From contig CAJQOH010000057.1 of the NCBI GenBank assembly GCA_905479915.1, positions 1 to 64,000 on the forward strand: a stretch of 64,000 nucleotides of DNA, given 5' to 3'. Below the pieces are notes generated by a model, which ran no database searches, was not told where the DNA came from, and saw nothing but the letters and a program-made list of their open reading frames with translations. The DNA is from an uncultured Flavobacteriales bacterium (lineage in GTDB: Bacteria > Bacteroidota > Bacteroidia > Flavobacteriales_E > Vicingaceae). Position 1 is the first letter of the stretch. Each line of letters starts with the position of its first letter. Positions 1 to 64,000 of this stretch are shown here, in pieces. A program made the position numbers and the translations under genes.

Positions 1-600
1 GAAGGATCAAAAGTTGTTCCACTTACTCCTGGACCACTAAACGTACCTCCTGATACTGCAGGAACTAACGTTACAGATCCATCATTCAAACACAAGGTCG
101 CTGGTAAACCAGTAAAACTCGCATCTGGTAATGGACTAACCGTTATCGTTTCACTTGTTGAATCTGTACAGCCTCCTGAAGTTACTACATACTTTATAGT
201 ATATGGCCCACCTGCTCCGGCTGACGAAGGATCAAAAGTTGTTCCACTTACTCCTGGACCGCTAAACGTACCTCCTGATACTGCAGGAACCAATGTTACC
301 GAACCATCATTCAAACACAAGGTTGCTGGCAATCCGGTAAAACTCGCATCTGGCAATGGACTAACTGTTACCGTTTGACTTGTTGAATCTGTACAGCCTC
401 CTGAAGTTACTACATACTTTATGGTATATGGTCCACCTACTCCGGCTGACGAAGGATCAAAAGTTGTTCCACTTACTCCTGGACCGCTAAACGTACCTCC
501 TGATACTGCAGGAACTAATGTTACTGAACCGTCATTCAAACACAAGGTCGCTGATAAACCAGTAAAACTCGCATCTGGCAATGGATTAACTGTTATAAAA
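1..600 (-). repeat. 225-bp tandem repeats inside the surface protein gene
   Basis: The same block begins at positions 1, 226 and 451, giving an exact 225-base period (75 codons, in frame). The first two copies are full length and differ at only a small fraction of positions. The third is near-identical until about 590 and then passes into a diverged version. Each unit encodes an Ig-like module with a GGTFSGPGVSG core and a single Cys pair. The array continues off the left edge, so the copy number is unknown. Confidence 0.9.
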
Positions 601-2624
601 TGAGTCATTGTATCAAAACATGCTGATGATGTTCCTATTATATATCCCACCCATTGTGAACCCACACTAGGATCAAACACATAAGGATCAGGAACTGTTC
701 CAGCTCCTGAAACTCCAGTACCTACAAATGTACCTCCAGCATCTCCAGTAATTAAAGCATCTAAATTAACATCAGCATCATCAATACACAATGGTCCTGG
801 ACTAGTCCAAGTTGCATCATGAGGCGATGTTACAGTTATGGTTCGGGTAGCAGAATCTACACAGTTTATTCCATCATCCCAATAATAAGTAAAATCGTAC
901 ACTCCTGGTCCAGCTGCAGAAGGATCAAACCACATCAAACCATAATCAAAAGATGCAAATGAAGCTACCGGAGCAGTAGAAGCCCAACTTGAGCTTCCTG
1001 TTGGAGAAAATGGTCCATACCTTGTACAACCACCCCCCGTAGCACTAGTACCAGAACCTAAACTAGCTAAAGTAGATCCATTAAACACTTCCCAATCTAC
1101 TTCCTCACCAGGGTTAACATCACATATTTCAATATAATATGATGTAGAAGGACTTAAGTATCCTCCATAAACAGTATAAATTGTGTTATCGGGAAGAGTT
1201 GATCCATATATCTGCGTCCCTGAACCTACCACACCAGATCCTCCAGAATAAACTTTAATATTATCATTATTATCTGATAAAGCATTAAATACAAAATGCA
1301 ATGCTGGCACCACATACATACCAGCTGTTGCAGAATCATCTGCAATTAAATAAATCCAATCATCAGTACAACTCATTGCTGAAGGAAAAGGAGAAATAAT
1401 ACTGTCTGAATCAAATGCCCCTCCATTAAGAGATGCATGAAAATCCACATTTGGAGGTCCAACAGTAATTGAAAAAGTGTCACTTATTGACCCACCACAG
1501 ATACCAGTAGCAGTACCTATAACTTCATAAGTACCATTAGCAGTTGGACACATTGTAATAATACTATCCGCAACTGTTCCTCCAGCAGTAGATAATCCAG
1601 CTGTTCCTGCAGGTGTTGCTGTCCATGTATAAGATGTGGCTGGCAAAAAAGTTTGCAATTCCAATGTTGTACAACCTGTAGGACATATCCAATCCCCAAT
1701 ACTTGATTCTACTTCAACCGTAGCAACTCCAGAAGTTGCTTCTATCGTATAATCACAAATATTTCCACCAAATCCATCAACCATAATATAATATGTTTGA
1801 CCTGGAGTCAAACCTACAGCAGTTAAAACAGATAATCCAGGACCAGTATTCTGATTAACACAATTTGAAACGGCAGTAAAAACACTACAATCTGTATCGA
1901 ATATTTGTGCTTGAATACCTGATCCTGCAACCAAACATCCAGACGATGTAATATCGAAAGTAGCAGTTGTATTTTCAGCGACAAATGACACCCAAGAATT
2001 ATTTTCTATAGAACCACAAAATAAAGCTGGAGCTGCTATCGTTGCAGTTTCAGGACCTTGAGTATACCAACCTCCAGTATTTCCACAATACTGATCCAAA
2101 CTACATATAGCTGGAGCTGCTCCACAATCATCATCTGCTGCAGGACTACCATTAGCACAATTCGCTGGTAAACAACCAATCAACACATCAAAACCTCCCC
2201 AAGGCGGAACAAATGGATATTCCCAAGTCTGACCATCTCCATCAGAAACAAACTCAATAGTAATACAAGATCCAGTACTTGTAAAAGTACCAGAACCACC
2301 ATAACTATAACCAGAAATCCCACCCAATAAAGGCGATGCAGTAGATGCCCCATCATAAAAAGACAATATATCTGCCCCCAATTGAGTATTTAAAAAAACA
2401 GTATTAGCTCTAATTAGTCCACCGCCCGGATTACAAAATGTAATAGAATAATTATCCGTATCACCATAATTAAGCACCCCACTCACACCACCTCCGGAAT
2501 CATAAAGTATTGCCGAACAGGTATTAATAGTATCTCCATCAGTTGTAGCATCAAGATTGTACACTTGCGCACTAGAAACTCCAACCAACAACACACAAAT
2601 AATAAATAGTAACTGTTTTTTCAT
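1..2624 (-). CDS. Large secreted surface protein, C-terminus missing at window edge
   Basis: The gene starts at the ATG at 2624-2622 and stays open to the left edge (874 complete codons), so the C-terminus lies outside the window. The first 20 residues (MKKQLLFIICVLLVGVSSAQ) are a signal peptide. Residues about 25-150 look CUB-like (paired Cys, FYDG and FVSDGDG motifs). Then come a Cys-rich segment resembling pre-peptidase domains that mentions no catalytic motif, several Ig/PKD-like beta domains, and from about residue 675 onward near-identical 75-residue modules. The composition (Gly, Ser, Thr, Asp rich, almost no Lys) is typical of Bacteroidota type IX secretion cargo. A T9SS sorting domain would be expected at the missing end. 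It follows a small basic secreted protein by 21 bases and is probably cotranscribed with it. Exact ligand or role cannot be read. Confidence 0.85.
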   Translation of the reverse strand, partial: MKKQLLFIICVLLVGVSSAQVYNLDATTDGDTINTCSAILYDSGGGVSGVLNYGDTDNYSITFCNPGGGLIRANTVFLNTQLGADILSFYDGASTASPLLGGISGYSYGGSGTFTSTGSCITIEFVSDGDGQTWEYPFVPPWGGFDVLIGCLPANCANGSPAADDDCGAAPAICSLDQYCGNTGGWYTQGPETATIAAPALFCGSIENNSWVSFVAENTTATFDITSSGCLVAGSGIQAQIFDTDCSVFTAVSNCVNQNTGPGLSVLTAVGLTPGQTYYIMVDGFGGNICDYTIEATSGVATVEVESSIGDWICPTGCTTLELQTFLPATSYTWTATPAGTAGLSTAGGTVADSIITMCPTANGTYEVIGTATGICGGSISDTFSITVGPPNVDFHASLNGGAFDSDSIISPFPSAMSCTDDWIYLIADDSATAGMYVVPALHFVFNALSDNNDNIKVYSGGSGVVGSGTQIYGSTLPDNTIYTVYGGYLSPSTSYYIEICDVNPGEEVDWEVFNGSTLASLGSGTSATGGGCTRYGPFSPTGSSSWASTAPVASFASFDYGLMWFDPSAAGPGVYDFTYYWDDGINCVDSATRTITVTSPHDATWTSPGPLCIDDADVNLDALITGDAGGTFVGTGVSGAGTVPDPYVFDPSVGSQWVGYIIGTSSACFDTMTHFITVNPLPDASFTGLSATLCLNDGSVTLVPAVSGGTFSGPGVSGTTFDPSSAGVGGPYTIKYVVTSGGCTDSTSQTVTVSPLPDASFTGLPATLCLNDGSVTLVPAVSGGTFSGPGVSGTTFDPSSAGAGGPYTIKYVVTSGGCTDSTSETITVSPLPDASFTGLPATLCLNDGSVTLVPAVSGGTFSGPGVSGTTFDP

Positions 2625-2645
2625 AAAGTCTATTTTTTCTAAAAA

Positions 2646-3056
2646 TTATTTTTTTGTATTTCTTTTTTGACCTTGTAATTGTTTCCCTTTCTGAATTTCT
2701 CGATCGCTAACACGATGCTTCTGAAATACATCTTGATTAACATCACTCTGATTCACACTAGTTTTACTCTCGCTTTTTTGCTGCTGGCGCTCATGACTTA
2801 TAGCTACCTTAACATCCTTTCGTTTCACTGATGACGAAGAAAAACTACCATTAGAAGGTTTGTTTTTTTTATTCGAAGCAGGCATAGGGGGCCATTCTAA
2901 AGAGCGATGTTCAGGTGTTTTTTTGAAATCGATATTTGCTTTAGAAGCTTTTTTCACCTCTTCAGTCTTAAGCACTTGTTTTTTCCCCACCTTATTTTGA
3001 GCTCCTACAGATAATCCAAAGAACACAAAAATAAACACAACAAATATTACTCTCAT
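2646..3056 (-). CDS. Small basic secreted protein of unknown function
   Basis: I do not recognise a family. An upstream in-frame ATG at 3140 would give 164 residues, but the ATG at 3056 gives 136 residues beginning MRVIFVVFIFVFFGLSVGAQ, a clear signal peptide, so I prefer it. The mature part is low-complexity and very rich in Lys, Gln and Ser, has no Cys, and is probably disordered with a high isoelectric point. It ends 21 bases before the start of the large acidic surface protein gene on the same strand, so the two are likely one transcription unit. A role as accessory or partner of that protein is inference from position only. Confidence 0.6.
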   Translation of the reverse strand: MRVIFVVFIFVFFGLSVGAQNKVGKKQVLKTEEVKKASKANIDFKKTPEHRSLEWPPMPASNKKNKPSNGSFSSSSVKRKDVKVAISHERQQQKSESKTSVNQSDVNQDVFQKHRVSDREIQKGKQLQGQKRNTKK

Positions 3057-3523
3057 ATATAACAGTTTAAATTCTAAGTTAAAGTAAAAGACGAAAATAT
3101 ATTTAACAAGGTTGCACAACATCTGTGTTATTTTTAACAAAAATAGCCCTGAAAGTGTTAGGATTTAACAAATCCCATAAAGTCTAAACATCCTTTAAAA
3201 CAATAGATTTAGAGCTAACACCTCAATAAAAAAACCTCGCAAAACCAACAATAATGAAGTTATTTGTGAAATTTCAAACAAAAATTTTTCACGGCAAACC
3301 CACTTCAAATTCTACCTATTGAGCAAATATATAGATTAAATTATACATTTAACTGACTAAACAAAATAATAAACTTTAAAAATGCCGTCTACTAACTTTT
3401 TAACAAACTATTTAAAATGCATTAAATTTTAATAATCAGATTTACAAAAAACAACCCATAACCTTAACTAAATTATTTATTCACAACATCGAATTTCAGA
3501 GGCTATAATCTTACTTTTGTTTA
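3057..3523. other. Divergent AT-rich intergenic region
   Basis: This 467-base stretch separates the minus-strand secreted-protein pair from the plus-strand helicase. It is strongly AT-rich, and the only reading frames are very short (for example 16 codons near 3382). I see no RNA gene, repeat or convincing terminator. It must hold the promoter of the minus-strand pair; the helicase promoter is at its right end. Confidence 0.6.
3512..3519 (+). promoter_or_regulatory. -7 box of the pcrA/uvrD promoter
   Basis: TACTTTTG matches the Bacteroidota -7 consensus TAnnTTTG and ends 4 bases before the ATG at 3524, so transcription would start at or next to the start codon (leaderless). No clear TTTG element is visible at the -33 position. 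Confidence 0.5.
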
Positions 3524-5857
3524 ATGGATTATTTAAAGGAGTTAAACGGAGCTCAAAAAGAAGCGGTTGAAACAACAGAAGGCCCTGTAATGGTTATTGC
3601 TGGTGCAGGATCCGGAAAAACAAGAGTGCTAACCTATAGAATTGCTCACCTCATCAATAAAGGTGTAGACCCTTTCAATATTTTATCTTTAACATTTACC
3701 AACAAGGCCGCTCAAGAAATGAAAGAGCGTATTGGCAAAATAATTGGAGGCTCTGAAGCTCGTAACATCTGGATGGGAACATTTCACTCCGTATTCTCCA
3801 GAATCCTAAGATCTGAAGCAGAAAAAATTGGCTACCCTCAAAACTTTACCATTTACGATACTCAAGATGCTAAAAATCTAATCAAAACAATACTAAAAGA
3901 ACAAGGTTTAGATGAAAAAGTTTATAAACCAGGCTTAGTTTACAATAGAATATCTGCAGCAAAAAACAACCTACTAACTGCCGCTGCTTACCTCAAAAAC
4001 ACCACCATTCAATCGGAAGATAGACAGGCGGCAAAACCAAAAATCGGAGAAGTTTACAAGATTTACGAAAGTCGTTGTTTCAAATCTGGAGCAATGGATT
4101 TTGATGACTTACTATTTAAGACCAACATCCTTTTAAGAGATCATCCAGATGTTCTAAACAAATACCAACATCGCTTTAAATACATTTTAGTTGATGAGTA
4201 TCAAGACACCAACTTTTCTCAATACATTATTGTAAAAAAGTTAGCTGCAGCTTTTGAAAATGTTTGTGTTGTTGGAGATGATGCTCAAAGTATCTATGCT
4301 TTTAGGGGTGCCAATATTCAAAACATATTAAATTTTAAAACAGATTACCCTGAAGCAAAAACATTTAAACTAGAAGAAAACTATCGTTCAACTCAAAACA
4401 TTGTAAATGCCGCAAACAGCATTATCAAACACAATTCAGAACAAATAGAAAAAAACGTTTTCACTTCAAATCAGGAAGGCAACAAAATTAAAATCCATAG
4501 AGCTGCCACTGATAATGAAGAAGGAAAAATGGTAGCCAATCTCATTTACGATACTCAATTTTCTGCACAAGCTAGACCAAAAGATTTTGCGATACTTTAC
4601 AGAACCAATGCTCAATCGAGAGCTATGGAAGAAGCTTTAAGAAGAAAAAATATTGCTTACAAAATTCACGGTGGTCAATCTTTTTATCAGCGTAAAGAAA
4701 TTAAAGATTTACTATCTTATTTCAGATTAATCATTAACCCTAATGATGAGGAAGCGTTAAAACGAATTATTAATTATCCTGCAAGAGGAATCGGTAAAAC
4801 CTCAATGGATAAGATTGGAATTGCAGCCAACAATAACGAAACCAGTATTTGGAATGTTATCACACATTTGAACCAATTCAACACAGGAATAAATGCGGGT
4901 ACTCAAACTAAAATTCATGGGTTTCTTGAAATGATAAAAAGTTTTGCCATTCAGATTAAGAGCAAAAATGCTTTTGATTTAGGAAATGAAATAGCTTCAA
5001 CATCTGGTATCCTTAAAGATTTATATAGCGACAAAACGCCTGAAGGAATAAGTCGATATGAAAACATTCAAGAACTTTTAAATGGACTAAAAGAATTTAC
5101 TGAAACAGAAAATGAAGTAGATGGTGATGTTACACCAAGAGGGCTAGTTGAGTTTTTACAAGACGTAGCTCTTCTGACCAATGCTGACAATGAAAAAGAA
5201 GAAGATCGCGACAAGGTTACTTTAATGACGATACACTCTGCTAAAGGATTAGAATTTCCCTATGTTTATTGTGTTGGACTGGAAGAAAACCTTTTCCCAT
5301 CTCAAATGTCATTAACCTCAAGAGCAGACTTAGAAGAGGAAAGACGCTTATTTTATGTGGCGGTTACAAGAGCTGAAAAAGAAATTCACATATCTTACGC
5401 ATCAAGTAGATACAAGTGGGGATCACTTATCTTTTGTGAACCAAGTCGTTTTATTGAAGAAATTTCTGAAGATTATTTAGAGTTTACTTTTGATCAAAAC
5501 ACAGTCGCTCAAAAAAATCATACTTCAAATTTTGACGAACCTTATTCTGCTCAAAACAGTTATGGTGGTGGAAAAACCACTTACAAGAAAAAAAGTACAA
5601 TGCCTCCCAAAAGAAGCGCACCCAAAACAATCACACAAGCACCACCCAAAAACTTAACAAAGGTTAGCAATTCTACTTCTGCAAAGCCAGAAAGCGCAGC
5701 AAGCCTGAACCTTGAAAAAGGCATGATGGTAAATCATCAAAAATTTGGCAATGGTATCATTGAAAATCTTGACAACGGAAAAGCTACCATCAACTTCCAA
5801 AACATTGGTAACAAGCAATTATTATTAAAATTTGCCAAGCTCTCAATAATCAAATAA
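3524..5857 (+). CDS. pcrA: ATP-dependent DNA helicase, UvrD/PcrA type (SF1A)
   Basis: A 777-residue 3'-5' DNA helicase for excision repair and replication restart. Visible motifs in order: Walker A GAGSGKT (27-33), TFTNKAAQEM motif Ia, Walker B VDEYQDT (about 223), GDDAQSIYAFRG motif III (about 250), LEENYRS motif IV, MTIHSAKGLEF motif V (about 568) and VAVTRAEKE motif VI (about 611). After a Lys/Pro/Ser-rich linker (about 660-720) the last 45 residues (GMMVNHQKFGNGII...) form the small Tudor-like domain that ends PcrA/UvrD proteins and contacts RNA polymerase. Length is normal for the family. The start is supported by the -7 box immediately upstream and by the usual N-terminus. It is first in a run with the DUF4290 gene, murA and a thioredoxin-like gene. 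Confidence 0.96.
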   Translation: MDYLKELNGAQKEAVETTEGPVMVIAGAGSGKTRVLTYRIAHLINKGVDPFNILSLTFTNKAAQEMKERIGKIIGGSEARNIWMGTFHSVFSRILRSEAEKIGYPQNFTIYDTQDAKNLIKTILKEQGLDEKVYKPGLVYNRISAAKNNLLTAAAYLKNTTIQSEDRQAAKPKIGEVYKIYESRCFKSGAMDFDDLLFKTNILLRDHPDVLNKYQHRFKYILVDEYQDTNFSQYIIVKKLAAAFENVCVVGDDAQSIYAFRGANIQNILNFKTDYPEAKTFKLEENYRSTQNIVNAANSIIKHNSEQIEKNVFTSNQEGNKIKIHRAATDNEEGKMVANLIYDTQFSAQARPKDFAILYRTNAQSRAMEEALRRKNIAYKIHGGQSFYQRKEIKDLLSYFRLIINPNDEEALKRIINYPARGIGKTSMDKIGIAANNNETSIWNVITHLNQFNTGINAGTQTKIHGFLEMIKSFAIQIKSKNAFDLGNEIASTSGILKDLYSDKTPEGISRYENIQELLNGLKEFTETENEVDGDVTPRGLVEFLQDVALLTNADNEKEEDRDKVTLMTIHSAKGLEFPYVYCVGLEENLFPSQMSLTSRADLEEERRLFYVAVTRAEKEIHISYASSRYKWGSLIFCEPSRFIEEISEDYLEFTFDQNTVAQKNHTSNFDEPYSAQNSYGGGKTTYKKKSTMPPKRSAPKTITQAPPKNLTKVSNSTSAKPESAASLNLEKGMMVNHQKFGNGIIENLDNGKATINFQNIGNKQLLLKFAKLSIIK

Positions 5858-5863
5858 TATATT

Positions 5864-5871
5864 TACTTTTG
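5864..5871 (+). promoter_or_regulatory. -7 box in front of the DUF4290-murA pair
   Basis: TACTTTTG matches TAnnTTTG and would give a leader of roughly 20 bases before the ATG at 5897. It may give the downstream pair its own promoter in addition to read-through from the helicase gene. Confidence 0.4.
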
Positions 5872-5896
5872 AATTTGTTAAAACAGAACAGATTAG

Positions 5897-6562
5897 ATGG
5901 AAAACATAGAAGAAAAAGACTACAATACCAATAGACCCGAAATGGTTATTCCTGAATATGGAAGAAACATTCAAAAAATGGTTGAACATGCCATTTCTCT
6001 ACCAGACAAAGAAGAAAGAAACAAAATTGCTCATGCCATTATTAGTGTTATGGGACAATTAAATCCTCACCTGAGAGATATCGCTGATTTTAAACACAAA
6101 TTATGGGATCATTTATTTATTATCTCTGATTTTAAATTGGATGTAGACTCTCCTTACCCATTACCAGATAAAGCTGTACTTTTTGAGAGACCCGAAATAA
6201 TGGCTTATCCAAAAACAGAAAATAGATTTAAACATTATGGAAAATCTGTTAAAACATTAATAGATACCGCTATAGCAATTGAAGACAAGGATGAGCAAAA
6301 AGCATTAACTGGAGTTATCCTTAATTTGATGAAAAAAACGTACTTAACATTTAATCAAAGTTCTGTAGAAGATAATCAAATCATTACTGATTTAAAGACT
6401 ATCTCTAAAAACCAACTTGATGCTCCAGAAGGATTTCAAATGATTTCTACGAATGAAGTCTTAGCAATGACTAAGAAAAAGAATTCTCATTCTAACAAAA
6501 ATCACAAGAACCAAAAGAACAAAAACCACAAACAAAACAACTACAAAAAAAGAAGATATTAA
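5897..6562 (+). CDS. DUF4290 family protein
   Basis: A 221-residue cytoplasmic protein of the Bacteroidota-specific DUF4290 family; no biochemical function is known to me. It shows the conserved N-terminus (YNTNRPEMVIPEYGRN), two helical repeats with related segments (PDKEERNKIAHAIISVM near 38 and EDKDEQKALTGVILNLM near 133), and a C-terminal tail of about 30 residues made almost only of Lys, Asn and His. The basic tail suggests nucleic-acid or polyphosphate contact, which is inference. Its stop codon overlaps the murA start (TAATG), so the two are translationally coupled, as is common for this pair in the phylum. Confidence 0.9.
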   Translation: MENIEEKDYNTNRPEMVIPEYGRNIQKMVEHAISLPDKEERNKIAHAIISVMGQLNPHLRDIADFKHKLWDHLFIISDFKLDVDSPYPLPDKAVLFERPEIMAYPKTENRFKHYGKSVKTLIDTAIAIEDKDEQKALTGVILNLMKKTYLTFNQSSVEDNQIITDLKTISKNQLDAPEGFQMISTNEVLAMTKKKNSHSNKNHKNQKNKNHKQNNYKKRRY

Positions 6563-7866
6563 TGGGTACATTCAAAATAAAAGGTGGAAATAAGTTAAAA
6601 GGAGAACTAACTCCTCAAGGAGCAAAAAACGAAGCATTACAAGTTGTTTGTGCTGTTTTACTAACTTCAGAAAAAGTAACACTTACCAATCTACCATTTA
6701 TTAGAGATGTAAACTTCTTGATTGATTTACTAGAGGCTTTAGGTGTTCAAGTAGAAAGAGAAGGAAATGGAACTGTTCATTTTCAGTCCAACAACATTAA
6801 TATCGATTATTTAAACTCTGAAGATTTTAAAGTTAGAGCAGAGTCTTTAAGAGGATCTATAATGATTGTAGGTCCTTTATTGGCAAGATTCAAAAAAGCT
6901 TACATGCCAAAACCTGGTGGGGATAAAATTGGTGCAAGACCACTAGATACTCACTTTTTAGGTTTTACAAAGTTAGGAGCAACATACACTTATGATCCTA
7001 GTACGTGCTTCTATTCTTTAGAAGCAAACAACTTAGCCGGCCAATACATCTTATTAGACGAACCATCTGTTACTGGAACAGCAAATATTTTAATGACAGC
7101 GGTTTTAGCTAAAGGAAAAACAACCATTTACAATGCTGCTTGTGAACCATATTTACAACAGCTATGCTCTATGCTTAATAGTATGGGAGCAAAAATTTCT
7201 GGAGTTGGATCAAATTTACTAACCATTGAAGGGGTTGATGAATTGGGAGGTTGTGAACACAGATTATTGCCAGATTTTATTGAAGTAGGTTCTTTTATCG
7301 GTATGGCTGCAATGACAGGATCTGAAATTACAATTAAAAATTGTAGAGTAGATATGCTGGGAAGAATACCTGATACTTTTAGAAGACTAGGCATTCAACT
7401 AGAAATTAAAGGTGATGACATTTATATCCCTGAACAAAACAACTACGAAATTAAAAGAATGATTGATGGTTCTATACCAACAATATATGACGCTGTATGG
7501 CCAGGATTCACTCCTGATTTATTAAGTATTGTTTTGGTAACAGCTATCCAAGCAAAAGGAACTGTTTTAATTCACCAAAAAATGTTTGATAGCCGTTTAT
7601 TCTTTATAGATAGATTAAAAGATATGGGAGCTCAAATTATTTTATGTGATCCGCACAGAGCTACTGTAATTGGAATGAACAAAGAAACCAATCTAAGAGG
7701 AACAACAATGTCTTCTCCAGATATTAGAGCTGGAGTATCTTTATTAATAGCAGCGCTTTCTGCCGAAGGAGAAAGTACCATTAATAACATTGAACAAATT
7801 GATAGAGGTTATCAATACATCGATGAAAGGCTAAATGCAATTGGAGCAGATATTACGCGTTTATAA
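6562..7866 (+). CDS. murA: UDP-N-acetylglucosamine 1-carboxyvinyltransferase MurA
   Basis: MurA (434 residues, full length) transfers enolpyruvate from PEP to UDP-GlcNAc, the first committed step of peptidoglycan synthesis, in the cytoplasm. The EPSP-synthase-type fold is evident: GGNKLKGELTPQGAKNEAL at the N-terminus with the conserved Lys-Asn, RAESLRGSIMIVGPLLAR around 92, and RGTTMSSPDIRAGVSLLIAA near 380. At the position of the catalytic Cys (Cys115 in E. coli) the motif reads PGGDKIGARP, so residue 121 (codon at 6922-6924) is Asp. Cys-to-Asp enzymes are active but not alkylated by fosfomycin. It is coupled to the DUF4290 gene upstream by a TAATG overlap. Confidence 0.96.
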   Translation: MGTFKIKGGNKLKGELTPQGAKNEALQVVCAVLLTSEKVTLTNLPFIRDVNFLIDLLEALGVQVEREGNGTVHFQSNNINIDYLNSEDFKVRAESLRGSIMIVGPLLARFKKAYMPKPGGDKIGARPLDTHFLGFTKLGATYTYDPSTCFYSLEANNLAGQYILLDEPSVTGTANILMTAVLAKGKTTIYNAACEPYLQQLCSMLNSMGAKISGVGSNLLTIEGVDELGGCEHRLLPDFIEVGSFIGMAAMTGSEITIKNCRVDMLGRIPDTFRRLGIQLEIKGDDIYIPEQNNYEIKRMIDGSIPTIYDAVWPGFTPDLLSIVLVTAIQAKGTVLIHQKMFDSRLFFIDRLKDMGAQIILCDPHRATVIGMNKETNLRGTTMSSPDIRAGVSLLIAALSAEGESTINNIEQIDRGYQYIDERLNAIGADITRL

Positions 7867-7937
7867 AACGTAGATCTGTCAAATAAACAACAACAAATTG
7901 GCTTAGTATTTGATAGCTTTGCTTAAAATAAAAATTT

Positions 7938-8468
7938 ATGAATACACTAAAAAAGTTTAAAACACACATCATACTTGGGGCAATCATTATAATTACTGCT
8001 GGCTTCATATTTAAACCTACCGGTTTTGAAATCGGATCTAAAGCTCCTGACTTAGCCTTTAATAATCCTGAAGGAAAAGTCATAAAACTTTCTTCATTAA
8101 AGGGAAAGGTTGTTTTAATTGATTTCTGGGCATCATGGTGTGGACCATGTAGAAGAGAAAACCCTGCTGTAGTGGCAGCTTATAAAAAATACAAAGACAA
8201 AAAATTTGTTAACGGTAAAGGGTTTACTGTTTTTAGCTATTCTTTAGATAAAGATTTGAATAGATGGAAAGCAGCCATCTTAAAAGATCACCTAACTTGG
8301 GAATACCATGTTAGCGATTTAAAAGGATGGCAATCAGAAGGGTCTAGACTTTATGGTGTAAATTCAATTCCTACCAACTATTTAATTGATGGGAAAGGAA
8401 ATATTCTAGCAAAGAACTTAAGAGGTCCAGCTTTAGATGCTGCTTTAGAAAAGCACCTAAAAAAGTAA
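7938..8468 (+). CDS. Thioredoxin-like TlpA/ResA family protein, membrane-anchored
   Basis: A 176-residue protein with an N-terminal membrane anchor (residues about 10-27) and a periplasmic thioredoxin fold of the AhpC-TSA/TlpA type. The redox motif is WCGPC at about 67-71, inside FWASWCGPCRREN; the cis-Pro loop is NSIPTNYLID near 147. Such proteins reduce or exchange disulfides in exported proteins or in cytochrome c maturation; the specific substrate cannot be read. A TAGCTTTG sequence at 7914-7921 could be its -7 box. A strong shared terminator follows at 8483. Confidence 0.88.
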   Translation: MNTLKKFKTHIILGAIIIITAGFIFKPTGFEIGSKAPDLAFNNPEGKVIKLSSLKGKVVLIDFWASWCGPCRRENPAVVAAYKKYKDKKFVNGKGFTVFSYSLDKDLNRWKAAILKDHLTWEYHVSDLKGWQSEGSRLYGVNSIPTNYLIDGKGNILAKNLRGPALDAALEKHLKK

Positions 8469-8482
8469 TATACATTTAAACT

Positions 8483-8517
8483 AAAAAAGGCGAAAGAATA
8501 ATTCTTTCGCCTTTTTT
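8483..8517. terminator. Bidirectional terminator between the tlpA-like gene and leuB
   Basis: A perfect inverted repeat (AAAAAGGCGAAAGAAT / ATTCTTTCGCCTTTTTT) with T runs on both strands lies between convergent genes and can stop transcription from either side. Confidence 0.9.
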
Positions 8518-8530
8518 ATGTTCCAAACTT

Positions 8531-9646
8531 TTAAATAACAGTATTCATTGCTTCCTTCATATAGTCTTTATTCAAACTTACATTTCCACCTTCCTCTATA
8601 TAATGGGCAATTAAATCACCAACAACAGAACATCTAGATGGACTATCTGAAGTAATATCTTCAGTAACAATGTTTTCTTTCAATGCCCAATTTACAGCAT
8701 CTCGAATTGCTTTAGCTTCTTTAAAAAGTTTAAAATGATCATACATCATAGCAACTGATAAGATTGTAGCCATTGGATTAGCAACATCTTTTCCAGCGGC
8801 CTGAGGATAAGAACCATGACATGGCTCAAACATTGCACAGGAATCTCCAATCGAAGCTGAAGGAAGCATTCCTAAAGAACCGGTTAAAACACTTGACAAA
8901 TCAGAAATAATGTCGCCAAACATATTTTCAGTTAACACAACATCAAACTGAGCTGGATTCACTACCATTTGCATAGCAGCATTATCAACATATAAATAAT
9001 CAACTTCAACCCCAGGAAATTCTGAAGCCATTTCTTGAACTACTCTTCTCCACAACCTTGATGTTTCTAAAACATTTGCTTTATCAACTAAAGTCAACTT
9101 ATTACTTCTCTGAACTGCAGCTTCAAAAGCCATCTTAGCAATTCTTGTTATTTCTTCTTTTGAATAACTGCACAAATCAGACGCACTATTTTCATCTGCC
9201 GAAAGCTTCTTTTCTCCAAAATATATCCCTCCAGTCAACTCACGATAAACAACCAAATCAACACCTTTTAAATTTTCATTTTTTAAAGGAGAAATATCCT
9301 TCAGAATATCATACATACTAACTGGTCTGATATTCGTATACAAATTCAACGACTTTCTCAACTTTAACAACCCTTGTTCAGGCCTTACTTTAATTGTTGG
9401 ATCATTATCAAACTCTGGTTCTCCAATCGCACCCAACAATACTCCATCAGCTAATTTAGCGACATCAATTGCTTCCTGTGTAATTGGTTCTCCATTGTCT
9501 CTAATACTAGATGCTCCAATTAGGCCATTCTTCAATTCAAACTTATGATCAAAAGCGATATCAATTGCTTTAATCACTTTTACAGCTTGCGATACTATTT
9601 CAGGACCAATTCCATCCCCTGGTAATACATATATTTTCTTCTCCAT
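8531..9646 (-). CDS. leuB: 3-isopropylmalate dehydrogenase LeuB
   Basis: A 371-residue NAD-dependent decarboxylating dehydrogenase that converts 3-isopropylmalate to 2-oxoisocaproate in leucine synthesis. It shows the family start (VLPGDGIGPEI), the RPEQGLLKLRKSLNLYTNIRP substrate loop (about 88-108), the catalytic Tyr/Lys region (RELTGGIYFG, about 133; LVDKANVLETSRLWR, about 191), the DNAAMQ segment and the cofactor-binding GSLGMLPSASIG and CHGSYPQAAGKDVANP stretches. It is the last gene of the leuA-leuC-leuD-leuB operon, 11 bases after leuD, and ends just before a bidirectional terminator. Confidence 0.97.
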   Translation of the reverse strand: MEKKIYVLPGDGIGPEIVSQAVKVIKAIDIAFDHKFELKNGLIGASSIRDNGEPITQEAIDVAKLADGVLLGAIGEPEFDNDPTIKVRPEQGLLKLRKSLNLYTNIRPVSMYDILKDISPLKNENLKGVDLVVYRELTGGIYFGEKKLSADENSASDLCSYSKEEITRIAKMAFEAAVQRSNKLTLVDKANVLETSRLWRRVVQEMASEFPGVEVDYLYVDNAAMQMVVNPAQFDVVLTENMFGDIISDLSSVLTGSLGMLPSASIGDSCAMFEPCHGSYPQAAGKDVANPMATILSVAMMYDHFKLFKEAKAIRDAVNWALKENIVTEDITSDSPSRCSVVGDLIAHYIEEGGNVSLNKDYMKEAMNTVI

Positions 9647-9657
9647 CTTTTCTAATC

Positions 9658-10236
9658 TTAATAATTGTTCAATTCAAATTCGGCAATCTCTTCTTTCATA
9701 TTAATTAAATATTGAATTTCATCTACACCTTCCATTAAACACTTCTTTTTAAAAGGAGCAATCTCAAACGTTGAATTAAATTCAAATCCTTCAACTTTAA
9801 TCGTTTGGTTTTCCAAATCAATATCAATAATTGCCTCAGGGTTTTCTAAAAAATAAGTCATTAAAATGGTTAACTCTTCTGACTTAACTTCAATTGGCAA
9901 CACATTGTTGTTGTATAAATTTCCCTTATGAATATCTGCAAATTGAGAGGTAATAACTACGCTAATCCCATAGTCGGAAATTGCCCAAGCTGCGTGCTCT
10001 CTTGAAGAACCACAACCAAAATTATTTCCTCCAATAATTACTTGAGCCCCTTTTCTTAAAGGGTTATTCAACTCAAATTTTAAATTTGGCTCATAATCCT
10101 CTATATATCTCCAATTGTAAAACAGGTTTTTACCATAACCTTTTTTTGTTGTCAATTTTAAAAATTGAGCAGGAATTAATTGATCAGTATCAATATTCTC
10201 TATGTTTAACGGTATTGCTTTACTCGATAATTTCAT
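9658..10236 (-). CDS. leuD: 3-isopropylmalate dehydratase small subunit LeuD
   Basis: The 192-residue swivel-domain subunit of isopropylmalate isomerase, which partners LeuC. Recognised by the N-terminal ENIDTDQLIPAQFLK segment, the GGNNFGCGSSREHAAWAI motif (about 68-86) and the FADIHKGNLYNNNVLPIE segment. Length is normal. It starts 88 bases after leuC; this gap is occupied by an interspersed repeat, which is odd inside an operon whose other gaps are 3 and 11 bases. Confidence 0.96.
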   Translation of the reverse strand: MKLSSKAIPLNIENIDTDQLIPAQFLKLTTKKGYGKNLFYNWRYIEDYEPNLKFELNNPLRKGAQVIIGGNNFGCGSSREHAAWAISDYGISVVITSQFADIHKGNLYNNNVLPIEVKSEELTILMTYFLENPEAIIDIDLENQTIKVEGFEFNSTFEIAPFKKKCLMEGVDEIQYLINMKEEIAEFELNNY

Positions 10237-10252
10237 TTTCTCCCTTATTTAA

Positions 10253-10323
10253 TTAGATTCTTCACCTCATTTTATACACCCTTCGACTCCGCTCAGGGCA
10301 ACAAAATATAGCTCAGAATGACA
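10253..10323. repeat. Interspersed intergenic repeat, copy A
   Basis: This stretch begins TTAGATTCTTCACCTC, carries CTCCGCTCAGGGCAACAAAATAT and ends CTCAGAATGACA. The same beginning and end, with a diverged middle, recur at 16581-16646. It fills the leuC-leuD gap almost exactly, ending next to the leuC stop codon. It has no coding capacity. Confidence 0.7.
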
Positions 10324-10324
10324 G

Positions 10325-11689
10325 CTAATTTTGTAAATATTTAGTTGGATCCGTAACTCTTCCCGTTAATGCAGAAGCTGCTGCTGTAATTGGACTAGCC
10401 AATAATGTTTTTGCTCCCTCGCCCTGTCGTCCTTCAAAGTTTCTATTTGAAGTAGAAACACAAATTGCTCCTGCAGGAATTTTATCATCATTCATTGCTA
10501 AACAGGCAGAACAACCTGGCTCTCTAAACTCAAATCCAGCATCAATAAAAACTTTATCCAAACCTTCTTCTATTGCTTCTTGTCTTACCTTCATTGAACC
10601 CGGAACAACCCAAGCCTCAACTTTATCAGCTTTTTTATGTCCTTTTATTATCTCTGCAGCAGATCTCAAATCTTCAATCCTTCCATTGGTACAGCTACCA
10701 ATAAAAACATAATCTATTTCTTGCTGATTGATATTATCAGCCCCATCAAACCCCATATATTTTTTAGCCTTCTCAGTTATAAAAGTAGACTCATCAACTT
10801 TTTCACCAATTTTAATCCCAGTATCAGGTGCTGTTCCAACAGTTACCATAGGGTAAATATTGGCAGCATTAAAAGTGACAACTTTATTATATTCAGCACC
10901 TTTATCGGTATTCAAGGCTTTCCATTCTTCAATTTTCTTTTCAGAAAGATCGACTCTTGACTGTACATAATTTATTGTTTTCTCATCTATCCCTACCATT
11001 CCTCCACGAGCTCCCATTTCAATACTCATATTACAAACAGTCATTCTCTCTTCCATAGACATATCTGCAAATACATTTCCTACATACTCTACAAAAAAAC
11101 CAGTTCCACCCTCTGTTCCTAACTTTGATATAATATAGAGCACCACATCCTTAGCCGTTACTCCAACATTTAACACTCCATTCACTTCAATTTTCATGGT
11201 TTGAGGCTTATTCAACACCAAACACTGCGAAGCCAAAACTTGTTCCACTTGAGAGGTTCCAATTCCGAAAGCAATTGCACCAAATGCTCCATGTGTAGAA
11301 GTATGACTATCTCCACAAACTATTGTCATTCCTGGCTGTGTCTTTCCTAAATCTGGACCAATAACATGAACAATTCCTTGATTCTCATGCCCTATACCGA
11401 ACAACTCCACACCAAACTCTTTACAATTTTTTGTCAAAGATTCTACCTGATGAAAAGACTCTTGATCTTTTATTGGTAAGTGTTGATTTATTGTTGGCAC
11501 ATTATGGTCTGCCGTTGCCAATGTTCTTTCAGGCCGAAACACTTTTACCCCTTTTTCTCTTAAACCATTAAAAGCTTGAGGACTTGTTACCTCATGAATA
11601 AAATGCTGATCAATAAAAACCACATCAACATCCTCTGCTATGCTTTTTACAACATGCTTATCCCAAATTTTATCAAATAATGTCTTCAT
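10325..11689 (-). CDS. leuC: 3-isopropylmalate dehydratase large subunit LeuC
   Basis: The 454-residue aconitase-family subunit that carries the [4Fe-4S] cluster and interconverts 2- and 3-isopropylmalate with LeuD. Visible features: FDKIWDKHVV at the start, DHNVPT (about 60), VCGDSHTSTHGAFGAIAFGIGTSQVEQVLA (about 124-153), and cluster ligands in FIGSCTNGRIEDLR (about 330) and EPGCSACLAMNDD (about 393-405). Length is typical of the short, bacterial LeuC type. It begins 3 bases after leuA. Confidence 0.97.
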   Translation of the reverse strand: MKTLFDKIWDKHVVKSIAEDVDVVFIDQHFIHEVTSPQAFNGLREKGVKVFRPERTLATADHNVPTINQHLPIKDQESFHQVESLTKNCKEFGVELFGIGHENQGIVHVIGPDLGKTQPGMTIVCGDSHTSTHGAFGAIAFGIGTSQVEQVLASQCLVLNKPQTMKIEVNGVLNVGVTAKDVVLYIISKLGTEGGTGFFVEYVGNVFADMSMEERMTVCNMSIEMGARGGMVGIDEKTINYVQSRVDLSEKKIEEWKALNTDKGAEYNKVVTFNAANIYPMVTVGTAPDTGIKIGEKVDESTFITEKAKKYMGFDGADNINQQEIDYVFIGSCTNGRIEDLRSAAEIIKGHKKADKVEAWVVPGSMKVRQEAIEEGLDKVFIDAGFEFREPGCSACLAMNDDKIPAGAICVSTSNRNFEGRQGEGAKTLLASPITAAASALTGRVTDPTKYLQN

Positions 11690-11692
11690 ATC

Positions 11693-12844
11693 TTATGCTT
11701 CAACTTGTTCAAATAATTCAACCAAATGTTTATCCTCAATATTTCGTTCTCTATCTGCTAATTCTAAAAACGACTCATAAGAATCATTTAACTCATCAAC
11801 CGATAGCGAGTACCCTAATTTCTTAGCATGATAATGCAGTGCTGCCCTCCCACTTCTAGCTGTTAATATAATCTCAGAACCATCAGCACCAACCTCTGCT
11901 GGGTCAATTATCTCATACGTTTCTCTATTTTTAATAACACCATCTTGATGAATTCCTGAAGAATGTGAAAAAGCATTCCCACCAACAATGGCTTTATTTG
12001 GTTGAACTGGCATATTCATTTTTTCTTCAATTAATTTACTCATTGATGTTAACATCGTAGAATCAATTCGATGAGAAAGACCTATATCTTTATGTTGAGA
12101 CAATATCATCGCAACCTCTTCCAATGAGGTGTTTCCTGCCCGTTCCCCAATTCCATTTATCGTACATTCAACCTGTCGTGCACCAGCCATAATACCAGCC
12201 ACACTATTTGCCGTTGCCATTCCTAAATCATTGTGACAATGAGTTGATAAAATGGCCTTATCTATGTTAGGAACGTTATTCATTAAATAAGCTATTTTTT
12301 CTCCATATTGGTGAGGCAAACAATAACCTGTAGTATCTGGTATATTAATAATTGTTGCACCGGCATCAATCATAGACTCAGTAACCCTTGCTAAAAACTC
12401 ATTATCTGTTCTTCCAGCATCCTCTGCATAAAACTCTACTTCTGGAACTAAGTTTCTTGCAAATTTAACTGCCTTTACTCCTCGTTCAATAATTTCTTCT
12501 TGAGTAGATTTCAATTTAAATTTAATATGACTTTCTGAAGTTCCGATACCCGTATGTATTCTTCCGTTGGCAGCGTTTTTCAATGCTTGAGCAGCCACTG
12601 TAATGTCATTTTCTACAGCTCGAGTTAATCCACAAACTGTAGCATCCTTAATCATATCTGATATTAAACTAACTGCTTTAAAGTCTCCAGGGCTAGAAAC
12701 TGGAAAACCTGATTCAATTATATCTACCCCTAAAAGCTCTAATTCTTTAGCGATCAATAATTTTTCTGGAATATCCAACTGACATCCTGGAACTTGTTCT
12801 CCATCTCTTAAGGTAGTATCAAAAAAATATAATCGCTTGCCCAT
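11693..12844 (-). CDS. leuA: 2-isopropylmalate synthase LeuA, short form without regulatory domain
   Basis: Condenses acetyl-CoA with 2-oxoisovalerate, the first step of leucine synthesis. The TIM-barrel catalytic domain is complete: [15 protein letters not shown] (metal-binding Asp near residue 9), [21 protein letters not shown] (HxH metal ligands, about 200), and [15 protein letters not shown]. After the [10 protein letters not shown] segment and a short helical tail the protein stops at 383 residues. The classical enzyme is over 500 residues and ends in the leucine-binding LeuA_dimer domain, which is absent. The neighbours leuC, leuD and leuB favour leucine synthesis over homocitrate or citramalate synthesis. 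No T-box, leader peptide or attenuator is visible upstream. Confidence 0.93.
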
Positions 12845-12993
12845 CTTGATTAAAATTTCGTTATTTGGAGCTTCAAAAGTCTAACAAACACAGATGTTTT
12901 AGAAATTATTAAACGAATTAGTCCTTGTTTCCAAACCAGAAATAAAAAACACAAACAACTGAAAACAAGAACATTAACTTAAACTCAAATCAG

Positions 12994-14526
12994 CTGCCCA
13001 ATCAATTAACATATCAACTTTTTGAACTTATAAAGACCTTATCCAAATCAGAAAAAAGAAATTTTAAACTTTATTCTCAGAGAAATTTAACGGACAAGCA
13101 ACTCACCTTTATCCAACTTTTTGATGCTATCGATAAAATGGAAAAGTATGATGAGAAAAAAATAATTAAAAAGTTTCCACACCTAAAAGGCAGTTTATTA
13201 TCCAATCATAAGGCAAATTTATACGAACAGTTATTAACGAGTTTACGCTTACTTCATCACAAATCTCCAACAGTAAGGATTAAAGAGTTGATTAGTTTTT
13301 CTGATGTGCTTCTTCAAAAAGGACTTTATAAGCAAAGCTTAAATCAATTACACAAAGCAAAGCAACTGGCCAAAAATCACCACGCCAATATTTTACATTT
13401 AGAAATATTGGTATTGGAAAAAGGCATCGAATCAAGATACGTAACCCGGAGTCATCAAAAGAGGGCTTTAGAATTAATTGACGAATCTAAAGGGCTAAGA
13501 ACTAAAATAAAACGTGAAGGGTTATGGTCAGACTTGGCTCTAAGTATGTATGATTACTATTTAAAGCTTGGGCATATTAAAAATGAAAATGACTTTAATA
13601 AAATATCGGTCATTTTTAATGAAAACCTACCTGAAAAATCAACTGAACCTCTTCCGTTTTATGGCCATATATATAAACTTCAAAGTTATGTTTGGTTCAA
13701 CTATATCACGCAAAATTTTGCTTCATGCTATAAATATGCATTAAGCTGGGTAGAGTCTTTTGAGCAATTGCCAGAAATGAAACTGAATGACCCAATCCTA
13801 TATATGAAAGGGCTACACAATTGTTTATCTGCTCTGTTTTATTGTGCGGAAGGTAAAAGATTTAAAACGCAATTGGATGTTTTAGAAAAATTCATTCAAA
13901 AAAACCAAGCATCGTTTAATGAGAATCAATTGGTTTTAGCCTTTATTTATTTAGAAACAGCCAAGCTGAACTTATTCTTTTTAAAAGGAGAATTTACCAA
14001 GGGAGCTAAATACACATTAGGGTTTGATGAAAAAATTGCTCAATATCAATCACAAATTGATGTTCATCGTATTCTTATATTTCATTACAAAATTGCTTGT
14101 TTAAAATTTGGCAGTGATGATTATAAAGGAAGTATCAAACATTTAAACTTCATCATTAACCATCCAAGTTTAAGGCTAAGGGAAGACATACAAAGCTTTG
14201 CCAGAATACTAAACTTAATTGCTCATTACGAATTGGGCAATGATGATTTAATTGAATATCAGGTTAAGACCACCTATAAATTCTTACTGAAGTTAGAGGA
14301 AATGCAGAAAGTGCAAAAGGTAGTTTTTAATTTTTTGAAAAAATCAGTGCACATGAATCGTAATGAACTTCAACCTGATTTTATTTTCCTTAAAAAGGAA
14401 TTAGAAACCATTTTAGAAGATAAATATGAAAGAAGACCTACCTTATATTTAGATATTATTTCTTGGTTAGAAAGTAAATTAACTGACAACACAGTAGAAG
14501 AAATTATTAGAAAAAAACGGTCTTAG
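12994..14526 (+). CDS. TPR-like helical protein, start probably CTG upstream of the first ATG
   Basis: The first ATG at 13138 gives 462 residues, but the same frame is open upstream to 12946 and reads as protein: from the CTG at 12994 it gives PNQLTYQLFELIKTLSKSE followed by KRNFKLYSQ and QLFDAIDK, which matches the usual N-terminus of this Bacteroidota family (a 'LIKSLTKSEKRYFKLF' type opening). I therefore annotate 510 residues and treat the start codon (CTG at 12994, or ATT at 12973) as inferred. The rest is all-helical with TPR-like pairs (LLQKGLYKQSLNQLHKAKQLAK, near 110; FGSDDYKGSIKHLNFI, near 385). There is no signal peptide or catalytic motif; function unknown. It is transcribed divergently from leuA. 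Confidence 0.75.
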   Translation: MPNQLTYQLFELIKTLSKSEKRNFKLYSQRNLTDKQLTFIQLFDAIDKMEKYDEKKIIKKFPHLKGSLLSNHKANLYEQLLTSLRLLHHKSPTVRIKELISFSDVLLQKGLYKQSLNQLHKAKQLAKNHHANILHLEILVLEKGIESRYVTRSHQKRALELIDESKGLRTKIKREGLWSDLALSMYDYYLKLGHIKNENDFNKISVIFNENLPEKSTEPLPFYGHIYKLQSYVWFNYITQNFASCYKYALSWVESFEQLPEMKLNDPILYMKGLHNCLSALFYCAEGKRFKTQLDVLEKFIQKNQASFNENQLVLAFIYLETAKLNLFFLKGEFTKGAKYTLGFDEKIAQYQSQIDVHRILIFHYKIACLKFGSDDYKGSIKHLNFIINHPSLRLREDIQSFARILNLIAHYELGNDDLIEYQVKTTYKFLLKLEEMQKVQKVVFNFLKKSVHMNRNELQPDFIFLKKELETILEDKYERRPTLYLDIISWLESKLTDNTVEEIIRKKRS

Positions 14527-14532
14527 GCTAAT

Positions 14533-14558
14533 AAAGTCAAGTATTTACTGACTTTTTA
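14533..14558 (+). terminator. Terminator after the TPR-like gene
   Basis: A 7-bp stem (AAAGTCA / TGACTTT) with a 9-base loop is followed by further T residues and begins 7 bases after the stop codon. Confidence 0.55.
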
Positions 14559-14653
14559 TCACAATCTATTTATTTACTGTCATTATGGCTTTAATTTGGA
14601 CAATGGTAGTATTTTTGCCAACTCATTTTTCGAGAATATAAAATCATATTATT

Positions 14654-15208
14654 ATGAGTAAGGAAGATAAAGTACAAGAAGAAGAATTAGAAAACAGAGA
14701 AGAACAACAAACTGAAGAGTCTCAAGAAGAAACTCAGGAAGAGGTTATTGAATTATCTAAGGAAGAAGAACTAGAAATCCAAGTAAAAGAAGCTACGGAT
14801 AAATACTTAAGACTGTATTCTGAATTTGACAACTTTAGAAAAAGAACTCAGAAAGAGAAGGTTGAGCTATATAAAACTGCTGGTGAAGGAGTTATTTCTG
14901 CCATTTTACCAGTATTAGATGATTTAGATAGGGCTGAAAAAGCCAATCAAGATGTTGATGATGCTCAAGCAATTAAAGATGGTATCAAATTAATTCAAGA
15001 CAAATTAAACAACATCCTAAAAACAAAAGGTTTAGAAGCTGTTGCATCTCCAATTGGAGAAGATTTTAATGTAGAATTTCACGAAGCAATTACTCAAATT
15101 CCTGCTCCTTCAAAAAAGGAAAAAGGAAAAGTTTTGGATGTTGTAGAGAAAGGATACGAATTAAACGGAAAAGTAATCCGATTTAGTAAAGTAGTTATAG
15201 GGCAATAA
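14654..15208 (+). CDS. grpE: Nucleotide exchange factor GrpE
   Basis: The 184-residue dimeric co-chaperone that releases ADP from DnaK. The first 45 residues are a Glu/Gln-rich acidic arm; a long coiled-coil helix follows with the family motif YLRLYSEFDNFRKRTQKEK (about 52-70), and the beta-wing domain ends with EKGYELNGKVIRFSKVVIG, the conserved C-terminus. dnaJ follows 84 bases downstream. A TATTTTTG box at 14610-14617 is a candidate -7 element, giving a leader of about 35 bases. Confidence 0.95.
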   Translation: MSKEDKVQEEELENREEQQTEESQEETQEEVIELSKEEELEIQVKEATDKYLRLYSEFDNFRKRTQKEKVELYKTAGEGVISAILPVLDDLDRAEKANQDVDDAQAIKDGIKLIQDKLNNILKTKGLEAVASPIGEDFNVEFHEAITQIPAPSKKEKGKVLDVVEKGYELNGKVIRFSKVVIGQ

Positions 15209-15292
15209 TATAGAGTTAAAAGTTTATAAAGTTGAAAGTTTGAAAGTAACAACTTTCTCACTTTTTACTTTTCACTTTACAAACTAAGATAA

Positions 15293-16420
15293 ATGAGCAA
15301 AAGAGATTATTACGATACGTTAGGTGTTTCTAAAGGAGCTACTGAGGCAGAAATAAAAAAAGCTTACCGTAAAAAAGCAGTACAATATCATCCGGATAAA
15401 AATCCTGATGATGCCGCAGCTGAAGAGAAATTTAAAGAAGCAGCTGAAGCTTACGAAGTTTTGAGTGATGCTCAGAAAAAACAACGTTACGATCAGTATG
15501 GCCACGCAGGAATGGGTGGTGCAGCTGGCGGAGGTGGTTTCGGTGGCGGAGGAATGAATATGGATGACATATTCTCTCAATTTGGAGACATCTTTGGTGG
15601 CGGAGGCGGAGGCTTCGGTGGATTTGGAGGCGGAGGCGGAAGAAGACAACGCGTTCGTAAAGGAAGTAACCTTAGAGTTCGTGTAAAAATGACTCTAGAA
15701 GATATTGCCAATGGTGTTGAGAAAAAAATTAAAGTAACCAAACTGGTTAATGCCGAAGATGTTACAACAAAAACTTGTGACACTTGTAAAGGTTCTGGTC
15801 AAGTTAGTAGAATTGCGAATACCATTCTAGGTCAAATGCAAACTTCATCTCCTTGCCCTACTTGTGGTGGTGATGGTAAAATGATTGATCAAAAACCTGA
15901 TGGAGCAAATGCTGACGGTTTAATCAAAAAAGAAGAAGTTATTACCATTGACATTCCTGGCGGGGTTGAAGATGGAATGCAACTTTCTGTTTCTGGAAAA
16001 GGAAATGCAGGACCTAAAGATGGTATTGCTGGAGATTTAATTGTTTTGATTGAAGAACAACCGCACGAAACAATTAAAAGAGATGGAACAAATCTTTTAT
16101 ATGATTTATACCTCAATTTTGCTGATGCAGCATTAGGAACTTCAATTGAAATACCAACTATTTCGGGTAAAGTAAAAATAAAGATAGACGCTGGAACACA
16201 AAGCGGAAAAGTACTGCGATTAAAAGGGAAAGGAATTCCAAACATTCAAGGTTATGGAAAAGGAGATTTCTTAATCTATGTAAATGTATGGACTCCTCAA
16301 GAACTATCTAAAGATGAGAAAAAAACTTTAGAGAACTTAAGAGGCTCAGAAAACTTTAAACCAGCACCAAAAAGCTCAGATAAAGGATTCTTTGATCGAA
16401 TGAAAGATTATTTTAATTAG
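15293..16420 (+). CDS. dnaJ: Chaperone DnaJ with only two of the four zinc motifs
   Basis: The Hsp40 co-chaperone of DnaK, 375 residues. The J domain (1-70) has the HPD motif at 33-35. A Gly/Phe region rich in GGG follows (about 75-122). The cysteine-rich domain contains only CDTCKGSG (Cys162, Cys165) and CPTCGGDG (Cys188, Cys191). These are motifs 2 and 3, which form zinc site II; the segments where motifs 1 and 4 normally sit ([12 protein letters not shown] before, [18 protein letters not shown] after) have no Cys. The C-terminal substrate-binding barrels ([18 protein letters not shown], about 223; [15 protein letters not shown]) are intact. The gap to grpE holds AAGT-type microrepeats (about 15225-15285). 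Confidence 0.95.
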
Positions 16421-16427
16421 TGAAACT

Positions 16428-16481
16428 CTATTTTGATTTTCTCAAAATAGACAGCTGAACTATCCCGTTGCAAAACGGGAT
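16428..16481 (+). other. Two hairpins downstream of dnaJ
   Basis: CTATTTTGA/TCAAAATAG (16428-16450, 5-base loop) is followed by a perfect 8-bp stem ATCCCGTT/AACGGGAT with a GCAA tetraloop of the GNRA type (16462-16481). Neither is followed by a T run. They precede the terminator at 16493 and may protect the 3' end of the transcript or be repeat relics. Confidence 0.5.
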
Positions 16482-16492
16482 CTATTCAAATT

Positions 16493-16527
16493 AAAAAAGC
16501 GAGATGAAGTTTCATCTCGCTTTTTTA
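16493..16527 (+). terminator. Terminator of the grpE-dnaJ unit
   Basis: A perfect stem AAAAAAGCGAGATGAA / TTCATCTCGCTTTTTT, loop of one to two bases, ends in a T run. The A run on the other side makes it symmetric. Confidence 0.88.
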
Positions 16528-16580
16528 TTACTTGTTAAAACAAATTGAAGTGAAGAATCTACTTGAAAAGGATTCTATCA

Positions 16581-16646
16581 ATTAGATTCTTCACTTCGTT
16601 TTTCAATTCCGCTAAAGCGGAAGCAAAACATTGTTCAGAATGACAA
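16581..16646. repeat. Interspersed intergenic repeat, copy B
   Basis: Begins TTAGATTCTTCACTTCG and ends GTTCAGAATGACA, like copy A at 10253-10323. The middle holds the small inverted repeat TCCGCTAAAGCGGA. It lies just upstream of the ubiD promoter. Confidence 0.7.
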
Positions 16647-16657
16647 TAAGAATAATT

Positions 16658-16665
16658 ACTTTTAT
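16658..16665 (+). promoter_or_regulatory. -7-like box in front of ubiD
   Basis: TACTTTTA differs from TAnnTTTG only in the last base and ends 3 bases before the GTG start at 16669, the same leaderless spacing as at other genes in this window. Confidence 0.4.
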
Positions 16666-16668
16666 CTT

Positions 16669-18456
16669 GTGATTTACAAAAGCACCATAGACTGCGTAAA
16701 TGATCTTGAAAAACATGGTCATTTAATTCGTATTAAAGAAGAAGTTGATCCCAACTTGGAAATGGCTGCCATTCAACTACGTGTATTTGAGCAAGGAGGT
16801 AAAGCTGTATTGTTTGAAAACATCAAAGGTTGTGGTTTTATGGCTGTTTCAAATTTATTTGGAACACTAGAGCGAAGTGAGTTTATCTTTAGAAATACGT
16901 TCAAAAAAGTTCAGCAGCTTATTGAATTAAAAAACGATCCTTTAAAAGCTATAAAATCTCCTATCAAAAATTTTTCTTTAGGATTGATGGCTAAGAATGC
17001 TTTACCAAAAAAAGTTTCTAGCTTACCTTCTTACATGAAGGAAACCACAATTGATAAATTACCATTGATTAAATGTTGGCCAGATGATGGTGGGGCTTTT
17101 ATTACGCTTCCACAGGTATATTCTGAAGACCCAACAAAAGAAGGAGTAATGAACTCTAACTTAGGAATGTATCGTATTCAATTGAATGGAAACGATTACA
17201 AACTAAATGAAGAAATTGGATTGCATTATCAAATTCATAGAGGAATTGGAGTGCATCAAACCAAAGCCAATAAACTAGGTAAACCTTTAAAGGTTTCAAT
17301 TTTTGTTGGCGGTCCACCAGCGCATACTTTAGCTGCGGTAATGCCTTTACCTGAAGGACTATCAGAATTAACGTTTGCTGGAAGCTTAGGTGCCAATCGC
17401 TTTAAACATACCTATGTAGATGGTTATTGCATTGCTACAGAAGCTGACTTTGTGATAACTGGAGAAATTCATCCTAACGATACAAAACCCGAAGGTCCTT
17501 TTGGAGACCATTTAGGTTATTATAGTTTAACGCATGAGTTTCCAGTAATGAAAGTACATAAGGTATATCATAGAGAAAATGCCATCTGGCCATTCACAGT
17601 TGTTGGCAGACCTCCACAAGAAGACACGCAATTTGGCGCTTTAATTCACAAATTGGCAGGTTCAGCAATTCAAGCAGAAATACCAGGTTTACATGAAATA
17701 AATGCCGTTGATGCTGCAGGCGTTCACCCTTTATTATTAGCTGTTGGAAGTGAGCGCTATACACCTTACCAAAAAACAAAACAACCACAAGAGCTCTTAA
17801 CCATTGCCAATCATATTTTAGGTAAAGGACAGTTGAGTTTAGCCAAGTATTTATTTATATCCAATAAAGAAGATAACTCCTCTATTAGTTGTGATAATAT
17901 TGAAGAATACTTTACCCATATTTTAGAAAGAGTGGATTGGACTAGAGACATTCATTTTCAAACTAAAACCACAATAGACACATTAGATTATAGCGGAACC
18001 GACATTAATCAAGGCTCTAAAGTAGTTATTGCTGCTGTTGGAGAAAAGAAAAGAAGTTTGGAGTCAGAAGTGAGAAGTGAGAAGTTTAAAATGGTAATGC
18101 CAGGTGTTGTTGCAATGAATTTTTCAGAATTTACATCTTATGAAAATGCTGAGCAAGAATTAAAATCTCTAAACTCTTCACTCATTACTGAAGACCTTAA
18201 CGGTATAATGCTAATTGTCCTTACCGATAATGCTCCATTTGTTTCTGAAACACTCAATAACTTTTTATGGACAACTTTTACAAGAAGTAATCCAGCAAAC
18301 GATATTTATGGAGTTGATAGTTTTATCAAACACAAACATTGGGGATGCAATGGACCACTAATTATTGATGCGCGTAAAAAGCCACATCATGCTCCAGACT
18401 TAATTAAGGATGAAAATATTGAGAAACGAGTGGATGAAATTTTAAAAAAGATTTAA
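16669..18456 (+). CDS. ubiD: UbiD-family decarboxylase
   Basis: A 595-residue prenylated-FMN-dependent decarboxylase of the UbiD family, in this phylum most likely acting in menaquinone synthesis. It starts with GTG at 16669; the reading begins MIYKSTIDCVNDLEKHGHLIRI, the normal family N-terminus. Diagnostic segments are QIHRGIGVHQTKA (about 188), VSIFVGGPPAHTLAAVMPLPEG (about 209), EGPFGDHLGYYS with the catalytic Glu/Asp (about 274), FTVVGRPPQEDTQFG and the C-terminal KHWGCNGPLIIDARKKPH. Between about 462 and 474 a stretch reading RSLESEVRSEKFK is encoded by an AAGT-type microrepeat and is not family-like. The stop codon overlaps the end of a minus-strand small gene. Confidence 0.9.
   Translation: MIYKSTIDCVNDLEKHGHLIRIKEEVDPNLEMAAIQLRVFEQGGKAVLFENIKGCGFMAVSNLFGTLERSEFIFRNTFKKVQQLIELKNDPLKAIKSPIKNFSLGLMAKNALPKKVSSLPSYMKETTIDKLPLIKCWPDDGGAFITLPQVYSEDPTKEGVMNSNLGMYRIQLNGNDYKLNEEIGLHYQIHRGIGVHQTKANKLGKPLKVSIFVGGPPAHTLAAVMPLPEGLSELTFAGSLGANRFKHTYVDGYCIATEADFVITGEIHPNDTKPEGPFGDHLGYYSLTHEFPVMKVHKVYHRENAIWPFTVVGRPPQEDTQFGALIHKLAGSAIQAEIPGLHEINAVDAAGVHPLLLAVGSERYTPYQKTKQPQELLTIANHILGKGQLSLAKYLFISNKEDNSSISCDNIEEYFTHILERVDWTRDIHFQTKTTIDTLDYSGTDINQGSKVVIAAVGEKKRSLESEVRSEKFKMVMPGVVAMNFSEFTSYENAEQELKSLNSSLITEDLNGIMLIVLTDNAPFVSETLNNFLWTTFTRSNPANDIYGVDSFIKHKHWGCNGPLIIDARKKPHHAPDLIKDENIEKRVDEILKKI
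18058..18092 (+). repeat. AAGT-type microrepeat inside ubiD
   Basis: Within ubiD the DNA reads GAGTCAGAAGTGAGAAGTGAGAAGT in short pieces, a GAAGTGA direct repeat. Similar AAGT-type runs fill the grpE-dnaJ gap (15225-15285). The reading frame is kept. Confidence 0.5.
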
Positions 18457-18605
18457 CCCCAATTTATTGGGCAAGACTTACAACAGCTTTTCCCTTTTTT
18501 CTTGAATTTTTCACAGCATTTTTCTTTTTTCTTCTTTTTCTTTTTGACTTCTATGTCAATAGAGTTTTGAAGTGTTGGGAAATGGATATGTGAAATTTGC
18601 TTCAT
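18453..18605 (-). CDS. 50-residue Lys/Cys-rich small protein
   Basis: ATG at 18605-18603 and TAA at 18455-18453 give 50 residues. The N-terminus is MKQISHIHFPTLQNSIDIEV; then come seven consecutive Lys (21-27), two adjacent-cysteine pairs (Cys30-Cys31 and Cys41-Cys42) in a Lys-rich context, and Cys45 in CKSCPINWG. There is no signal peptide. Five Cys and two His in 50 residues suggest metal binding, which is inference. A well-formed promoter lies directly upstream with a perfect palindrome in its spacer. The stop codon overlaps the ubiD stop from the opposite strand. It lies downstream of the truncated haemoglobin gene on the same strand. I do not recognise a named family. Confidence 0.75.
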   Translation of the reverse strand: MKQISHIHFPTLQNSIDIEVKKKKKKKEKCCEKFKKKGKSCCKSCPINWG

Positions 18606-18612
18606 TTGACAG

Positions 18613-18643
18613 CAAATATACTATTTAGAATCATTCTAAACAA
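18613..18643 (-). promoter_or_regulatory. Promoter with palindromic operator for the Lys/Cys-rich gene
   Basis: On the minus strand a TTG (-33) at 18643-18641 and TATATTTG (-7) at 18620-18613 are 20 bases apart, the classical Bacteroidota arrangement. The spacer contains a perfect 7+7 inverted repeat, TTTAGAA-TCA-TTCTAAA on the plus strand (18624-18640). A repressor bound there would block polymerase. AT-rich palindromes of this size are typical of Fur/DtxR-type metalloregulators; the regulator is not identified here. The -7 box ends 7 bases before the ATG, so the leader is very short. Confidence 0.65.
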
Positions 18644-18664
18644 TACCACAAATGAGGTATTTAA

Positions 18665-19039
18665 TCATGAATAATGTCCAAGTTTTGCTTGGATCGTCAT
18701 TCCTATTTGGCTAGCTCTAAGCTTCATCTTTTCCGAAATTTCTCCAGTAAAATTAGCATCTACAGAGGCTATCAACAAAAACTGCCAACGTTTAAAATGT
18801 TCTGGAGTTAACTTTTCTAATACATCAAGATTTTTATGAATTTGAACAACATTGTTTTTATATCCTCCTGTATGAAACAATGCATTATTCCAAAAATCAG
18901 CTAATAAGGGTAAATGATGTTTAAGGTCTAATTTTGCAACGTCAGTAAATATATACCCTATCTCTTCATCTTTAAGCATTGTAGAATAAAACTCCTGCAT
19001 CAAAAATAAAAGATCATCTCTATTTTTAATATCTGTCAT
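18665..19039 (-). CDS. Group III truncated haemoglobin
   Basis: A 124-residue haem protein of the truncated globin family (group III). Supporting segments are FYSTMLKDEEIGYIF with Tyr18 at the B10 position, LPLLADFWNNALFHTGGY (about 43-60), and IHKNLDVLEKLTPEHFKRW, where His68 is the likely proximal haem ligand and HFKRW is the typical G-helix start. Such proteins bind O2 or NO and are linked to nitrosative stress or microaerobic life; the exact role is not shown. Its ATG overlaps the stop of the DUF1801 gene (TAATG), so they form one unit. Confidence 0.88.
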   Translation of the reverse strand: MTDIKNRDDLLFLMQEFYSTMLKDEEIGYIFTDVAKLDLKHHLPLLADFWNNALFHTGGYKNNVVQIHKNLDVLEKLTPEHFKRWQFLLIASVDANFTGEISEKMKLRASQIGMTIQAKLGHYS

Positions 19040-19464
19040 TAGTGATTTTCTGTTCCTATGTGACCATTCTCATATCCTTCTTTAACCATCTCCTCCAATA
19101 CTCTAACATCAATGTCAGCCAATTTGTTCACATACAAACAACCTTTACCAACTTTATGCTTCCCTAACCGCTCCAATATAGTATCTGCTTTAGAAATATC
19201 ACAGCCCATCAAGTACAAAGAAATTTTTGCTTTTCGGGGAGAGAAACCAACCTTAAACCAATCTCCCTCTCTACCACTAGCATATTTATAGTGAACATCA
19301 CCAAAACCAATAATACTTGTTCCCCACATTTTTGGTTCTTCTCCTGTAACATTTTTCATCATTTCAAGAATCTCAAAAGCATCTTTACGCTTACCTTCAT
19401 GATCTACTGAGTTAATAAAATCTATAACACTTAATGCTGTTTTTTGAGTTTTATTTTCTGCCAT
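19039..19464 (-). CDS. DUF1801 (YdhG-like) domain protein
   Basis: A 141-residue cytoplasmic protein of the DUF1801 fold. Typical segments are VIDFINSVDHEGKRKDAFEILEMM (about 13-37), KMWGTSIIGFGDVHYKYASGREGDWFKVGFSPRKAKISLYLM (about 45-86) and GKGCLYVNKLADIDVRVLEEMV. No enzymatic activity is known to me. It is the first gene of a two-gene unit with the truncated haemoglobin. TATTTTTG on the minus strand (about 19495-19488) is a candidate -7 box. Confidence 0.85.
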   Translation of the reverse strand: MAENKTQKTALSVIDFINSVDHEGKRKDAFEILEMMKNVTGEEPKMWGTSIIGFGDVHYKYASGREGDWFKVGFSPRKAKISLYLMGCDISKADTILERLGKHKVGKGCLYVNKLADIDVRVLEEMVKEGYENGHIGTENH

Positions 19465-19568
19465 TTGATAATTACTTTGGTCTACTCAAAAATAAGAAAA
19501 AGGATAAAATAAATGCCATTCAGAACTTGATTCAGGATCTACTAAAAAATATTGCTTCTCAAAAAAGA

Positions 19569-19587
19569 TTCCGGATCAAGTCCGGAA
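19569..19587. repeat. TTCCGGA inverted repeat element
   Basis: A perfect 7-bp inverted repeat TTCCGGA-TCAAG-TCCGGAA lies between the TonB receptor stop and the DUF1801 start, followed by ATGACGAACG. It resembles, but is not the same as, the other interspersed repeats (which also end in GAATGAC). With few T residues nearby it is a poor terminator. Confidence 0.5.
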
Positions 19588-19599
19588 TGACGAACGAAC

Positions 19600-22026
19600 T
19601 TAAAATTTTAATGTCATCCCAACTAAAAAGTTGGTTCCTGCCTGTGGATAGTAAAAGTTATTAGTGCCTAAATACTGATACGTATAACCATTACTACTAT
19701 ACAAAGTATTTAATAAATTATTTACTAATAGGTTAAATGACACTTCTTTCATCTTCTTAGGAAAGATTGAATACGACAAACGCGCATCAACAGTTTGATA
19801 AGCATCAATTTTCCTGTTTTCATTCGTTGTGTTATCCAAATATTGCTTTCCAACATATTTTGTTTGAACCATTAAGTTAATCCCTTTAAAAGGATTATAT
19901 TCTATAGAAGCTGCTCCAATTAAATTTGGAGAAAATGCAATATCTGTATTTGAGTAATCATTTTTAATCTCGGCAAAGGTTACATCATCATACAGCACTT
20001 CCGTAAAATCTTGAATTTTGTTTTGGGAGAAAGTCCCATTCAAATTCAATTTCACTTTCTTACTAATTAAGAAGCTTGTTTCTAATTCTAACCCTGTTCT
20101 ATAACTTTTAGCAACATTTGCTCTTATCCCTGAACCTACATCATTTAATTCTCCTGTTAAAATTAATTGATTGGTATAATCCATATAATAGATGTTTCCT
20201 TTAACAAGTACTTTTTTCAGTTTAAAAACAGCACCTAACTCGTAATCTAATAAAGACTCATGTTTAGGCTGTTCATCATCAGCATTGTCAATAAAATCAT
20301 TTCTACTAGGCTCTTTATTTCCAATAGCAACCGATGCAAACACTCTTACTTTATCATTAAATGAGTGACTAATTCCTGCCTTTGGATTAAAGAAAATAAA
20401 ATTGGTATCTACAGAGATTGAATCTAAATTATTGTCAATCCCTTTTGCTGTATAATCGATTGTTCTAGCTTGTAAATCAGCAAACACAGTTGTCTTTTTT
20501 GCAATAGTATAATCAAACTTCAAATAAGAATTAAAATCTTTTTTTAAACCATTATTATCGTAATAACGATCTCTTATATCGCTTCCGCCAGAAAATTCTG
20601 CCCAAATAATTTCTCCAAAATGATCACCATCATATACATTATAAGCGCCTCCTAAAGTTATTTTAATTTTTTTTGAATTATAATTTAAATTATAGGTAGC
20701 TCCATAAAAATCATTATCCAACCATCTTCTTCTAATAAGATCAGTATTACTAATTGTAGTTGTTCCAATCAGCAAGTCATTCAACCCATAATTAGAAAAC
20801 GAATCTCCTTTCCTAAACTGTTCATAATATCCTCTTCCATAAGTATAATGAAATGCAACAGTTGCATTTAGCTTTTCATTAAACTGATTAGATATATGCA
20901 ATTGGTAATGATCTTGTTGGTAATTATCAACCTCATTATCATATTCATAAAAATTATATGTTCTACCTGAGTTTAATAAATTATAAGATTGAGTGGAATC
21001 AAGCCAGTTATTTGCAATATATAAATCCATTCCTTCTGAATCACCTTCTACCCTACTTTGTGGAGTACCATACCAAGATTGATATGTCTTTTCTTTACCT
21101 GAAAAAGCAATTGCTTTAACTGATAATTTTTTACCATAATATCCTGCAGAAGCATAAAAACTTTTCAAATCTGAAGTTGCTCTATCAATATATCCATCAG
21201 ATTGAAGATTAGAAATTCTTCCATCAAAAGCCCAACGATTATTAATTAAACCAGTTCCAAACTTTACCGTTTCTTTATGGGTATTAAAAGATCCATAAGA
21301 TGTAGATATCTGCCCGTATGCTTTTTCTTGTAATTCTGTTGTTTGTAAATTAACAGATCCACCAAAAGCACTTGCTCCATTTGTTGATGAACCTACTCCT
21401 CTCTGTATCTGAATGTTTTCAGTTGAAGAAGCAAAATCTGGCATATTTACCCAGAAAACCCCTTGCGATTCCGCATCATTAAGAGGGATACCATTAACGG
21501 TAACATTTATTCTTGTAGCATCAGAACCTCTTAATCTAAAACCGGTATAACCTACACCCGCTCCAGCATCACTTGTTGAAACCATAGAAACTGAATTCTG
21601 TAATAAAATTGGGATATCTTGTCCAAGATTATTCTTCTCAAAATCTTCTTTAGTAATATTGGAATGTACAAATGGAGAATTATCTTCTACTCTAGTTCCA
21701 GATACAATTACCTCACCTAAAGAAACATCCGATTGTTTTAAATCAAAATCTAATTCAAGGTTTTCACTTAATCCTTTTACCTGATATTCTTGAGTTTCAT
21801 ATCCAACAAAACTCACTTCTAAAATATAATCTCCCTCTTTTAAATTAGAAAGTTTATACCTTCCGTTGTTATCAGAATACACACCTTTATAGGTTTCTGC
21901 AACACGAATTGTTGCTCCAACTACTGATTGAGATGAGGAATCTTTAACAGTTCCTGAAATTGAAAATTGTGCAAAGCAACTAACTGAAAAACCAGCTGCT
22001 AGCGTCAAAAAAAATAATTTTTTCAT
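19600..22026 (-). CDS. TonB-dependent outer-membrane receptor, probably for thiamine
   Basis: An 808-residue outer-membrane transporter energised by TonB. Order of parts: signal peptide (1-19), CarboxypepD_reg-like Ig domain (about 22-95: ISGTVKDSSSQSVVGATI), plug domain (about 115-230) including FRLRGSDATRINVTVNGIPLNDAESQGVFW, then a beta barrel ending GTNFLVGMTLKF with the terminal Phe usual for barrel proteins. It is not a SusC (no 1000-residue length, no SusD partner). A TPP riboswitch lies in its leader, so its substrate is most likely thiamine or a phosphate ester; that is inference from regulation. The upstream genes for a PnuC-family transporter and a thiamine-binding protein support it. 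Confidence 0.92.
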   Translation of the reverse strand: MKKLFFLTLAAGFSVSCFAQFSISGTVKDSSSQSVVGATIRVAETYKGVYSDNNGRYKLSNLKEGDYILEVSFVGYETQEYQVKGLSENLELDFDLKQSDVSLGEVIVSGTRVEDNSPFVHSNITKEDFEKNNLGQDIPILLQNSVSMVSTSDAGAGVGYTGFRLRGSDATRINVTVNGIPLNDAESQGVFWVNMPDFASSTENIQIQRGVGSSTNGASAFGGSVNLQTTELQEKAYGQISTSYGSFNTHKETVKFGTGLINNRWAFDGRISNLQSDGYIDRATSDLKSFYASAGYYGKKLSVKAIAFSGKEKTYQSWYGTPQSRVEGDSEGMDLYIANNWLDSTQSYNLLNSGRTYNFYEYDNEVDNYQQDHYQLHISNQFNEKLNATVAFHYTYGRGYYEQFRKGDSFSNYGLNDLLIGTTTISNTDLIRRRWLDNDFYGATYNLNYNSKKIKITLGGAYNVYDGDHFGEIIWAEFSGGSDIRDRYYDNNGLKKDFNSYLKFDYTIAKKTTVFADLQARTIDYTAKGIDNNLDSISVDTNFIFFNPKAGISHSFNDKVRVFASVAIGNKEPSRNDFIDNADDEQPKHESLLDYELGAVFKLKKVLVKGNIYYMDYTNQLILTGELNDVGSGIRANVAKSYRTGLELETSFLISKKVKLNLNGTFSQNKIQDFTEVLYDDVTFAEIKNDYSNTDIAFSPNLIGAASIEYNPFKGINLMVQTKYVGKQYLDNTTNENRKIDAYQTVDARLSYSIFPKKMKEVSFNLLVNNLLNTLYSSNGYTYQYLGTNNFYYPQAGTNFLVGMTLKF

Positions 22027-22093
22027 TATTTAATGTTTTTGACGAACGATGTGGGGTAACACATTCGTTTATGTTATTATTAATAAATTTAAT

Positions 22094-22187
22094 TTACCTA
22101 CGCCAGCATTATCTGGATCAGGTTTTTCCTTTTAATCTCTTAAAAGAAATGGGTATAATCTCAGCCTGAAAAAGTAAGGCACCCCAT
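22094..22187 (-). promoter_or_regulatory. TPP riboswitch (THI element)
   Basis: Read on the minus strand, the leader contains GGGGTGCC, CTGAGATTATACCC and ACCTGATCCAGATAATGC followed by TGGCGTAGG, the conserved core of the thiamine pyrophosphate riboswitch in the right order and spacing. Between it and the receptor ATG lies a hairpin (22041-22069, arms ACGAATGTG and CACATCGTTCGT) whose loop segment TTACCCCACA can pair with the TGGGGT at the 5' end of the riboswitch. That allows a mutually exclusive fold, the likely expression platform. No long U run follows, so control may be at translation. Confidence 0.93.
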
Positions 22188-22208
22188 GAGACGATGCAAA
22201 AATAGTTT

Positions 22209-22718
22209 TTAAATTGAATTAGCTATTATTTCTTTACATTTTTTTATTCTTGTTGGTACATCACCCGAAATAATATAATACAGAAGGTTATTTTCTTCCA
22301 ATAAGGTTTTGTAACTATTAAACAACCTTAATCGATCTTCTTGCTTTGGATGTTCCCTTAAAGGGTCATCTTCCCATTCAACATCAATATCACACAAAAA
22401 GTATATTTTATCTTTTGCTTTTTTTAGATGGTTTTGTATCCAATCTATTTCTAAGTTGTATTTCTCCTTTATCCAAACAGCATAAACCGTTAAATCAGTA
22501 TCTAAAATAGCTAGTTCATCTTTAATTTCTGTTTCTAAATACAACTGCTCTTCTGCCATTTTAATTACATCATCAAAAACATATTCAGCTGCAAGTTTTT
22601 GTAAATATTCTCGTGCAAATTCAGAAACAATTTTTACTTCATACGCTTCTGCTAACAAATTAGATAAAGTAGTTTTCCCTGAAGATTCAGGTCCTGTTAT
22701 GACAATTCTTTTACTCAA
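22209..22718 (-). CDS. NadR-like P-loop ATPase/kinase
   Basis: A 169-residue AAA_28 family protein related to the ribosylnicotinamide kinase domain of NadR. Walker A is ITGPESSGKTTLS (7-19); FAREYL (about 39-44) and the DTDLTVYAVW segment (about 93) are the family's conserved acidic and substrate elements; DDPLREHPKQEDR (about 137-149) is the lid. It overlaps the pnuC gene by 8 bases. In the nicotinamide version it phosphorylates imported ribosylnicotinamide. Here, with a thiamine-binding gene upstream and a TPP riboswitch downstream, a thiamine kinase that traps the vitamin is equally possible. The substrate is not determined by the sequence. Confidence 0.85.
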   Translation of the reverse strand: MSKRIVITGPESSGKTTLSNLLAEAYEVKIVSEFAREYLQKLAAEYVFDDVIKMAEEQLYLETEIKDELAILDTDLTVYAVWIKEKYNLEIDWIQNHLKKAKDKIYFLCDIDVEWEDDPLREHPKQEDRLRLFNSYKTLLEENNLLYYIISGDVPTRIKKCKEIIANSI

Positions 22719-23298
22719 CGTTTACCAACTTAAGTTTTTTCCATTGTACATATCCATAAACTACCAAACCAGTATAAACCAACATGAGTAATGCATAAAT
22801 TTCTAACCCTCTAGAATAATAAAGATAAACAGATATAGCGTCTATAACCAACCAATAAAACCAATTTCCCATCCATTTTTTAGCCATTAAGTAAGTTGCT
22901 ATAAAACTAAAAACTGTTGTAAAGGAATCTATTAATGGTTTTTCAGCCTCTTTGAAAAAATAACTCAATCCAAAATACAATAGAAATGAAAGTACAACAC
23001 CAACAAGAATTAATTTAATATGGGTTAATAATTTGTGTGAATAAACCTCTTCAACTTGTTTTTGTTTTTTCCATTCTACCCAACCATAAATTCCTGCAAA
23101 AACATAAAACACATACAAAACAGCTTCTGCATATAATTTAGCATAAACTATAAATAAATAGACACTTAATAAAGATCCTATTATTCCAAAAATCCAACAA
23201 GAGATTTTATTATGGGCCATTAGTGTGGTATAGAGAACACCAAAAACTACTGCTACTATTTCAAGTAGCAATGCTATGTTTTCATACACCCAAGTCAC
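22711..23298 (-). CDS. pnuC: PnuC-family vitamin transporter, probably thiamine (PnuT)
   Basis: A 195-residue inner-membrane facilitator of the PnuC family with seven or so hydrophobic segments. Supporting features are NKISCWIFGIIGSLLSVYLF (about 30-49), YVFYVFAGIYGWVEWKKQ (about 62-79) and the repeat of this motif near the C-terminus (VYTGLVVYGYVQWKKL). PnuC proteins move ribosylnicotinamide, thiamine (PnuT) or riboflavin by facilitated diffusion, with trapping by a kinase. The tight overlap with a thiamine-binding protein gene (17 bases) and a kinase gene (8 bases), next to a TPP riboswitch, favours thiamine. Confidence 0.88.
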   Translation of the reverse strand: MTWVYENIALLLEIVAVVFGVLYTTLMAHNKISCWIFGIIGSLLSVYLFIVYAKLYAEAVLYVFYVFAGIYGWVEWKKQKQVEEVYSHKLLTHIKLILVGVVLSFLLYFGLSYFFKEAEKPLIDSFTTVFSFIATYLMAKKWMGNWFYWLVIDAISVYLYYSRGLEIYALLMLVYTGLVVYGYVQWKKLKLVNVE

Positions 23299-23530
23299 CC
23301 ATCAAAACTTTCATTACAAAAATTGCTTTACCATATTTTTCAAATGAGATTCTCATCTCTTTTTGAAGAATAGTCATCACCTCATCATAATCACCAACAA
23401 CATGGGTACTCGTAGCATTTGTTTTTACTACAATGTTTTGATGATCATTTAAGCGGTCAATAAAATTTAATATTGGAGGCTCGTAATCTGCATTTAGCGG
23501 ATACTTACTTAGCTCTACTGTTGTTTTCAT
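23282..23530 (-). CDS. Thiamine-binding YkoF/MTH1187-like small protein
   Basis: An 82-residue ferredoxin-fold protein of the thiamine-binding YkoF/DUF77 group. Its pattern (MKTTVELSKYPLNADYEPPI, then VVKTNATSTHVVGDYDEVM and an AIFVMKVLMG strand) matches these proteins, which bind thiamine at dimer interfaces. It is the first gene of a three-gene operon with pnuC and the ATPase. TATTTTTG about 35 bases upstream on the minus strand is a possible -7 box. The operon itself is not preceded by a riboswitch. Confidence 0.72.
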   Translation of the reverse strand: MKTTVELSKYPLNADYEPPILNFIDRLNDHQNIVVKTNATSTHVVGDYDEVMTILQKEMRISFEKYGKAIFVMKVLMGDLGV

Positions 23531-23580
23531 AATTAAACTAATTCTAGTAGTCAGATTTTATTCAAAAATACCAAAACAAA

Positions 23581-23611
23581 AAAAGGCTACTTAAATTAAG
23601 TAGCCTTTTTT
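23581..23611. terminator. Terminator between the type A cargo gene and the thiamine operon
   Basis: Perfect stem AAAAGGCTACTT/AAGTAGCCTTTTT with an AAATT loop and flanking A and T runs. It can end transcription of the type A T9SS protein gene and separate it from the thiamine operon that follows on the same strand. Confidence 0.88.
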
Positions 23612-23629
23612 GATTAATCTTATAATGGG

Positions 23630-24388
23630 TTAGTTCACTAAAATTTTAGTAGTAGATACATTTCCATGCATTTTAAAACTAACTAAATACAATCCCTTTG
23701 AGATGTGATTTTTAAGATTTAAAGTGTTTCTACCTTTATAAACATTAATCTTATTTGATTCGATAACTTGCCCTTGAAGATTCAATATACTTATTTCAGC
23801 ACTATTGTCTTCATTCATATTTGTCCAATCGAAAATAATTTGATTGTTGGCATAATAAAGTTTATTTGTTACTTCATTTAAATCTGCAACAGAAGTAGTC
23901 CCAACTACCGTATTCGTTACACATACATAGTTATCTGTAAAATTACCATCCCATGCAGATGTAGGGTAAGTAGTTCCATCATTAGTAATGGTCTGTAACG
24001 CAGCCATTGCATTAATATCGGTATTTATTCCATAAACTATCACACAAACTTCTGGAGTCCCTGCAACAGGGCTACTAGACAGATCTGGTGTTCTTGTAAG
24101 CGTAAACGAATCTCCAGGGGCAAATGGGCTAGATAGAAAGTTTGATAAGGCTTGATTATAAATGACTCCAGGATTAACCATATTATCGATTAAATACTGA
24201 TAACCAACCACATAAGTTAATGGGTAAGTTGCAGTTCCATTATTTGTAATCGTTACTGTTGCATCAAACGGTCCAGCTGGCTGAAGAGTTCCTGCAGTAA
24301 TATTTGTAAATGTTACAGTTAAATCATTTTGCGCAAAAGCAGAAGATGAAATTAGAGCAATTGTAATGATTGTAAAGATTCTTTTCAT
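23630..24388 (-). CDS. T9SS type A sorting domain-containing secreted protein
   Basis: A 252-residue exported protein. Residues 1-19 (ending SSAFAQ) are a signal peptide; residues about 22-165 form one CARDB/Ig-like beta domain (VTITNNGTATYPLTYVVGY); the last 75 residues are a type A T9SS C-terminal signal (AEISILNLQGQVIESNKI, NTLNLKNHISKGLYLVSFK, STTKILVN). No catalytic motif is present, so it is likely a structural or binding cell-surface protein. The 208 bases upstream of the next gene contain an imperfect direct repeat (24454-24481 and 24543-24570). Confidence 0.88.
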   Translation of the reverse strand: MKRIFTIITIALISSSAFAQNDLTVTFTNITAGTLQPAGPFDATVTITNNGTATYPLTYVVGYQYLIDNMVNPGVIYNQALSNFLSSPFAPGDSFTLTRTPDLSSSPVAGTPEVCVIVYGINTDINAMAALQTITNDGTTYPTSAWDGNFTDNYVCVTNTVVGTTSVADLNEVTNKLYYANNQIIFDWTNMNEDNSAEISILNLQGQVIESNKINVYKGRNTLNLKNHISKGLYLVSFKMHGNVSTTKILVN

Positions 24389-24596
24389 AGGTTTTATTTT
24401 TAGTTAATAATGCTGTAAAGCTAATTATTACACCTACGTCAAATCAACCCGTTCTTGTCAAAAAATCTATAAAATAAGTTTGTATTTTTAATTAAAATAA
24501 GCTCCGAAAACCACTACTATACCCACAAGAAAACAACTCAAACCTGTTAAAAAATTTAGAAAATAAGTTTAACCTTTATATTTTAAGTTCATTAAA

Positions 24597-25717
24597 TTAT
24601 TTCCACCATTGCACATCTTCCACAATTGGTTCTTTCATATTAATTTCAGCTCCAATTTGAGGCACAACCATCTCTACGTTTAATTCTTTTGCTTTTTTCA
24701 AGACCCTTTCAACAGGATCTGTCCACTCATGCAAAGCCAATTTAAAAGCTCCCCAATGTATAGGCATCATTCTTTTTGCCTGAACATCAACTGAAGCCTG
24801 TACAGTTTCTTCTGGAAACATATGAATTTCACTCCAAAGCTGATTGTATTGACCACATTCCATCATGGCAAAATCAAAAGGTCCATACTTCTTCCCTATC
24901 TCTTTAAAATGAGGTCCATAACCGCTATCACCACTAAAAAATATATTTTCTTTTTCTGATTTAATAACCCAAGAACCCCATTGTGTATTTGCTCTATCCG
25001 ACAAACCTCTTCCTGAAAAATGTTGTGCAGGTGTACACCTTAAAGTTAAATTGTCATGATTAACGCTTTCCCACCAATCTAGCTCTACAATTCTGGATGA
25101 ATCAATCCCCCATGCTCTTAAATGGGCTCCAACACCCAAAGGGGTATAAAATATTTCTACCTTATTTTTTAATTTCATTATAGACCCATAATCCAAATGA
25201 TCATAATGGTCATGAGATAAAATAACGGCATCAATTTTAGGGAGTTTATCAATTTCTATTGGCAATTCTTTACTAAATCTTTTTGCACCCAACATAGGAT
25301 GTGGAGCAGGAACCTCTCCCAACATAGGATCTATCAAAATATTTTTAGCGCCTATTTCTAGTAAGAATGTAGAATGACCAAACCAAAACATTTTTGTTGC
25401 TGTATTATTTTGAGCAACGTTTGCTGAATCTATTTTTTGGACATCAATATTGTCAGCCGGAATAGTATTAGGGTGTGTTTTCATATACTGTTTCAACATC
25501 TTCATAAAGATGTCGAAATTCATAGTCATTTTAACATCCCCTAAATTGAGAAACTTTCCGTCTTTGTAATGCTCAGATTTAGCGTATTCTGCTTTCTGAA
25601 CTTTAGAAATTTCACCTCCAAACTCTGGACTAATGTTGATATATAGAAAAACTATAACTACAAGTATTGTTATAATTCCTAGAACTATTAATCCTATCAT
25701 TTTGGTGATTTTTTTCA

Positions 25718-25718
<1 letters not shown>
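24597..25718 (-). CDS. Metallo-beta-lactamase-fold hydrolase (UlaG/NAPE-PLD-like), membrane-anchored
   Basis: A 373-residue protein with an N-terminal membrane helix (about 8-28) and a metallo-beta-lactamase domain: GHSTFLLEIGAKNILIDPML (about 113), the metal-binding ILSHDHYDHLD (about 166), and later FSGDSGYGPHF and MMPIHWGAF. The arrangement resembles N-acylphosphatidylethanolamine phospholipase D-like and UlaG-like enzymes, so a phosphodiester or lactone substrate is possible; the sequence does not decide. Its ATG overlaps the stop of the isocitrate dehydrogenase gene (TAATG), so the two are cotranslated, with no evident metabolic link. Confidence 0.87.
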
Positions 25719-27964
<2,246 letters not shown>

Positions 27965-28177
27965 CTACTTATTTTAAGCCTTTTATTCAAGCGATTTGAA
28001 ATATTAAATTCGCAAAAAAAGGAATCATTACAAGGAACTAAACAATCCCTCAACACATTTAACAAGATTGCTTTCTTCCTCTTGATAACATTAATTAAAA
28101 ATATTCGCAATTAATTGCTTGAATATTCCAATAAAAATGATTTATTTTGCAGTCCTCAAATTTTAAAGAGAAAAAAG

Positions 28178-28411
28178 ATGTCAAGAGTTTGCGATTTAAC
28201 AGGAAAGAAAGTAATAACAGGTAACAATGTTTCTCACTCAAAGAGAAGAACTAAAAGAAAGTTTTACCCGAACTTACAGACTAAGAAATTTTATATTCCA
28301 GAAGAAGATAAATGGGTTACCCTAAAAGTATCTGGTTCTGCTATTAGAGATATTAATAAACTAGGAGTTGCGGCTTGTATTAAAAAAGCTAAGGCTAAAG
28401 GTTTTATGTAA
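28178..28411 (+). CDS. rpmB: 50S ribosomal protein L28
   Basis: A 77-residue ribosomal protein. An in-frame ATG at 28115 exists, but the family starts MSRVCDLTGKKV, which corresponds to the ATG at 28178; that start is preceded by AAAGAGAAAAAAG. The L28 signature NNVSHSKRRTKRKFYPNLQ is present. No rpmG or DUF4295 gene follows; instead a terminator comes 28 bases after the stop codon, so L28 is transcribed alone here. Confidence 0.96.
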   Translation: MSRVCDLTGKKVITGNNVSHSKRRTKRKFYPNLQTKKFYIPEEDKWVTLKVSGSAIRDINKLGVAACIKKAKAKGFM

Positions 28412-28439
28412 AAATAATTTTGCTAAAAGCAAAAACGAA

Positions 28440-28470
28440 AACGCTGTTACTTTGTAGCAGCGTTTTTTTT
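28440..28470 (+). terminator. Terminator of rpmB
   Basis: An 11-bp stem AACGCTGTTAC / GTAGCAGCGTT with a three-base TTT loop is followed by six T. The loop and next G form the -33 element of the following promoter. Confidence 0.88.
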
Positions 28471-28483
28471 GTTACTATATTTG
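28451..28483 (+). promoter_or_regulatory. Promoter of the Xaa-Pro aminopeptidase gene
   Basis: TTTG at 28451-28454 and TATATTTG at 28476-28483 are 21 bases apart and match the Bacteroidota consensus. The -7 box ends 4 bases before the ATG at 28488, so the mRNA is probably leaderless. The promoter overlaps the rpmB terminator. Confidence 0.7.
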
Positions 28484-28487
28484 TCTA

Positions 28488-29906
28488 ATGAATAAAATTA
28501 TACCTCTACTTATTCTACTCCCTATTTCCTTTATTGCTCAGGAAATTGAACTCAACATTCCCCCACCCCAAGATACAAATACTCACTTTTACGACACCGA
28601 CCTTTTACCACCTACTTTTTTTGCTAAAAACAGACAAGCACTAAGAGATGCCATGCCGAAAAACACTGTTGCAATACTTTTCTCCAATCCAATAAGAAAC
28701 AGGTCGAATGATGTAGATTTTGAATACCACCAAGACCCAAACTTCTATTACTTAACAGGCCTACAAGAGCCTCATTCTGCAGTAATTATATACAAGGAAG
28801 ATCAAGAATTTAATGATGACTTAAAAACAAATGAGATTTTGTTCGTTCAAAAAAAAGAACATAGAAATGAGCTTTGGACAGGAAAACGTTTAGGCCCTCT
28901 AGGTGCAACGCAAGAATTAGGAATAAAAACTGCCATGGATAACGAAAAGTTTCTTCTTTTCGAAAATGACTATGAAAAATTTGATAAAATCCTATCCATC
29001 AAATCAAATGGTGATGTTAAGAATACCAGCGAAAAAGCAGATTTATTTGGACTCTTACAGTCTTTTAATTTTGCCACTCAAAACCTAAACAATACTGACA
29101 AATCAGACCTAGAACAAATAATGGCAACCTTAAGACAGGTTAAGTCTGAAGAAGAAATTGCATTGATGCGGAAAGCGATTGACATAACTTGTGATGCCCA
29201 AATTGAACTAATGAAAGCACTTAAACCAGCAATGAAAGAATACCAATCTGAAGCTATTGTGGAATATGTATTCAAAAAGAATGGTGCTGAATACCCTGGA
29301 TTCCCCTCAATATTAGGGGGAGGAGAGCATAGCTGCATTATTCATTATACAAAAAACAGAAAACCATTAAACGGTAAAGACCTACTAGTAAGTGATATAG
29401 GTGCCGAATATCATGGATATACTGCTGATGTTACTCGTACAATTCCTGTAGATGGTCATTTTTCTGAAGAGGAAACAATAATCTATAACATCGTATTAAA
29501 AGCACAACAAGCTGGAATTGACTCTTGTAAAGTGGGGAACAAATTTTGGACACCCCATAGAACTGCTACCAAGATAATTACAGATGAACTAATAGCGCTT
29601 GGAATTATAAAAGAAAGATACCATGTTCAACGCTATTTTATGCATGGAACTTCGCATTATTTAGGTTTAGACGTTCATGACCCCGGACTCCATGGGACTT
29701 TACAAGCAGGAAACGTAATTACTGTTGAACCTGGAATCTACATTCCTGAAGGCTCAGAATGCGACTCGAAGTGGTGGAATATAGGAATAAGAATTGAAGA
29801 TGATATTTTAATCACAAAAGAAGGTCCAGAAAATTTATCTAAGAAAACTCCAAGGTCAATAGAAGAAATCGAAGCGCTAATGAGAGAGGAAGGTGATTTC
29901 GACTAA
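28488..29906 (+). CDS. Exported Xaa-Pro aminopeptidase (M24B)
   Basis: A 472-residue metallopeptidase that removes N-terminal residues preceding proline. Residues 1-17 are a signal peptide, so it acts in the periplasm or outside. The N-terminal creatinase-like domain (DVDFEYHQDPNFYYLTGLQEP, about 78-98) is followed by the pita-bread catalytic domain with metal ligands Asp in VSDIGAEYHGYTADVTRTIP (about 300-320), His in HGTSHYLGLDVHD (about 386), Glu in VEPGIYIP (about 416) and Glu in GIRIEDDIL (about 438). The last bases overlap the recQ stop on the opposite strand (29903-29906). Confidence 0.94.
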   Translation: MNKIIPLLILLPISFIAQEIELNIPPPQDTNTHFYDTDLLPPTFFAKNRQALRDAMPKNTVAILFSNPIRNRSNDVDFEYHQDPNFYYLTGLQEPHSAVIIYKEDQEFNDDLKTNEILFVQKKEHRNELWTGKRLGPLGATQELGIKTAMDNEKFLLFENDYEKFDKILSIKSNGDVKNTSEKADLFGLLQSFNFATQNLNNTDKSDLEQIMATLRQVKSEEEIALMRKAIDITCDAQIELMKALKPAMKEYQSEAIVEYVFKKNGAEYPGFPSILGGGEHSCIIHYTKNRKPLNGKDLLVSDIGAEYHGYTADVTRTIPVDGHFSEEETIIYNIVLKAQQAGIDSCKVGNKFWTPHRTATKIITDELIALGIIKERYHVQRYFMHGTSHYLGLDVHDPGLHGTLQAGNVITVEPGIYIPEGSECDSKWWNIGIRIEDDILITKEGPENLSKKTPRSIEEIEALMREEGDFD

Positions 29907-32110
29907 TTCGCTACTTCACTTAAGAACTTAACACGCAACAGACGCATTTCTTCTTCAGAGAATGCACCTTCAAACTCTTCCAATGCTTCTTCTACATCAT
30001 CGCTTTCTGCTTCCATAAAGTATTCAAAAACTTCTTCCTGATCGTCTTCATCAACTTCTTCATTGATGTAGTAATCTAAATTCACTTTAGTTCCTGAAAG
30101 AACAATATTTTCAATTTCAGTTAAGATCTCATCAACATCTTTACCCTTAGATTTAGCAATATCAACAAGTGGTATTTTTCTATCAATACTTTGAATAACA
30201 AAAACCTTTATAGCAGATTTATCAATAACAGATTTTACAACCATATCTAATGGTCTTTCTATACTATTATCCTCTACATAACGCTCTATAACGGCCAAAA
30301 ATTCTTCTCCAAATTTCTTTGCTTTCCCTTGTCCAACCCCAGAGATATTTGCCAATTCCTCCATCGTAATAGGATAACGAGTAGCCATATCTTCTAATGA
30401 AGGGTCTTGAAAAATAACATAAGGTGGCAAGCCCAACTCCTTTCCAACAGACTTTCTTAACTCTTTCAAAATATTAAACAATGCCTCATCTGCTGCACCT
30501 GCACCTCCTTTTTGAGGAACAATAACATCACCATCATCAACATCACTATAATCATGTGATTTTACCAGCTCAACTGAAATAGGTTTTTCTATAAAAGCTC
30601 TTCCTTTCTCACTGACTTTAAGAATCCCATAATTCTCTATTTCCTTAATTATATATCCGAAAATAATACATTGACGAATTATCGCATCCCAATATTTTTC
30701 ATCTTTTTCATTAGCAGTATCCTCTCCTTTACCAAACAATTCATGCACATCATGCCCAAAAGATTTAATATCAGAACTTGAATTTCCTGCAACAAAATTG
30801 GCTATATATTTGGCTTTAAAGACCTCATTTAGCCCTACAATACATTCTAACAAGGTTTTCACATCTTCTTTCCCTTCAAACTTTTCCTTAGGGTGTGCAC
30901 AATTATCACACATCCCATCATCTCCACAGTCTGAATCTTTATAATTTTCTCCAAAATAATGAAGCAATTGTTTTCTTCTACAAACAGCTGTTTCAGAATA
31001 TGAAACCATCTCAAAAATCAACTGCAATCCTATTTCTAATTCTGCAACGGGTTTACCATGCAAAAACTTCTCTAACTTCTCTATATCTTTATAACTGTAA
31101 AAAGCCAAACAGATTCCTTCTCCACCATCTCTACCTGCCCTACCTGTTTCTTGATAATAACTTTCTAAACTTTTAGGAATATCATGATGAACAACAAAAC
31201 GTACATCAGGCTTATCTATTCCCATACCAAAAGCAATGGTTGCAACAATTACATCACAATCTTCCATCAAAAAAGCATCTTGGTTTCCTGCTCTTGTTGC
31301 AGAATCTAGTCCTGCATGATAAGGCAATGCATTAATACCGTTTACTTGCAGTAATTCAGCAATCTCCTCTACTTTCTTTCTACTTAAACAATACACAACT
31401 CCCGACTTACCTTGATGACTCTTTATAAATCGAATAATCTCTTTTTTAACATCCTTTTTAGGACGAATCTCATAATAAAGATTAGCACGATTAAAGGAAG
31501 CCTTAAAAACTTTAGCCCCTATCATCCCTAAATTCTTCTGAATATCTTCTTGAACCTTTGGTGTTGCTGTAGCTGTCAACGCAATAATAGGAACTCTATC
31601 AATAGCCTCAATAATTGATCTTAGCCTTCTATATTCAGGCCTAAAATCATGTCCCCATTCCGAAATACAATGCGCTTCATCAATACCAAAAAATGAAATT
31701 TTAATCCCTTTTAAAAATTTTACATTCTCTTCTTTGGTTAAAGATTCAGGAGCAACATATAATAATTTTGTTATCCCATTGGTTACATCCTCTTTAACTT
31801 GCTTTGCTTCAGTTTTTGTTAATGATGAATTGTAAAAATGTGCAATACCATTCTCTGACGATAAACCTCTAATAGCATCTACTTGATTTTTCATCAAAGC
31901 AATTAAAGGTGAAACTATAATTGCTGTTCCTTCAGAAATTAAGGCAGGCAATTGATAACACAAAGACTTCCCACCACCTGTAGGCATAATAACAAAGGTG
32001 TCATTCCCTTCTAATAAGTTCTGAATAACTAGCTCCTGGTCTCCCTTAAATGTGTTAAACCCAAAGTGCTTTTTCAAATAATCAGTTAACGGTGCGTCTA
32101 AGGTTTGCAT
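29903..32110 (-). CDS. recQ: ATP-dependent DNA helicase RecQ
   Basis: A 735-residue 3'-5' helicase for recombination and fork repair. Walker A is TGGGKS (44-49), the DEAH box in GIDEAHCISEWGHDFRPEYRRL lies near 143, motif VI in QETGRAGRDG near 325. A zinc-binding RQC region has Cys in AVCRRKQLLHYFGE and CDNCAHP (about 375-405), an RQC winged helix follows, then an HRDC domain (about 540-625: PPYVIFQDPSLEDMA). The last 60 residues are strongly acidic (EEVDEDDQEEVFEYFMEAE). A divergent 88-base gap separates it from kdsD. Confidence 0.96.
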   Translation of the reverse strand: MQTLDAPLTDYLKKHFGFNTFKGDQELVIQNLLEGNDTFVIMPTGGGKSLCYQLPALISEGTAIIVSPLIALMKNQVDAIRGLSSENGIAHFYNSSLTKTEAKQVKEDVTNGITKLLYVAPESLTKEENVKFLKGIKISFFGIDEAHCISEWGHDFRPEYRRLRSIIEAIDRVPIIALTATATPKVQEDIQKNLGMIGAKVFKASFNRANLYYEIRPKKDVKKEIIRFIKSHQGKSGVVYCLSRKKVEEIAELLQVNGINALPYHAGLDSATRAGNQDAFLMEDCDVIVATIAFGMGIDKPDVRFVVHHDIPKSLESYYQETGRAGRDGGEGICLAFYSYKDIEKLEKFLHGKPVAELEIGLQLIFEMVSYSETAVCRRKQLLHYFGENYKDSDCGDDGMCDNCAHPKEKFEGKEDVKTLLECIVGLNEVFKAKYIANFVAGNSSSDIKSFGHDVHELFGKGEDTANEKDEKYWDAIIRQCIIFGYIIKEIENYGILKVSEKGRAFIEKPISVELVKSHDYSDVDDGDVIVPQKGGAGAADEALFNILKELRKSVGKELGLPPYVIFQDPSLEDMATRYPITMEELANISGVGQGKAKKFGEEFLAVIERYVEDNSIERPLDMVVKSVIDKSAIKVFVIQSIDRKIPLVDIAKSKGKDVDEILTEIENIVLSGTKVNLDYYINEEVDEDDQEEVFEYFMEAESDDVEEALEEFEGAFSEEEMRLLRVKFLSEVAN

Positions 32111-32198
32111 TAATTTATAGTTTCTTTTTATATTTGTACATAAATGTACGACAAATAAATCGGTATAGATTTATTTTTACAAAAACTAATTAAAGATT

Positions 32199-33164
32199 TT
32201 GAGTTCAAACGAAGAAATAAAAAACAATGCCAAACAAACCTTAGAGATTGAAGCTGCCGCCATTTCTAGTTTGACAAACTACATCAATGACGATTTTGTC
32301 AATTCAATTCAGCTTATACTCAAATCAAAAGGAAGATTAGTGATAACTGGTATTGGTAAAAGTGCAAATATCTGTCAAAAAATTGTTGCAACCCTTAATT
32401 CAACAGGAACTCCAGCCATTTTTATGCATGCTGCTGATGCCATACATGGTGATCTAGGGAATGTGCTAAAAGATGATATTGTTATTTGTATTTCTAAAAG
32501 TGGAAACACTCCAGAAATAAAATCATTAGTTCCACTAATTAAAAACTTCGGTAATCCGTTAATTTCTATTACTGGTAATCCAGATTCTTTTTTAGGAAAA
32601 AATTCAACTTATGTTTTGAATACTTTTGTAGAAAAAGAAGCTTGCCCTAACAACTTAGCTCCAACAACGAGTACCACTGCACAATTAGCAATGGGTGATG
32701 CTTTAGCTGTCTGCCTTTTAGAAAGTAGAGGATTCGACAGTAACGACTTTGCCAAATTCCATCCAGGTGGAGCTTTAGGAAAACAACTAACACTTAAGGT
32801 TTCTGACATCTACACTAACAATGAGAAACCTTCTATTTCTACTAACAGTTCAATTAAAGATGTAATTATAGAAATTTCTTCTAAACGATTGGGGATTACT
32901 GCTGTTATAGATAACAATAAATTGATAGGAACAGTTACTGATGGAGACTTAAGACGAATGTTAGAAAGCTCATCAAACATCGAAAGCTTATCTGCTAAAG
33001 ATATTATGAGTACTTCTCCTAAAACAATTGATCCAGATGAAATGGCTGTTCATGCATTAAAAAAAATGCAAGAAAATAACATTACTCAACTCATAGTAAC
33101 CAACAACGAAGATTACCTCGGAGTAATTCATCTACATGACTTATTGAAGGAAGGGATTGTTTAA
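32199..33164 (+). CDS. kdsD: Arabinose-5-phosphate isomerase (KpsF/GutQ/KdsD)
   Basis: A 321-residue sugar isomerase that makes arabinose 5-phosphate from ribulose 5-phosphate, the entry to Kdo for LPS core. The N-terminal SIS domain has GRLVITGIGKSANICQKI (about 46-63) and ICISKSGNTPEIK (about 97); EACPNNLAPTTSTTAQLAMGDALAV (about 146) is typical of KdsD. Two CBS domains follow (about 200-321). The start is TTG at 32199: no ATG is near, and MSSNEEIKNNAKQTLEIEA fits the family start. Confidence 0.94.
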   Translation: MSSNEEIKNNAKQTLEIEAAAISSLTNYINDDFVNSIQLILKSKGRLVITGIGKSANICQKIVATLNSTGTPAIFMHAADAIHGDLGNVLKDDIVICISKSGNTPEIKSLVPLIKNFGNPLISITGNPDSFLGKNSTYVLNTFVEKEACPNNLAPTTSTTAQLAMGDALAVCLLESRGFDSNDFAKFHPGGALGKQLTLKVSDIYTNNEKPSISTNSSIKDVIIEISSKRLGITAVIDNNKLIGTVTDGDLRRMLESSSNIESLSAKDIMSTSPKTIDPDEMAVHALKKMQENNITQLIVTNNEDYLGVIHLHDLLKEGIV

Positions 33165-33234
33165 ATCTTGGTATTTTGTTGATAGTTTTTGGTGTTTTGT
33201 AAGCTTAAAAAAACTAAACACAAACAAGCAAAAC

Positions 33235-34767
33235 CTATCTCAGAACTAAAAGTCTTTCTGAATCTAGCTTAATAAAAATAAAAAGCAAAATCGTAAAAGA
33301 CCAAAGTGATGATCCTCCATAACTAATAAATGGTAATGGAATCCCGATTACAGGTGCCAAACCAATAGTCATTCCGATATTAATTAAGAAGTGAAAAAAT
33401 AGGATAGAGGCCACAGCATAACCATAAACCCTACTAAAAATAGAACGCTGCCTTTCTGCTAAAAACAGTATCCTTAAAAACAGAGCTATATAAATACACA
33501 CTAAAAAGAAAGTTCCCAAAAACCCCCACTCCTCTCCTATAGTACAAAAGATAAAGTCGGTACTTTGTTCTGGCACAAAATTGAACTTTGTTTGAGTTCC
33601 ATCCAAAAACCCCTTACCTGTAAAACCTCCTGATCCGATGGCTATTAATGATTGTTTAATGTTCCAACCATTACCCTGTCTCAACTCACGCAAACTAAAT
33701 CTTTTGGCTCCAATATCATCTCTTATTTTTTGTTTTTCTTCTTTAGAGATTCCTTCTGCATCACGTGCTATTTTTAATGTCTCAATTTGTTCTACCAGCT
33801 TTTCTTCCTCACCTAACAAAACAGTTATTCTTGTTCTTTGATGCTCTTTTAAAACCTTATTAAAAGCAAAATCGATACTAAAAATATAAAAGCAAGTCAA
33901 TACAAAAATGACAACTCCTATATAATGAATTGATTTATCTCTCATTTCTTTTCTAGTAATTAAGTAAACCACCAAGAAAAATAAACCTCCAGCAATAGAG
34001 TAATACAAAATGTTAGAGATCAATTCAAAATAAAAGAAAGCATAAACTAATCCAGAATAAGCAACCAAAGCTATAAAAGTCGTTTTTACATCATACTTCA
34101 ATAGCCCATAAATAATAATATAGGCAAATGCAGCTGTTAGAATAATATTAACTGGTCCAAAAATTAATGTCAGTACAAAAACCAAAATGGCTAATATTCC
34201 AAACAAAAGAATGTTTCCAGAAAGGCCTTCTCTATACAACACGAATATGAATGCAGCATAAACCAAAGTAGATCCGGTATCGTTTTGAAGCAAAATTAAT
34301 ACTGCAGGAAGTCCAATTATAACTGCCGCCAACACCTTAGTTTTAACATCTTTCATCTTAATGTTTAATGCAGAAAGATATTTTGCCAACGCTAAGCTAG
34401 TCGCAAATTTTGCAAACTCTGAAGGCTGCAACTTAAACCCTCCCAATTTAAACCATGACCTAGCTCCATTTGTCTCAACACCAAACAACAACACCCCTAC
34501 TAAAGACAACAATACAATTGCGTAAATTGGAATGGCAAATGATGTAAAAAACTGACTATCCACCAATAAAATAACAAAAGCAATAACCAGCGCTAAACCT
34601 ATCCACATCAATTGTTTACCATACCGCTGAGAAATGTCGAAAATACTATGATGATCTTCATTATAAACAGCTGCATAAATATTGATCCATCCAACAAAAA
34701 TCAAGATCAAATAAAGTAAAACTATTGACCAGTCAATCTTCCCCAATATATTTTTATAACTTCTCAT
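33235..34767 (-). CDS. rodA: Peptidoglycan glycosyltransferase RodA (SEDS) with loop insertion
   Basis: A SEDS-family polymerase that builds lateral-wall peptidoglycan with PBP2. About ten membrane segments; the family signatures GVETNGARSWFKLGGFKLQPSEFAK (about 96-120), SLIAIGSGGFTGKGFLDGTQTKFNF (about 372) and PEQSTDFIF with the essential Asp near residue 404 are present, and the end VIGIPLPFISYGGSS is intact. At 510 residues it is longer than usual: between HQRTRITVLLG and GNGWNIKQS about 45 charged residues (about 319-363; DNA 33676-33812) are inserted in the large periplasmic loop. Its ATG overlaps the mrdA stop (TAATG). Confidence 0.95.
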   Translation of the reverse strand: MRSYKNILGKIDWSIVLLYLILIFVGWINIYAAVYNEDHHSIFDISQRYGKQLMWIGLALVIAFVILLVDSQFFTSFAIPIYAIVLLSLVGVLLFGVETNGARSWFKLGGFKLQPSEFAKFATSLALAKYLSALNIKMKDVKTKVLAAVIIGLPAVLILLQNDTGSTLVYAAFIFVLYREGLSGNILLFGILAILVFVLTLIFGPVNIILTAAFAYIIIYGLLKYDVKTTFIALVAYSGLVYAFFYFELISNILYYSIAGGLFFLVVYLITRKEMRDKSIHYIGVVIFVLTCFYIFSIDFAFNKVLKEHQRTRITVLLGEEEKLVEQIETLKIARDAEGISKEEKQKIRDDIGAKRFSLRELRQGNGWNIKQSLIAIGSGGFTGKGFLDGTQTKFNFVPEQSTDFIFCTIGEEWGFLGTFFLVCIYIALFLRILFLAERQRSIFSRVYGYAVASILFFHFLINIGMTIGLAPVIGIPLPFISYGGSSLWSFTILLFIFIKLDSERLLVLR

Positions 34768-36593
34768 TAATAGGGTGGTGGAATTTTGTAGTTATTCTTA
34801 AGAATATATTCTTCTCTTTTCTTATTCCTTGTAGAAATAGAATCTGTTAAATATTGCTCTATCATTAACCCTGCTATTGGAGCTGCCCAACTCCCTCCTC
34901 CACCTGCATTTTCAACATACACAGCAATAGCAATTTGAGGGTTGTCCCTCGGAGCAAATGCCATAAAAACAGAATGATCTTCTCCATGAGGATTTTGTGC
35001 GGTACCTGTTTTTCCACATACAACAACATCATCATGTACTCTCGCTCTTCGAGCTGTTCCTCCTGGCTCATAAACAACTCCATACATTCCATCAATTACG
35101 GTATTGATATACTTTTCATCAATGTCAATACTATGCTTTTCTTTAAACTTTTGGGGAATAGTGTCTATTCCTTCAATATTTTTTACAAAATGCGGCACAC
35201 GGTAATACCCCCTATTTGCAATTATAGCAGACAAATTTGCCATTTGCAAGGGTATCACACCCATTTCACCTTGACCAATACTTAGTGAATAAATAGTAGA
35301 GAAAGCCCAACGCCCCTCTCCATACCATCTATTATAAAAACCAACATCAGGAACGTAACCAGCTTTGATATTTGGCAAATCTGTTGCCAACCTTTGCCCA
35401 AATCCAAACTTCTTCACTTGTTTAGACCAAATTGCTAAACCCAATTCGCTATCTTTAAAAATACTCTTTGCTCTTTTTTGTTGAAGAATTCTCTTGTATA
35501 CATTATAATAATATGGATTACAAGACATTTTTACAGAAGCAGCAACACTAGATGCTGTAGGATGATTGTGGCATCCAACCAAAGATTTATTACATGCGAA
35601 ACTTGAATTCTCAGAAATCACACCTTCTTGCAACCCTATCATAGCCTGTACTGTTTTAAAAATTGAACCAGGAGGATATTTAGCCATTAGTGCCCTATTA
35701 AAAAGTGGATTTAAAGTGTCTTTACTCAGTACCGGATAATTTTTCCCAACTGCCCTTCCTACTAACATATTCGGATCATAATAGGGTGCAGAAACAAGGG
35801 AAAGAATTTCTCCTGTTTTGGGTTCAATTGCAACGATACTCCCTTTTTTACCTTTCATTAACAACTCTCCATATTCCTGTAGCACTATATCCAGTGTAGT
35901 ATGCAATACCGTACCTGTAACTGCCATTGTATCTTTAGCCCCATCTCGATAACTTCCTTTCTCTCTATTATGGACATCAACCAATATCCTCTTTACACCT
36001 CTTGTTCCTCTTAGCATTTCTTCATACGAATATTCTAATCCACTCTTACCTATATAATCTCCAGACTTATAATAAGGTCTCTCCTCAATAACTGACTGAT
36101 TTACCTCTCCAATATACCCTAAAATATGGGCTGCACTTTTTCTTGGATATTTTCTTAATGTCCTAGTTTGAACAAAAAATCCAGGATAGCGATAAAGCTG
36201 TTCTTGAATATTTGCATAAGAAACGGAAGATATTTCCTTTAGAAAAGTAGAAGGCTTGTAACGAGAATATTTCTTTGCTTTAGTAAACTTTTCTAAAAAA
36301 TCTTTTTTTCCAATTTCCAACAACTCACACAGCGCCAAAGTATCTAATTCTTTAACCTGTTTTGGTAAAATCATCAAATCATAAGCAGCCTCATTATATA
36401 CAAGTAATTCTCCTGTCCTATCATAAATTAAACCTCGAGCAGGATATTGAATCACTTCCCTCAATACATTATGATCTGATTCAGACTTATACTTATCGTC
36501 TAATACCTGAACATTAAACAATCGAATAATAAAAATGATTCCTACTACCAAAAAGATGATTCCAACAATAAACTTTCTGCTGGATAGATTCAT
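34767..36593 (-). CDS. mrdA: Penicillin-binding protein 2 (MrdA)
   Basis: A 608-residue class B PBP, the transpeptidase partner of RodA. One membrane anchor (about 8-24) is followed by the pedestal domain (ARGLIYDRTGELLVYNE near 52) and the transpeptidase domain with its three motifs: SIFK in YPPGSIFKTVQAM (about 307), SCN in KMSCNPYYYN (about 358; Ser-x-Asn) and KTGTAQNPHG (about 528). Length is normal. It sits between mreD (4-base ATGA overlap) and rodA. Confidence 0.96.
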   Translation of the reverse strand: MNLSSRKFIVGIIFLVVGIIFIIRLFNVQVLDDKYKSESDHNVLREVIQYPARGLIYDRTGELLVYNEAAYDLMILPKQVKELDTLALCELLEIGKKDFLEKFTKAKKYSRYKPSTFLKEISSVSYANIQEQLYRYPGFFVQTRTLRKYPRKSAAHILGYIGEVNQSVIEERPYYKSGDYIGKSGLEYSYEEMLRGTRGVKRILVDVHNREKGSYRDGAKDTMAVTGTVLHTTLDIVLQEYGELLMKGKKGSIVAIEPKTGEILSLVSAPYYDPNMLVGRAVGKNYPVLSKDTLNPLFNRALMAKYPPGSIFKTVQAMIGLQEGVISENSSFACNKSLVGCHNHPTASSVAASVKMSCNPYYYNVYKRILQQKRAKSIFKDSELGLAIWSKQVKKFGFGQRLATDLPNIKAGYVPDVGFYNRWYGEGRWAFSTIYSLSIGQGEMGVIPLQMANLSAIIANRGYYRVPHFVKNIEGIDTIPQKFKEKHSIDIDEKYINTVIDGMYGVVYEPGGTARRARVHDDVVVCGKTGTAQNPHGEDHSVFMAFAPRDNPQIAIAVYVENAGGGGSWAAPIAGLMIEQYLTDSISTRNKKREEYILKNNYKIPPPY

Positions 36594-37108
36594 GACTTAG
36601 TTGTTGATTTATAATTAAACAACTGAACAACCAAAATTAGAACAACTGTAAATACAGTACTTGCTAATGCTCGGCCAAAGGTATAAAAGAATTGAGTAAG
36701 TTTAAATGACTCTACATAAAATAGAAATAAATGATGTATAAAAACTAAAATAAAAGTATACAACAGATACCAAGCTAAGCCCATAAATTGAACATTAGGT
36801 TTTGAATTAAATTCATACCCTCCCCTAGGAGCAATCATTCTCAACAAATACGCTCTACAAAAAGCCATAACCACAGTAGCTGATGTATGCATCCCAAGTG
36901 TACTTCCAAAACTGTCAATTGAAACTCCTAATACAAAACCAATAAGCAAGACTAACCAACTTGGCGTTTCAAATGGAAGGGCCAAAATAAAAATAACATA
37001 AAGAAAAGGAACGATGTAGCCTCCAAACTCAACATTATTCAATATCAACCCCTGAAAAAGGGTTAACAAGATAAAGATACTCGCATATTTTAAAACGTTA
37101 AATATCAT
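36590..37108 (-). CDS. mreD: Rod shape-determining protein MreD
   Basis: A 172-residue inner-membrane protein with five or six hydrophobic segments, little soluble sequence and the LNNVEFGGYIVPFLYVIFIL start seen in Bacteroidota MreD. Identity rests on topology, length and position between mreC (11-base overlap) and mrdA (4-base overlap). Confidence 0.87.
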   Translation of the reverse strand: MIFNVLKYASIFILLTLFQGLILNNVEFGGYIVPFLYVIFILALPFETPSWLVLLIGFVLGVSIDSFGSTLGMHTSATVVMAFCRAYLLRMIAPRGGYEFNSKPNVQFMGLAWYLLYTFILVFIHHLFLFYVESFKLTQFFYTFGRALASTVFTVVLILVVQLFNYKSTTKS

Positions 37109-37925
37109 TCAATTCCTCTAGCTTTTCTTGCTCTTTTTTCATTAATGATTTTACAATAAATACATGTGATAATTTTTTATAATCAACCGACAACTCTATT
37201 TGTATATTGTAAAAATTATTTCCTTCTGGCAAGTCAAATTCTCTAACAACACCCAACATCTCTCCTTCAGGAAAAACTGATGAATAACCACTTGTAACTA
37301 CGGTATCTCCTTTAGATAAATTAACATGATTAGGTATATCTTTTAGTTGAGCAATTCTATAATTTCCTAATTCCCATACCAGAGAACCAATATATCCTGA
37401 CTTTTCAATCTTAGCACTAACCGCATTTTTTTCATGCAATACAGACATTACTGAACAGAAGTTTTTCGAAACATTTTTTACCGTACCAATAACACCTTTA
37501 GCAGAAATGACACCCATTCCGGCTTTAATACCATTTGCTGAACCTTTATTGATTGTAATATAATTTTCCCTTTTGTTTGTAGAATTATTAATCGCTTTTG
37601 CAGAAGTATAAACATATTTCTGAGCATACATCGTATCATTTACATTAATAACACTTCCGTATAACTTAGAGAAACTACCTATTTGTAAACTTTGAAGTTT
37701 TGCATTCTGTTCTGCGAGTTCTGCATTTACTTCTTTTAAATTAAAATAATCGTTTACATTATTTACCGTAGAATATAGATTACCAATCAAAAAGTTAGAA
37801 GAATTAAAAACTTTAGAGCTTTGATAGTTATTATTTTGAACTAAAAGAACAAAAGAAACAAACAATAAAAACAGGAAAAGAAATACAAATGAATTTTTAG
37901 ATAAAAACCGTATTAAATTCCCCAT
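37098..37925 (-). CDS. mreC: Rod shape-determining protein MreC
   Basis: A 275-residue periplasmic scaffold of the elongasome. It has one membrane helix (about 12-30), a coiled coil (about 58-80: NLKEVNAELAEQNAKLQSLQ) and the MreC beta domains with NYITINKGSANGIKAGMGVIS (about 122-142), KGVIGTVKNVS, and TVVTSGYSSVFPEGEMLGVV (about 210). It starts 18 bases after mreB. Confidence 0.93.
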   Translation of the reverse strand: MGNLIRFLSKNSFVFLFLFLLFVSFVLLVQNNNYQSSKVFNSSNFLIGNLYSTVNNVNDYFNLKEVNAELAEQNAKLQSLQIGSFSKLYGSVINVNDTMYAQKYVYTSAKAINNSTNKRENYITINKGSANGIKAGMGVISAKGVIGTVKNVSKNFCSVMSVLHEKNAVSAKIEKSGYIGSLVWELGNYRIAQLKDIPNHVNLSKGDTVVTSGYSSVFPEGEMLGVVREFDLPEGNNFYNIQIELSVDYKKLSHVFIVKSLMKKEQEKLEELNDI

Positions 37926-37943
37926 TATTCAATTCTAATTTAG

Positions 37944-38972
37944 CTAGCTTTTAATTAAAAAAGGAAGTTTAGCCACATTCTTAAGTGCAATACCAGTTCC
38001 TCTAGCAACACATCTCAATGGATCTTCAGCAATGTGAACTGGCAACTTAGTTTTACCTGAAACTCTACTATCCAAACCTCTCAACATTGATCCTCCTCCA
38101 GCTAAATATAAACCTGTTTTATAAATATCAGCCGATAATTCTGGAGGTGTCATCTCTAATGCACTTAGTACCGCATCTTCAATTTTAGCAATTGACTTAT
38201 CTAAGGCGTGCGCAATCTCAGAATAAGAAACAACTATTTCTTTTGGTGTCCCTGTCATTAAATCTCTTCCTTGTACTGCATAATCTTCTGGCGGATTTTC
38301 TAACTCAATTACTGCCGAACCTACTTCAATTTTTATTTGTTCCGCTGAACGTTCTCCTATTAAAAGATTATGTTGTCTTCTCATGTACTCAACAATATCA
38401 TTTGTAAAGTCATCACCTGCAACTCGAATTGATTTATCACAAACGATACCTCCTAATGCGATTACTGCAATCTCAGAGGTTCCTCCTCCTATATCAATAA
38501 TCATATTACCCATTGGTTCTAAAACATCAATACCTATACCAATCGCAGCAGCCATTGGTTCATGAATTAAATAAACTTCTTTACCTCCTGCATGTTCTGC
38601 AGAATCTTTTACTGCTCTTTTTTCAACCTCTGTAATTCCAGATGGAATACATATTACCATTTTTAATGATGGAGTAAACAATGGTTTTTTTTCACTCATC
38701 ATCTTAATCATTCCTCGAATCATATGCTCTGCAGCATTAAAATCCGCAATCACCCCATCTTTTAATGGTCGAATTGTTTTAATGTCTTCATGAGTTTTTC
38801 CATGCATTTGCATGGCTTTTTTACCAACAGCAATAACTTGCCCCGTCATCCGATCTTTAGCGACAATAGAAGGTTCATCAACAACAACCTTATCATTATG
38901 GATAATAAGCGTATTCGCTGTACCTAAATCTATTGCGATTTCTTGTGTTAAAAAGTTAAATAATCCCATCAA
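37944..38972 (-). CDS. mreB: Rod shape-determining protein MreB
   Basis: A 342-residue bacterial actin that guides lateral-wall synthesis at the inner membrane. ATP-binding motifs: DLGTANTLI (about 15-23), MIIDIGGGTSEIAVIALGG (about 157-175) and YLAGGGSMLRGLD (about 290). MMGLFNFLTQEIAIDLG is the usual N-terminus with a short amphipathic segment. First of the mreB-mreC-mreD-mrdA-rodA operon; purH lies 106 bases upstream on the same strand and may read through. Confidence 0.97.
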   Translation of the reverse strand: MMGLFNFLTQEIAIDLGTANTLIIHNDKVVVDEPSIVAKDRMTGQVIAVGKKAMQMHGKTHEDIKTIRPLKDGVIADFNAAEHMIRGMIKMMSEKKPLFTPSLKMVICIPSGITEVEKRAVKDSAEHAGGKEVYLIHEPMAAAIGIGIDVLEPMGNMIIDIGGGTSEIAVIALGGIVCDKSIRVAGDDFTNDIVEYMRRQHNLLIGERSAEQIKIEVGSAVIELENPPEDYAVQGRDLMTGTPKEIVVSYSEIAHALDKSIAKIEDAVLSALEMTPPELSADIYKTGLYLAGGGSMLRGLDSRVSGKTKLPVHIAEDPLRCVARGTGIALKNVAKLPFLIKS

Positions 38973-39078
38973 TTTAATTGTTACGGAGTGTATCTTGAGT
39001 TTACGTAAATGTAGCTTTTATAGTCTTCTATAAATTAATCAAAAATAAAATTGATGAACACCAATTTGTTAATCAAAC

Positions 39079-40602
39079 TTAATGTCTAAAATGACGAATT
39101 CCTGTCATTACCATTGCCATATCATTTGAATCACAATAATCAATTGATAATTGATCCTTAATTGACCCTCCAGGTTGAACAACAGCAGATATACCAGCTC
39201 CTTTAGCTATTTCTACACAATCTGGAAATGGAAAAAATGCATCTGAAGCCATAACAGCTCCATTTAAATCAAACCCAAAAGCTTTAGCCTTTACAATTGC
39301 CTGATTTAACGCATCAACTCTTGATGTTTGGCCAGTTCCACTTGCCAACAATTGCTCTCCTTTAGCAAATACGATAGTGTTTGACTTTGTGTGCTTCACT
39401 AATTTATTCGCAAATTCTAAATCATTTATTTGCTCTGCAGTTGGCGCTTTTTTAGTAATTATAGTAAAGTCATTCGAATTAGCAGTTTTTGCATCCTTAT
39501 CTTGCTCTAAAACTCCATTTAAAATTGTTCTAAATTGTTTTTTAGAAGTTTCAACAGGCTTTTGAACCAGAATAATTCTATTCTTTTTTTCTTGAAGCAC
39601 AGTTAATGCATCAGAGCTGTAGCCTGGAGCAATAACAACTTCACAAAACAATTTATTAATTTCTGTAGCCGTAGCTATATCAATTGTTTTATTTGTAATT
39701 AAAACACCACCAAAAGCAGATACAGGATCTCCGGCCAATGCATCAGTCCATGCTTCTAACAATGTGTCTCTTGAAGCCAATCCACACGCATTATTATGTT
39801 TTAAAACTGCAAATGTTGGTTTACTTGGAAATTCAGCCATTAAATTAACCGCAGAATCAACATCTAACAAATTATTGTATGACAATTCTTTCCCATGCAA
39901 CTTATCAAACATTTCATCTAAATTACCATAAAAGGTACCTTCTTGATGAGGGTTCTCACCATACCTTAAAGAACGAGATTCAGTAATACTTTGCTTGAAA
40001 AATTTCTCTTCATCATTGTTAAACCAATTGAAAATCGCAGTATCGTAATGAGAAGAAACATTAAAAGCAGATTTAGCTAAATATTTTCTATCCTCTAAAT
40101 CGGTAGAACCATTTTTCTCATTCAATAAATCTAATGTGTAATCATATTGTTCTCTCGAAGAAACAATCAATACATCCTTATAATTTTTTGCAGCAGCTCT
40201 AATTAAAGAAATACCACCTATATCAATTTTTTCAATGATATCTTGCTCAGCAGCTCCAGAGGAAACAGTATCTTCAAAAGGATATAAATCTACAATCACT
40301 AAGTCAATCTCTGGAATTTCAAATTCATCCAATTGCGCAACATCACTATCCAATTCTCTTCTACTTAAAATACCTCCAAAAACTTTTGGATGCAATGTTT
40401 TCACCCTCCCCCCTAAAATTGAAGGATAAGAAGTTAATGTTTCAACAGGCACAACTGGTGCTCCAAGGTCTTCAATAAAACTCTGAGTACCACCAGTTGA
40501 ATACATAGTAACCCCCAGTTCATTTAACCGCTTAATAATCGGTTCTAAATTGTCTTTATGAAAGACTGAAATCAGTGCATTTTTAATCTTTTTTTGAGCC
40601 AT
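39079..40602 (-). CDS. purH: Bifunctional AICAR transformylase / IMP cyclohydrolase PurH
   Basis: A 507-residue enzyme for the last two steps of IMP synthesis. The N-terminal IMP cyclohydrolase (about 1-190) shows KNALISVFHKDNLEPII, STGGTQSFI and ILGGRVKTLHPKVFGGIL; the C-terminal AICAR transformylase has RYGENPHQEGTFYG (about 215), the catalytic Lys-His in LKHNNACGLA (about 264), and DAFFPFPDCVEIAKGAGISAVVQPGGS followed by the conserved end MVMTGIRHFRH. In many Bacteroidota purH precedes mreB, as here. Confidence 0.97.
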   Translation of the reverse strand: MAQKKIKNALISVFHKDNLEPIIKRLNELGVTMYSTGGTQSFIEDLGAPVVPVETLTSYPSILGGRVKTLHPKVFGGILSRRELDSDVAQLDEFEIPEIDLVIVDLYPFEDTVSSGAAEQDIIEKIDIGGISLIRAAAKNYKDVLIVSSREQYDYTLDLLNEKNGSTDLEDRKYLAKSAFNVSSHYDTAIFNWFNNDEEKFFKQSITESRSLRYGENPHQEGTFYGNLDEMFDKLHGKELSYNNLLDVDSAVNLMAEFPSKPTFAVLKHNNACGLASRDTLLEAWTDALAGDPVSAFGGVLITNKTIDIATATEINKLFCEVVIAPGYSSDALTVLQEKKNRIILVQKPVETSKKQFRTILNGVLEQDKDAKTANSNDFTIITKKAPTAEQINDLEFANKLVKHTKSNTIVFAKGEQLLASGTGQTSRVDALNQAIVKAKAFGFDLNGAVMASDAFFPFPDCVEIAKGAGISAVVQPGGSIKDQLSIDYCDSNDMAMVMTGIRHFRH

Positions 40603-40788
40603 TTTCTTCTGTTATAAGTATGAAATTATATCGGTGATTTTAAGGATACAATTTTACGGCTTTTTGAACCCTTAGACAATTCAAAAACAGGCTATTTTAA
40701 CCTTTGTTGATAAGTGTTTGATTTTGTTTATAAAGTAGATTCTAAATGATCATTTTACATGCACAAACAAAACCATAAAACTATTTGC

Positions 40789-40796
40789 TAATTTCG
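40789..40796 (+). promoter_or_regulatory. -7-like box in front of the DUF4286 gene
   Basis: TAATTTCG (one mismatch to TAnnTTTG) ends 4 bases before the ATG at 40801, the leaderless spacing seen at several genes in this window. Confidence 0.4.
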
Positions 40797-40800
40797 CCTC

Positions 40801-41106
40801 ATGATTATATACAATGTTACAGTAAATATAGAAGAAAGTATTCAGATTGATTGGTTAAATTGGATGAAAACAGTTCATATTCCTGATGTTATGGCGACTG
40901 GTTATTTTTTAGAAAATAAAATAGCGAAAGTATTGTCAATTCAAGAGGGAGAAACAGGACATACTTATGCCATCCAGTACACATGTAACTCTATGGAAGA
41001 TCTAGAAGAGTATCAAGAAAAATGTGCTGCCCCACTCCAAGAAGAACACGGAAAGCGTTATCAAGGAAAATTTGTTGCTTTTAGAACCTTATTAGAGGTT
41101 GTATAA
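40801..41106 (+). CDS. DUF4286 family protein
   Basis: A 101-residue cytoplasmic protein of the DUF4286 family, common in Bacteroidota. It matches along its whole length (IYNVTVNIEESIQIDWLNWMKTVHIPDVMATGYF at the start; TYAIQYTCNSMEDLEEYQEKCAAPLQEEH near the middle) and likely adopts a ferredoxin-like fold of the dimeric alpha-beta barrel type. No function is known to me. It is a single gene; its stop abuts the end of the convergent lipoprotein gene with no space between them. Confidence 0.88.
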   Translation: MIIYNVTVNIEESIQIDWLNWMKTVHIPDVMATGYFLENKIAKVLSIQEGETGHTYAIQYTCNSMEDLEEYQEKCAAPLQEEHGKRYQGKFVAFRTLLEVV

Positions 41107-41949
41107 TCAACTCGTTTGATTGACAAATCTAAACCGCCTTTCTCCAGAATCATTAAATGGTCCATTGATCAAATTATTGTTCTCATCCAACAATTGAATA
41201 CGAACAGTATTCTCAACCTCTTTCAGTCCATCAATTTTATAAGCTGACCACTTACTAATGATGAACTCTGTTTGGTTAATTATTACCTTAACCTTATTGC
41301 CATCCTCAGCTATTGAAGTATTCACCAAATAAAAATCCAATATTGACTCGTGAGTCTCAGCCTGTGGCAAATAATAAAATAAATGGGGCTGGCTCATATC
41401 AAACAAACTTTCTACACCTCCCAAAACGGCACTTTTTAAAACACTCCCCTTATTCGTCTTGATACTAACATCATCTTTATCAGTTAAAAATGCTAAAAAC
41501 ACATTGTTTCCATACATAAACTCAACATCAAAAACATCCGCTTTAAACTGAGATAAAGAATAGTTATTTGCCAAATAAGCAATATTATAATCCTGAACTC
41601 CACTTACAGAAAAACTTAAATGATTCTTACCTTTATCAAATTTTTTGGTGTTTAATTCGATAATAGCATCCTTACTATTGTCTGATTTTACTTCTGTTAA
41701 AGTAATGCCGTCTTTTTCAAGAACAACAACTTCCTCATCAACAATTGGCTCAACAATTTTGACCTCACCGGAAGCCACCACATTTTCTAAAACCAAAGAA
41801 TCTACTATCGATTTTTCAGAACTATTCTCTACATCATCATTACCACATGACACAAAAAAAAAGAGAAAAGAAAACAGGGAAAAGACTCTAATAGTCTTCA
41901 ATAACAAAAACGCTTCAAACCTTATAGTGACATTAAAAACAGTCATCAT
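41107..41949 (-). CDS. Predicted lipoprotein of unknown function
   Basis: A 280-residue protein with a hydrophobic N-terminus ending in a lipobox (FFFVSCGN, Cys35), followed by an acidic linker (about 36-80) and a beta-rich domain. The N-terminal region before the hydrophobic core is long (about 20 residues), so the true start could be internal; none of the alternatives is better supported. No known family is evident to me. Its start overlaps the stop of the biotin-carrier gene (ATGA), so expression is coupled to it. The end FNDSGERRFRFVNQTS shows no sorting signal. Confidence 0.7.
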   Translation of the reverse strand: MMTVFNVTIRFEAFLLLKTIRVFSLFSFLFFFVSCGNDDVENSSEKSIVDSLVLENVVASGEVKIVEPIVDEEVVVLEKDGITLTEVKSDNSKDAIIELNTKKFDKGKNHLSFSVSGVQDYNIAYLANNYSLSQFKADVFDVEFMYGNNVFLAFLTDKDDVSIKTNKGSVLKSAVLGGVESLFDMSQPHLFYYLPQAETHESILDFYLVNTSIAEDGNKVKVIINQTEFIISKWSAYKIDGLKEVENTVRIQLLDENNNLINGPFNDSGERRFRFVNQTS

Positions 41950-42458
41950 TCAAAGTTTAAAATCAATTGATTTTTTTCAACTGTTTCTGTTTTCTTTACT
42001 GAAATGCTTTTAATAACACCGTCTGTTGGAGATTTTATAACATTCTCCATTTTCATCGCCTCTAAAATCAACAAGGTATCCCCTTTAGAAACTTCCTGAC
42101 CAACTTCAACAGAAATATCCAAAACCAAACCTGGCATAGGTGCTTTTAAATCAGCAACTTTTTTACTTACCAAACTATCCATACCCAAACTATGAAGCAA
42201 TTCATCGTATTTATCCTTTGCATTCATTTGATATTTTATCCCATCAACTTTAATAAAGAATAGCTTCTCCTCAGGTTTTACGCTCAAAACTTCAACATTA
42301 AAAGATTTATCATCTTTTATCACACTAAATGATTTACCTTTTACATTAACCACATCCCAATCAAATGATTTACCATCCAACAATCCTGAATTAAGATCTT
42401 TATTTAAATCAACTTTAAATTCTTTTTTATCTTCTCCAACAACTTTTATTAAACTCAT
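41946..42458 (-). CDS. Biotin/lipoyl-attachment carrier protein (BCCP-like)
   Basis: A 170-residue carrier subunit of a biotin-dependent carboxylase. The C-terminal biotinyl domain (about 104-170) has PMPGLVLDISVEVGQEVSKGD and EAMKMEN with the biotin-accepting Lys136. The N-terminal half (about 1-80) is a beta-rich domain of the type found in acyl-CoA carboxylase alpha subunits and in oxaloacetate-decarboxylase-like carriers. No biotin carboxylase or carboxyltransferase gene is in this window, so the partner enzyme (acetyl-, propionyl- or methylcrotonyl-CoA carboxylase) is not known. Confidence 0.88.
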   Translation of the reverse strand: MSLIKVVGEDKKEFKVDLNKDLNSGLLDGKSFDWDVVNVKGKSFSVIKDDKSFNVEVLSVKPEEKLFFIKVDGIKYQMNAKDKYDELLHSLGMDSLVSKKVADLKAPMPGLVLDISVEVGQEVSKGDTLLILEAMKMENVIKSPTDGVIKSISVKKTETVEKNQLILNFE

Positions 42459-42489
42459 CTTTTTTCTTTAATTTCTTCAAAGATAAGGA

Positions 42490-42518
42490 TTTGATTTACA
42501 TCAAAAAATCTACTTTTA
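42490..42518 (+). promoter_or_regulatory. Promoter of the alpha/beta hydrolase gene
   Basis: TTTG at 42490-42493 and TACTTTTA at 42511-42518 are 17 bases apart; the -7 box ends 4 bases before the ATG at 42523. The spacer carries the inverted repeat TTGAT-TTAC-ATCAA (42491-42504), a possible operator. Confidence 0.5.
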
Positions 42519-42522
42519 CCAA

Positions 42523-43287
42523 ATGCAATTAAATTTCAAAAAAGTAGGTGAAGGTGAACCACTAATCATTTTACACGGACTATTCGGATCACTTGACAAC
42601 TGGATGAGTCTAGCAAAAAAACTTGGCGAAAATTTCGAAGTATACATTGTTGATGCTAGAAACCATGGTCAGTCGCCCCATAGTGAAGAATTTAATTATG
42701 ATGTAATGGCAGATGATTTGTATGAGTTTATTCTATTCCACAACATAATAGACCCTATAGTTTTAGGACACTCTATGGGTGGGAAAACAGCCATGCAATT
42801 TGCAATGAATTACCCCAACAAATTGACAAAATTAATTGTTGCAGATATTGCACCTAAATCTTACCCTGTTCACCATACTGCAATAATTGATGGCATGCTT
42901 GCTCTTAACTTAGAAATAGTAAATACTAGAAAAGCTGCAGATCAAGAACTCAGCAAACATCTAAACGATGTTTCTACAAGACAGTTTTTGTTAAAAAACC
43001 TCTATTGGATTGAAAAAGAAAAACTTGCCTGGCGATTTAACCTTCCCGTCATCAAGAGAGATATAGAAATTATAGGTAAAGGATTAGAAAATATTCAAGC
43101 TTTTGAGAAACCTACCTTATTTATTAGAGGGGAGAAATCCAACTATATTACATTAAACGATTTTGAGTCTATCAAAAGAATTTTTACTAACACACAAATT
43201 CAAACTCTAGATTCAGGTCATTGGGTACATGCTGAAAAACCTACCGAATTCTTCAATCTGTTATCTACATTTTTGACCGAAGAATAA
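42523..43287 (+). CDS. Alpha/beta-fold hydrolase (YbfF-like esterase)
   Basis: A 254-residue cytoplasmic serine hydrolase. The oxyanion loop is LHGLFGS (17-23), the nucleophile elbow is GHSMGG (Ser84), and the catalytic His is in DSGHWVHAEKP (about 233); the acid is probably within RGEKSNYI or the strand before it. The pattern DARNHGQS and ADIAPKSYPVHH matches the YbfF esterase group. The natural substrate is unknown. A single-gene unit with its own promoter. Confidence 0.9.
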   Translation: MQLNFKKVGEGEPLIILHGLFGSLDNWMSLAKKLGENFEVYIVDARNHGQSPHSEEFNYDVMADDLYEFILFHNIIDPIVLGHSMGGKTAMQFAMNYPNKLTKLIVADIAPKSYPVHHTAIIDGMLALNLEIVNTRKAADQELSKHLNDVSTRQFLLKNLYWIEKEKLAWRFNLPVIKRDIEIIGKGLENIQAFEKPTLFIRGEKSNYITLNDFESIKRIFTNTQIQTLDSGHWVHAEKPTEFFNLLSTFLTEE

Positions 43288-43441
43288 CCAAACAAAACCA
43301 AAATTCAATTTCAGGTTATTGCAACTATATTAGACTAATAAACGTCTATCTGTGTATAAGTATAAAATATTTCTACAGAGTTCGTAACATATTTTGTATT
43401 ATTGTCGTAACCTTATCACTATCTTAAGTAGATTTATGCTA

Positions 43442-46400
43442 ATGAATATCCGAAAATCTTATTTAATTGCTTCGTTGCTTAGCTTCTTTATTGCTGGAAA
43501 CCTATTTGCTGCAGACCTATATTGGGTTGGGAATAGTGGTGACTGGAATGATGCTTCTCATTGGGCAAGCACTTCTGGAGGAGCTGGAGGAGCTGGAGTG
43601 CCAAGTATTAACGATGATGTTCATTTTGACAAAAGTTCATTTAGCCAAATGAGTCAAAATGTAAATATCCAGAATGACATCTCTCTTAGAAATTTCACAA
43701 TCAATTCTAACGTCTTAAACTTCGAATTAAAATCTCTCAAATCTAACTCCATAAACATTTACGGAGTTTTAGATGTTAATGGAAAATTCAAAAATGAACT
43801 CTCTGGACCAATTAATTTCGTCTCAAACAGCACTGATATAAAAGAATTAAACTTTGGTGATTGGAGCTGGAAATCAGACATCAACTTTGATGGAAAAGGA
43901 TCATATTCTTTAAATAGTGCTATTCATGCAACAGAAGCTGACATCAATTTTAATAGTGGTGAATTGAATCTAAATGAAAACAATATTCATTGTGGATCTT
44001 TCACCTCAAACTCTACTAAAAAAAGAATAATCACAAGTAAAAACGCGAATCTTTACGTCTATAAAAAATGGGATGTAAACCCTTCTAAATTGAATCATGA
44101 CCTTGATGATGCCAGTATCTTCATTTTAAATGAAGACCCGCTATCTGTAAATAAACACAATGCGAACTATGACGTATTTCAAGTTAATTATTCCAATAAA
44201 AAAGTTATAACTTCAACATCAATTGTTACAGATACAGCATCATGTGGAGATCAATGTGACGGAATTATTATTGTGAATTTTACCACCGCATGTCCAACAG
44301 GAGCAACTGTTTCATGGAATGCTTCTTCTAATCCAGATCCTACAGGAGATGATAATGGAGCTGTACCAATTACAACGGGTAGTGATACTATTTTTGATGT
44401 TTGTCCGGGAATAGAATATACCGCTACAATTCTTGATGATTGTGACAACAATCCTGCTTTCCCTTTGCCAAAAGCAACAGTATTGGGTCATTCAAGAATT
44501 ACTACTCCAATTAGCCCTAGTATAACAGAGCCTTCATGTAACGGAGTTTGCGATGGATCAATTTTAGTTTTTGTTGATGCTGCGGGATGGGTTATTGCTA
44601 ACAACTACTTATCTTATCAATGGACTCCTGGAGGAGTTGCAGACACTACGACTAGCCTTTCAGGGATGTGTGCCGGAACTGTATATTCTTTACAGGTAGA
44701 CGATGATCATGGATGTGATACGACATTTACCTTTACTATCACTGAACCTGATAGTGTTTATGCTAATGTAGTAGTTACTGATCCTTTTTGTAATAATGAA
44801 TGTACAGGAAGTGCTACTTCAAACCCTTCTGGAGGAACAGGACCATATTCTTATTCTTGGACTCCATCTGTTAGCCCAGCAGTAGATACACTTGCAACTT
44901 TTCCTGATTTATGTGCTGGAACAGCTTACAATGTTGTTGTTACTGATGCAAATGGATGTGTAAATGATACAACTATAACACCCAATCAACCTTTACCACT
45001 AGACATTGACACTGTTAGCACCAGACCATCTTGTGGTGGTATTTGTGATGCTACTATAACCTCAACGGTTCTTAGTGGAGGTACTGCTCCATTTACCCAT
45101 AACTGGAGCAATGGAACCGTTTTTGTTGGTGCAGTATCAACAATCTCTAATTTATGTCCAGGAACCTATTGTGATACCATACGAGATTTTAATGGCTGTG
45201 ACACCCTTTTTTGTTTTACAATAACAGAACCTGACCCATTATTAACAACAACTATTTCTTCAAATTTAACATGTAATGGGATATGTGATGGATTTGCTGT
45301 CACTACCCCAACAGGAGGAACTCCTGGAGTAGCAGGCTACAATTACACTTGGGACTCTATTCCTACCGGTGGTCCTTTTACTGGACAAGGAACAGATTCT
45401 ATTTCAGGACTTTGCCCAGGAACTTATTTTGTTACTATTTTAGATGACAATAACTGTTCGGTATCAGATACTGTAACTATTACAGAACCACAACTTCTAG
45501 TTCCAAACCCAAGCTCAACAGACATAACCTGTCCTGGTTTTGATGATGGAACAGCAACAGTAAATCCTACAGGAGGAACTGGGAATCCCGCACTAAACTT
45601 TACTTATTCATGGACAGGACCTGCATGTAACCCTGGACCACTAAACACTCAATCCATTAATAGCTTATGTCCCGGAACCTACATTGTAACTGTTACAGAT
45701 TCTGCAGGTTGTATTGCAATTGATAGTGTTACGATAGCAGAACCGCAAGTTCTTAACTTAGTACTTACTGTTACACCTGAAACTTGTGCCGGAGATTGTG
45801 ATGGTACAGCTGGGGTAACTGTAACTGGAGGTACTCCTGGAACAACTGGATATACTTTCCTTTGGACATCAGCTTCACCAATTCCAAATGGACAAGGAAC
45901 AGATTCTATTTTTGGATTATGCCCAGATACATACACTGTTATCGTTACGGATTCGACAGGATGTTCTGCAAATCAAGCGGTAACTGTATTGCCTGCAACA
46001 CCTATAGTAGCCAATCTAGTTACAAGCGATGAGACTTGTAATGGTGCTTGTGATGGAATTGCAACAGTATCGCCAACCGGAACAGGTCCTTTTACTGTTG
46101 TATGGGATGGAGTCCTTCCTGGTTCAGGGCCTGGAGCAGGACCTTTCTCAATTAACACACTTTGTGAAGGTGCTCATACAGCATTAATAACAGATGGAAA
46201 TGGATGTACTTTATTGGTTAATTTTAACCTTACCCCTCCAGCAATCATTACTTCATCAATGAATTCAACCGATGTTTCTTGTTTTGGCTTATGCGATGGC
46301 ACAGCTACTACCACTGCTGGTGGTGGATCAGGAACTTTAGTGTACCTATGGACACCAATTACAGGGTCTGCAATAACTGCTGGACAAGGTACAAACTCGG

Positions 46401-49400
46401 TATCTTCTTTATGTTCTGGAACCTATTATGTTACTATTACAGATGATTCTCTTTGTACATTAAACGATACAATTGAAATTTTCGAACCTAATGAAATTTT
46501 CCCAAACGCAACATTTACAAATATTTCATGTAATGGATTAAATGATGGTACTGCAGTATCTATCGCAACCGGTGGAGCACCTGGGTACAGTTACAGTTGG
46601 ACGGGCCCTGTACCATTTACATCTAACTCTCAATCAATCGGGCCACTAGGTCCAGGGCAATATATTGTTACAGTAACAGACACAAATGGTTGTACTGCGG
46701 TAGATACCGTGGACATTATTGACCCTCCTGTATTTACGGTAAGTGCCGTTGCAACTGGAGCAAGTTGTCAAACATTATGTGATGGTACTGCTTTAGCAAC
46801 ACCAACTGGAGGTACTCCTGGAACAACTGGATATACTTATGTATGGACTGTTACAGGGCCACCATCTCAAACTACACAAACTGCAACTGGCTTATGTGCT
46901 GGACAATATACTGTTACGGTTACTGACAGTATGGGCTGTACAGCATCAGACACAACACTTATCAACCCTTTAATCACCATCCAAATAACTCCTACACTTG
47001 TTGGAATTAGTTGTAATGGTGTTTGTGATGGAACAGCATCTGCAGCTCCTAGTGGTGGGTTAGCTCCATATCGTTATCAATGGAGTGGAAACAGTACTGG
47101 TCCAAACGATACTTTAGCATCTGTAAGCAACCTATGTCCTGGATGGATTTATGTTACCGTTACTGATGCTAACGGATGTGTTTCTTTAGATTCAGTTAAC
47201 ATGCCTATTGCTCCTCCAGTATTATTTCCTAACGGACAGATTGATCAACAAATCAGTTGTTTTGGAGAATGTGATGCTATGGTCTCACATAACCCATCTG
47301 GAGGAACCCCACCATACGTATCAGTATGGACTTTGCCAAATGGTGTTGATACAAATAATGTTTGTCCAACATTTGCGGTAATAACAGTAACAGATTCTAA
47401 CAATTGTGTTCAATCTGATACTTTACAGATTATCGAACCTACCGAAATAATTCCTAGTGACGTTGTGGTTGATGTTTTATGTAACGGTGATCCAACTGGA
47501 AGCATTTCATTAAATCCAAGTGGAGGTGCGGGTGGCACATACACCTACGTATGGACTGGACCAATGCCAGGATCTGGAATGAGTACAACAGGTTTAATTG
47601 CCGGTGAATATACAATTACGATAACAGACTCTAATGGATGTTTTGTAGTTGTAACAGATACAATAAATGAACCACCTGTTTTTAGCTCTATACCTATTGG
47701 AATAGATGTAAGTTGTAATGGTGCATGTGATGGAATCATGGCTGTAATTCCTAATGGAGGAATAGCCCCTTACACTTACCTTTGGGGAACAGGTCAAACT
47801 ACAGATTCTATATTTGGAATATGCTCACTTCCTTTAACTAACCTTACAAACAGTGTTACGGTAACTGATTCTAACAATTGTATAACAACTCAAATTATTA
47901 CAATCAATGAACCTCTCGTTTTAGATGCAAATGTTTCAGGAACATCTATAGGTTGTAGTGGTGCTCTTTGTGATGGAACTGCCATAGCAAATCCACTAGG
48001 AGGAACTCCGGGTTATACTTACCAATGGTCTACAAGTGTAGTACCAGCACCAACTAATTTAACAAATCAAAGTCTTTCTAATTTATGTATTGGTAGTTAT
48101 TTTGTAACAGTTACAGATACCAATGGCTGTACAGATACAGCTACTTACACTGTAACTTCACCTCCTGCATTAGTTGTTACACTTGACAGTACAAATGTAA
48201 CATGTAATGGAAACAATGACGGAACAGCTACTGCTACTCCAACCGGAGGAACTTTACCTTACTCTTATGCTTGGGTTGGAGGAAATGCACCTGCAACTGA
48301 TACAAATTTCATTGACAACCTTATCCCTGGAGTTTACACAGTAACAGTAACCGACTCTAATAATTGTTCTTTTATTGGTTCTGTTATTATTACCGAGCCT
48401 CTTGTAATTGATGACAATGAAGTTGTTACACCTGCAAATTGTGGAGTTGCTGATGGTTCTATTATCATGTTCCCTTCTGGAGGAACACCAACTTATACTC
48501 ATTCATGGTCAAATGGAGTAACTACACCAAACAATCTAAATTTAGCTGCTGGCTTTTATACCGATACCATTAGAGACAGTAGAGGGTGTGTAGGTATATT
48601 TACGATTGGAATAACCAACCCTACTGGTCCTTCTGGAGTTACTGCAACTGTAAATGATGCAACTTGTTTTGGGTCTTGTACAGGTTCTTTTAATGTTATT
48701 GTTGTTGGAGGAACTCCTTCTTATACATATGCGTGGACTGGACCTAGCGGATTTACAGGAACTGATAGTACTCACTCCAATTTATGTGCAGGAACATATA
48801 ATTTATTAGTAACAGATGCTTCAGGTTGTACCTTAGCAACAAGTTTAGTTGTTGGAGAAAACGATAGTATTACTTCTAACTCAACATTTGCAAACACATC
48901 TTGTAATGGAGTTTGCGATGGAACAGCAAGTGTTACTCCAACAGGAGGAACAGCTCCTTATACTTATTTATGGGGCAGTAATGGTTCAACTGGATCTTCT
49001 ATTTCTGGATTATGTGCTGGATTAGATAGTGTTACAATAACAGATTTTAATGGTTGTACTGAAGTTGTCTTATTTAACATTTTAAGTCCAAACGCTATAA
49101 CGATTAATTCAAATACAGTTGATCCAACATGTAATGGTGATTGTGATGGAACAATAACAGCTAATCCATCTGGAGGAACTACTCCTTATACTTACTTATG
49201 GAACGACCCTTCCTCTCAAACGTCACAAACTGCTACAGGCTTATGTACAGGAACATATATTGTTACCGTAACAGATTTTAATGGATGTTCAGCAAACGAC
49301 ACTATTACGCTTACAGAACCTACAGTTATTATAGCAAATGACATTACTACCAATTCCACTTGTGGAAATTCTGATGGTACGGCCAACGTTTGTGCTTCAT

Positions 49401-52400
49401 CAGGTGGAACAGGAACACATACTTACTTATGGACAAATGTTGTAGGTAATCCAACAACATGTAATGTTACAGGGCTTCCTGCAGGAGCTTACACTGTTGA
49501 AATTACGGATCAAAATGGATGTATGGTCCCTTTTGTGATTACTATTAGTGACGCAAATGGACCAATCGTAAATGTTACCTCAACTAATGCAACCTGTGAT
49601 GGTGTTTGTGATGGAACTGCAACTGCAAGTGCTACTGGAACACCTACTTTCACTTACTTATGGACAACACCTACATCTCCTCCACAACCAACAACGCCTA
49701 CAATTACAGGGTTATGTGCAGGAAATTATGCCGTAGAAGTTACTGACGGAAACGGATGTAAAACAACGGAACCGGTTACAATTTCTGATAACACGCCTAT
49801 TACTGCAACTGTTTCAACAACAGAAACAACGTGTAATGGAGATTGTGATGGATCTGCCTTAGTTACCCCAAGTGGAGGTGTTCCTCCTTATAGCTATAGT
49901 TGGACTGGAGGAAATGCTGCAGGTCAAACGATAAATGCAATTGGTGGTTTATGTGCTGGTAGCTATACTGTAACAATTACTGATTTTATCGGATGTTCAT
50001 TCATTCAAAATGTAACTATAACAGAACCAATTATCTTAAGTGTTTCCGTTGCAGGAATTTCTGCAAACTGTAATGGTTCTTGTGATGGTCAAGCAACTGC
50101 CACACCTGCAGGAGGAACTGCTCCTTATACCTACCTATGGTCAACAGGAAGTACAACACCTACAGTTACAGCATTGTGTGCAGGAAATTATTCCGTAATC
50201 ATAACAGATTCAAAAGGCTGTCAAACTAATGGAAATGTTATCATTAGTGAAGGAGTATTAATTACAACTACTATCAATACAGTTGATGCAAATTGTGGGC
50301 AGTGTGACGGATCTATAACTGTTAATGGTGCTGGTGGTGCTGGTGGTCCTTACACTTATTTATGGTCTCCAGGAGGTCAAACTTCTACTACACTCAACAA
50401 TTTATGTCCAGGAGCTTATCAAGTTGACATCTCTGACAACCTTGGATGTACACAACAATTTAACATTCTAATTAATAATGTAAATGGCCCAACACTAACA
50501 ACATTAGCCGATAGCGTTACTTGTTTTGGTGCTTGTGATGGAATAGCTTACACCACTATAACTGCTGGAACAAGCCCTTTCATTTTCCAATGGGATGATC
50601 CTAATTTACAAAACACAGATTCTGCAACAGCATTATGTGCTGGGTTGTACAACATCGTTGTTCAAGATTCAGCTGGATGTATAACTGTAGATTCAGTTAC
50701 TGTATTAGAACCTCAAGAAATTTTAACTAATCTATCATCAACAGAACCTAGTTGTCCTGGAGTTTGTGATGGTACAGCAACTGTTACTCCAACAGGAGGA
50801 ATTGGACCGTATACAGTTTCTTGGAATAGTGCTGCTACAATAGCTATCGCAATTGGCGGTACAAACACTATAACAGGACTTTGCGCAGGAGTTCATACTG
50901 CTCTTATTACGGATGCTAATGGCTGTACAAGAATTGACAGTGTAACATTAACCGATCCAACTCAAATTTCTATCACTATCAGTTCAACATTACCTACTTG
51001 TAGTGGTGACTGTGACGGAACAGCAATCGCTAATGCTTCAGGAGGTACTCCAGGATATCAATATTCTTGGAATACAACTCCTGTTCAAAACAATAGCTTA
51101 ATTGGCGGTTTATGTGCAGGTCAATATATTGTAACTGTAACGGACAACAATAATTGTATCGCTAACGATACAGTTCAGGTAGTTGACCCGTTAGTATTAA
51201 CTACAACATCTACACCTACTTCACCATCTTGTAATGGAGTGTGTGATGGAAGTATTACTACAACTCCAAACGGAGGAGTTGCTCCTTACACATATATTTG
51301 GAGTAATGGAGATACTACTCAAACTACTGTTTCAACACTTTGTCCTGGAATATATGATGTAATCGTTGTAGATGCAAACAACTGTACTATTCGTGATACC
51401 GTAACACTATCTGCACCATCAGCTATTAATGATGTTACTGTAGTTACAGGACCTAGTTGTGGAACCCCTGGTTGTGATGGTTCAGCAACATCAACTCCAT
51501 CAGGTAGTCCTGGACCGTTTAATTTTGTTTGGACTAACCTTACTGCTCCAACATATTCGTTCACTGATTTAAATCTTCCAACTTCAACAGCTGTAGCACT
51601 TTGTGCTGGTACATACAACCTATTAATTACTGATGTAAATACTGGTTGTTTTGATAATTTCACTGTTATTGTAAACAGTCTTAATGCGCCTACTTTAGCA
51701 TTAGATTCTACAAATGAAACCTGTCCAAATATATGTGACGGAACAGCTACCGTAAATGCTTCAGGTGGAACAACTCCTTATACTTATAGCTGGAATACAA
51801 CACCTGTAAATACGAACCAAACAGCAACAAATCTATGTGTAGGATTATATACAGTAACTGTTACTGATAGTAATAACTGCGTAGCTTCTGATACTATTTC
51901 TATTAATACAAATAGTTTAAACTTAAGCATCACAAGTATTGTTCCTGAAACTTGTTTTGGGGATTGTGATGGTAGTGCTACAGTTGCAGTAACTGGAGGT
52001 ACCCCGATCTACACTTACTTATGGGCTCCTACCTCACAAACTACTACACAAGCAATTAATCTATGTGTTGGAAACTACACAGTAACAGTAACTGACTCAA
52101 CAAACTGTAGTGATTCTATTAGTGCTAATATTACTGGCCCAAATATTTTAACAGTAACAACAAACATAAACACTCCTGTTAGTTGTAATGGTGCCAATGA
52201 CGGAGCCGCAATTGCAAACGTATTAGGAGGAACTCCAAACTATCAATACTCATGGAACACTATACCGGTACAAACCACTCAAATAGCAACTGGTCTAGTT
52301 GCAGGAACATATATAGTTACAGTTACAGACGGTAATGGTTGTACCGCAATAGATACTATTATCTTAACTGAAGCTTTACCAATAATTGACAACAGTGTTT

Positions 52401-54082
52401 TAGTTTCACCTAACTGTGGCGTTTGTGATGGTTCTATTACTGTTGCTCCAACTGGAGGGACTGGAACATATACATTTTTATGGACAACACCTGGTTCTCC
52501 GCCAACATTGCCACAACCAGTAACGGCAACGCTTATAAATCTTTGTGCTGGAGCTTACACATTAACAGTTACTGATACTGCTGGATGTTCTTCGAATTTT
52601 AGTTATCCACTTAGTAACAATAATGGCCCTTTACCTAACGTAACGCCTACTCATGTTAGTTGTAATGGTTTATGTGATGGACAGTTAACATCTGCACCAA
52701 CTCAAACTACACCTGCACCTCCATACACTTACTTATGGAGTACTGGTACACCAAACAACACTGCAACAATTTCTAATTTATGTGCGGGGCAATATAGTGT
52801 AACTGTTACAGATACTAATGGATGTATTGGTGTAGCTATTGATAGTATTACACAACCAGACATACTTCAAGCGAACTTAATTGCTACAAACCTTAACTGT
52901 AATGGAAATTGTGACGGAACTGTTGTCTCAACTACAACAGGTGGAACAACGCCTTATCAAACTTATGCTTGGACATCAAACCCAATCAATCAAGTAACTA
53001 TAGGCCAAGGAACAGATTCTATTAGTAGCCTGTGTGCAGGAACTTACTATTTAACTATAACTGATAGTAACACTTGTAGTGTATCGGATAGTATAACAAT
53101 TACTGAACCTACTGCTATTACATCTACATCAACTCAAATTGATGCAACTTGTACTTCTAACTGTGATGGTAGTGCAACTGTAACTCCATCTGGAGGTATT
53201 GGACCATACACTTTCCAATGGAATGGTAATACAACTCTTGGTCAAACAAATACACTAGCAGGTTTATGTTTTGGGTTAAATACTGTTATTATTTTCGATC
53301 AAAACAATTGTAACATAACAGACTCTATCTATATAGGAGCAACAGATACTGTACTAGCAGATGCTGGTCTTGACACTTCAATATGTCTTGGAGATGTTGT
53401 TAATTTAAATGGAGTTCCTTCTGGATCATTTACAAGTGTAGAATGGTTTGAGTTACCAGGTATGACCTCTTTAGGAACAACAGATTCCGTTACTACAACA
53501 CCGACTACTGCTGGAGTAATATGTTATGCATTCCAAGCAACAGGACCTTGTGTATTTACAGATACAGTTTGTATAACTGTTAATCCATTACCAGCAGCAG
53601 ATGCTGGGGCTGATGTAAATATATTTGAGTTTGCAAGTACTACATTAAATGCAACTGGAGGATCAACATACTCATGGTCACCTACTACAGGTTTAAGTGA
53701 CTCAACAATATTTAATCCAGTAGCATCACCAGAAGTTACAACTACATATTTTGTAACTGTAATCTCAGCTGATGGATGTATTGCTACTGACAGTGTTACT
53801 GTAACAGTTCTGCCTTCAATTAACTTCGCGGACGGAATATCTCCAAACGGAGATGGTGCTAATGATTTTTGGGTTATCGACTTTATTGAAGAATTTCCAG
53901 ATAATGTTGTAGAAATTTATAACCGATGGGGAGAATTATTATTCCACGCTGATGGGTATCAACAAGACTGGGATGGAACTTATAACGGCAAAGAATTACC
54001 TGTCGGAACTTACTATTATATCATTGATTTAAACGATGAAAACATGCAACCTTTTACTGGACCAATAACTATTCTAAGGTAA
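43442..54082 (+). CDS. Giant SprB-like repeat adhesin with T9SS type B C-terminal domain
   Basis: An upstream in-frame ATG at 43394 exists, but the ATG at 43442 opens directly into the signal peptide MNIRKSYLIASLLSFFIAG, giving 3546 residues. Residues about 24-60 (LYWVGNSGDWNDASHWASTSGG) are the WVG-GxW-HW module found at the head of many Bacteroidota surface proteins. Then follow a beta-helical stretch to about 260, about 38 SprB-type repeats of 70-90 residues (44240-53345) with the pattern C-NG-CDGTATVTPTGGT-PYTYxW-LCxGTYTVTVTDxNGC, two Ig/PKD domains, and a gliding-motility-associated C-terminal domain (FADGISPNGDGANDFW to the end, from 53822) that directs type IX secretion. The PorP/SprF partner follows 6 bases later. 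It resembles SprB, the mobile gliding adhesin, though this function is not proven. Confidence 0.93.
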   Translation: MNIRKSYLIASLLSFFIAGNLFAADLYWVGNSGDWNDASHWASTSGGAGGAGVPSINDDVHFDKSSFSQMSQNVNIQNDISLRNFTINSNVLNFELKSLKSNSINIYGVLDVNGKFKNELSGPINFVSNSTDIKELNFGDWSWKSDINFDGKGSYSLNSAIHATEADINFNSGELNLNENNIHCGSFTSNSTKKRIITSKNANLYVYKKWDVNPSKLNHDLDDASIFILNEDPLSVNKHNANYDVFQVNYSNKKVITSTSIVTDTASCGDQCDGIIIVNFTTACPTGATVSWNASSNPDPTGDDNGAVPITTGSDTIFDVCPGIEYTATILDDCDNNPAFPLPKATVLGHSRITTPISPSITEPSCNGVCDGSILVFVDAAGWVIANNYLSYQWTPGGVADTTTSLSGMCAGTVYSLQVDDDHGCDTTFTFTITEPDSVYANVVVTDPFCNNECTGSATSNPSGGTGPYSYSWTPSVSPAVDTLATFPDLCAGTAYNVVVTDANGCVNDTTITPNQPLPLDIDTVSTRPSCGGICDATITSTVLSGGTAPFTHNWSNGTVFVGAVSTISNLCPGTYCDTIRDFNGCDTLFCFTITEPDPLLTTTISSNLTCNGICDGFAVTTPTGGTPGVAGYNYTWDSIPTGGPFTGQGTDSISGLCPGTYFVTILDDNNCSVSDTVTITEPQLLVPNPSSTDITCPGFDDGTATVNPTGGTGNPALNFTYSWTGPACNPGPLNTQSINSLCPGTYIVTVTDSAGCIAIDSVTIAEPQVLNLVLTVTPETCAGDCDGTAGVTVTGGTPGTTGYTFLWTSASPIPNGQGTDSIFGLCPDTYTVIVTDSTGCSANQAVTVLPATPIVANLVTSDETCNGACDGIATVSPTGTGPFTVVWDGVLPGSGPGAGPFSINTLCEGAHTALITDGNGCTLLVNFNLTPPAIITSSMNSTDVSCFGLCDGTATTTAGGGSGTLVYLWTPITGSAITAGQGTNSVSSLCSGTYYVTITDDSLCTLNDTIEIFEPNEIFPNATFTNISCNGLNDGTAVSIATGGAPGYSYSWTGPVPFTSNSQSIGPLGPGQYIVTVTDTNGCTAVDTVDIIDPPVFTVSAVATGASCQTLCDGTALATPTGGTPGTTGYTYVWTVTGPPSQTTQTATGLCAGQYTVTVTDSMGCTASDTTLINPLITIQITPTLVGISCNGVCDGTASAAPSGGLAPYRYQWSGNSTGPNDTLASVSNLCPGWIYVTVTDANGCVSLDSVNMPIAPPVLFPNGQIDQQISCFGECDAMVSHNPSGGTPPYVSVWTLPNGVDTNNVCPTFAVITVTDSNNCVQSDTLQIIEPTEIIPSDVVVDVLCNGDPTGSISLNPSGGAGGTYTYVWTGPMPGSGMSTTGLIAGEYTITITDSNGCFVVVTDTINEPPVFSSIPIGIDVSCNGACDGIMAVIPNGGIAPYTYLWGTGQTTDSIFGICSLPLTNLTNSVTVTDSNNCITTQIITINEPLVLDANVSGTSIGCSGALCDGTAIANPLGGTPGYTYQWSTSVVPAPTNLTNQSLSNLCIGSYFVTVTDTNGCTDTATYTVTSPPALVVTLDSTNVTCNGNNDGTATATPTGGTLPYSYAWVGGNAPATDTNFIDNLIPGVYTVTVTDSNNCSFIGSVIITEPLVIDDNEVVTPANCGVADGSIIMFPSGGTPTYTHSWSNGVTTPNNLNLAAGFYTDTIRDSRGCVGIFTIGITNPTGPSGVTATVNDATCFGSCTGSFNVIVVGGTPSYTYAWTGPSGFTGTDSTHSNLCAGTYNLLVTDASGCTLATSLVVGENDSITSNSTFANTSCNGVCDGTASVTPTGGTAPYTYLWGSNGSTGSSISGLCAGLDSVTITDFNGCTEVVLFNILSPNAITINSNTVDPTCNGDCDGTITANPSGGTTPYTYLWNDPSSQTSQTATGLCTGTYIVTVTDFNGCSANDTITLTEPTVIIANDITTNSTCGNSDGTANVCASSGGTGTHTYLWTNVVGNPTTCNVTGLPAGAYTVEITDQNGCMVPFVITISDANGPIVNVTSTNATCDGVCDGTATASATGTPTFTYLWTTPTSPPQPTTPTITGLCAGNYAVEVTDGNGCKTTEPVTISDNTPITATVSTTETTCNGDCDGSALVTPSGGVPPYSYSWTGGNAAGQTINAIGGLCAGSYTVTITDFIGCSFIQNVTITEPIILSVSVAGISANCNGSCDGQATATPAGGTAPYTYLWSTGSTTPTVTALCAGNYSVIITDSKGCQTNGNVIISEGVLITTTINTVDANCGQCDGSITVNGAGGAGGPYTYLWSPGGQTSTTLNNLCPGAYQVDISDNLGCTQQFNILINNVNGPTLTTLADSVTCFGACDGIAYTTITAGTSPFIFQWDDPNLQNTDSATALCAGLYNIVVQDSAGCITVDSVTVLEPQEILTNLSSTEPSCPGVCDGTATVTPTGGIGPYTVSWNSAATIAIAIGGTNTITGLCAGVHTALITDANGCTRIDSVTLTDPTQISITISSTLPTCSGDCDGTAIANASGGTPGYQYSWNTTPVQNNSLIGGLCAGQYIVTVTDNNNCIANDTVQVVDPLVLTTTSTPTSPSCNGVCDGSITTTPNGGVAPYTYIWSNGDTTQTTVSTLCPGIYDVIVVDANNCTIRDTVTLSAPSAINDVTVVTGPSCGTPGCDGSATSTPSGSPGPFNFVWTNLTAPTYSFTDLNLPTSTAVALCAGTYNLLITDVNTGCFDNFTVIVNSLNAPTLALDSTNETCPNICDGTATVNASGGTTPYTYSWNTTPVNTNQTATNLCVGLYTVTVTDSNNCVASDTISINTNSLNLSITSIVPETCFGDCDGSATVAVTGGTPIYTYLWAPTSQTTTQAINLCVGNYTVTVTDSTNCSDSISANITGPNILTVTTNINTPVSCNGANDGAAIANVLGGTPNYQYSWNTIPVQTTQIATGLVAGTYIVTVTDGNGCTAIDTIILTEALPIIDNSVLVSPNCGVCDGSITVAPTGGTGTYTFLWTTPGSPPTLPQPVTATLINLCAGAYTLTVTDTAGCSSNFSYPLSNNNGPLPNVTPTHVSCNGLCDGQLTSAPTQTTPAPPYTYLWSTGTPNNTATISNLCAGQYSVTVTDTNGCIGVAIDSITQPDILQANLIATNLNCNGNCDGTVVSTTTGGTTPYQTYAWTSNPINQVTIGQGTDSISSLCAGTYYLTITDSNTCSVSDSITITEPTAITSTSTQIDATCTSNCDGSATVTPSGGIGPYTFQWNGNTTLGQTNTLAGLCFGLNTVIIFDQNNCNITDSIYIGATDTVLADAGLDTSICLGDVVNLNGVPSGSFTSVEWFELPGMTSLGTTDSVTTTPTTAGVICYAFQATGPCVFTDTVCITVNPLPAADAGADVNIFEFASTTLNATGGSTYSWSPTTGLSDSTIFNPVASPEVTTTYFVTVISADGCIATDSVTVTVLPSINFADGISPNGDGANDFWVIDFIEEFPDNVVEIYNRWGELLFHADGYQQDWDGTYNGKELPVGTYYYIIDLNDENMQPFTGPITILR
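44240..53345 (+). repeat. Array of about 38 SprB-type repeats
   Basis: I count 38 occurrences of the start motif (Cys-x-Gly-x-Cys-Asp-Gly or a close variant), an average of about 240 bases each. Most units carry four Cys. Units 18, 22, 26, 31 and 35 are a distinct class: they start with Cys-Gly plus a shortened first motif and end in N-x-N-G-P or similar instead of an I-T-E-P linker. They begin at about 48434, 49354, 50285, 51452 and 52409, i.e. every fourth or fifth unit. The repeats are diverged from each other, unlike the near-identical ones at 1-600. Confidence 0.9.
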
Positions 54083-54088
54083 ACTTCT

Positions 54089-55012
54089 ATGAAAAAAACG
54101 CTCATAATATCATGTTTAATCTTATGCGGAAGTAATTTGTTTTCACAACAACTTCCTCATTTTAGTCAATACTTTTTAAATGACTTTTTAATTAATCCAG
54201 CCGTTGCAGGAAGTCGAGGTTATTTTGAAGGTGTTTCAACTCACAGGTATCAATGGGAAGGGATTACCGATGCACCGAGAACATATACCTTAAGTGTTAA
54301 TGGGCCAAGTAAAAACCGTAAAATGGGTTTTGGAGGATATCTCTTTACAGACATTGTTGGTCCTACTCGAAGAACTGGATTTAACCTTTCTTATGCATAC
54401 CATTTAAAAATTAATGACAACCTAAAAGTATCATTAGGCTTAAATGCTGGACTACTACAGTTTATGATTGATGCATCAAAAATTACTTTACGCGATCAAA
54501 ATGATGCCATTATTTCTCAAGGAGTTCAATCAGAGCTAGTTCCTGATGCAGGTTTTGGTTTATTCGTTTATCACAAAAAATACTACTTTGGTTTTTCTGC
54601 ACCACAGTTGCTAAATACTAAACTTGATTTAGCTGAAGTAGGACAAGGTACCGAAGGAACTTTACCTTCTCACTTTTTTGCCACAGCAGGTTACAAATAT
54701 CAAGTAACTGATGACTTTATTATAGAGCCTATTGCCTTTATGAAATATGTTAGCCCAGTACCTATTCAGTTTGAAGGAACATTGAAAGTAACCTACAAAG
54801 AAAAAGTATGGCTTTCTGGGACTTACCGAGATAAAGATGCTATTACCGCTTCTGTAGGGTTTTTCATGAACAACAGTTTTACTGTAGCTTATGCTCATGA
54901 TTTTACAACTACCAATTTAAAAAACTATAGTGATGGAACTCACGAATTAATGATTGGAGCAAGATTCTACAACAGAAAAAAGAAAGAAAAAGCTGCTCCT
55001 TCCATTCAGTAA
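54089..55012 (+). CDS. PorP/SprF family type IX secretion outer-membrane protein
   Basis: A 307-residue outer-membrane beta-barrel protein of the PorP/SprF family, which dedicated SprB-type adhesins need for surface display. The signal peptide (1-19) is followed by the family hallmark QLPHFSQYFLNDFLINPAVAGSRGYFEG (about 20-48) and HRYQWEGITDAPRTYTLSVNGP. The C-terminus SDGTHELMIGARFYNRKKKEKA is usual. It lies 6 bases after the adhesin gene and is almost certainly cotranscribed, the canonical sprB-sprF pairing. Its barrel is thought to dock cargo type B signals at the secretion channel. Confidence 0.94.
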   Translation: MKKTLIISCLILCGSNLFSQQLPHFSQYFLNDFLINPAVAGSRGYFEGVSTHRYQWEGITDAPRTYTLSVNGPSKNRKMGFGGYLFTDIVGPTRRTGFNLSYAYHLKINDNLKVSLGLNAGLLQFMIDASKITLRDQNDAIISQGVQSELVPDAGFGLFVYHKKYYFGFSAPQLLNTKLDLAEVGQGTEGTLPSHFFATAGYKYQVTDDFIIEPIAFMKYVSPVPIQFEGTLKVTYKEKVWLSGTYRDKDAITASVGFFMNNSFTVAYAHDFTTTNLKNYSDGTHELMIGARFYNRKKKEKAAPSIQ

Positions 55013-55085
55013 ACTGCTTTTATATATAAAGCCACAGCAAAAATTCATTAACTTTTTCAAACGCTACAATCCAATTTAGTAGCAA

Positions 55086-58000
55086 TTAAAAAAAAGCTCT
55101 CACTTGAACACCTCCGGTATGAATAGTTGGAGTATCTTCAGACTTTCTTCCGTTATAATTAAGACTTAATTGCATATGTTTTGATAAGTTTTGTTGATAA
55201 GTTAATTCCCAAGTTATATTAGAACCTTGCTGTAAACCCTCTAACATTTCATAAGCTAAAGATGCATTATTAGTGATTGTAAATTTATTCTGAATATAAT
55301 TAAACCCAGCTCTAAAGCTTCCTTTTGATGCTAAATTATATCTTATCTCAGTTCCTGCTTTTTGACTCACCAAATCTTCCCCCCCGAAAAATTCACTATT
55401 CGATTTTTCTTCATACACATACATTAAACTTACCCTAAATTTAGCATTAGGTTGGAATGTGAATTTCGGTTCAATTTCAACAGATTTAATTTCAAAGTTT
55501 CTATTATTAAAAAATTCTGAAATGCTAGACTTCTCTCCATTAGCGGTCAATAGAGAAAGTGTATATCTTCTTGTAATATTCCACCTTGTTTTAAGAGCTC
55601 TAGTCAAATTCTGTCTAGATTCAATACCATTAGTTAACAACGATCTATCTTTATTATCTTGAAAAGTAAATTGTGTTCCAAATTTGGTCCCAGTTCTATT
55701 AAAATAGATTGTATTCAAAAAACCTAAATTTAAGGTAACCAAACTAGTATCAGAAATATTTCCTGCAAATGGATTATAATAATCTAACTTATCAGACACC
55801 TTACGACTTATTCTATAGTTAGTTCGGTTAGAGAATCTTGAAAGTACTTTTTTCCATCCTTTTTCAGCTCCCCATTTTGCTTCAGGTCTTAAAAACAACC
55901 CTTGGTTAAATTGATTGGTGTAAGTTCTTACGTAATCATTTGTTGGTGTAAATATCTTAACAAAAGTAGCTTGATCCTGAAAAGCTGCTACCTCAAATTC
56001 ATTTAAATCTTTCACATTATTCCCATTCAAATCACCAATATAGGCATGTGTTCCTTGTCCTGGCTGTACCTCTACAAAAGAAAATTCTTTTTTAACCTCC
56101 AATCCAGAGCCAACCTCATAATACGTGTTTGAAGTTATAGTCTTTTTAAAAAATTTAGCCACATATTCAACTCTAGCTAAAACATTTTCTTCAGGGCTTA
56201 AAGAAGAAAGTGTAGTAGACAAAATCTCTAATTTTCTATACGTTATTTTATTACGGAATTTATGGTTCTTATTTTTAAGTAAGTCAAATGAAAAAGTAAT
56301 GTCCTCAGCAAAAGTAGTAGCATTAAAACGATTTATAAAAGGAGCATTATCTTCTCTTTGCCTGTAACTCAACATAAACTTATTAATCGTAGTATCTGCA
56401 TTATGAACAAATGCATTCCAGGTAATAAATTCAAAACTACTAGCTTGTAAAGAATCTGTTCTTTCACTAACGAACAATTTATTCTGTTCTGTTTCTTCAC
56501 CTACCCCTAAAACAAGCCAACCAATATTTTTTGTTAACGTTCCTTTATGTTTAATAAACTGCGTATTGTTAATTCCATTTGACGTAAGATAACTTCCATC
56601 TCCCTTAAAAGTAAACCCTTTTAAATGATAAAATGTAAAAATTGAATTCCGTATCCCATCATATTCACCTTGATTTTTTAAAACATTTATTTCATAAGAA
56701 ATATCTCCTTTTTTCTTTTTTTCAACACCTACAAATGCATCAAATACCTGCTGATCTGATGTGAAATTTACATTCGTAATGTTCCAATACCGCTCAAATT
56801 CAACTGCTCTAAATCGTTCTATTGCAGTAAAGTTTTGCTGTAAGAATTCATAACCAGTTCCTATCTTAAACTTCCAGGGTTTATCATTCTTACTTAATCG
56901 AATTTTATTTTGTGTATTTATCTTAAATGCATAACCAATATCATCATCTCTATCTTTGTCAGAAAAAGTATTAATATCATTATTAGAAATACCTCCCTCC
57001 CATTTTATAAACGATTCTTTAGAAAAGGAATATTGACCACCAAAAGTTGCCATTTGTTTTGTTTTTGGTGTTACTAATAGAACAACAGGTTCATAATCTC
57101 CTTGAGGAATTCCTCCAACTGGTTGAACCCATTGATACACCTTTCCATTAGCAGAACTCTGAATTTGGATATAACTACCTTTATTAGCACCTAGTAATGA
57201 AAATCCCAATTGATAAATAGCACTATCCGGATTTGTAGAATAAACATAGACTGGACTAAAACCTAAAGTATCGATTGCTTTATAAAGAACAATATTCTCA
57301 GAAAATTCAACAGCACTAACATTTGGGACAATTGCATTTTGTAAACTATCTCCGATATCTGCCAATAATAATTTATCTGAATCTCCAAGATCTTGTTGCA
57401 ATGGTTGATTCCTAGAATCCTGCTCAGAGTAAACATTTAAACTTAATTTAAGCTTTTTACTTTCAAAGTCATTGCCAAAGTGAACCAATGACCTTGCATA
57501 GTTTCTGTCAGAATACTGAAACTCTACCACTATTCGAGAGTCTTTTGTAATTAACCTGTTTGTAGTAAATGTAACTTCTGATGTATTATAGTCAATAACA
57601 TAATCAAACTCATTACCCCTTTTCATCAATCGTCCATCAACATATACTGCCTCAGTTCCTGATAAAATTATAATAAATGTTTCATTCTCGGCCCCTGTTA
57701 ATCGATAAGGCCCTTGATTTCCTTCAACCCCTTGAATTCTATTTCTTGCAAATTTTCCTTTAGAAATTGCGGCACTAATGATAGGTCTCATCGTATTAAA
57801 CTCATTCTTTTTACTTGTTTTCATCTTCATTTCAAAGCTACCACCTTTCACCTTTTTATTGAAGTTCATAAAATAACTCTTAGGTCTTCTTATGTAAAAG
57901 TCTCCTGCGGTCAATTTCCATGAATCATTAAACAATTGAACAAAAACTCGATCAAACTCTTGTAACTGCTGTGTATTTCCTTCCGCTTGTATTGGAATAT

Positions 58001-58541
58001 TATCATCAGAAATACTAGCTAGAATACTTACCTCTTCACTTATTTTACCAGACAATTGTAAATTCAAACTAGAATTAACCGCCAAATCTTGATTATTACC
58101 AAATACAACACCCCTAGAAATACTACCGCTTTTGTTTAATCCATTGAGATAAAAAACATCTTCACTTTTAGGTGTATATTCATACAGAAATGGGTTTTTC
58201 GATGTCTTACCCTTCTTTTCCACAGAAGCTATCGTTTTATGCTCGTAATTCTTTTCAAAAGACATTGGAAAAACACGATACGCAACCTTAATCTCTCTCC
58301 CTTTAAAAGATTGATCATTCAAGATAAATAACCCTTTCGTATAATCTATTTCATACTTTGAATCATCAAGTATTTGATTAGAGACAAAAATGATATCAGA
58401 GCCTGAAACAATACTTAAGCTATCTAAAACAATAGTATCATTATCTGCAACAAAACTCTTAACCCTAGTATTCGTAACACCTTGGCTATATACGCTATGA
58501 AGCTGCAACAAAAAAACTATTATAAAAACTATTTTCTTCAA
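55086..58541 (-). CDS. Large outer-membrane beta-barrel protein of unknown function
   Basis: A 1151-residue exported protein: signal peptide (1-19), an N-terminal beta-rich region to about 350 and a long C-terminal region of alternating strands with many aromatic residues, ending in GGVQVRAFF, as in outer-membrane barrels. A segment near 275-350 (NQGPYRLTGAENETFIIILSG, AVYVDGRLMKRGNEFDYVI, VEFQYSDRNYARS) is like the filament-type domains seen in SprA-related outer-membrane proteins, and SWKLTAGDFYIRRPKSYF precedes it. It is far shorter than SprA (over 2000 residues). It is transcribed towards the sprF-like gene and is a single-gene unit. Function not assigned. Confidence 0.75.
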   Translation of the reverse strand: MKKIVFIIVFLLQLHSVYSQGVTNTRVKSFVADNDTIVLDSLSIVSGSDIIFVSNQILDDSKYEIDYTKGLFILNDQSFKGREIKVAYRVFPMSFEKNYEHKTIASVEKKGKTSKNPFLYEYTPKSEDVFYLNGLNKSGSISRGVVFGNNQDLAVNSSLNLQLSGKISEEVSILASISDDNIPIQAEGNTQQLQEFDRVFVQLFNDSWKLTAGDFYIRRPKSYFMNFNKKVKGGSFEMKMKTSKKNEFNTMRPIISAAISKGKFARNRIQGVEGNQGPYRLTGAENETFIIILSGTEAVYVDGRLMKRGNEFDYVIDYNTSEVTFTTNRLITKDSRIVVEFQYSDRNYARSLVHFGNDFESKKLKLSLNVYSEQDSRNQPLQQDLGDSDKLLLADIGDSLQNAIVPNVSAVEFSENIVLYKAIDTLGFSPVYVYSTNPDSAIYQLGFSLLGANKGSYIQIQSSANGKVYQWVQPVGGIPQGDYEPVVLLVTPKTKQMATFGGQYSFSKESFIKWEGGISNNDINTFSDKDRDDDIGYAFKINTQNKIRLSKNDKPWKFKIGTGYEFLQQNFTAIERFRAVEFERYWNITNVNFTSDQQVFDAFVGVEKKKKGDISYEINVLKNQGEYDGIRNSIFTFYHLKGFTFKGDGSYLTSNGINNTQFIKHKGTLTKNIGWLVLGVGEETEQNKLFVSERTDSLQASSFEFITWNAFVHNADTTINKFMLSYRQREDNAPFINRFNATTFAEDITFSFDLLKNKNHKFRNKITYRKLEILSTTLSSLSPEENVLARVEYVAKFFKKTITSNTYYEVGSGLEVKKEFSFVEVQPGQGTHAYIGDLNGNNVKDLNEFEVAAFQDQATFVKIFTPTNDYVRTYTNQFNQGLFLRPEAKWGAEKGWKKVLSRFSNRTNYRISRKVSDKLDYYNPFAGNISDTSLVTLNLGFLNTIYFNRTGTKFGTQFTFQDNKDRSLLTNGIESRQNLTRALKTRWNITRRYTLSLLTANGEKSSISEFFNNRNFEIKSVEIEPKFTFQPNAKFRVSLMYVYEEKSNSEFFGGEDLVSQKAGTEIRYNLASKGSFRAGFNYIQNKFTITNNASLAYEMLEGLQQGSNITWELTYQQNLSKHMQLSLNYNGRKSEDTPTIHTGGVQVRAFF

Positions 58542-58674
58542 TCTCTTAAATACGCTATAACTAACAAAGATACGATTTGTATAACCGCTTTATAAGAACT
58601 TAAAAAACAACTATTTATTTATAGGTAATTTAACTATTTATTATTCTTTAGTTAGGATATTCTACTGTAATCAC

Positions 58675-58682
58675 TATATTTG
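58675..58682 (+). promoter_or_regulatory. -7 box of the peptide-binding protein gene
   Basis: TATATTTG matches TAnnTTTG and predicts a leader of about 25 bases before the ATG at 58712. A TTTAG about 20 bases upstream (58648) may stand in for the -33 element. Confidence 0.55.
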
Positions 58683-58711
58683 TAGTTACGTTAAAAATTT
58701 ATACGGTAAAT

Positions 58712-60448
58712 ATGAGAAAATTAGTCTATTTATTAATGGCTGCAACAGTAGTTTTATCTAGTTGTGGTGGTGGTAAAAGTGAAGATTCAAAAAACACTCA
58801 AATAGCTAAAGGCGGAGTAAAATATGGTGGTGTTTTTAAAATGAACGAAACCGAAGACTTCAAAAGTTTGTATCCACTAAACGTTACAATGGCTTTAGAA
58901 AATAGAATTGCCAAACAAGTTTATGAAGGATTATTAAAATTTGATCAAGAAGACCTAAGTATTATACCTTCATTAGCAGAAAAATGGGAAGCAAATGAAG
59001 ATGCTACCTCTTTTACATTTCACCTTAGAAAAGGAGTAATGTTCCATGACAACAACTGTTTTGATGGAGGTAAAGGAAGAGAAGTAAAAGCAGCAGATTT
59101 TAAATATTGTTTTGATAGAATATGTGCCAGTGACCCTTCTAACCAAATGTATTGGTTATTTAAGGATAAAGTAAAAGGTGCTAATGAATATTACAAATCA
59201 GTATTGGACAAGGCACCACTAGAAGGTGGGGTTTCAGGAGTTTCTGTTATCGATGATTACACTTTACAACTTGACCTTAACTATTCTTTTGCAGGATTCT
59301 TAAACATTGTTGCACACAATGCGACATATGTATATCCAAAAGAAGCTGTAGATGAGTATGGTATAGAAATGAGAGTGAATTGTGTTGGAACAGGTCCTTT
59401 TAGAGTTAAAAAGATTAAGGAATCTGAAACAGTAATTCTAGACAGAAATCCAGCTTACTGGAATGTAGATGAGCATGGAAATCAATTACCTTACTTAGAC
59501 GGTCTTAGATTTTCTTTCAACAAAGAAAAGAAAGCAGAGTTATTAGAATTTAAAAAAGGAAACTTAGACATGGTTTTCCGTTTACCTCTTGAAATGATTA
59601 GTGATGTTGTTGGAGAGTTAGACGATGCAAAAAAAGGTGGAAACAGACCATACATTATGCAAGTAGTTCCAGCTTTAAGTGTATACTATTTAGGTTTTCA
59701 GCATAAACTAGAGCCTTTCAACAATGTTGATGTTAGAAAAGCATTCAATTATGCTATAGATAGAGAAGCTATAGTAACTTATACTTTACAAGGTGAAGGA
59801 AGACCTGCAACTCACGGAATTGTACCCCCTTTTAAAGGTTACGATTTTGAAAATGTAGCTGGATATGAATTTGATGCTAAAAAAGCTAAAGAACATATGG
59901 CTAAAGCAGGATTCCCAAATGGAGCAGGGTTCCCTGAAATAACGTTACAAATTAACCCTGGAGGAGGAGATAGAAACGTTCAAATTGCTGAGGTTGCTCA
60001 AAAAATGTTAAATGAAAATCTAGGTATAAACATCAAAATTGAACAATTACAGTTTGCTCAACAATTGGAAAATGTTGAAACTGGAAAAGCTATATTTTGG
60101 AGATCTGGATGGATAGCTGATTATCCAGATCCAGAAAACTTTTTAAACTTATTATATGGTGCTCATGTTCCAACAGAATTATCTGAAAAAGCATACATCA
60201 ACTCTATGAGATATCAAAGTCCAAAATTTGATTCTTTATTCGATATCGCTTTAAGAGAAGTTGATGCTGTTAAAAGATTTGAGTTATTTAGACAAGTAGA
60301 TCAAATCGCAGTGGATGAAGCGGCAATTATGCCTATTTTCTATGACGAAAACACAAGACTTATTCAAGTTCATGTTAAAAACTTCCCATCAAACTCGATG
60401 GAATACCGAGACATGACAGAAGTATACTTCAACTATGATGAAGACTAA
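58712..60448 (+). CDS. ABC transporter substrate-binding lipoprotein (SBP family 5)
   Basis: A 578-residue oligopeptide/dipeptide-type binding protein. The N-terminus is a lipoprotein signal with lipobox LSSC (Cys18). The SBP_bac_5 pattern is clear: LYPLNVTMALENRIAKQVYEGLLKF (about 52), IIPSLAEKWEANED, FTFHLRKGVMFHD (about 104), VGTGPFRVKKIKESETVILDRNPAYW (about 228) and DVRKAFNYAIDREAIV (about 343). No permease or ATPase genes of the transporter are adjacent; it is followed by a strong terminator and sugar-nucleotide genes. Peptides are the most likely ligand, but the family also binds nickel and other solutes. Confidence 0.93.
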   Translation: MRKLVYLLMAATVVLSSCGGGKSEDSKNTQIAKGGVKYGGVFKMNETEDFKSLYPLNVTMALENRIAKQVYEGLLKFDQEDLSIIPSLAEKWEANEDATSFTFHLRKGVMFHDNNCFDGGKGREVKAADFKYCFDRICASDPSNQMYWLFKDKVKGANEYYKSVLDKAPLEGGVSGVSVIDDYTLQLDLNYSFAGFLNIVAHNATYVYPKEAVDEYGIEMRVNCVGTGPFRVKKIKESETVILDRNPAYWNVDEHGNQLPYLDGLRFSFNKEKKAELLEFKKGNLDMVFRLPLEMISDVVGELDDAKKGGNRPYIMQVVPALSVYYLGFQHKLEPFNNVDVRKAFNYAIDREAIVTYTLQGEGRPATHGIVPPFKGYDFENVAGYEFDAKKAKEHMAKAGFPNGAGFPEITLQINPGGGDRNVQIAEVAQKMLNENLGINIKIEQLQFAQQLENVETGKAIFWRSGWIADYPDPENFLNLLYGAHVPTELSEKAYINSMRYQSPKFDSLFDIALREVDAVKRFELFRQVDQIAVDEAAIMPIFYDENTRLIQVHVKNFPSNSMEYRDMTEVYFNYDED

Positions 60449-60460
60449 GTCATAAAAATT

Positions 60461-60508
60461 TAAACAAAAAGAGCCTTTCTTAAATTAAGAAAGGCTCTTT
60501 TTGTTTAA
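60461..60508 (+). terminator. Strong terminator after the SBP gene
   Basis: A perfect inverted repeat of about 21 bases per arm (TAAACAAAAAGAGCCTTTCTT and its complement) around a central AAATT, with AAAAA and TTTTT in the arms, works in both orientations. Confidence 0.9.
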
Positions 60509-60559
60509 ATCAAGACATCCTTTTCTGCTTTTATTCGTATTATTGCACAAAGATATTTT

Positions 60560-61648
60560 ATGAGTAAAGTCGCATTAATTACAGGAGTTACAGGCCAAGA
60601 TGGAGCATATTTAGCAGAGCTATTACTCAGCAAAGGATATGAAGTTCATGGTATTAAAAGAAGAAGTTCTATGTTCAATACCAATAGGATTGATCATTTG
60701 TATACTGACTTGCATGAAGACAATGTAAAGTTTTTCCTTCATTATGGAGATATGACTGATTCTACTAATTTAATTAGAATTGTTCAAGACGTTCAACCAG
60801 ATGAAATATACAATTTAGCAGCAATGTCTCATGTTCAAGTATCTTTTGATACTCCTGAATATACTGCTAATGCAGATGCAACTGGAACATTAAGATTATT
60901 AGAAGCTATTCGAATTTTAAAACTCGAAAACAAAACGAAGTTCTATCAAGCTTCAACTTCAGAACTATATGGAAAAGTAATGGAAGTTCCTCAATCAGAA
61001 ACTACTCCATTTTATCCAAGAAGTCCATACGCTGTTGCAAAACTTTACGCATTTTGGATTGTAAAAAATTATAGAGAAGCATACAACATATACGCATGTA
61101 ATGGCATTTTATTCAACCATGAAAGCCCACTTAGAGGAGAAACCTTTGTAACCAGAAAAATTACAAGAGGTGTTGCTAAGATAAAATTAGGACTTCAACA
61201 AAAAATCTATTTAGGAAACATTTCTGCCAAAAGAGATTGGGGTCATGCAAAAGATTACGTAGAAGGTATGTGGAGAATGTTACAACAAGATACTCCAGAA
61301 GATTATGTTTTAGCAACAGGAACTACTACTACAGTTAGAGACTTTGTTACAATGTCTTTTAAAGAAGCTGGAATAGATGTAGAATGGAGTGGTGAAGGAA
61401 TTAATGAGAAAGGAACAAATAAAGCAACAGGAGAGATTATTGTTGAAATTGATGAGAAGTATTTTAGACCTACAGAAGTTGACTTATTAATTGGAGATCC
61501 TTCTAAAGCAAAAAAGAATTTAGGATGGGAACATACTCATGATTTAGCAAGTCTATGTAAAGACATGGTTCAAGCAGATCTTAAACTTTTTAAACAAGAT
61601 CAATATTTGAAAGAAGGCGGATACGATACCTTACAGCAAAATGAATAA
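60560..61648 (+). CDS. gmd: GDP-mannose 4,6-dehydratase
   Basis: A 362-residue NADP-dependent short-chain dehydrogenase that converts GDP-mannose to GDP-4-keto-6-deoxymannose. The cofactor motif is [15 protein letters not shown] (about 8-22), followed by [18 protein letters not shown] (about 32), the catalytic Thr/Glu in STSELYGKV (about 132) and Tyr-x3-Lys in [12 protein letters not shown] (about 156), and [20 protein letters not shown] (about 221). Length is normal. Its end overlaps the fcl start by 8 bases, so the pair is one operon for GDP-L-fucose. Confidence 0.97.
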
Positions 61649-62576
61649 AACTGACAAAATCTATATTGCTGGCCATAAAGGAATGGTAGGCTCTTCGATT
61701 GTACGAAAACTTACTAGCGAAGGGTTCAACAATCTTATTTTCAAGACATCTTCAGAACTTGATTTAACCAATCAACAAGCAGTAAACGATTTCTTTTCAC
61801 TGGAAAAACCTGACTACGTCTTTCTAGCAGCAGCTCGAGTTGGAGGAATACACGCTAACAATGTTTACCGAGCGGACTTTATTTATCAAAATATGATGAT
61901 AGAGGCAAACATTATCCATGCAGCTTATGTAAATAAAGTAGCCAAACTTTTATTTCTGGGGTCGTCATGTATATATCCTAAAATGGCTCCACAACCTTTA
62001 AAAGAAGAGTATTTATTAACCGATACTTTAGAAAATACCAACGAACCATATGCTATTGCAAAAATTGCAGGAATCAAGATGTGTGAAGCATACAGAGATC
62101 AATACGGCTGTAACTTCATTTCGGCAATGCCTACGAATCTATATGGTCCAAATGACAATTATGACCTAAACAACTCTCATGTCTTACCAGCTCTTCTTAG
62201 AAAATTCCATACAGCTAAAAAAAACGGAAACGAAAGTGTAGAGTTATGGGGTACAGGAACCCCTATGAGAGAGTTTTTATACGTAGATGACTTAGCAGAA
62301 GCATGCCTATTCCTTATGAAAAACTACAATGACAAACAGTTTGTTAATGTTGGTTCTGGCACAGATGTTACTATAAAAGAATTAGCACTTATAATTAAAG
62401 ACATTGTTAAATTCGATGGAAATCTAACATTCGACACTTCTAAGCCTGACGGAACTCCTAGAAAAATAATGGATGTATCTAAGCTGAATCAACTAGGTTG
62501 GAAATATAAAATAAACCTTAGAGAAGGAATTGAAATGGTTTATGAAGAAATTCAACATCTTGATTTTCAAACATAG
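61641..62576 (+). CDS. fcl: GDP-L-fucose synthase
   Basis: A 311-residue epimerase-reductase that turns the Gmd product into GDP-L-fucose with NADPH. Motifs: [11 protein letters not shown] (12-22), the Ser in [18 protein letters not shown] (about 107), Tyr-x3-Lys in [25 protein letters not shown] (about 136), and [26 protein letters not shown] (about 166). The product would feed an O-antigen, capsule or glycoprotein; no glycosyltransferase lies in this window. Confidence 0.97.
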
Positions 62577-62650
62577 GCCCGTTAATAAAAAAAAGGCGAA
62601 ACTCTCTAACACCTAATTCATTTCAATATCATTGTTTTATTAATAGAACA

Positions 62651-63595
62651 ATGAAAATCATACTTTCAATACTTATTATTCTACTAACCACCATTAGTAG
62701 TCAAAGCCAGATTTTAGGAATAAACAAGCCTTTATTTAGCGATCTCCCGTTTTTCAACACTCAATTTATTAAAAGCAATAACATAAAATCAATTACAGGG
62801 TCAATTTCATCTAAAAAAGTCCGGGATATTATTCGTTCTTCTGGAACCGATTATCATTATGAATTTAGTGAAGATGGAAAACTTGCTTTTCAATTATCTA
62901 GTCATTTTTCTAAAGGGATTAAGGACTCAACCATTACACATTATAACTATGATAAAAGTGGTAAGGTTAATACCAAAAGAAAAAGTGATAGTTATGGATA
63001 CTACTCCTATCATTACAAATATGACTCTTCAAATCAAATGATATTACAAACATACTGTCGAGATGAAAACAAGTTTAATTCTAAAAATAAATTTGAATTA
63101 AAGAAACAATATATAATTGTGAAAGATAGCTTTTCCTATAAACGAACAAGTGACGAACAATCAAAAAAAATATTTTACAACAATTACGGTAAAAAATTTA
63201 AGGAACAAACTAACTATTATGATAAACTAGGTTATTTAACTGAAGAATACACCAGGTTTGTTATTGGAACCAACAAAAAGAAATTGACCTACGAGTACGA
63301 TGAAAATGGAAGACTCCACAAGAAAGACATTTATTCAAACATTGCTCAAAATAAAAAAACAACAGAGATTTATACCTACGATGACATCGGCAACATATTA
63401 GATATTAAGTATTACGACTCTGAAGAACACACCTCAACCAAACAGTTTTTGTACGATAACAAAACAATGTTACTATCAGCAATGATTATTGAAGACATTA
63501 ACACCAAGTTTCTTAGAATAATAAAATATCGCTACACTTTTCACGACCAAACTATAAATTTAACTGATTCGGAAACCTCCTCAAAAACCCCTTAA
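62651..63595 (+). CDS. Secreted YD-repeat-like protein of unknown function
   Basis: A 314-residue exported protein with a signal peptide (1-19, TTISSQSQ cleavage region). It contains several short motifs of the RHS/YD type (HYNYDKSGKVNTK, LTYEYDENGRLHKKDIY, YTYDDIGNILDIKYYD) spaced along the chain and many Tyr, Lys and Ser, and so resembles a small YD-repeat beta structure rather than a full RHS shell. No toxin domain or PAAR region is present. It ends in TSSKTP with no sorting signal. It is a single-gene unit downstream of fcl. Confidence 0.65.
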   Translation: MKIILSILIILLTTISSQSQILGINKPLFSDLPFFNTQFIKSNNIKSITGSISSKKVRDIIRSSGTDYHYEFSEDGKLAFQLSSHFSKGIKDSTITHYNYDKSGKVNTKRKSDSYGYYSYHYKYDSSNQMILQTYCRDENKFNSKNKFELKKQYIIVKDSFSYKRTSDEQSKKIFYNNYGKKFKEQTNYYDKLGYLTEEYTRFVIGTNKKKLTYEYDENGRLHKKDIYSNIAQNKKTTEIYTYDDIGNILDIKYYDSEEHTSTKQFLYDNKTMLLSAMIIEDINTKFLRIIKYRYTFHDQTINLTDSETSSKTP

Positions 63596-63710
63596 CATTC
63601 TCATTTATAAGAAAAACTCAATACCACTCTAAAGAGTACCCGCATTGTACCCCCCGCTTAATTAACGAGCATCCCAACAAAAATCATAACTTTATAGTAT
63701 TGAATTAATA

Positions 63711-63737
63711 AAAGAATCACTACTTGGTGAGTCTTTT
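63711..63737 (+). terminator. Possible terminator before the LamG gene
   Basis: An imperfect stem AAAGAATCAC / GTGAGTCTTT with a short loop is followed by TTTCC. It is only 24 bases from the next ATG, so it could equally be a leader structure. Confidence 0.35.
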
Positions 63738-63760
63738 TCCAAACCACAATACTTTTATAT

Positions 63761-64000
63761 ATGAAGAATTATTTTAAATCAGGATTAATTGCGCTATCAT
63801 TACTAACCGTTAATTACTCTTTAGCACAGAACGGTAAAAACTTATTACTAGACGGAATAAATGATTATGCAGAGATTATTGATCACAGTGATTTAGATAT
63901 CGATTTAGGTGAAGACTATTCCATTACTTGCTGGATTCGTTCAACAAGTACATCTTCTGATTTTCGTTTTATCGATAAACGATTGGGTTCTGGAATTGGT
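63761..64000 (+). CDS. Secreted LamG-type domain protein, N-terminal fragment
   Basis: The ATG at 63761 opens a frame that runs off the right edge (80 codons visible). Residues 1-22 (MKNYFKSGLIALSLLTVNYS, then LAQ) are a signal peptide; the next part, NLLLDGINDYAEI followed by YSITCWIRSTST and FIDKR, is the start of a concanavalin/LamG-like domain as in many Bacteroidota T9SS cargo proteins. The rest of the protein is not in the window. Confidence 0.75.
   Translation, partial: MKNYFKSGLIALSLLTVNYSLAQNGKNLLLDGINDYAEIIDHSDLDIDLGEDYSITCWIRSTSTSSDFRFIDKRLGSGIG

Follow-up and report, generated by a model that had tools for sequence, protein, structure and literature searches.

Bfd is a small, Fur-controlled protein with four cysteines, and the operators of NarL and NarP have a 7-2-7 heptamer layout. 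In E. coli FhuF, the [2Fe-2S] site consists of Cys244, 245, 256 and 259, whose C-C-x10-C-x2-C spacing has been called unprecedented (PMC8068687). In Riemerella anatipestifer, a member of the same order as the organism considered here, ATTTAGAATTATTCTAAAT has been predicted as the Fur box, and in EMSA the purified Fur protein shifted a selection of target promoters that carry it (PMC5609570), and the TAnnTTTG promoter box of F. psychrophilum lies at -12 to -5 (PMC9723704). We compared these systems with a locus in a window of 64,000 nucleotides from an uncultured Flavobacteriales bacterium, by which we mean the whole stretch of DNA that was analysed (Table 1). The locus encodes a genuine small protein that very probably belongs to the iron-starvation response. 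The reading that we favour, tentatively and at a little short of an even chance, is that it forms an iron-starvation-induced mini [2Fe-2S]-type carrier or reductase module for iron release, controlled by Fur and probably assisted by a NarL-type regulator.

Table 1. Features of the locus in the window, and the exact Fur-type sites of the genome
Feature	Position	Strand	Basis or remark
50-aa Lys/Cys-rich protein gene	18453..18605	-	ORF listing, alignment of 16 sequences, homologues
Predicted 3-nt 5' leader	18606..18608	-	+1 predicted from -12..-5 position of TAnnTTTG box
-7 box TATATTTG (TAnnTTTG)	18613..18620	-	sequence; conserved among homologue loci
Fur box TTTAGAATCATTCTAAA, perfect palindrome between -33 and -7 elements	18624..18640	.	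recurrence, Riemerella match, conservation 0.94
-33 element TTG	18641..18643	-	sequence; conserved among homologue loci
ATACC-N8-GGTAT palindrome, proposed activator site (7-2-7 layout TACCTCA-TT-TGTGGTA)	18643..18660	.	conservation, recurrence
Group III truncated haemoglobin (context)	18665..19039	-	match to PDB 2ig3, E = 6.5e-7
Presumed UbiD-like decarboxylase gene, convergent (context)	16669..18456	+	overlaps 50-aa gene end by 4 bp
Fur-type site 1			before 50-aa gene
Fur-type site 2			before A-type Fe-S scaffold gene sufA, then sufB
Fur-type site 3			before NarL/LuxR-type response regulator gene
Fur-type site 4			before 402-aa porin-like protein gene, then FMN_bind protein gene
Fur-type site 5	L025 (G000:C23:88844)		before multihaem cytochrome c gene

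The original prediction of a 50-residue Lys/Cys-rich protein was borne out by the reading frame, whose product MKQISHIHFPTLQNSIDIEVKKKKKKKEKCCEKFKKKGKSCCKSCPINWG has a Lys7 run and the CC/CC/C cysteines C30, C31, C41, C42 and C45, arranged as C30-C31-x10-C42-x2-C45-P46. An alignment of 16 members found M1, K24, K25, C30, C31, K37, C42, C45 and P46 to be invariant and C41 not to be general; the Lys run was kept by all 16 with a varying length, and some homologues had x9 in place of x10 between the cysteine pairs. Conserved homologues, for which a search had been proposed, were found. A protein search gave a match in 21 of 60 relatives (18 at E <= 1.1e-7), and with a family profile built from the 16 members the protein turned up in 16 of the 36 family genomes that were complete enough, representing 4 of 14 genera, but in only three of 296 genomes across the phylum, the window's own among them. 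The gene therefore belongs chiefly to one Flavobacteriales family. Over the 27 codons from the start of the Lys stretch to the C-terminal end, pN was about 0.10 and synonymous change was saturated; conservation within the family together with a pN far below pS shows that the gene is real. Sub-threshold Pfam matches to RIG-I_C-RD and PYRIN were dismissed as chance, a PDB profile search found no relative, and an Rfam scan of the whole window gave no match. The AlphaFold model, a single helix (pLDDT 68, pTM 0.39), was of too low a confidence for fold comparison and is uninformative.

Distant look-alikes occurred in other Bacteroidota (L042 and L043) and on one Myxococcota contig, where a similar 41-aa protein (MKTRCCKRFKRKGKPCKKCP..., L040:4001-4132) carries CC-x9-C-x2-CP. 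Its sequence suggests that basic mini-proteins with that motif form a broader class. Plasmid searches for the 50-aa protein and for the Myxococcota look-alike found none. One homologue, in genome G012, lies in two pieces, with its promoter and N-terminal part at one contig end (L072, G012:C7) and its Lys/Cys part near another (L011, G012:C3); an inserted element may have split this gene.

The gene has its own promoter, separate from the truncated haemoglobin gene, for which a PDB sequence search was the only source of a match, with none at E <= 1 in Pfam or NCBIfam. The globin had been noted as a neighbour, and the adjacency is real; it holds only at genus level and is absent in other genera with the gene and promoter, so that a globin partnership of the 50-aa protein was rejected as general. 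The convergent gene, which by our own reading of its sequence we take to encode a UbiD-like decarboxylase, is a conserved neighbour in several homologue loci.

On the minus strand the promoter reads TTG(18643-18641)-N20-TATATTTG(18620-18613), and a palindrome occupies 17 of the 20 spacer bases, in agreement with the original description of a TTG-N20-box promoter with TTTAGAA-TCA-TTCTAAA in its spacer. A feature that this description missed is the predicted 3-nt leader, from which the mRNA is predicted to be near-leaderless. The predicted leader measured 0-5 nt in 15 of 16 homologue loci, which indicates that the start codon is set by the promoter and gives further support to the annotation of the reading frame. 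A chance ORF beneath a real Fur promoter of something else, a reading that draws on the length of only 50 codons, is accordingly hard to credit, given this spacing from promoter to start codon and the strong purifying selection on the protein at saturated synonymous sites.

On sequence grounds, the spacer palindrome is the flavobacterial Fur box: it shares with the Riemerella site the same 17-bp palindrome and its free central base. The exact sequence TTTAGAANNNTTCTAAA occurred once in the window and at three places in the genome, where an order-3 Markov model predicts 0.36. The degenerate Fur box TTTAGANTNANTCTAAA had five exact sites in the 3.57-Mb genome against 0.16 expected under the same type of model, and the same five sites satisfied the tighter form TTTAGAWTNAWTCTAAA, for which about 0.09 were expected. 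All five lie directly upstream of genes (Table 1). With one mismatch or fewer allowed, the genome had seven sites, not above the 11 of a reversed-pattern control, and therefore only the exact class carries weight. None of the five exact sites of the genome belongs to a siderophore operon. The promoter was conserved together with the 50-aa gene among homologue loci. An earlier claim of metal control through a repressor-type palindrome thus found its counterpart in the published flavobacterial Fur box (PMC5609570), and the proposed check for recurrence at regulated promoters located the palindrome at iron and Fe-S genes. Taken from sequence, Fur control of the 50-aa gene is near certain, with Fur presumably binding at 18624-18640, and iron starvation very probably induces the gene. 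At site 5, the 432-aa product has both a class I cytochrome c domain and domains resembling multihaem c7/c3.

Three Fur-family genes were found in the genome, one beside purA on contig C12, one PerR-like and followed by what we read as peroxiredoxin and SOD genes, and one Zur-like and adjoining presumed FolE2- and CobW-like genes. The first of these shares its place beside purA with the single Fur of F. psychrophilum (PMC9331221). The palindrome also resembles the alphaproteobacterial Irr motif, but an Irr/ICE box identity was set aside in favour of the Riemerella Fur box, which is the better match and is backed by EMSA.

A second palindrome, ATACC-TCATTTGT-GGTAT, abuts the Fur box and overlaps the -33 TTG, and had also escaped the original prediction. 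To measure conservation of the composite promoter, we averaged the frequency of the commonest base across 16 homologue loci with a Fur-type site; the value rose from 0.45 in the preceding 38 bp to 0.81 over ATACC...GGTATTG and 0.94 over the Fur box. The ATACC palindrome was present in 15 of these 16 loci, the exception being L008; elsewhere, one locus (L009) kept ATACC and had lost the Fur box, and two (L013 and L014) had neither. The composite of ATACC site and Fur box also stands, in other genomes, before TonB-dependent-receptor-like genes (L074, L080, L081) and a methyltransferase gene (L065). An exact match to the ATACC pattern, fixed T included, occurred at three sites of the window's genome: before the 50-aa gene, before the porin/FMN operon and inside an ORF (C35:58585). 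The last of these was taken as chance, and the suf genes are preceded by a copy with one mismatch. The porin/FMN operon (L057, G000:C30) comprises ORFs 5037-6245, 6316-6840 and 6841-7332 for a porin-like, an FMN_bind and a 163-aa protein, with both palindromes upstream, and its sequence suggests an extracytosolic flavin redox operon induced by iron starvation.

An Rrf2-family regulator for the ATACC palindrome was rejected, since no Rrf2 gene was found in the genome. The candidate that we propose is the NarL/LuxR-type response regulator of site 3, encoded outside the window at G000:C30:10276-10902 (L088). Its gene was present in 50 of 60 relatives, with the Fur box close to the start codon in nearly all of them; C105 and C125 were conserved in 30 of 30 sequences and C143 in 29 of 30, and the acidic pocket at the start of the receiver is altered. 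In all 13 genus genomes having this gene, an ATACC site lay beside it, between the gene end and about 1.2 kb downstream, and the linkage recurred in other families (G042/L114 and G056/L112), there before TonB-receptor-like genes. On the basis of this linkage, we propose that the regulator binds ATACC-N8-GGTAT. Its sequence further makes it a candidate iron- or Fe-S-responsive factor. A literature search that covered a minority of the subscription papers found no description of this response regulator.

The nature of the protein itself was approached through its cysteines, whose C-C-x10-C-x2-C spacing is identical to that of the C-terminal cluster motif of FhuF. TIGR03950 (siderophore ferric iron reductase) was matched weakly by 16 of 16 members (best E 4.2e-5), with the match of the window protein falling in roughly the final 30 positions of the model; TIGR03951 (FhuF) was matched by nine of 16, and PF11575 was touched by only two of 16. 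At 17.8 bits against a family cut-off of 137.9, the window protein fell below the cut-offs of TIGR03950, TIGR03951 and PF11575. In an hhalign comparison with E. coli FhuF, CCEKFKKKGKSCCKSC was aligned to CCQRYRLPDVQQCGDC with four cysteines on four cysteines (p = 0.0067). Shuffled sequences with the cysteines and P46 fixed (5 of 5) and two full shuffles gave no FhuF-model match, whereas 3 of 10 shuffles that kept the cysteines and the local Lys-rich composition reached 12.9-14.1 bits; the unshuffled scores, 17.8 bits for the window protein and 20.9 bits for a second member, were 4-7 bits above these composition-kept shuffles. Because the latter score so close, homology to FhuF is unproven and only the motif is claimed from the sequence. 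Nor was the protein filed as FhuF, since it missed the cut-off, at only 50 aa has no room for the N-terminal helical siderophore-binding domain, and no FhuF_C was found in the 60 relatives.

Three other roles have to be weighed against a carrier or reductase of this type, and we ranked a Bfd-like role on ferritin above a metal buffer and the latter above a basic sensing peptide. In the first, which we regard as unlikely, the product would be a small [2Fe-2S] protein under Fur control, its cluster site not related to that of Bfd, and would feed electrons to ferritin or bacterioferritin to mobilise stored iron; its size class, Fur control and cysteine number are those of Bfd, no siderophore-reductase domain is attached to it, and Suf and flavin functions have the same Fur box, but there is no Pfam BFD match (PF04324) and the cysteine spacing differs. 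The second, a metallothionein- or zinc-knuckle-like buffer or chaperone binding Zn, Fe or Cu through its cysteines, is less probable again. Four to five cysteines and many lysines within 50 aa would suit it, as would the further cysteines of look-alike L043, but only four cysteines are invariant, no metallothionein or zinc-knuckle model of Pfam or NCBIfam was matched, and the site is Fur-type and not Zur- or copper-type. Buffering of Zn or Cu is disfavoured by this Fur-type control and by the iron and Fe-S company of the regulon. The metal buffer that had been put forward originally therefore now appears less likely than a [2Fe-2S]-type site, which has in its favour the FhuF spacing and a regulon of iron acquisition and Fe-S assembly. 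The third is that of a basic regulator, the Lys arm of which would bind RNA, DNA or an acidic protein with the cysteines sensing iron or redox state. This we consider distinctly improbable: the Lys run is kept in all members and the promoter is one of iron starvation, but the length of the run varies and no DNA-binding fold was recognised by Pfam, NCBIfam or the AlphaFold model.

For the favoured reading of a mini [2Fe-2S]-type carrier or reductase, the gene, its conservation, the Fur-type box with its recurrence, the composite promoter and the cysteine spacing were computed here, and we infer Fur binding, the identity of the activator, the cluster and the redox role. With plentiful iron, Fe-Fur would occupy TTTAGAATCATTCTAAA, which separates the -33 element from the -7 box, and would block RNA polymerase; when iron is scarce, Fur would leave and the promoter would fire. 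The NarL-type response regulator, itself under Fur control, would be derepressed in parallel and would probably boost the promoters through the abutting ATACC-N8-GGTAT, in a coherent feed-forward loop. The protein, with four invariant cysteines spaced C-C-x(9-10)-C-x2-C-P behind a flexible poly-Lys arm, would most likely hold one [2Fe-2S] or mononuclear Fe centre and work in the cytosol as a small electron carrier or reductase module, serving iron release from ferric siderophore or stored iron alongside the uptake, flavin and Suf functions that are regulated with it. A bolder version, possible but rather unlikely in our estimation, is that a free-standing mini FhuF-type [2Fe-2S] module is the soluble iron-release reductase of Flavobacteriales without FhuF, driven by an undescribed two-layer switch in which Fur is joined by a Fur-controlled NarL-type regulator, with three cysteines sensing iron or Fe-S, that binds ATACC-N8-GGTAT beside the Fur box.

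Genes of about 50 codons are readily missed by annotation, and small parts of the iron-starvation response go unnoticed in this way. If the cluster is real, the protein would contain a very small FhuF-type centre and could be a candidate for the reductase step that is missing where bacteria have no FhuF. With the conserved double operator, the iron regulon of this Flavobacteriales group has a signature that is precise and can be searched for, and the operator points to a second factor responsive to iron besides Fur, the response regulator with its cysteines. No description of a free-standing FhuF-type motif protein with a double operator and a cysteine-bearing regulator was found in the literature, in a search that covered a minority of the subscription papers.

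Among known systems, the protein resembles Bfd in being small, Fur-controlled, provided with four cysteines and expected in iron release, and differs from it in sequence and cysteine spacing, with no PF04324 match. Like the 7-2-7 operators of NarL and NarP, the ATACC site allows a reading as a pair of inverted heptamers 2 bp apart, and a NarL-type regulator gene adjoins it, but its sequence is not the NarL heptamer and recognition by the regulator is proposed from linkage only. The Fur box itself is already known, and the locus shares with the Riemerella anatipestifer Fur regulon this box, the bacterial order and the location of the box near -7/-33 type promoters; the paired ATACC-N8-GGTAT element and the response regulator with three cysteines are not described there (PMC5609570). 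With FhuF (TIGR03951, TIGR03950, PF11575) it has in common the C-C-x10-C-x2-C spacing, a motif start of CC-[EQ]-[KR]-[FY]-[KR], the C-terminal position of the motif and the Fur control seen for E. coli fhuF, and it departs from FhuF in its length of 50 aa against about 260, with no 4-helix substrate-binding domain, in its poly-Lys arm, in the x9 of some members and in scores below every model cut-off.
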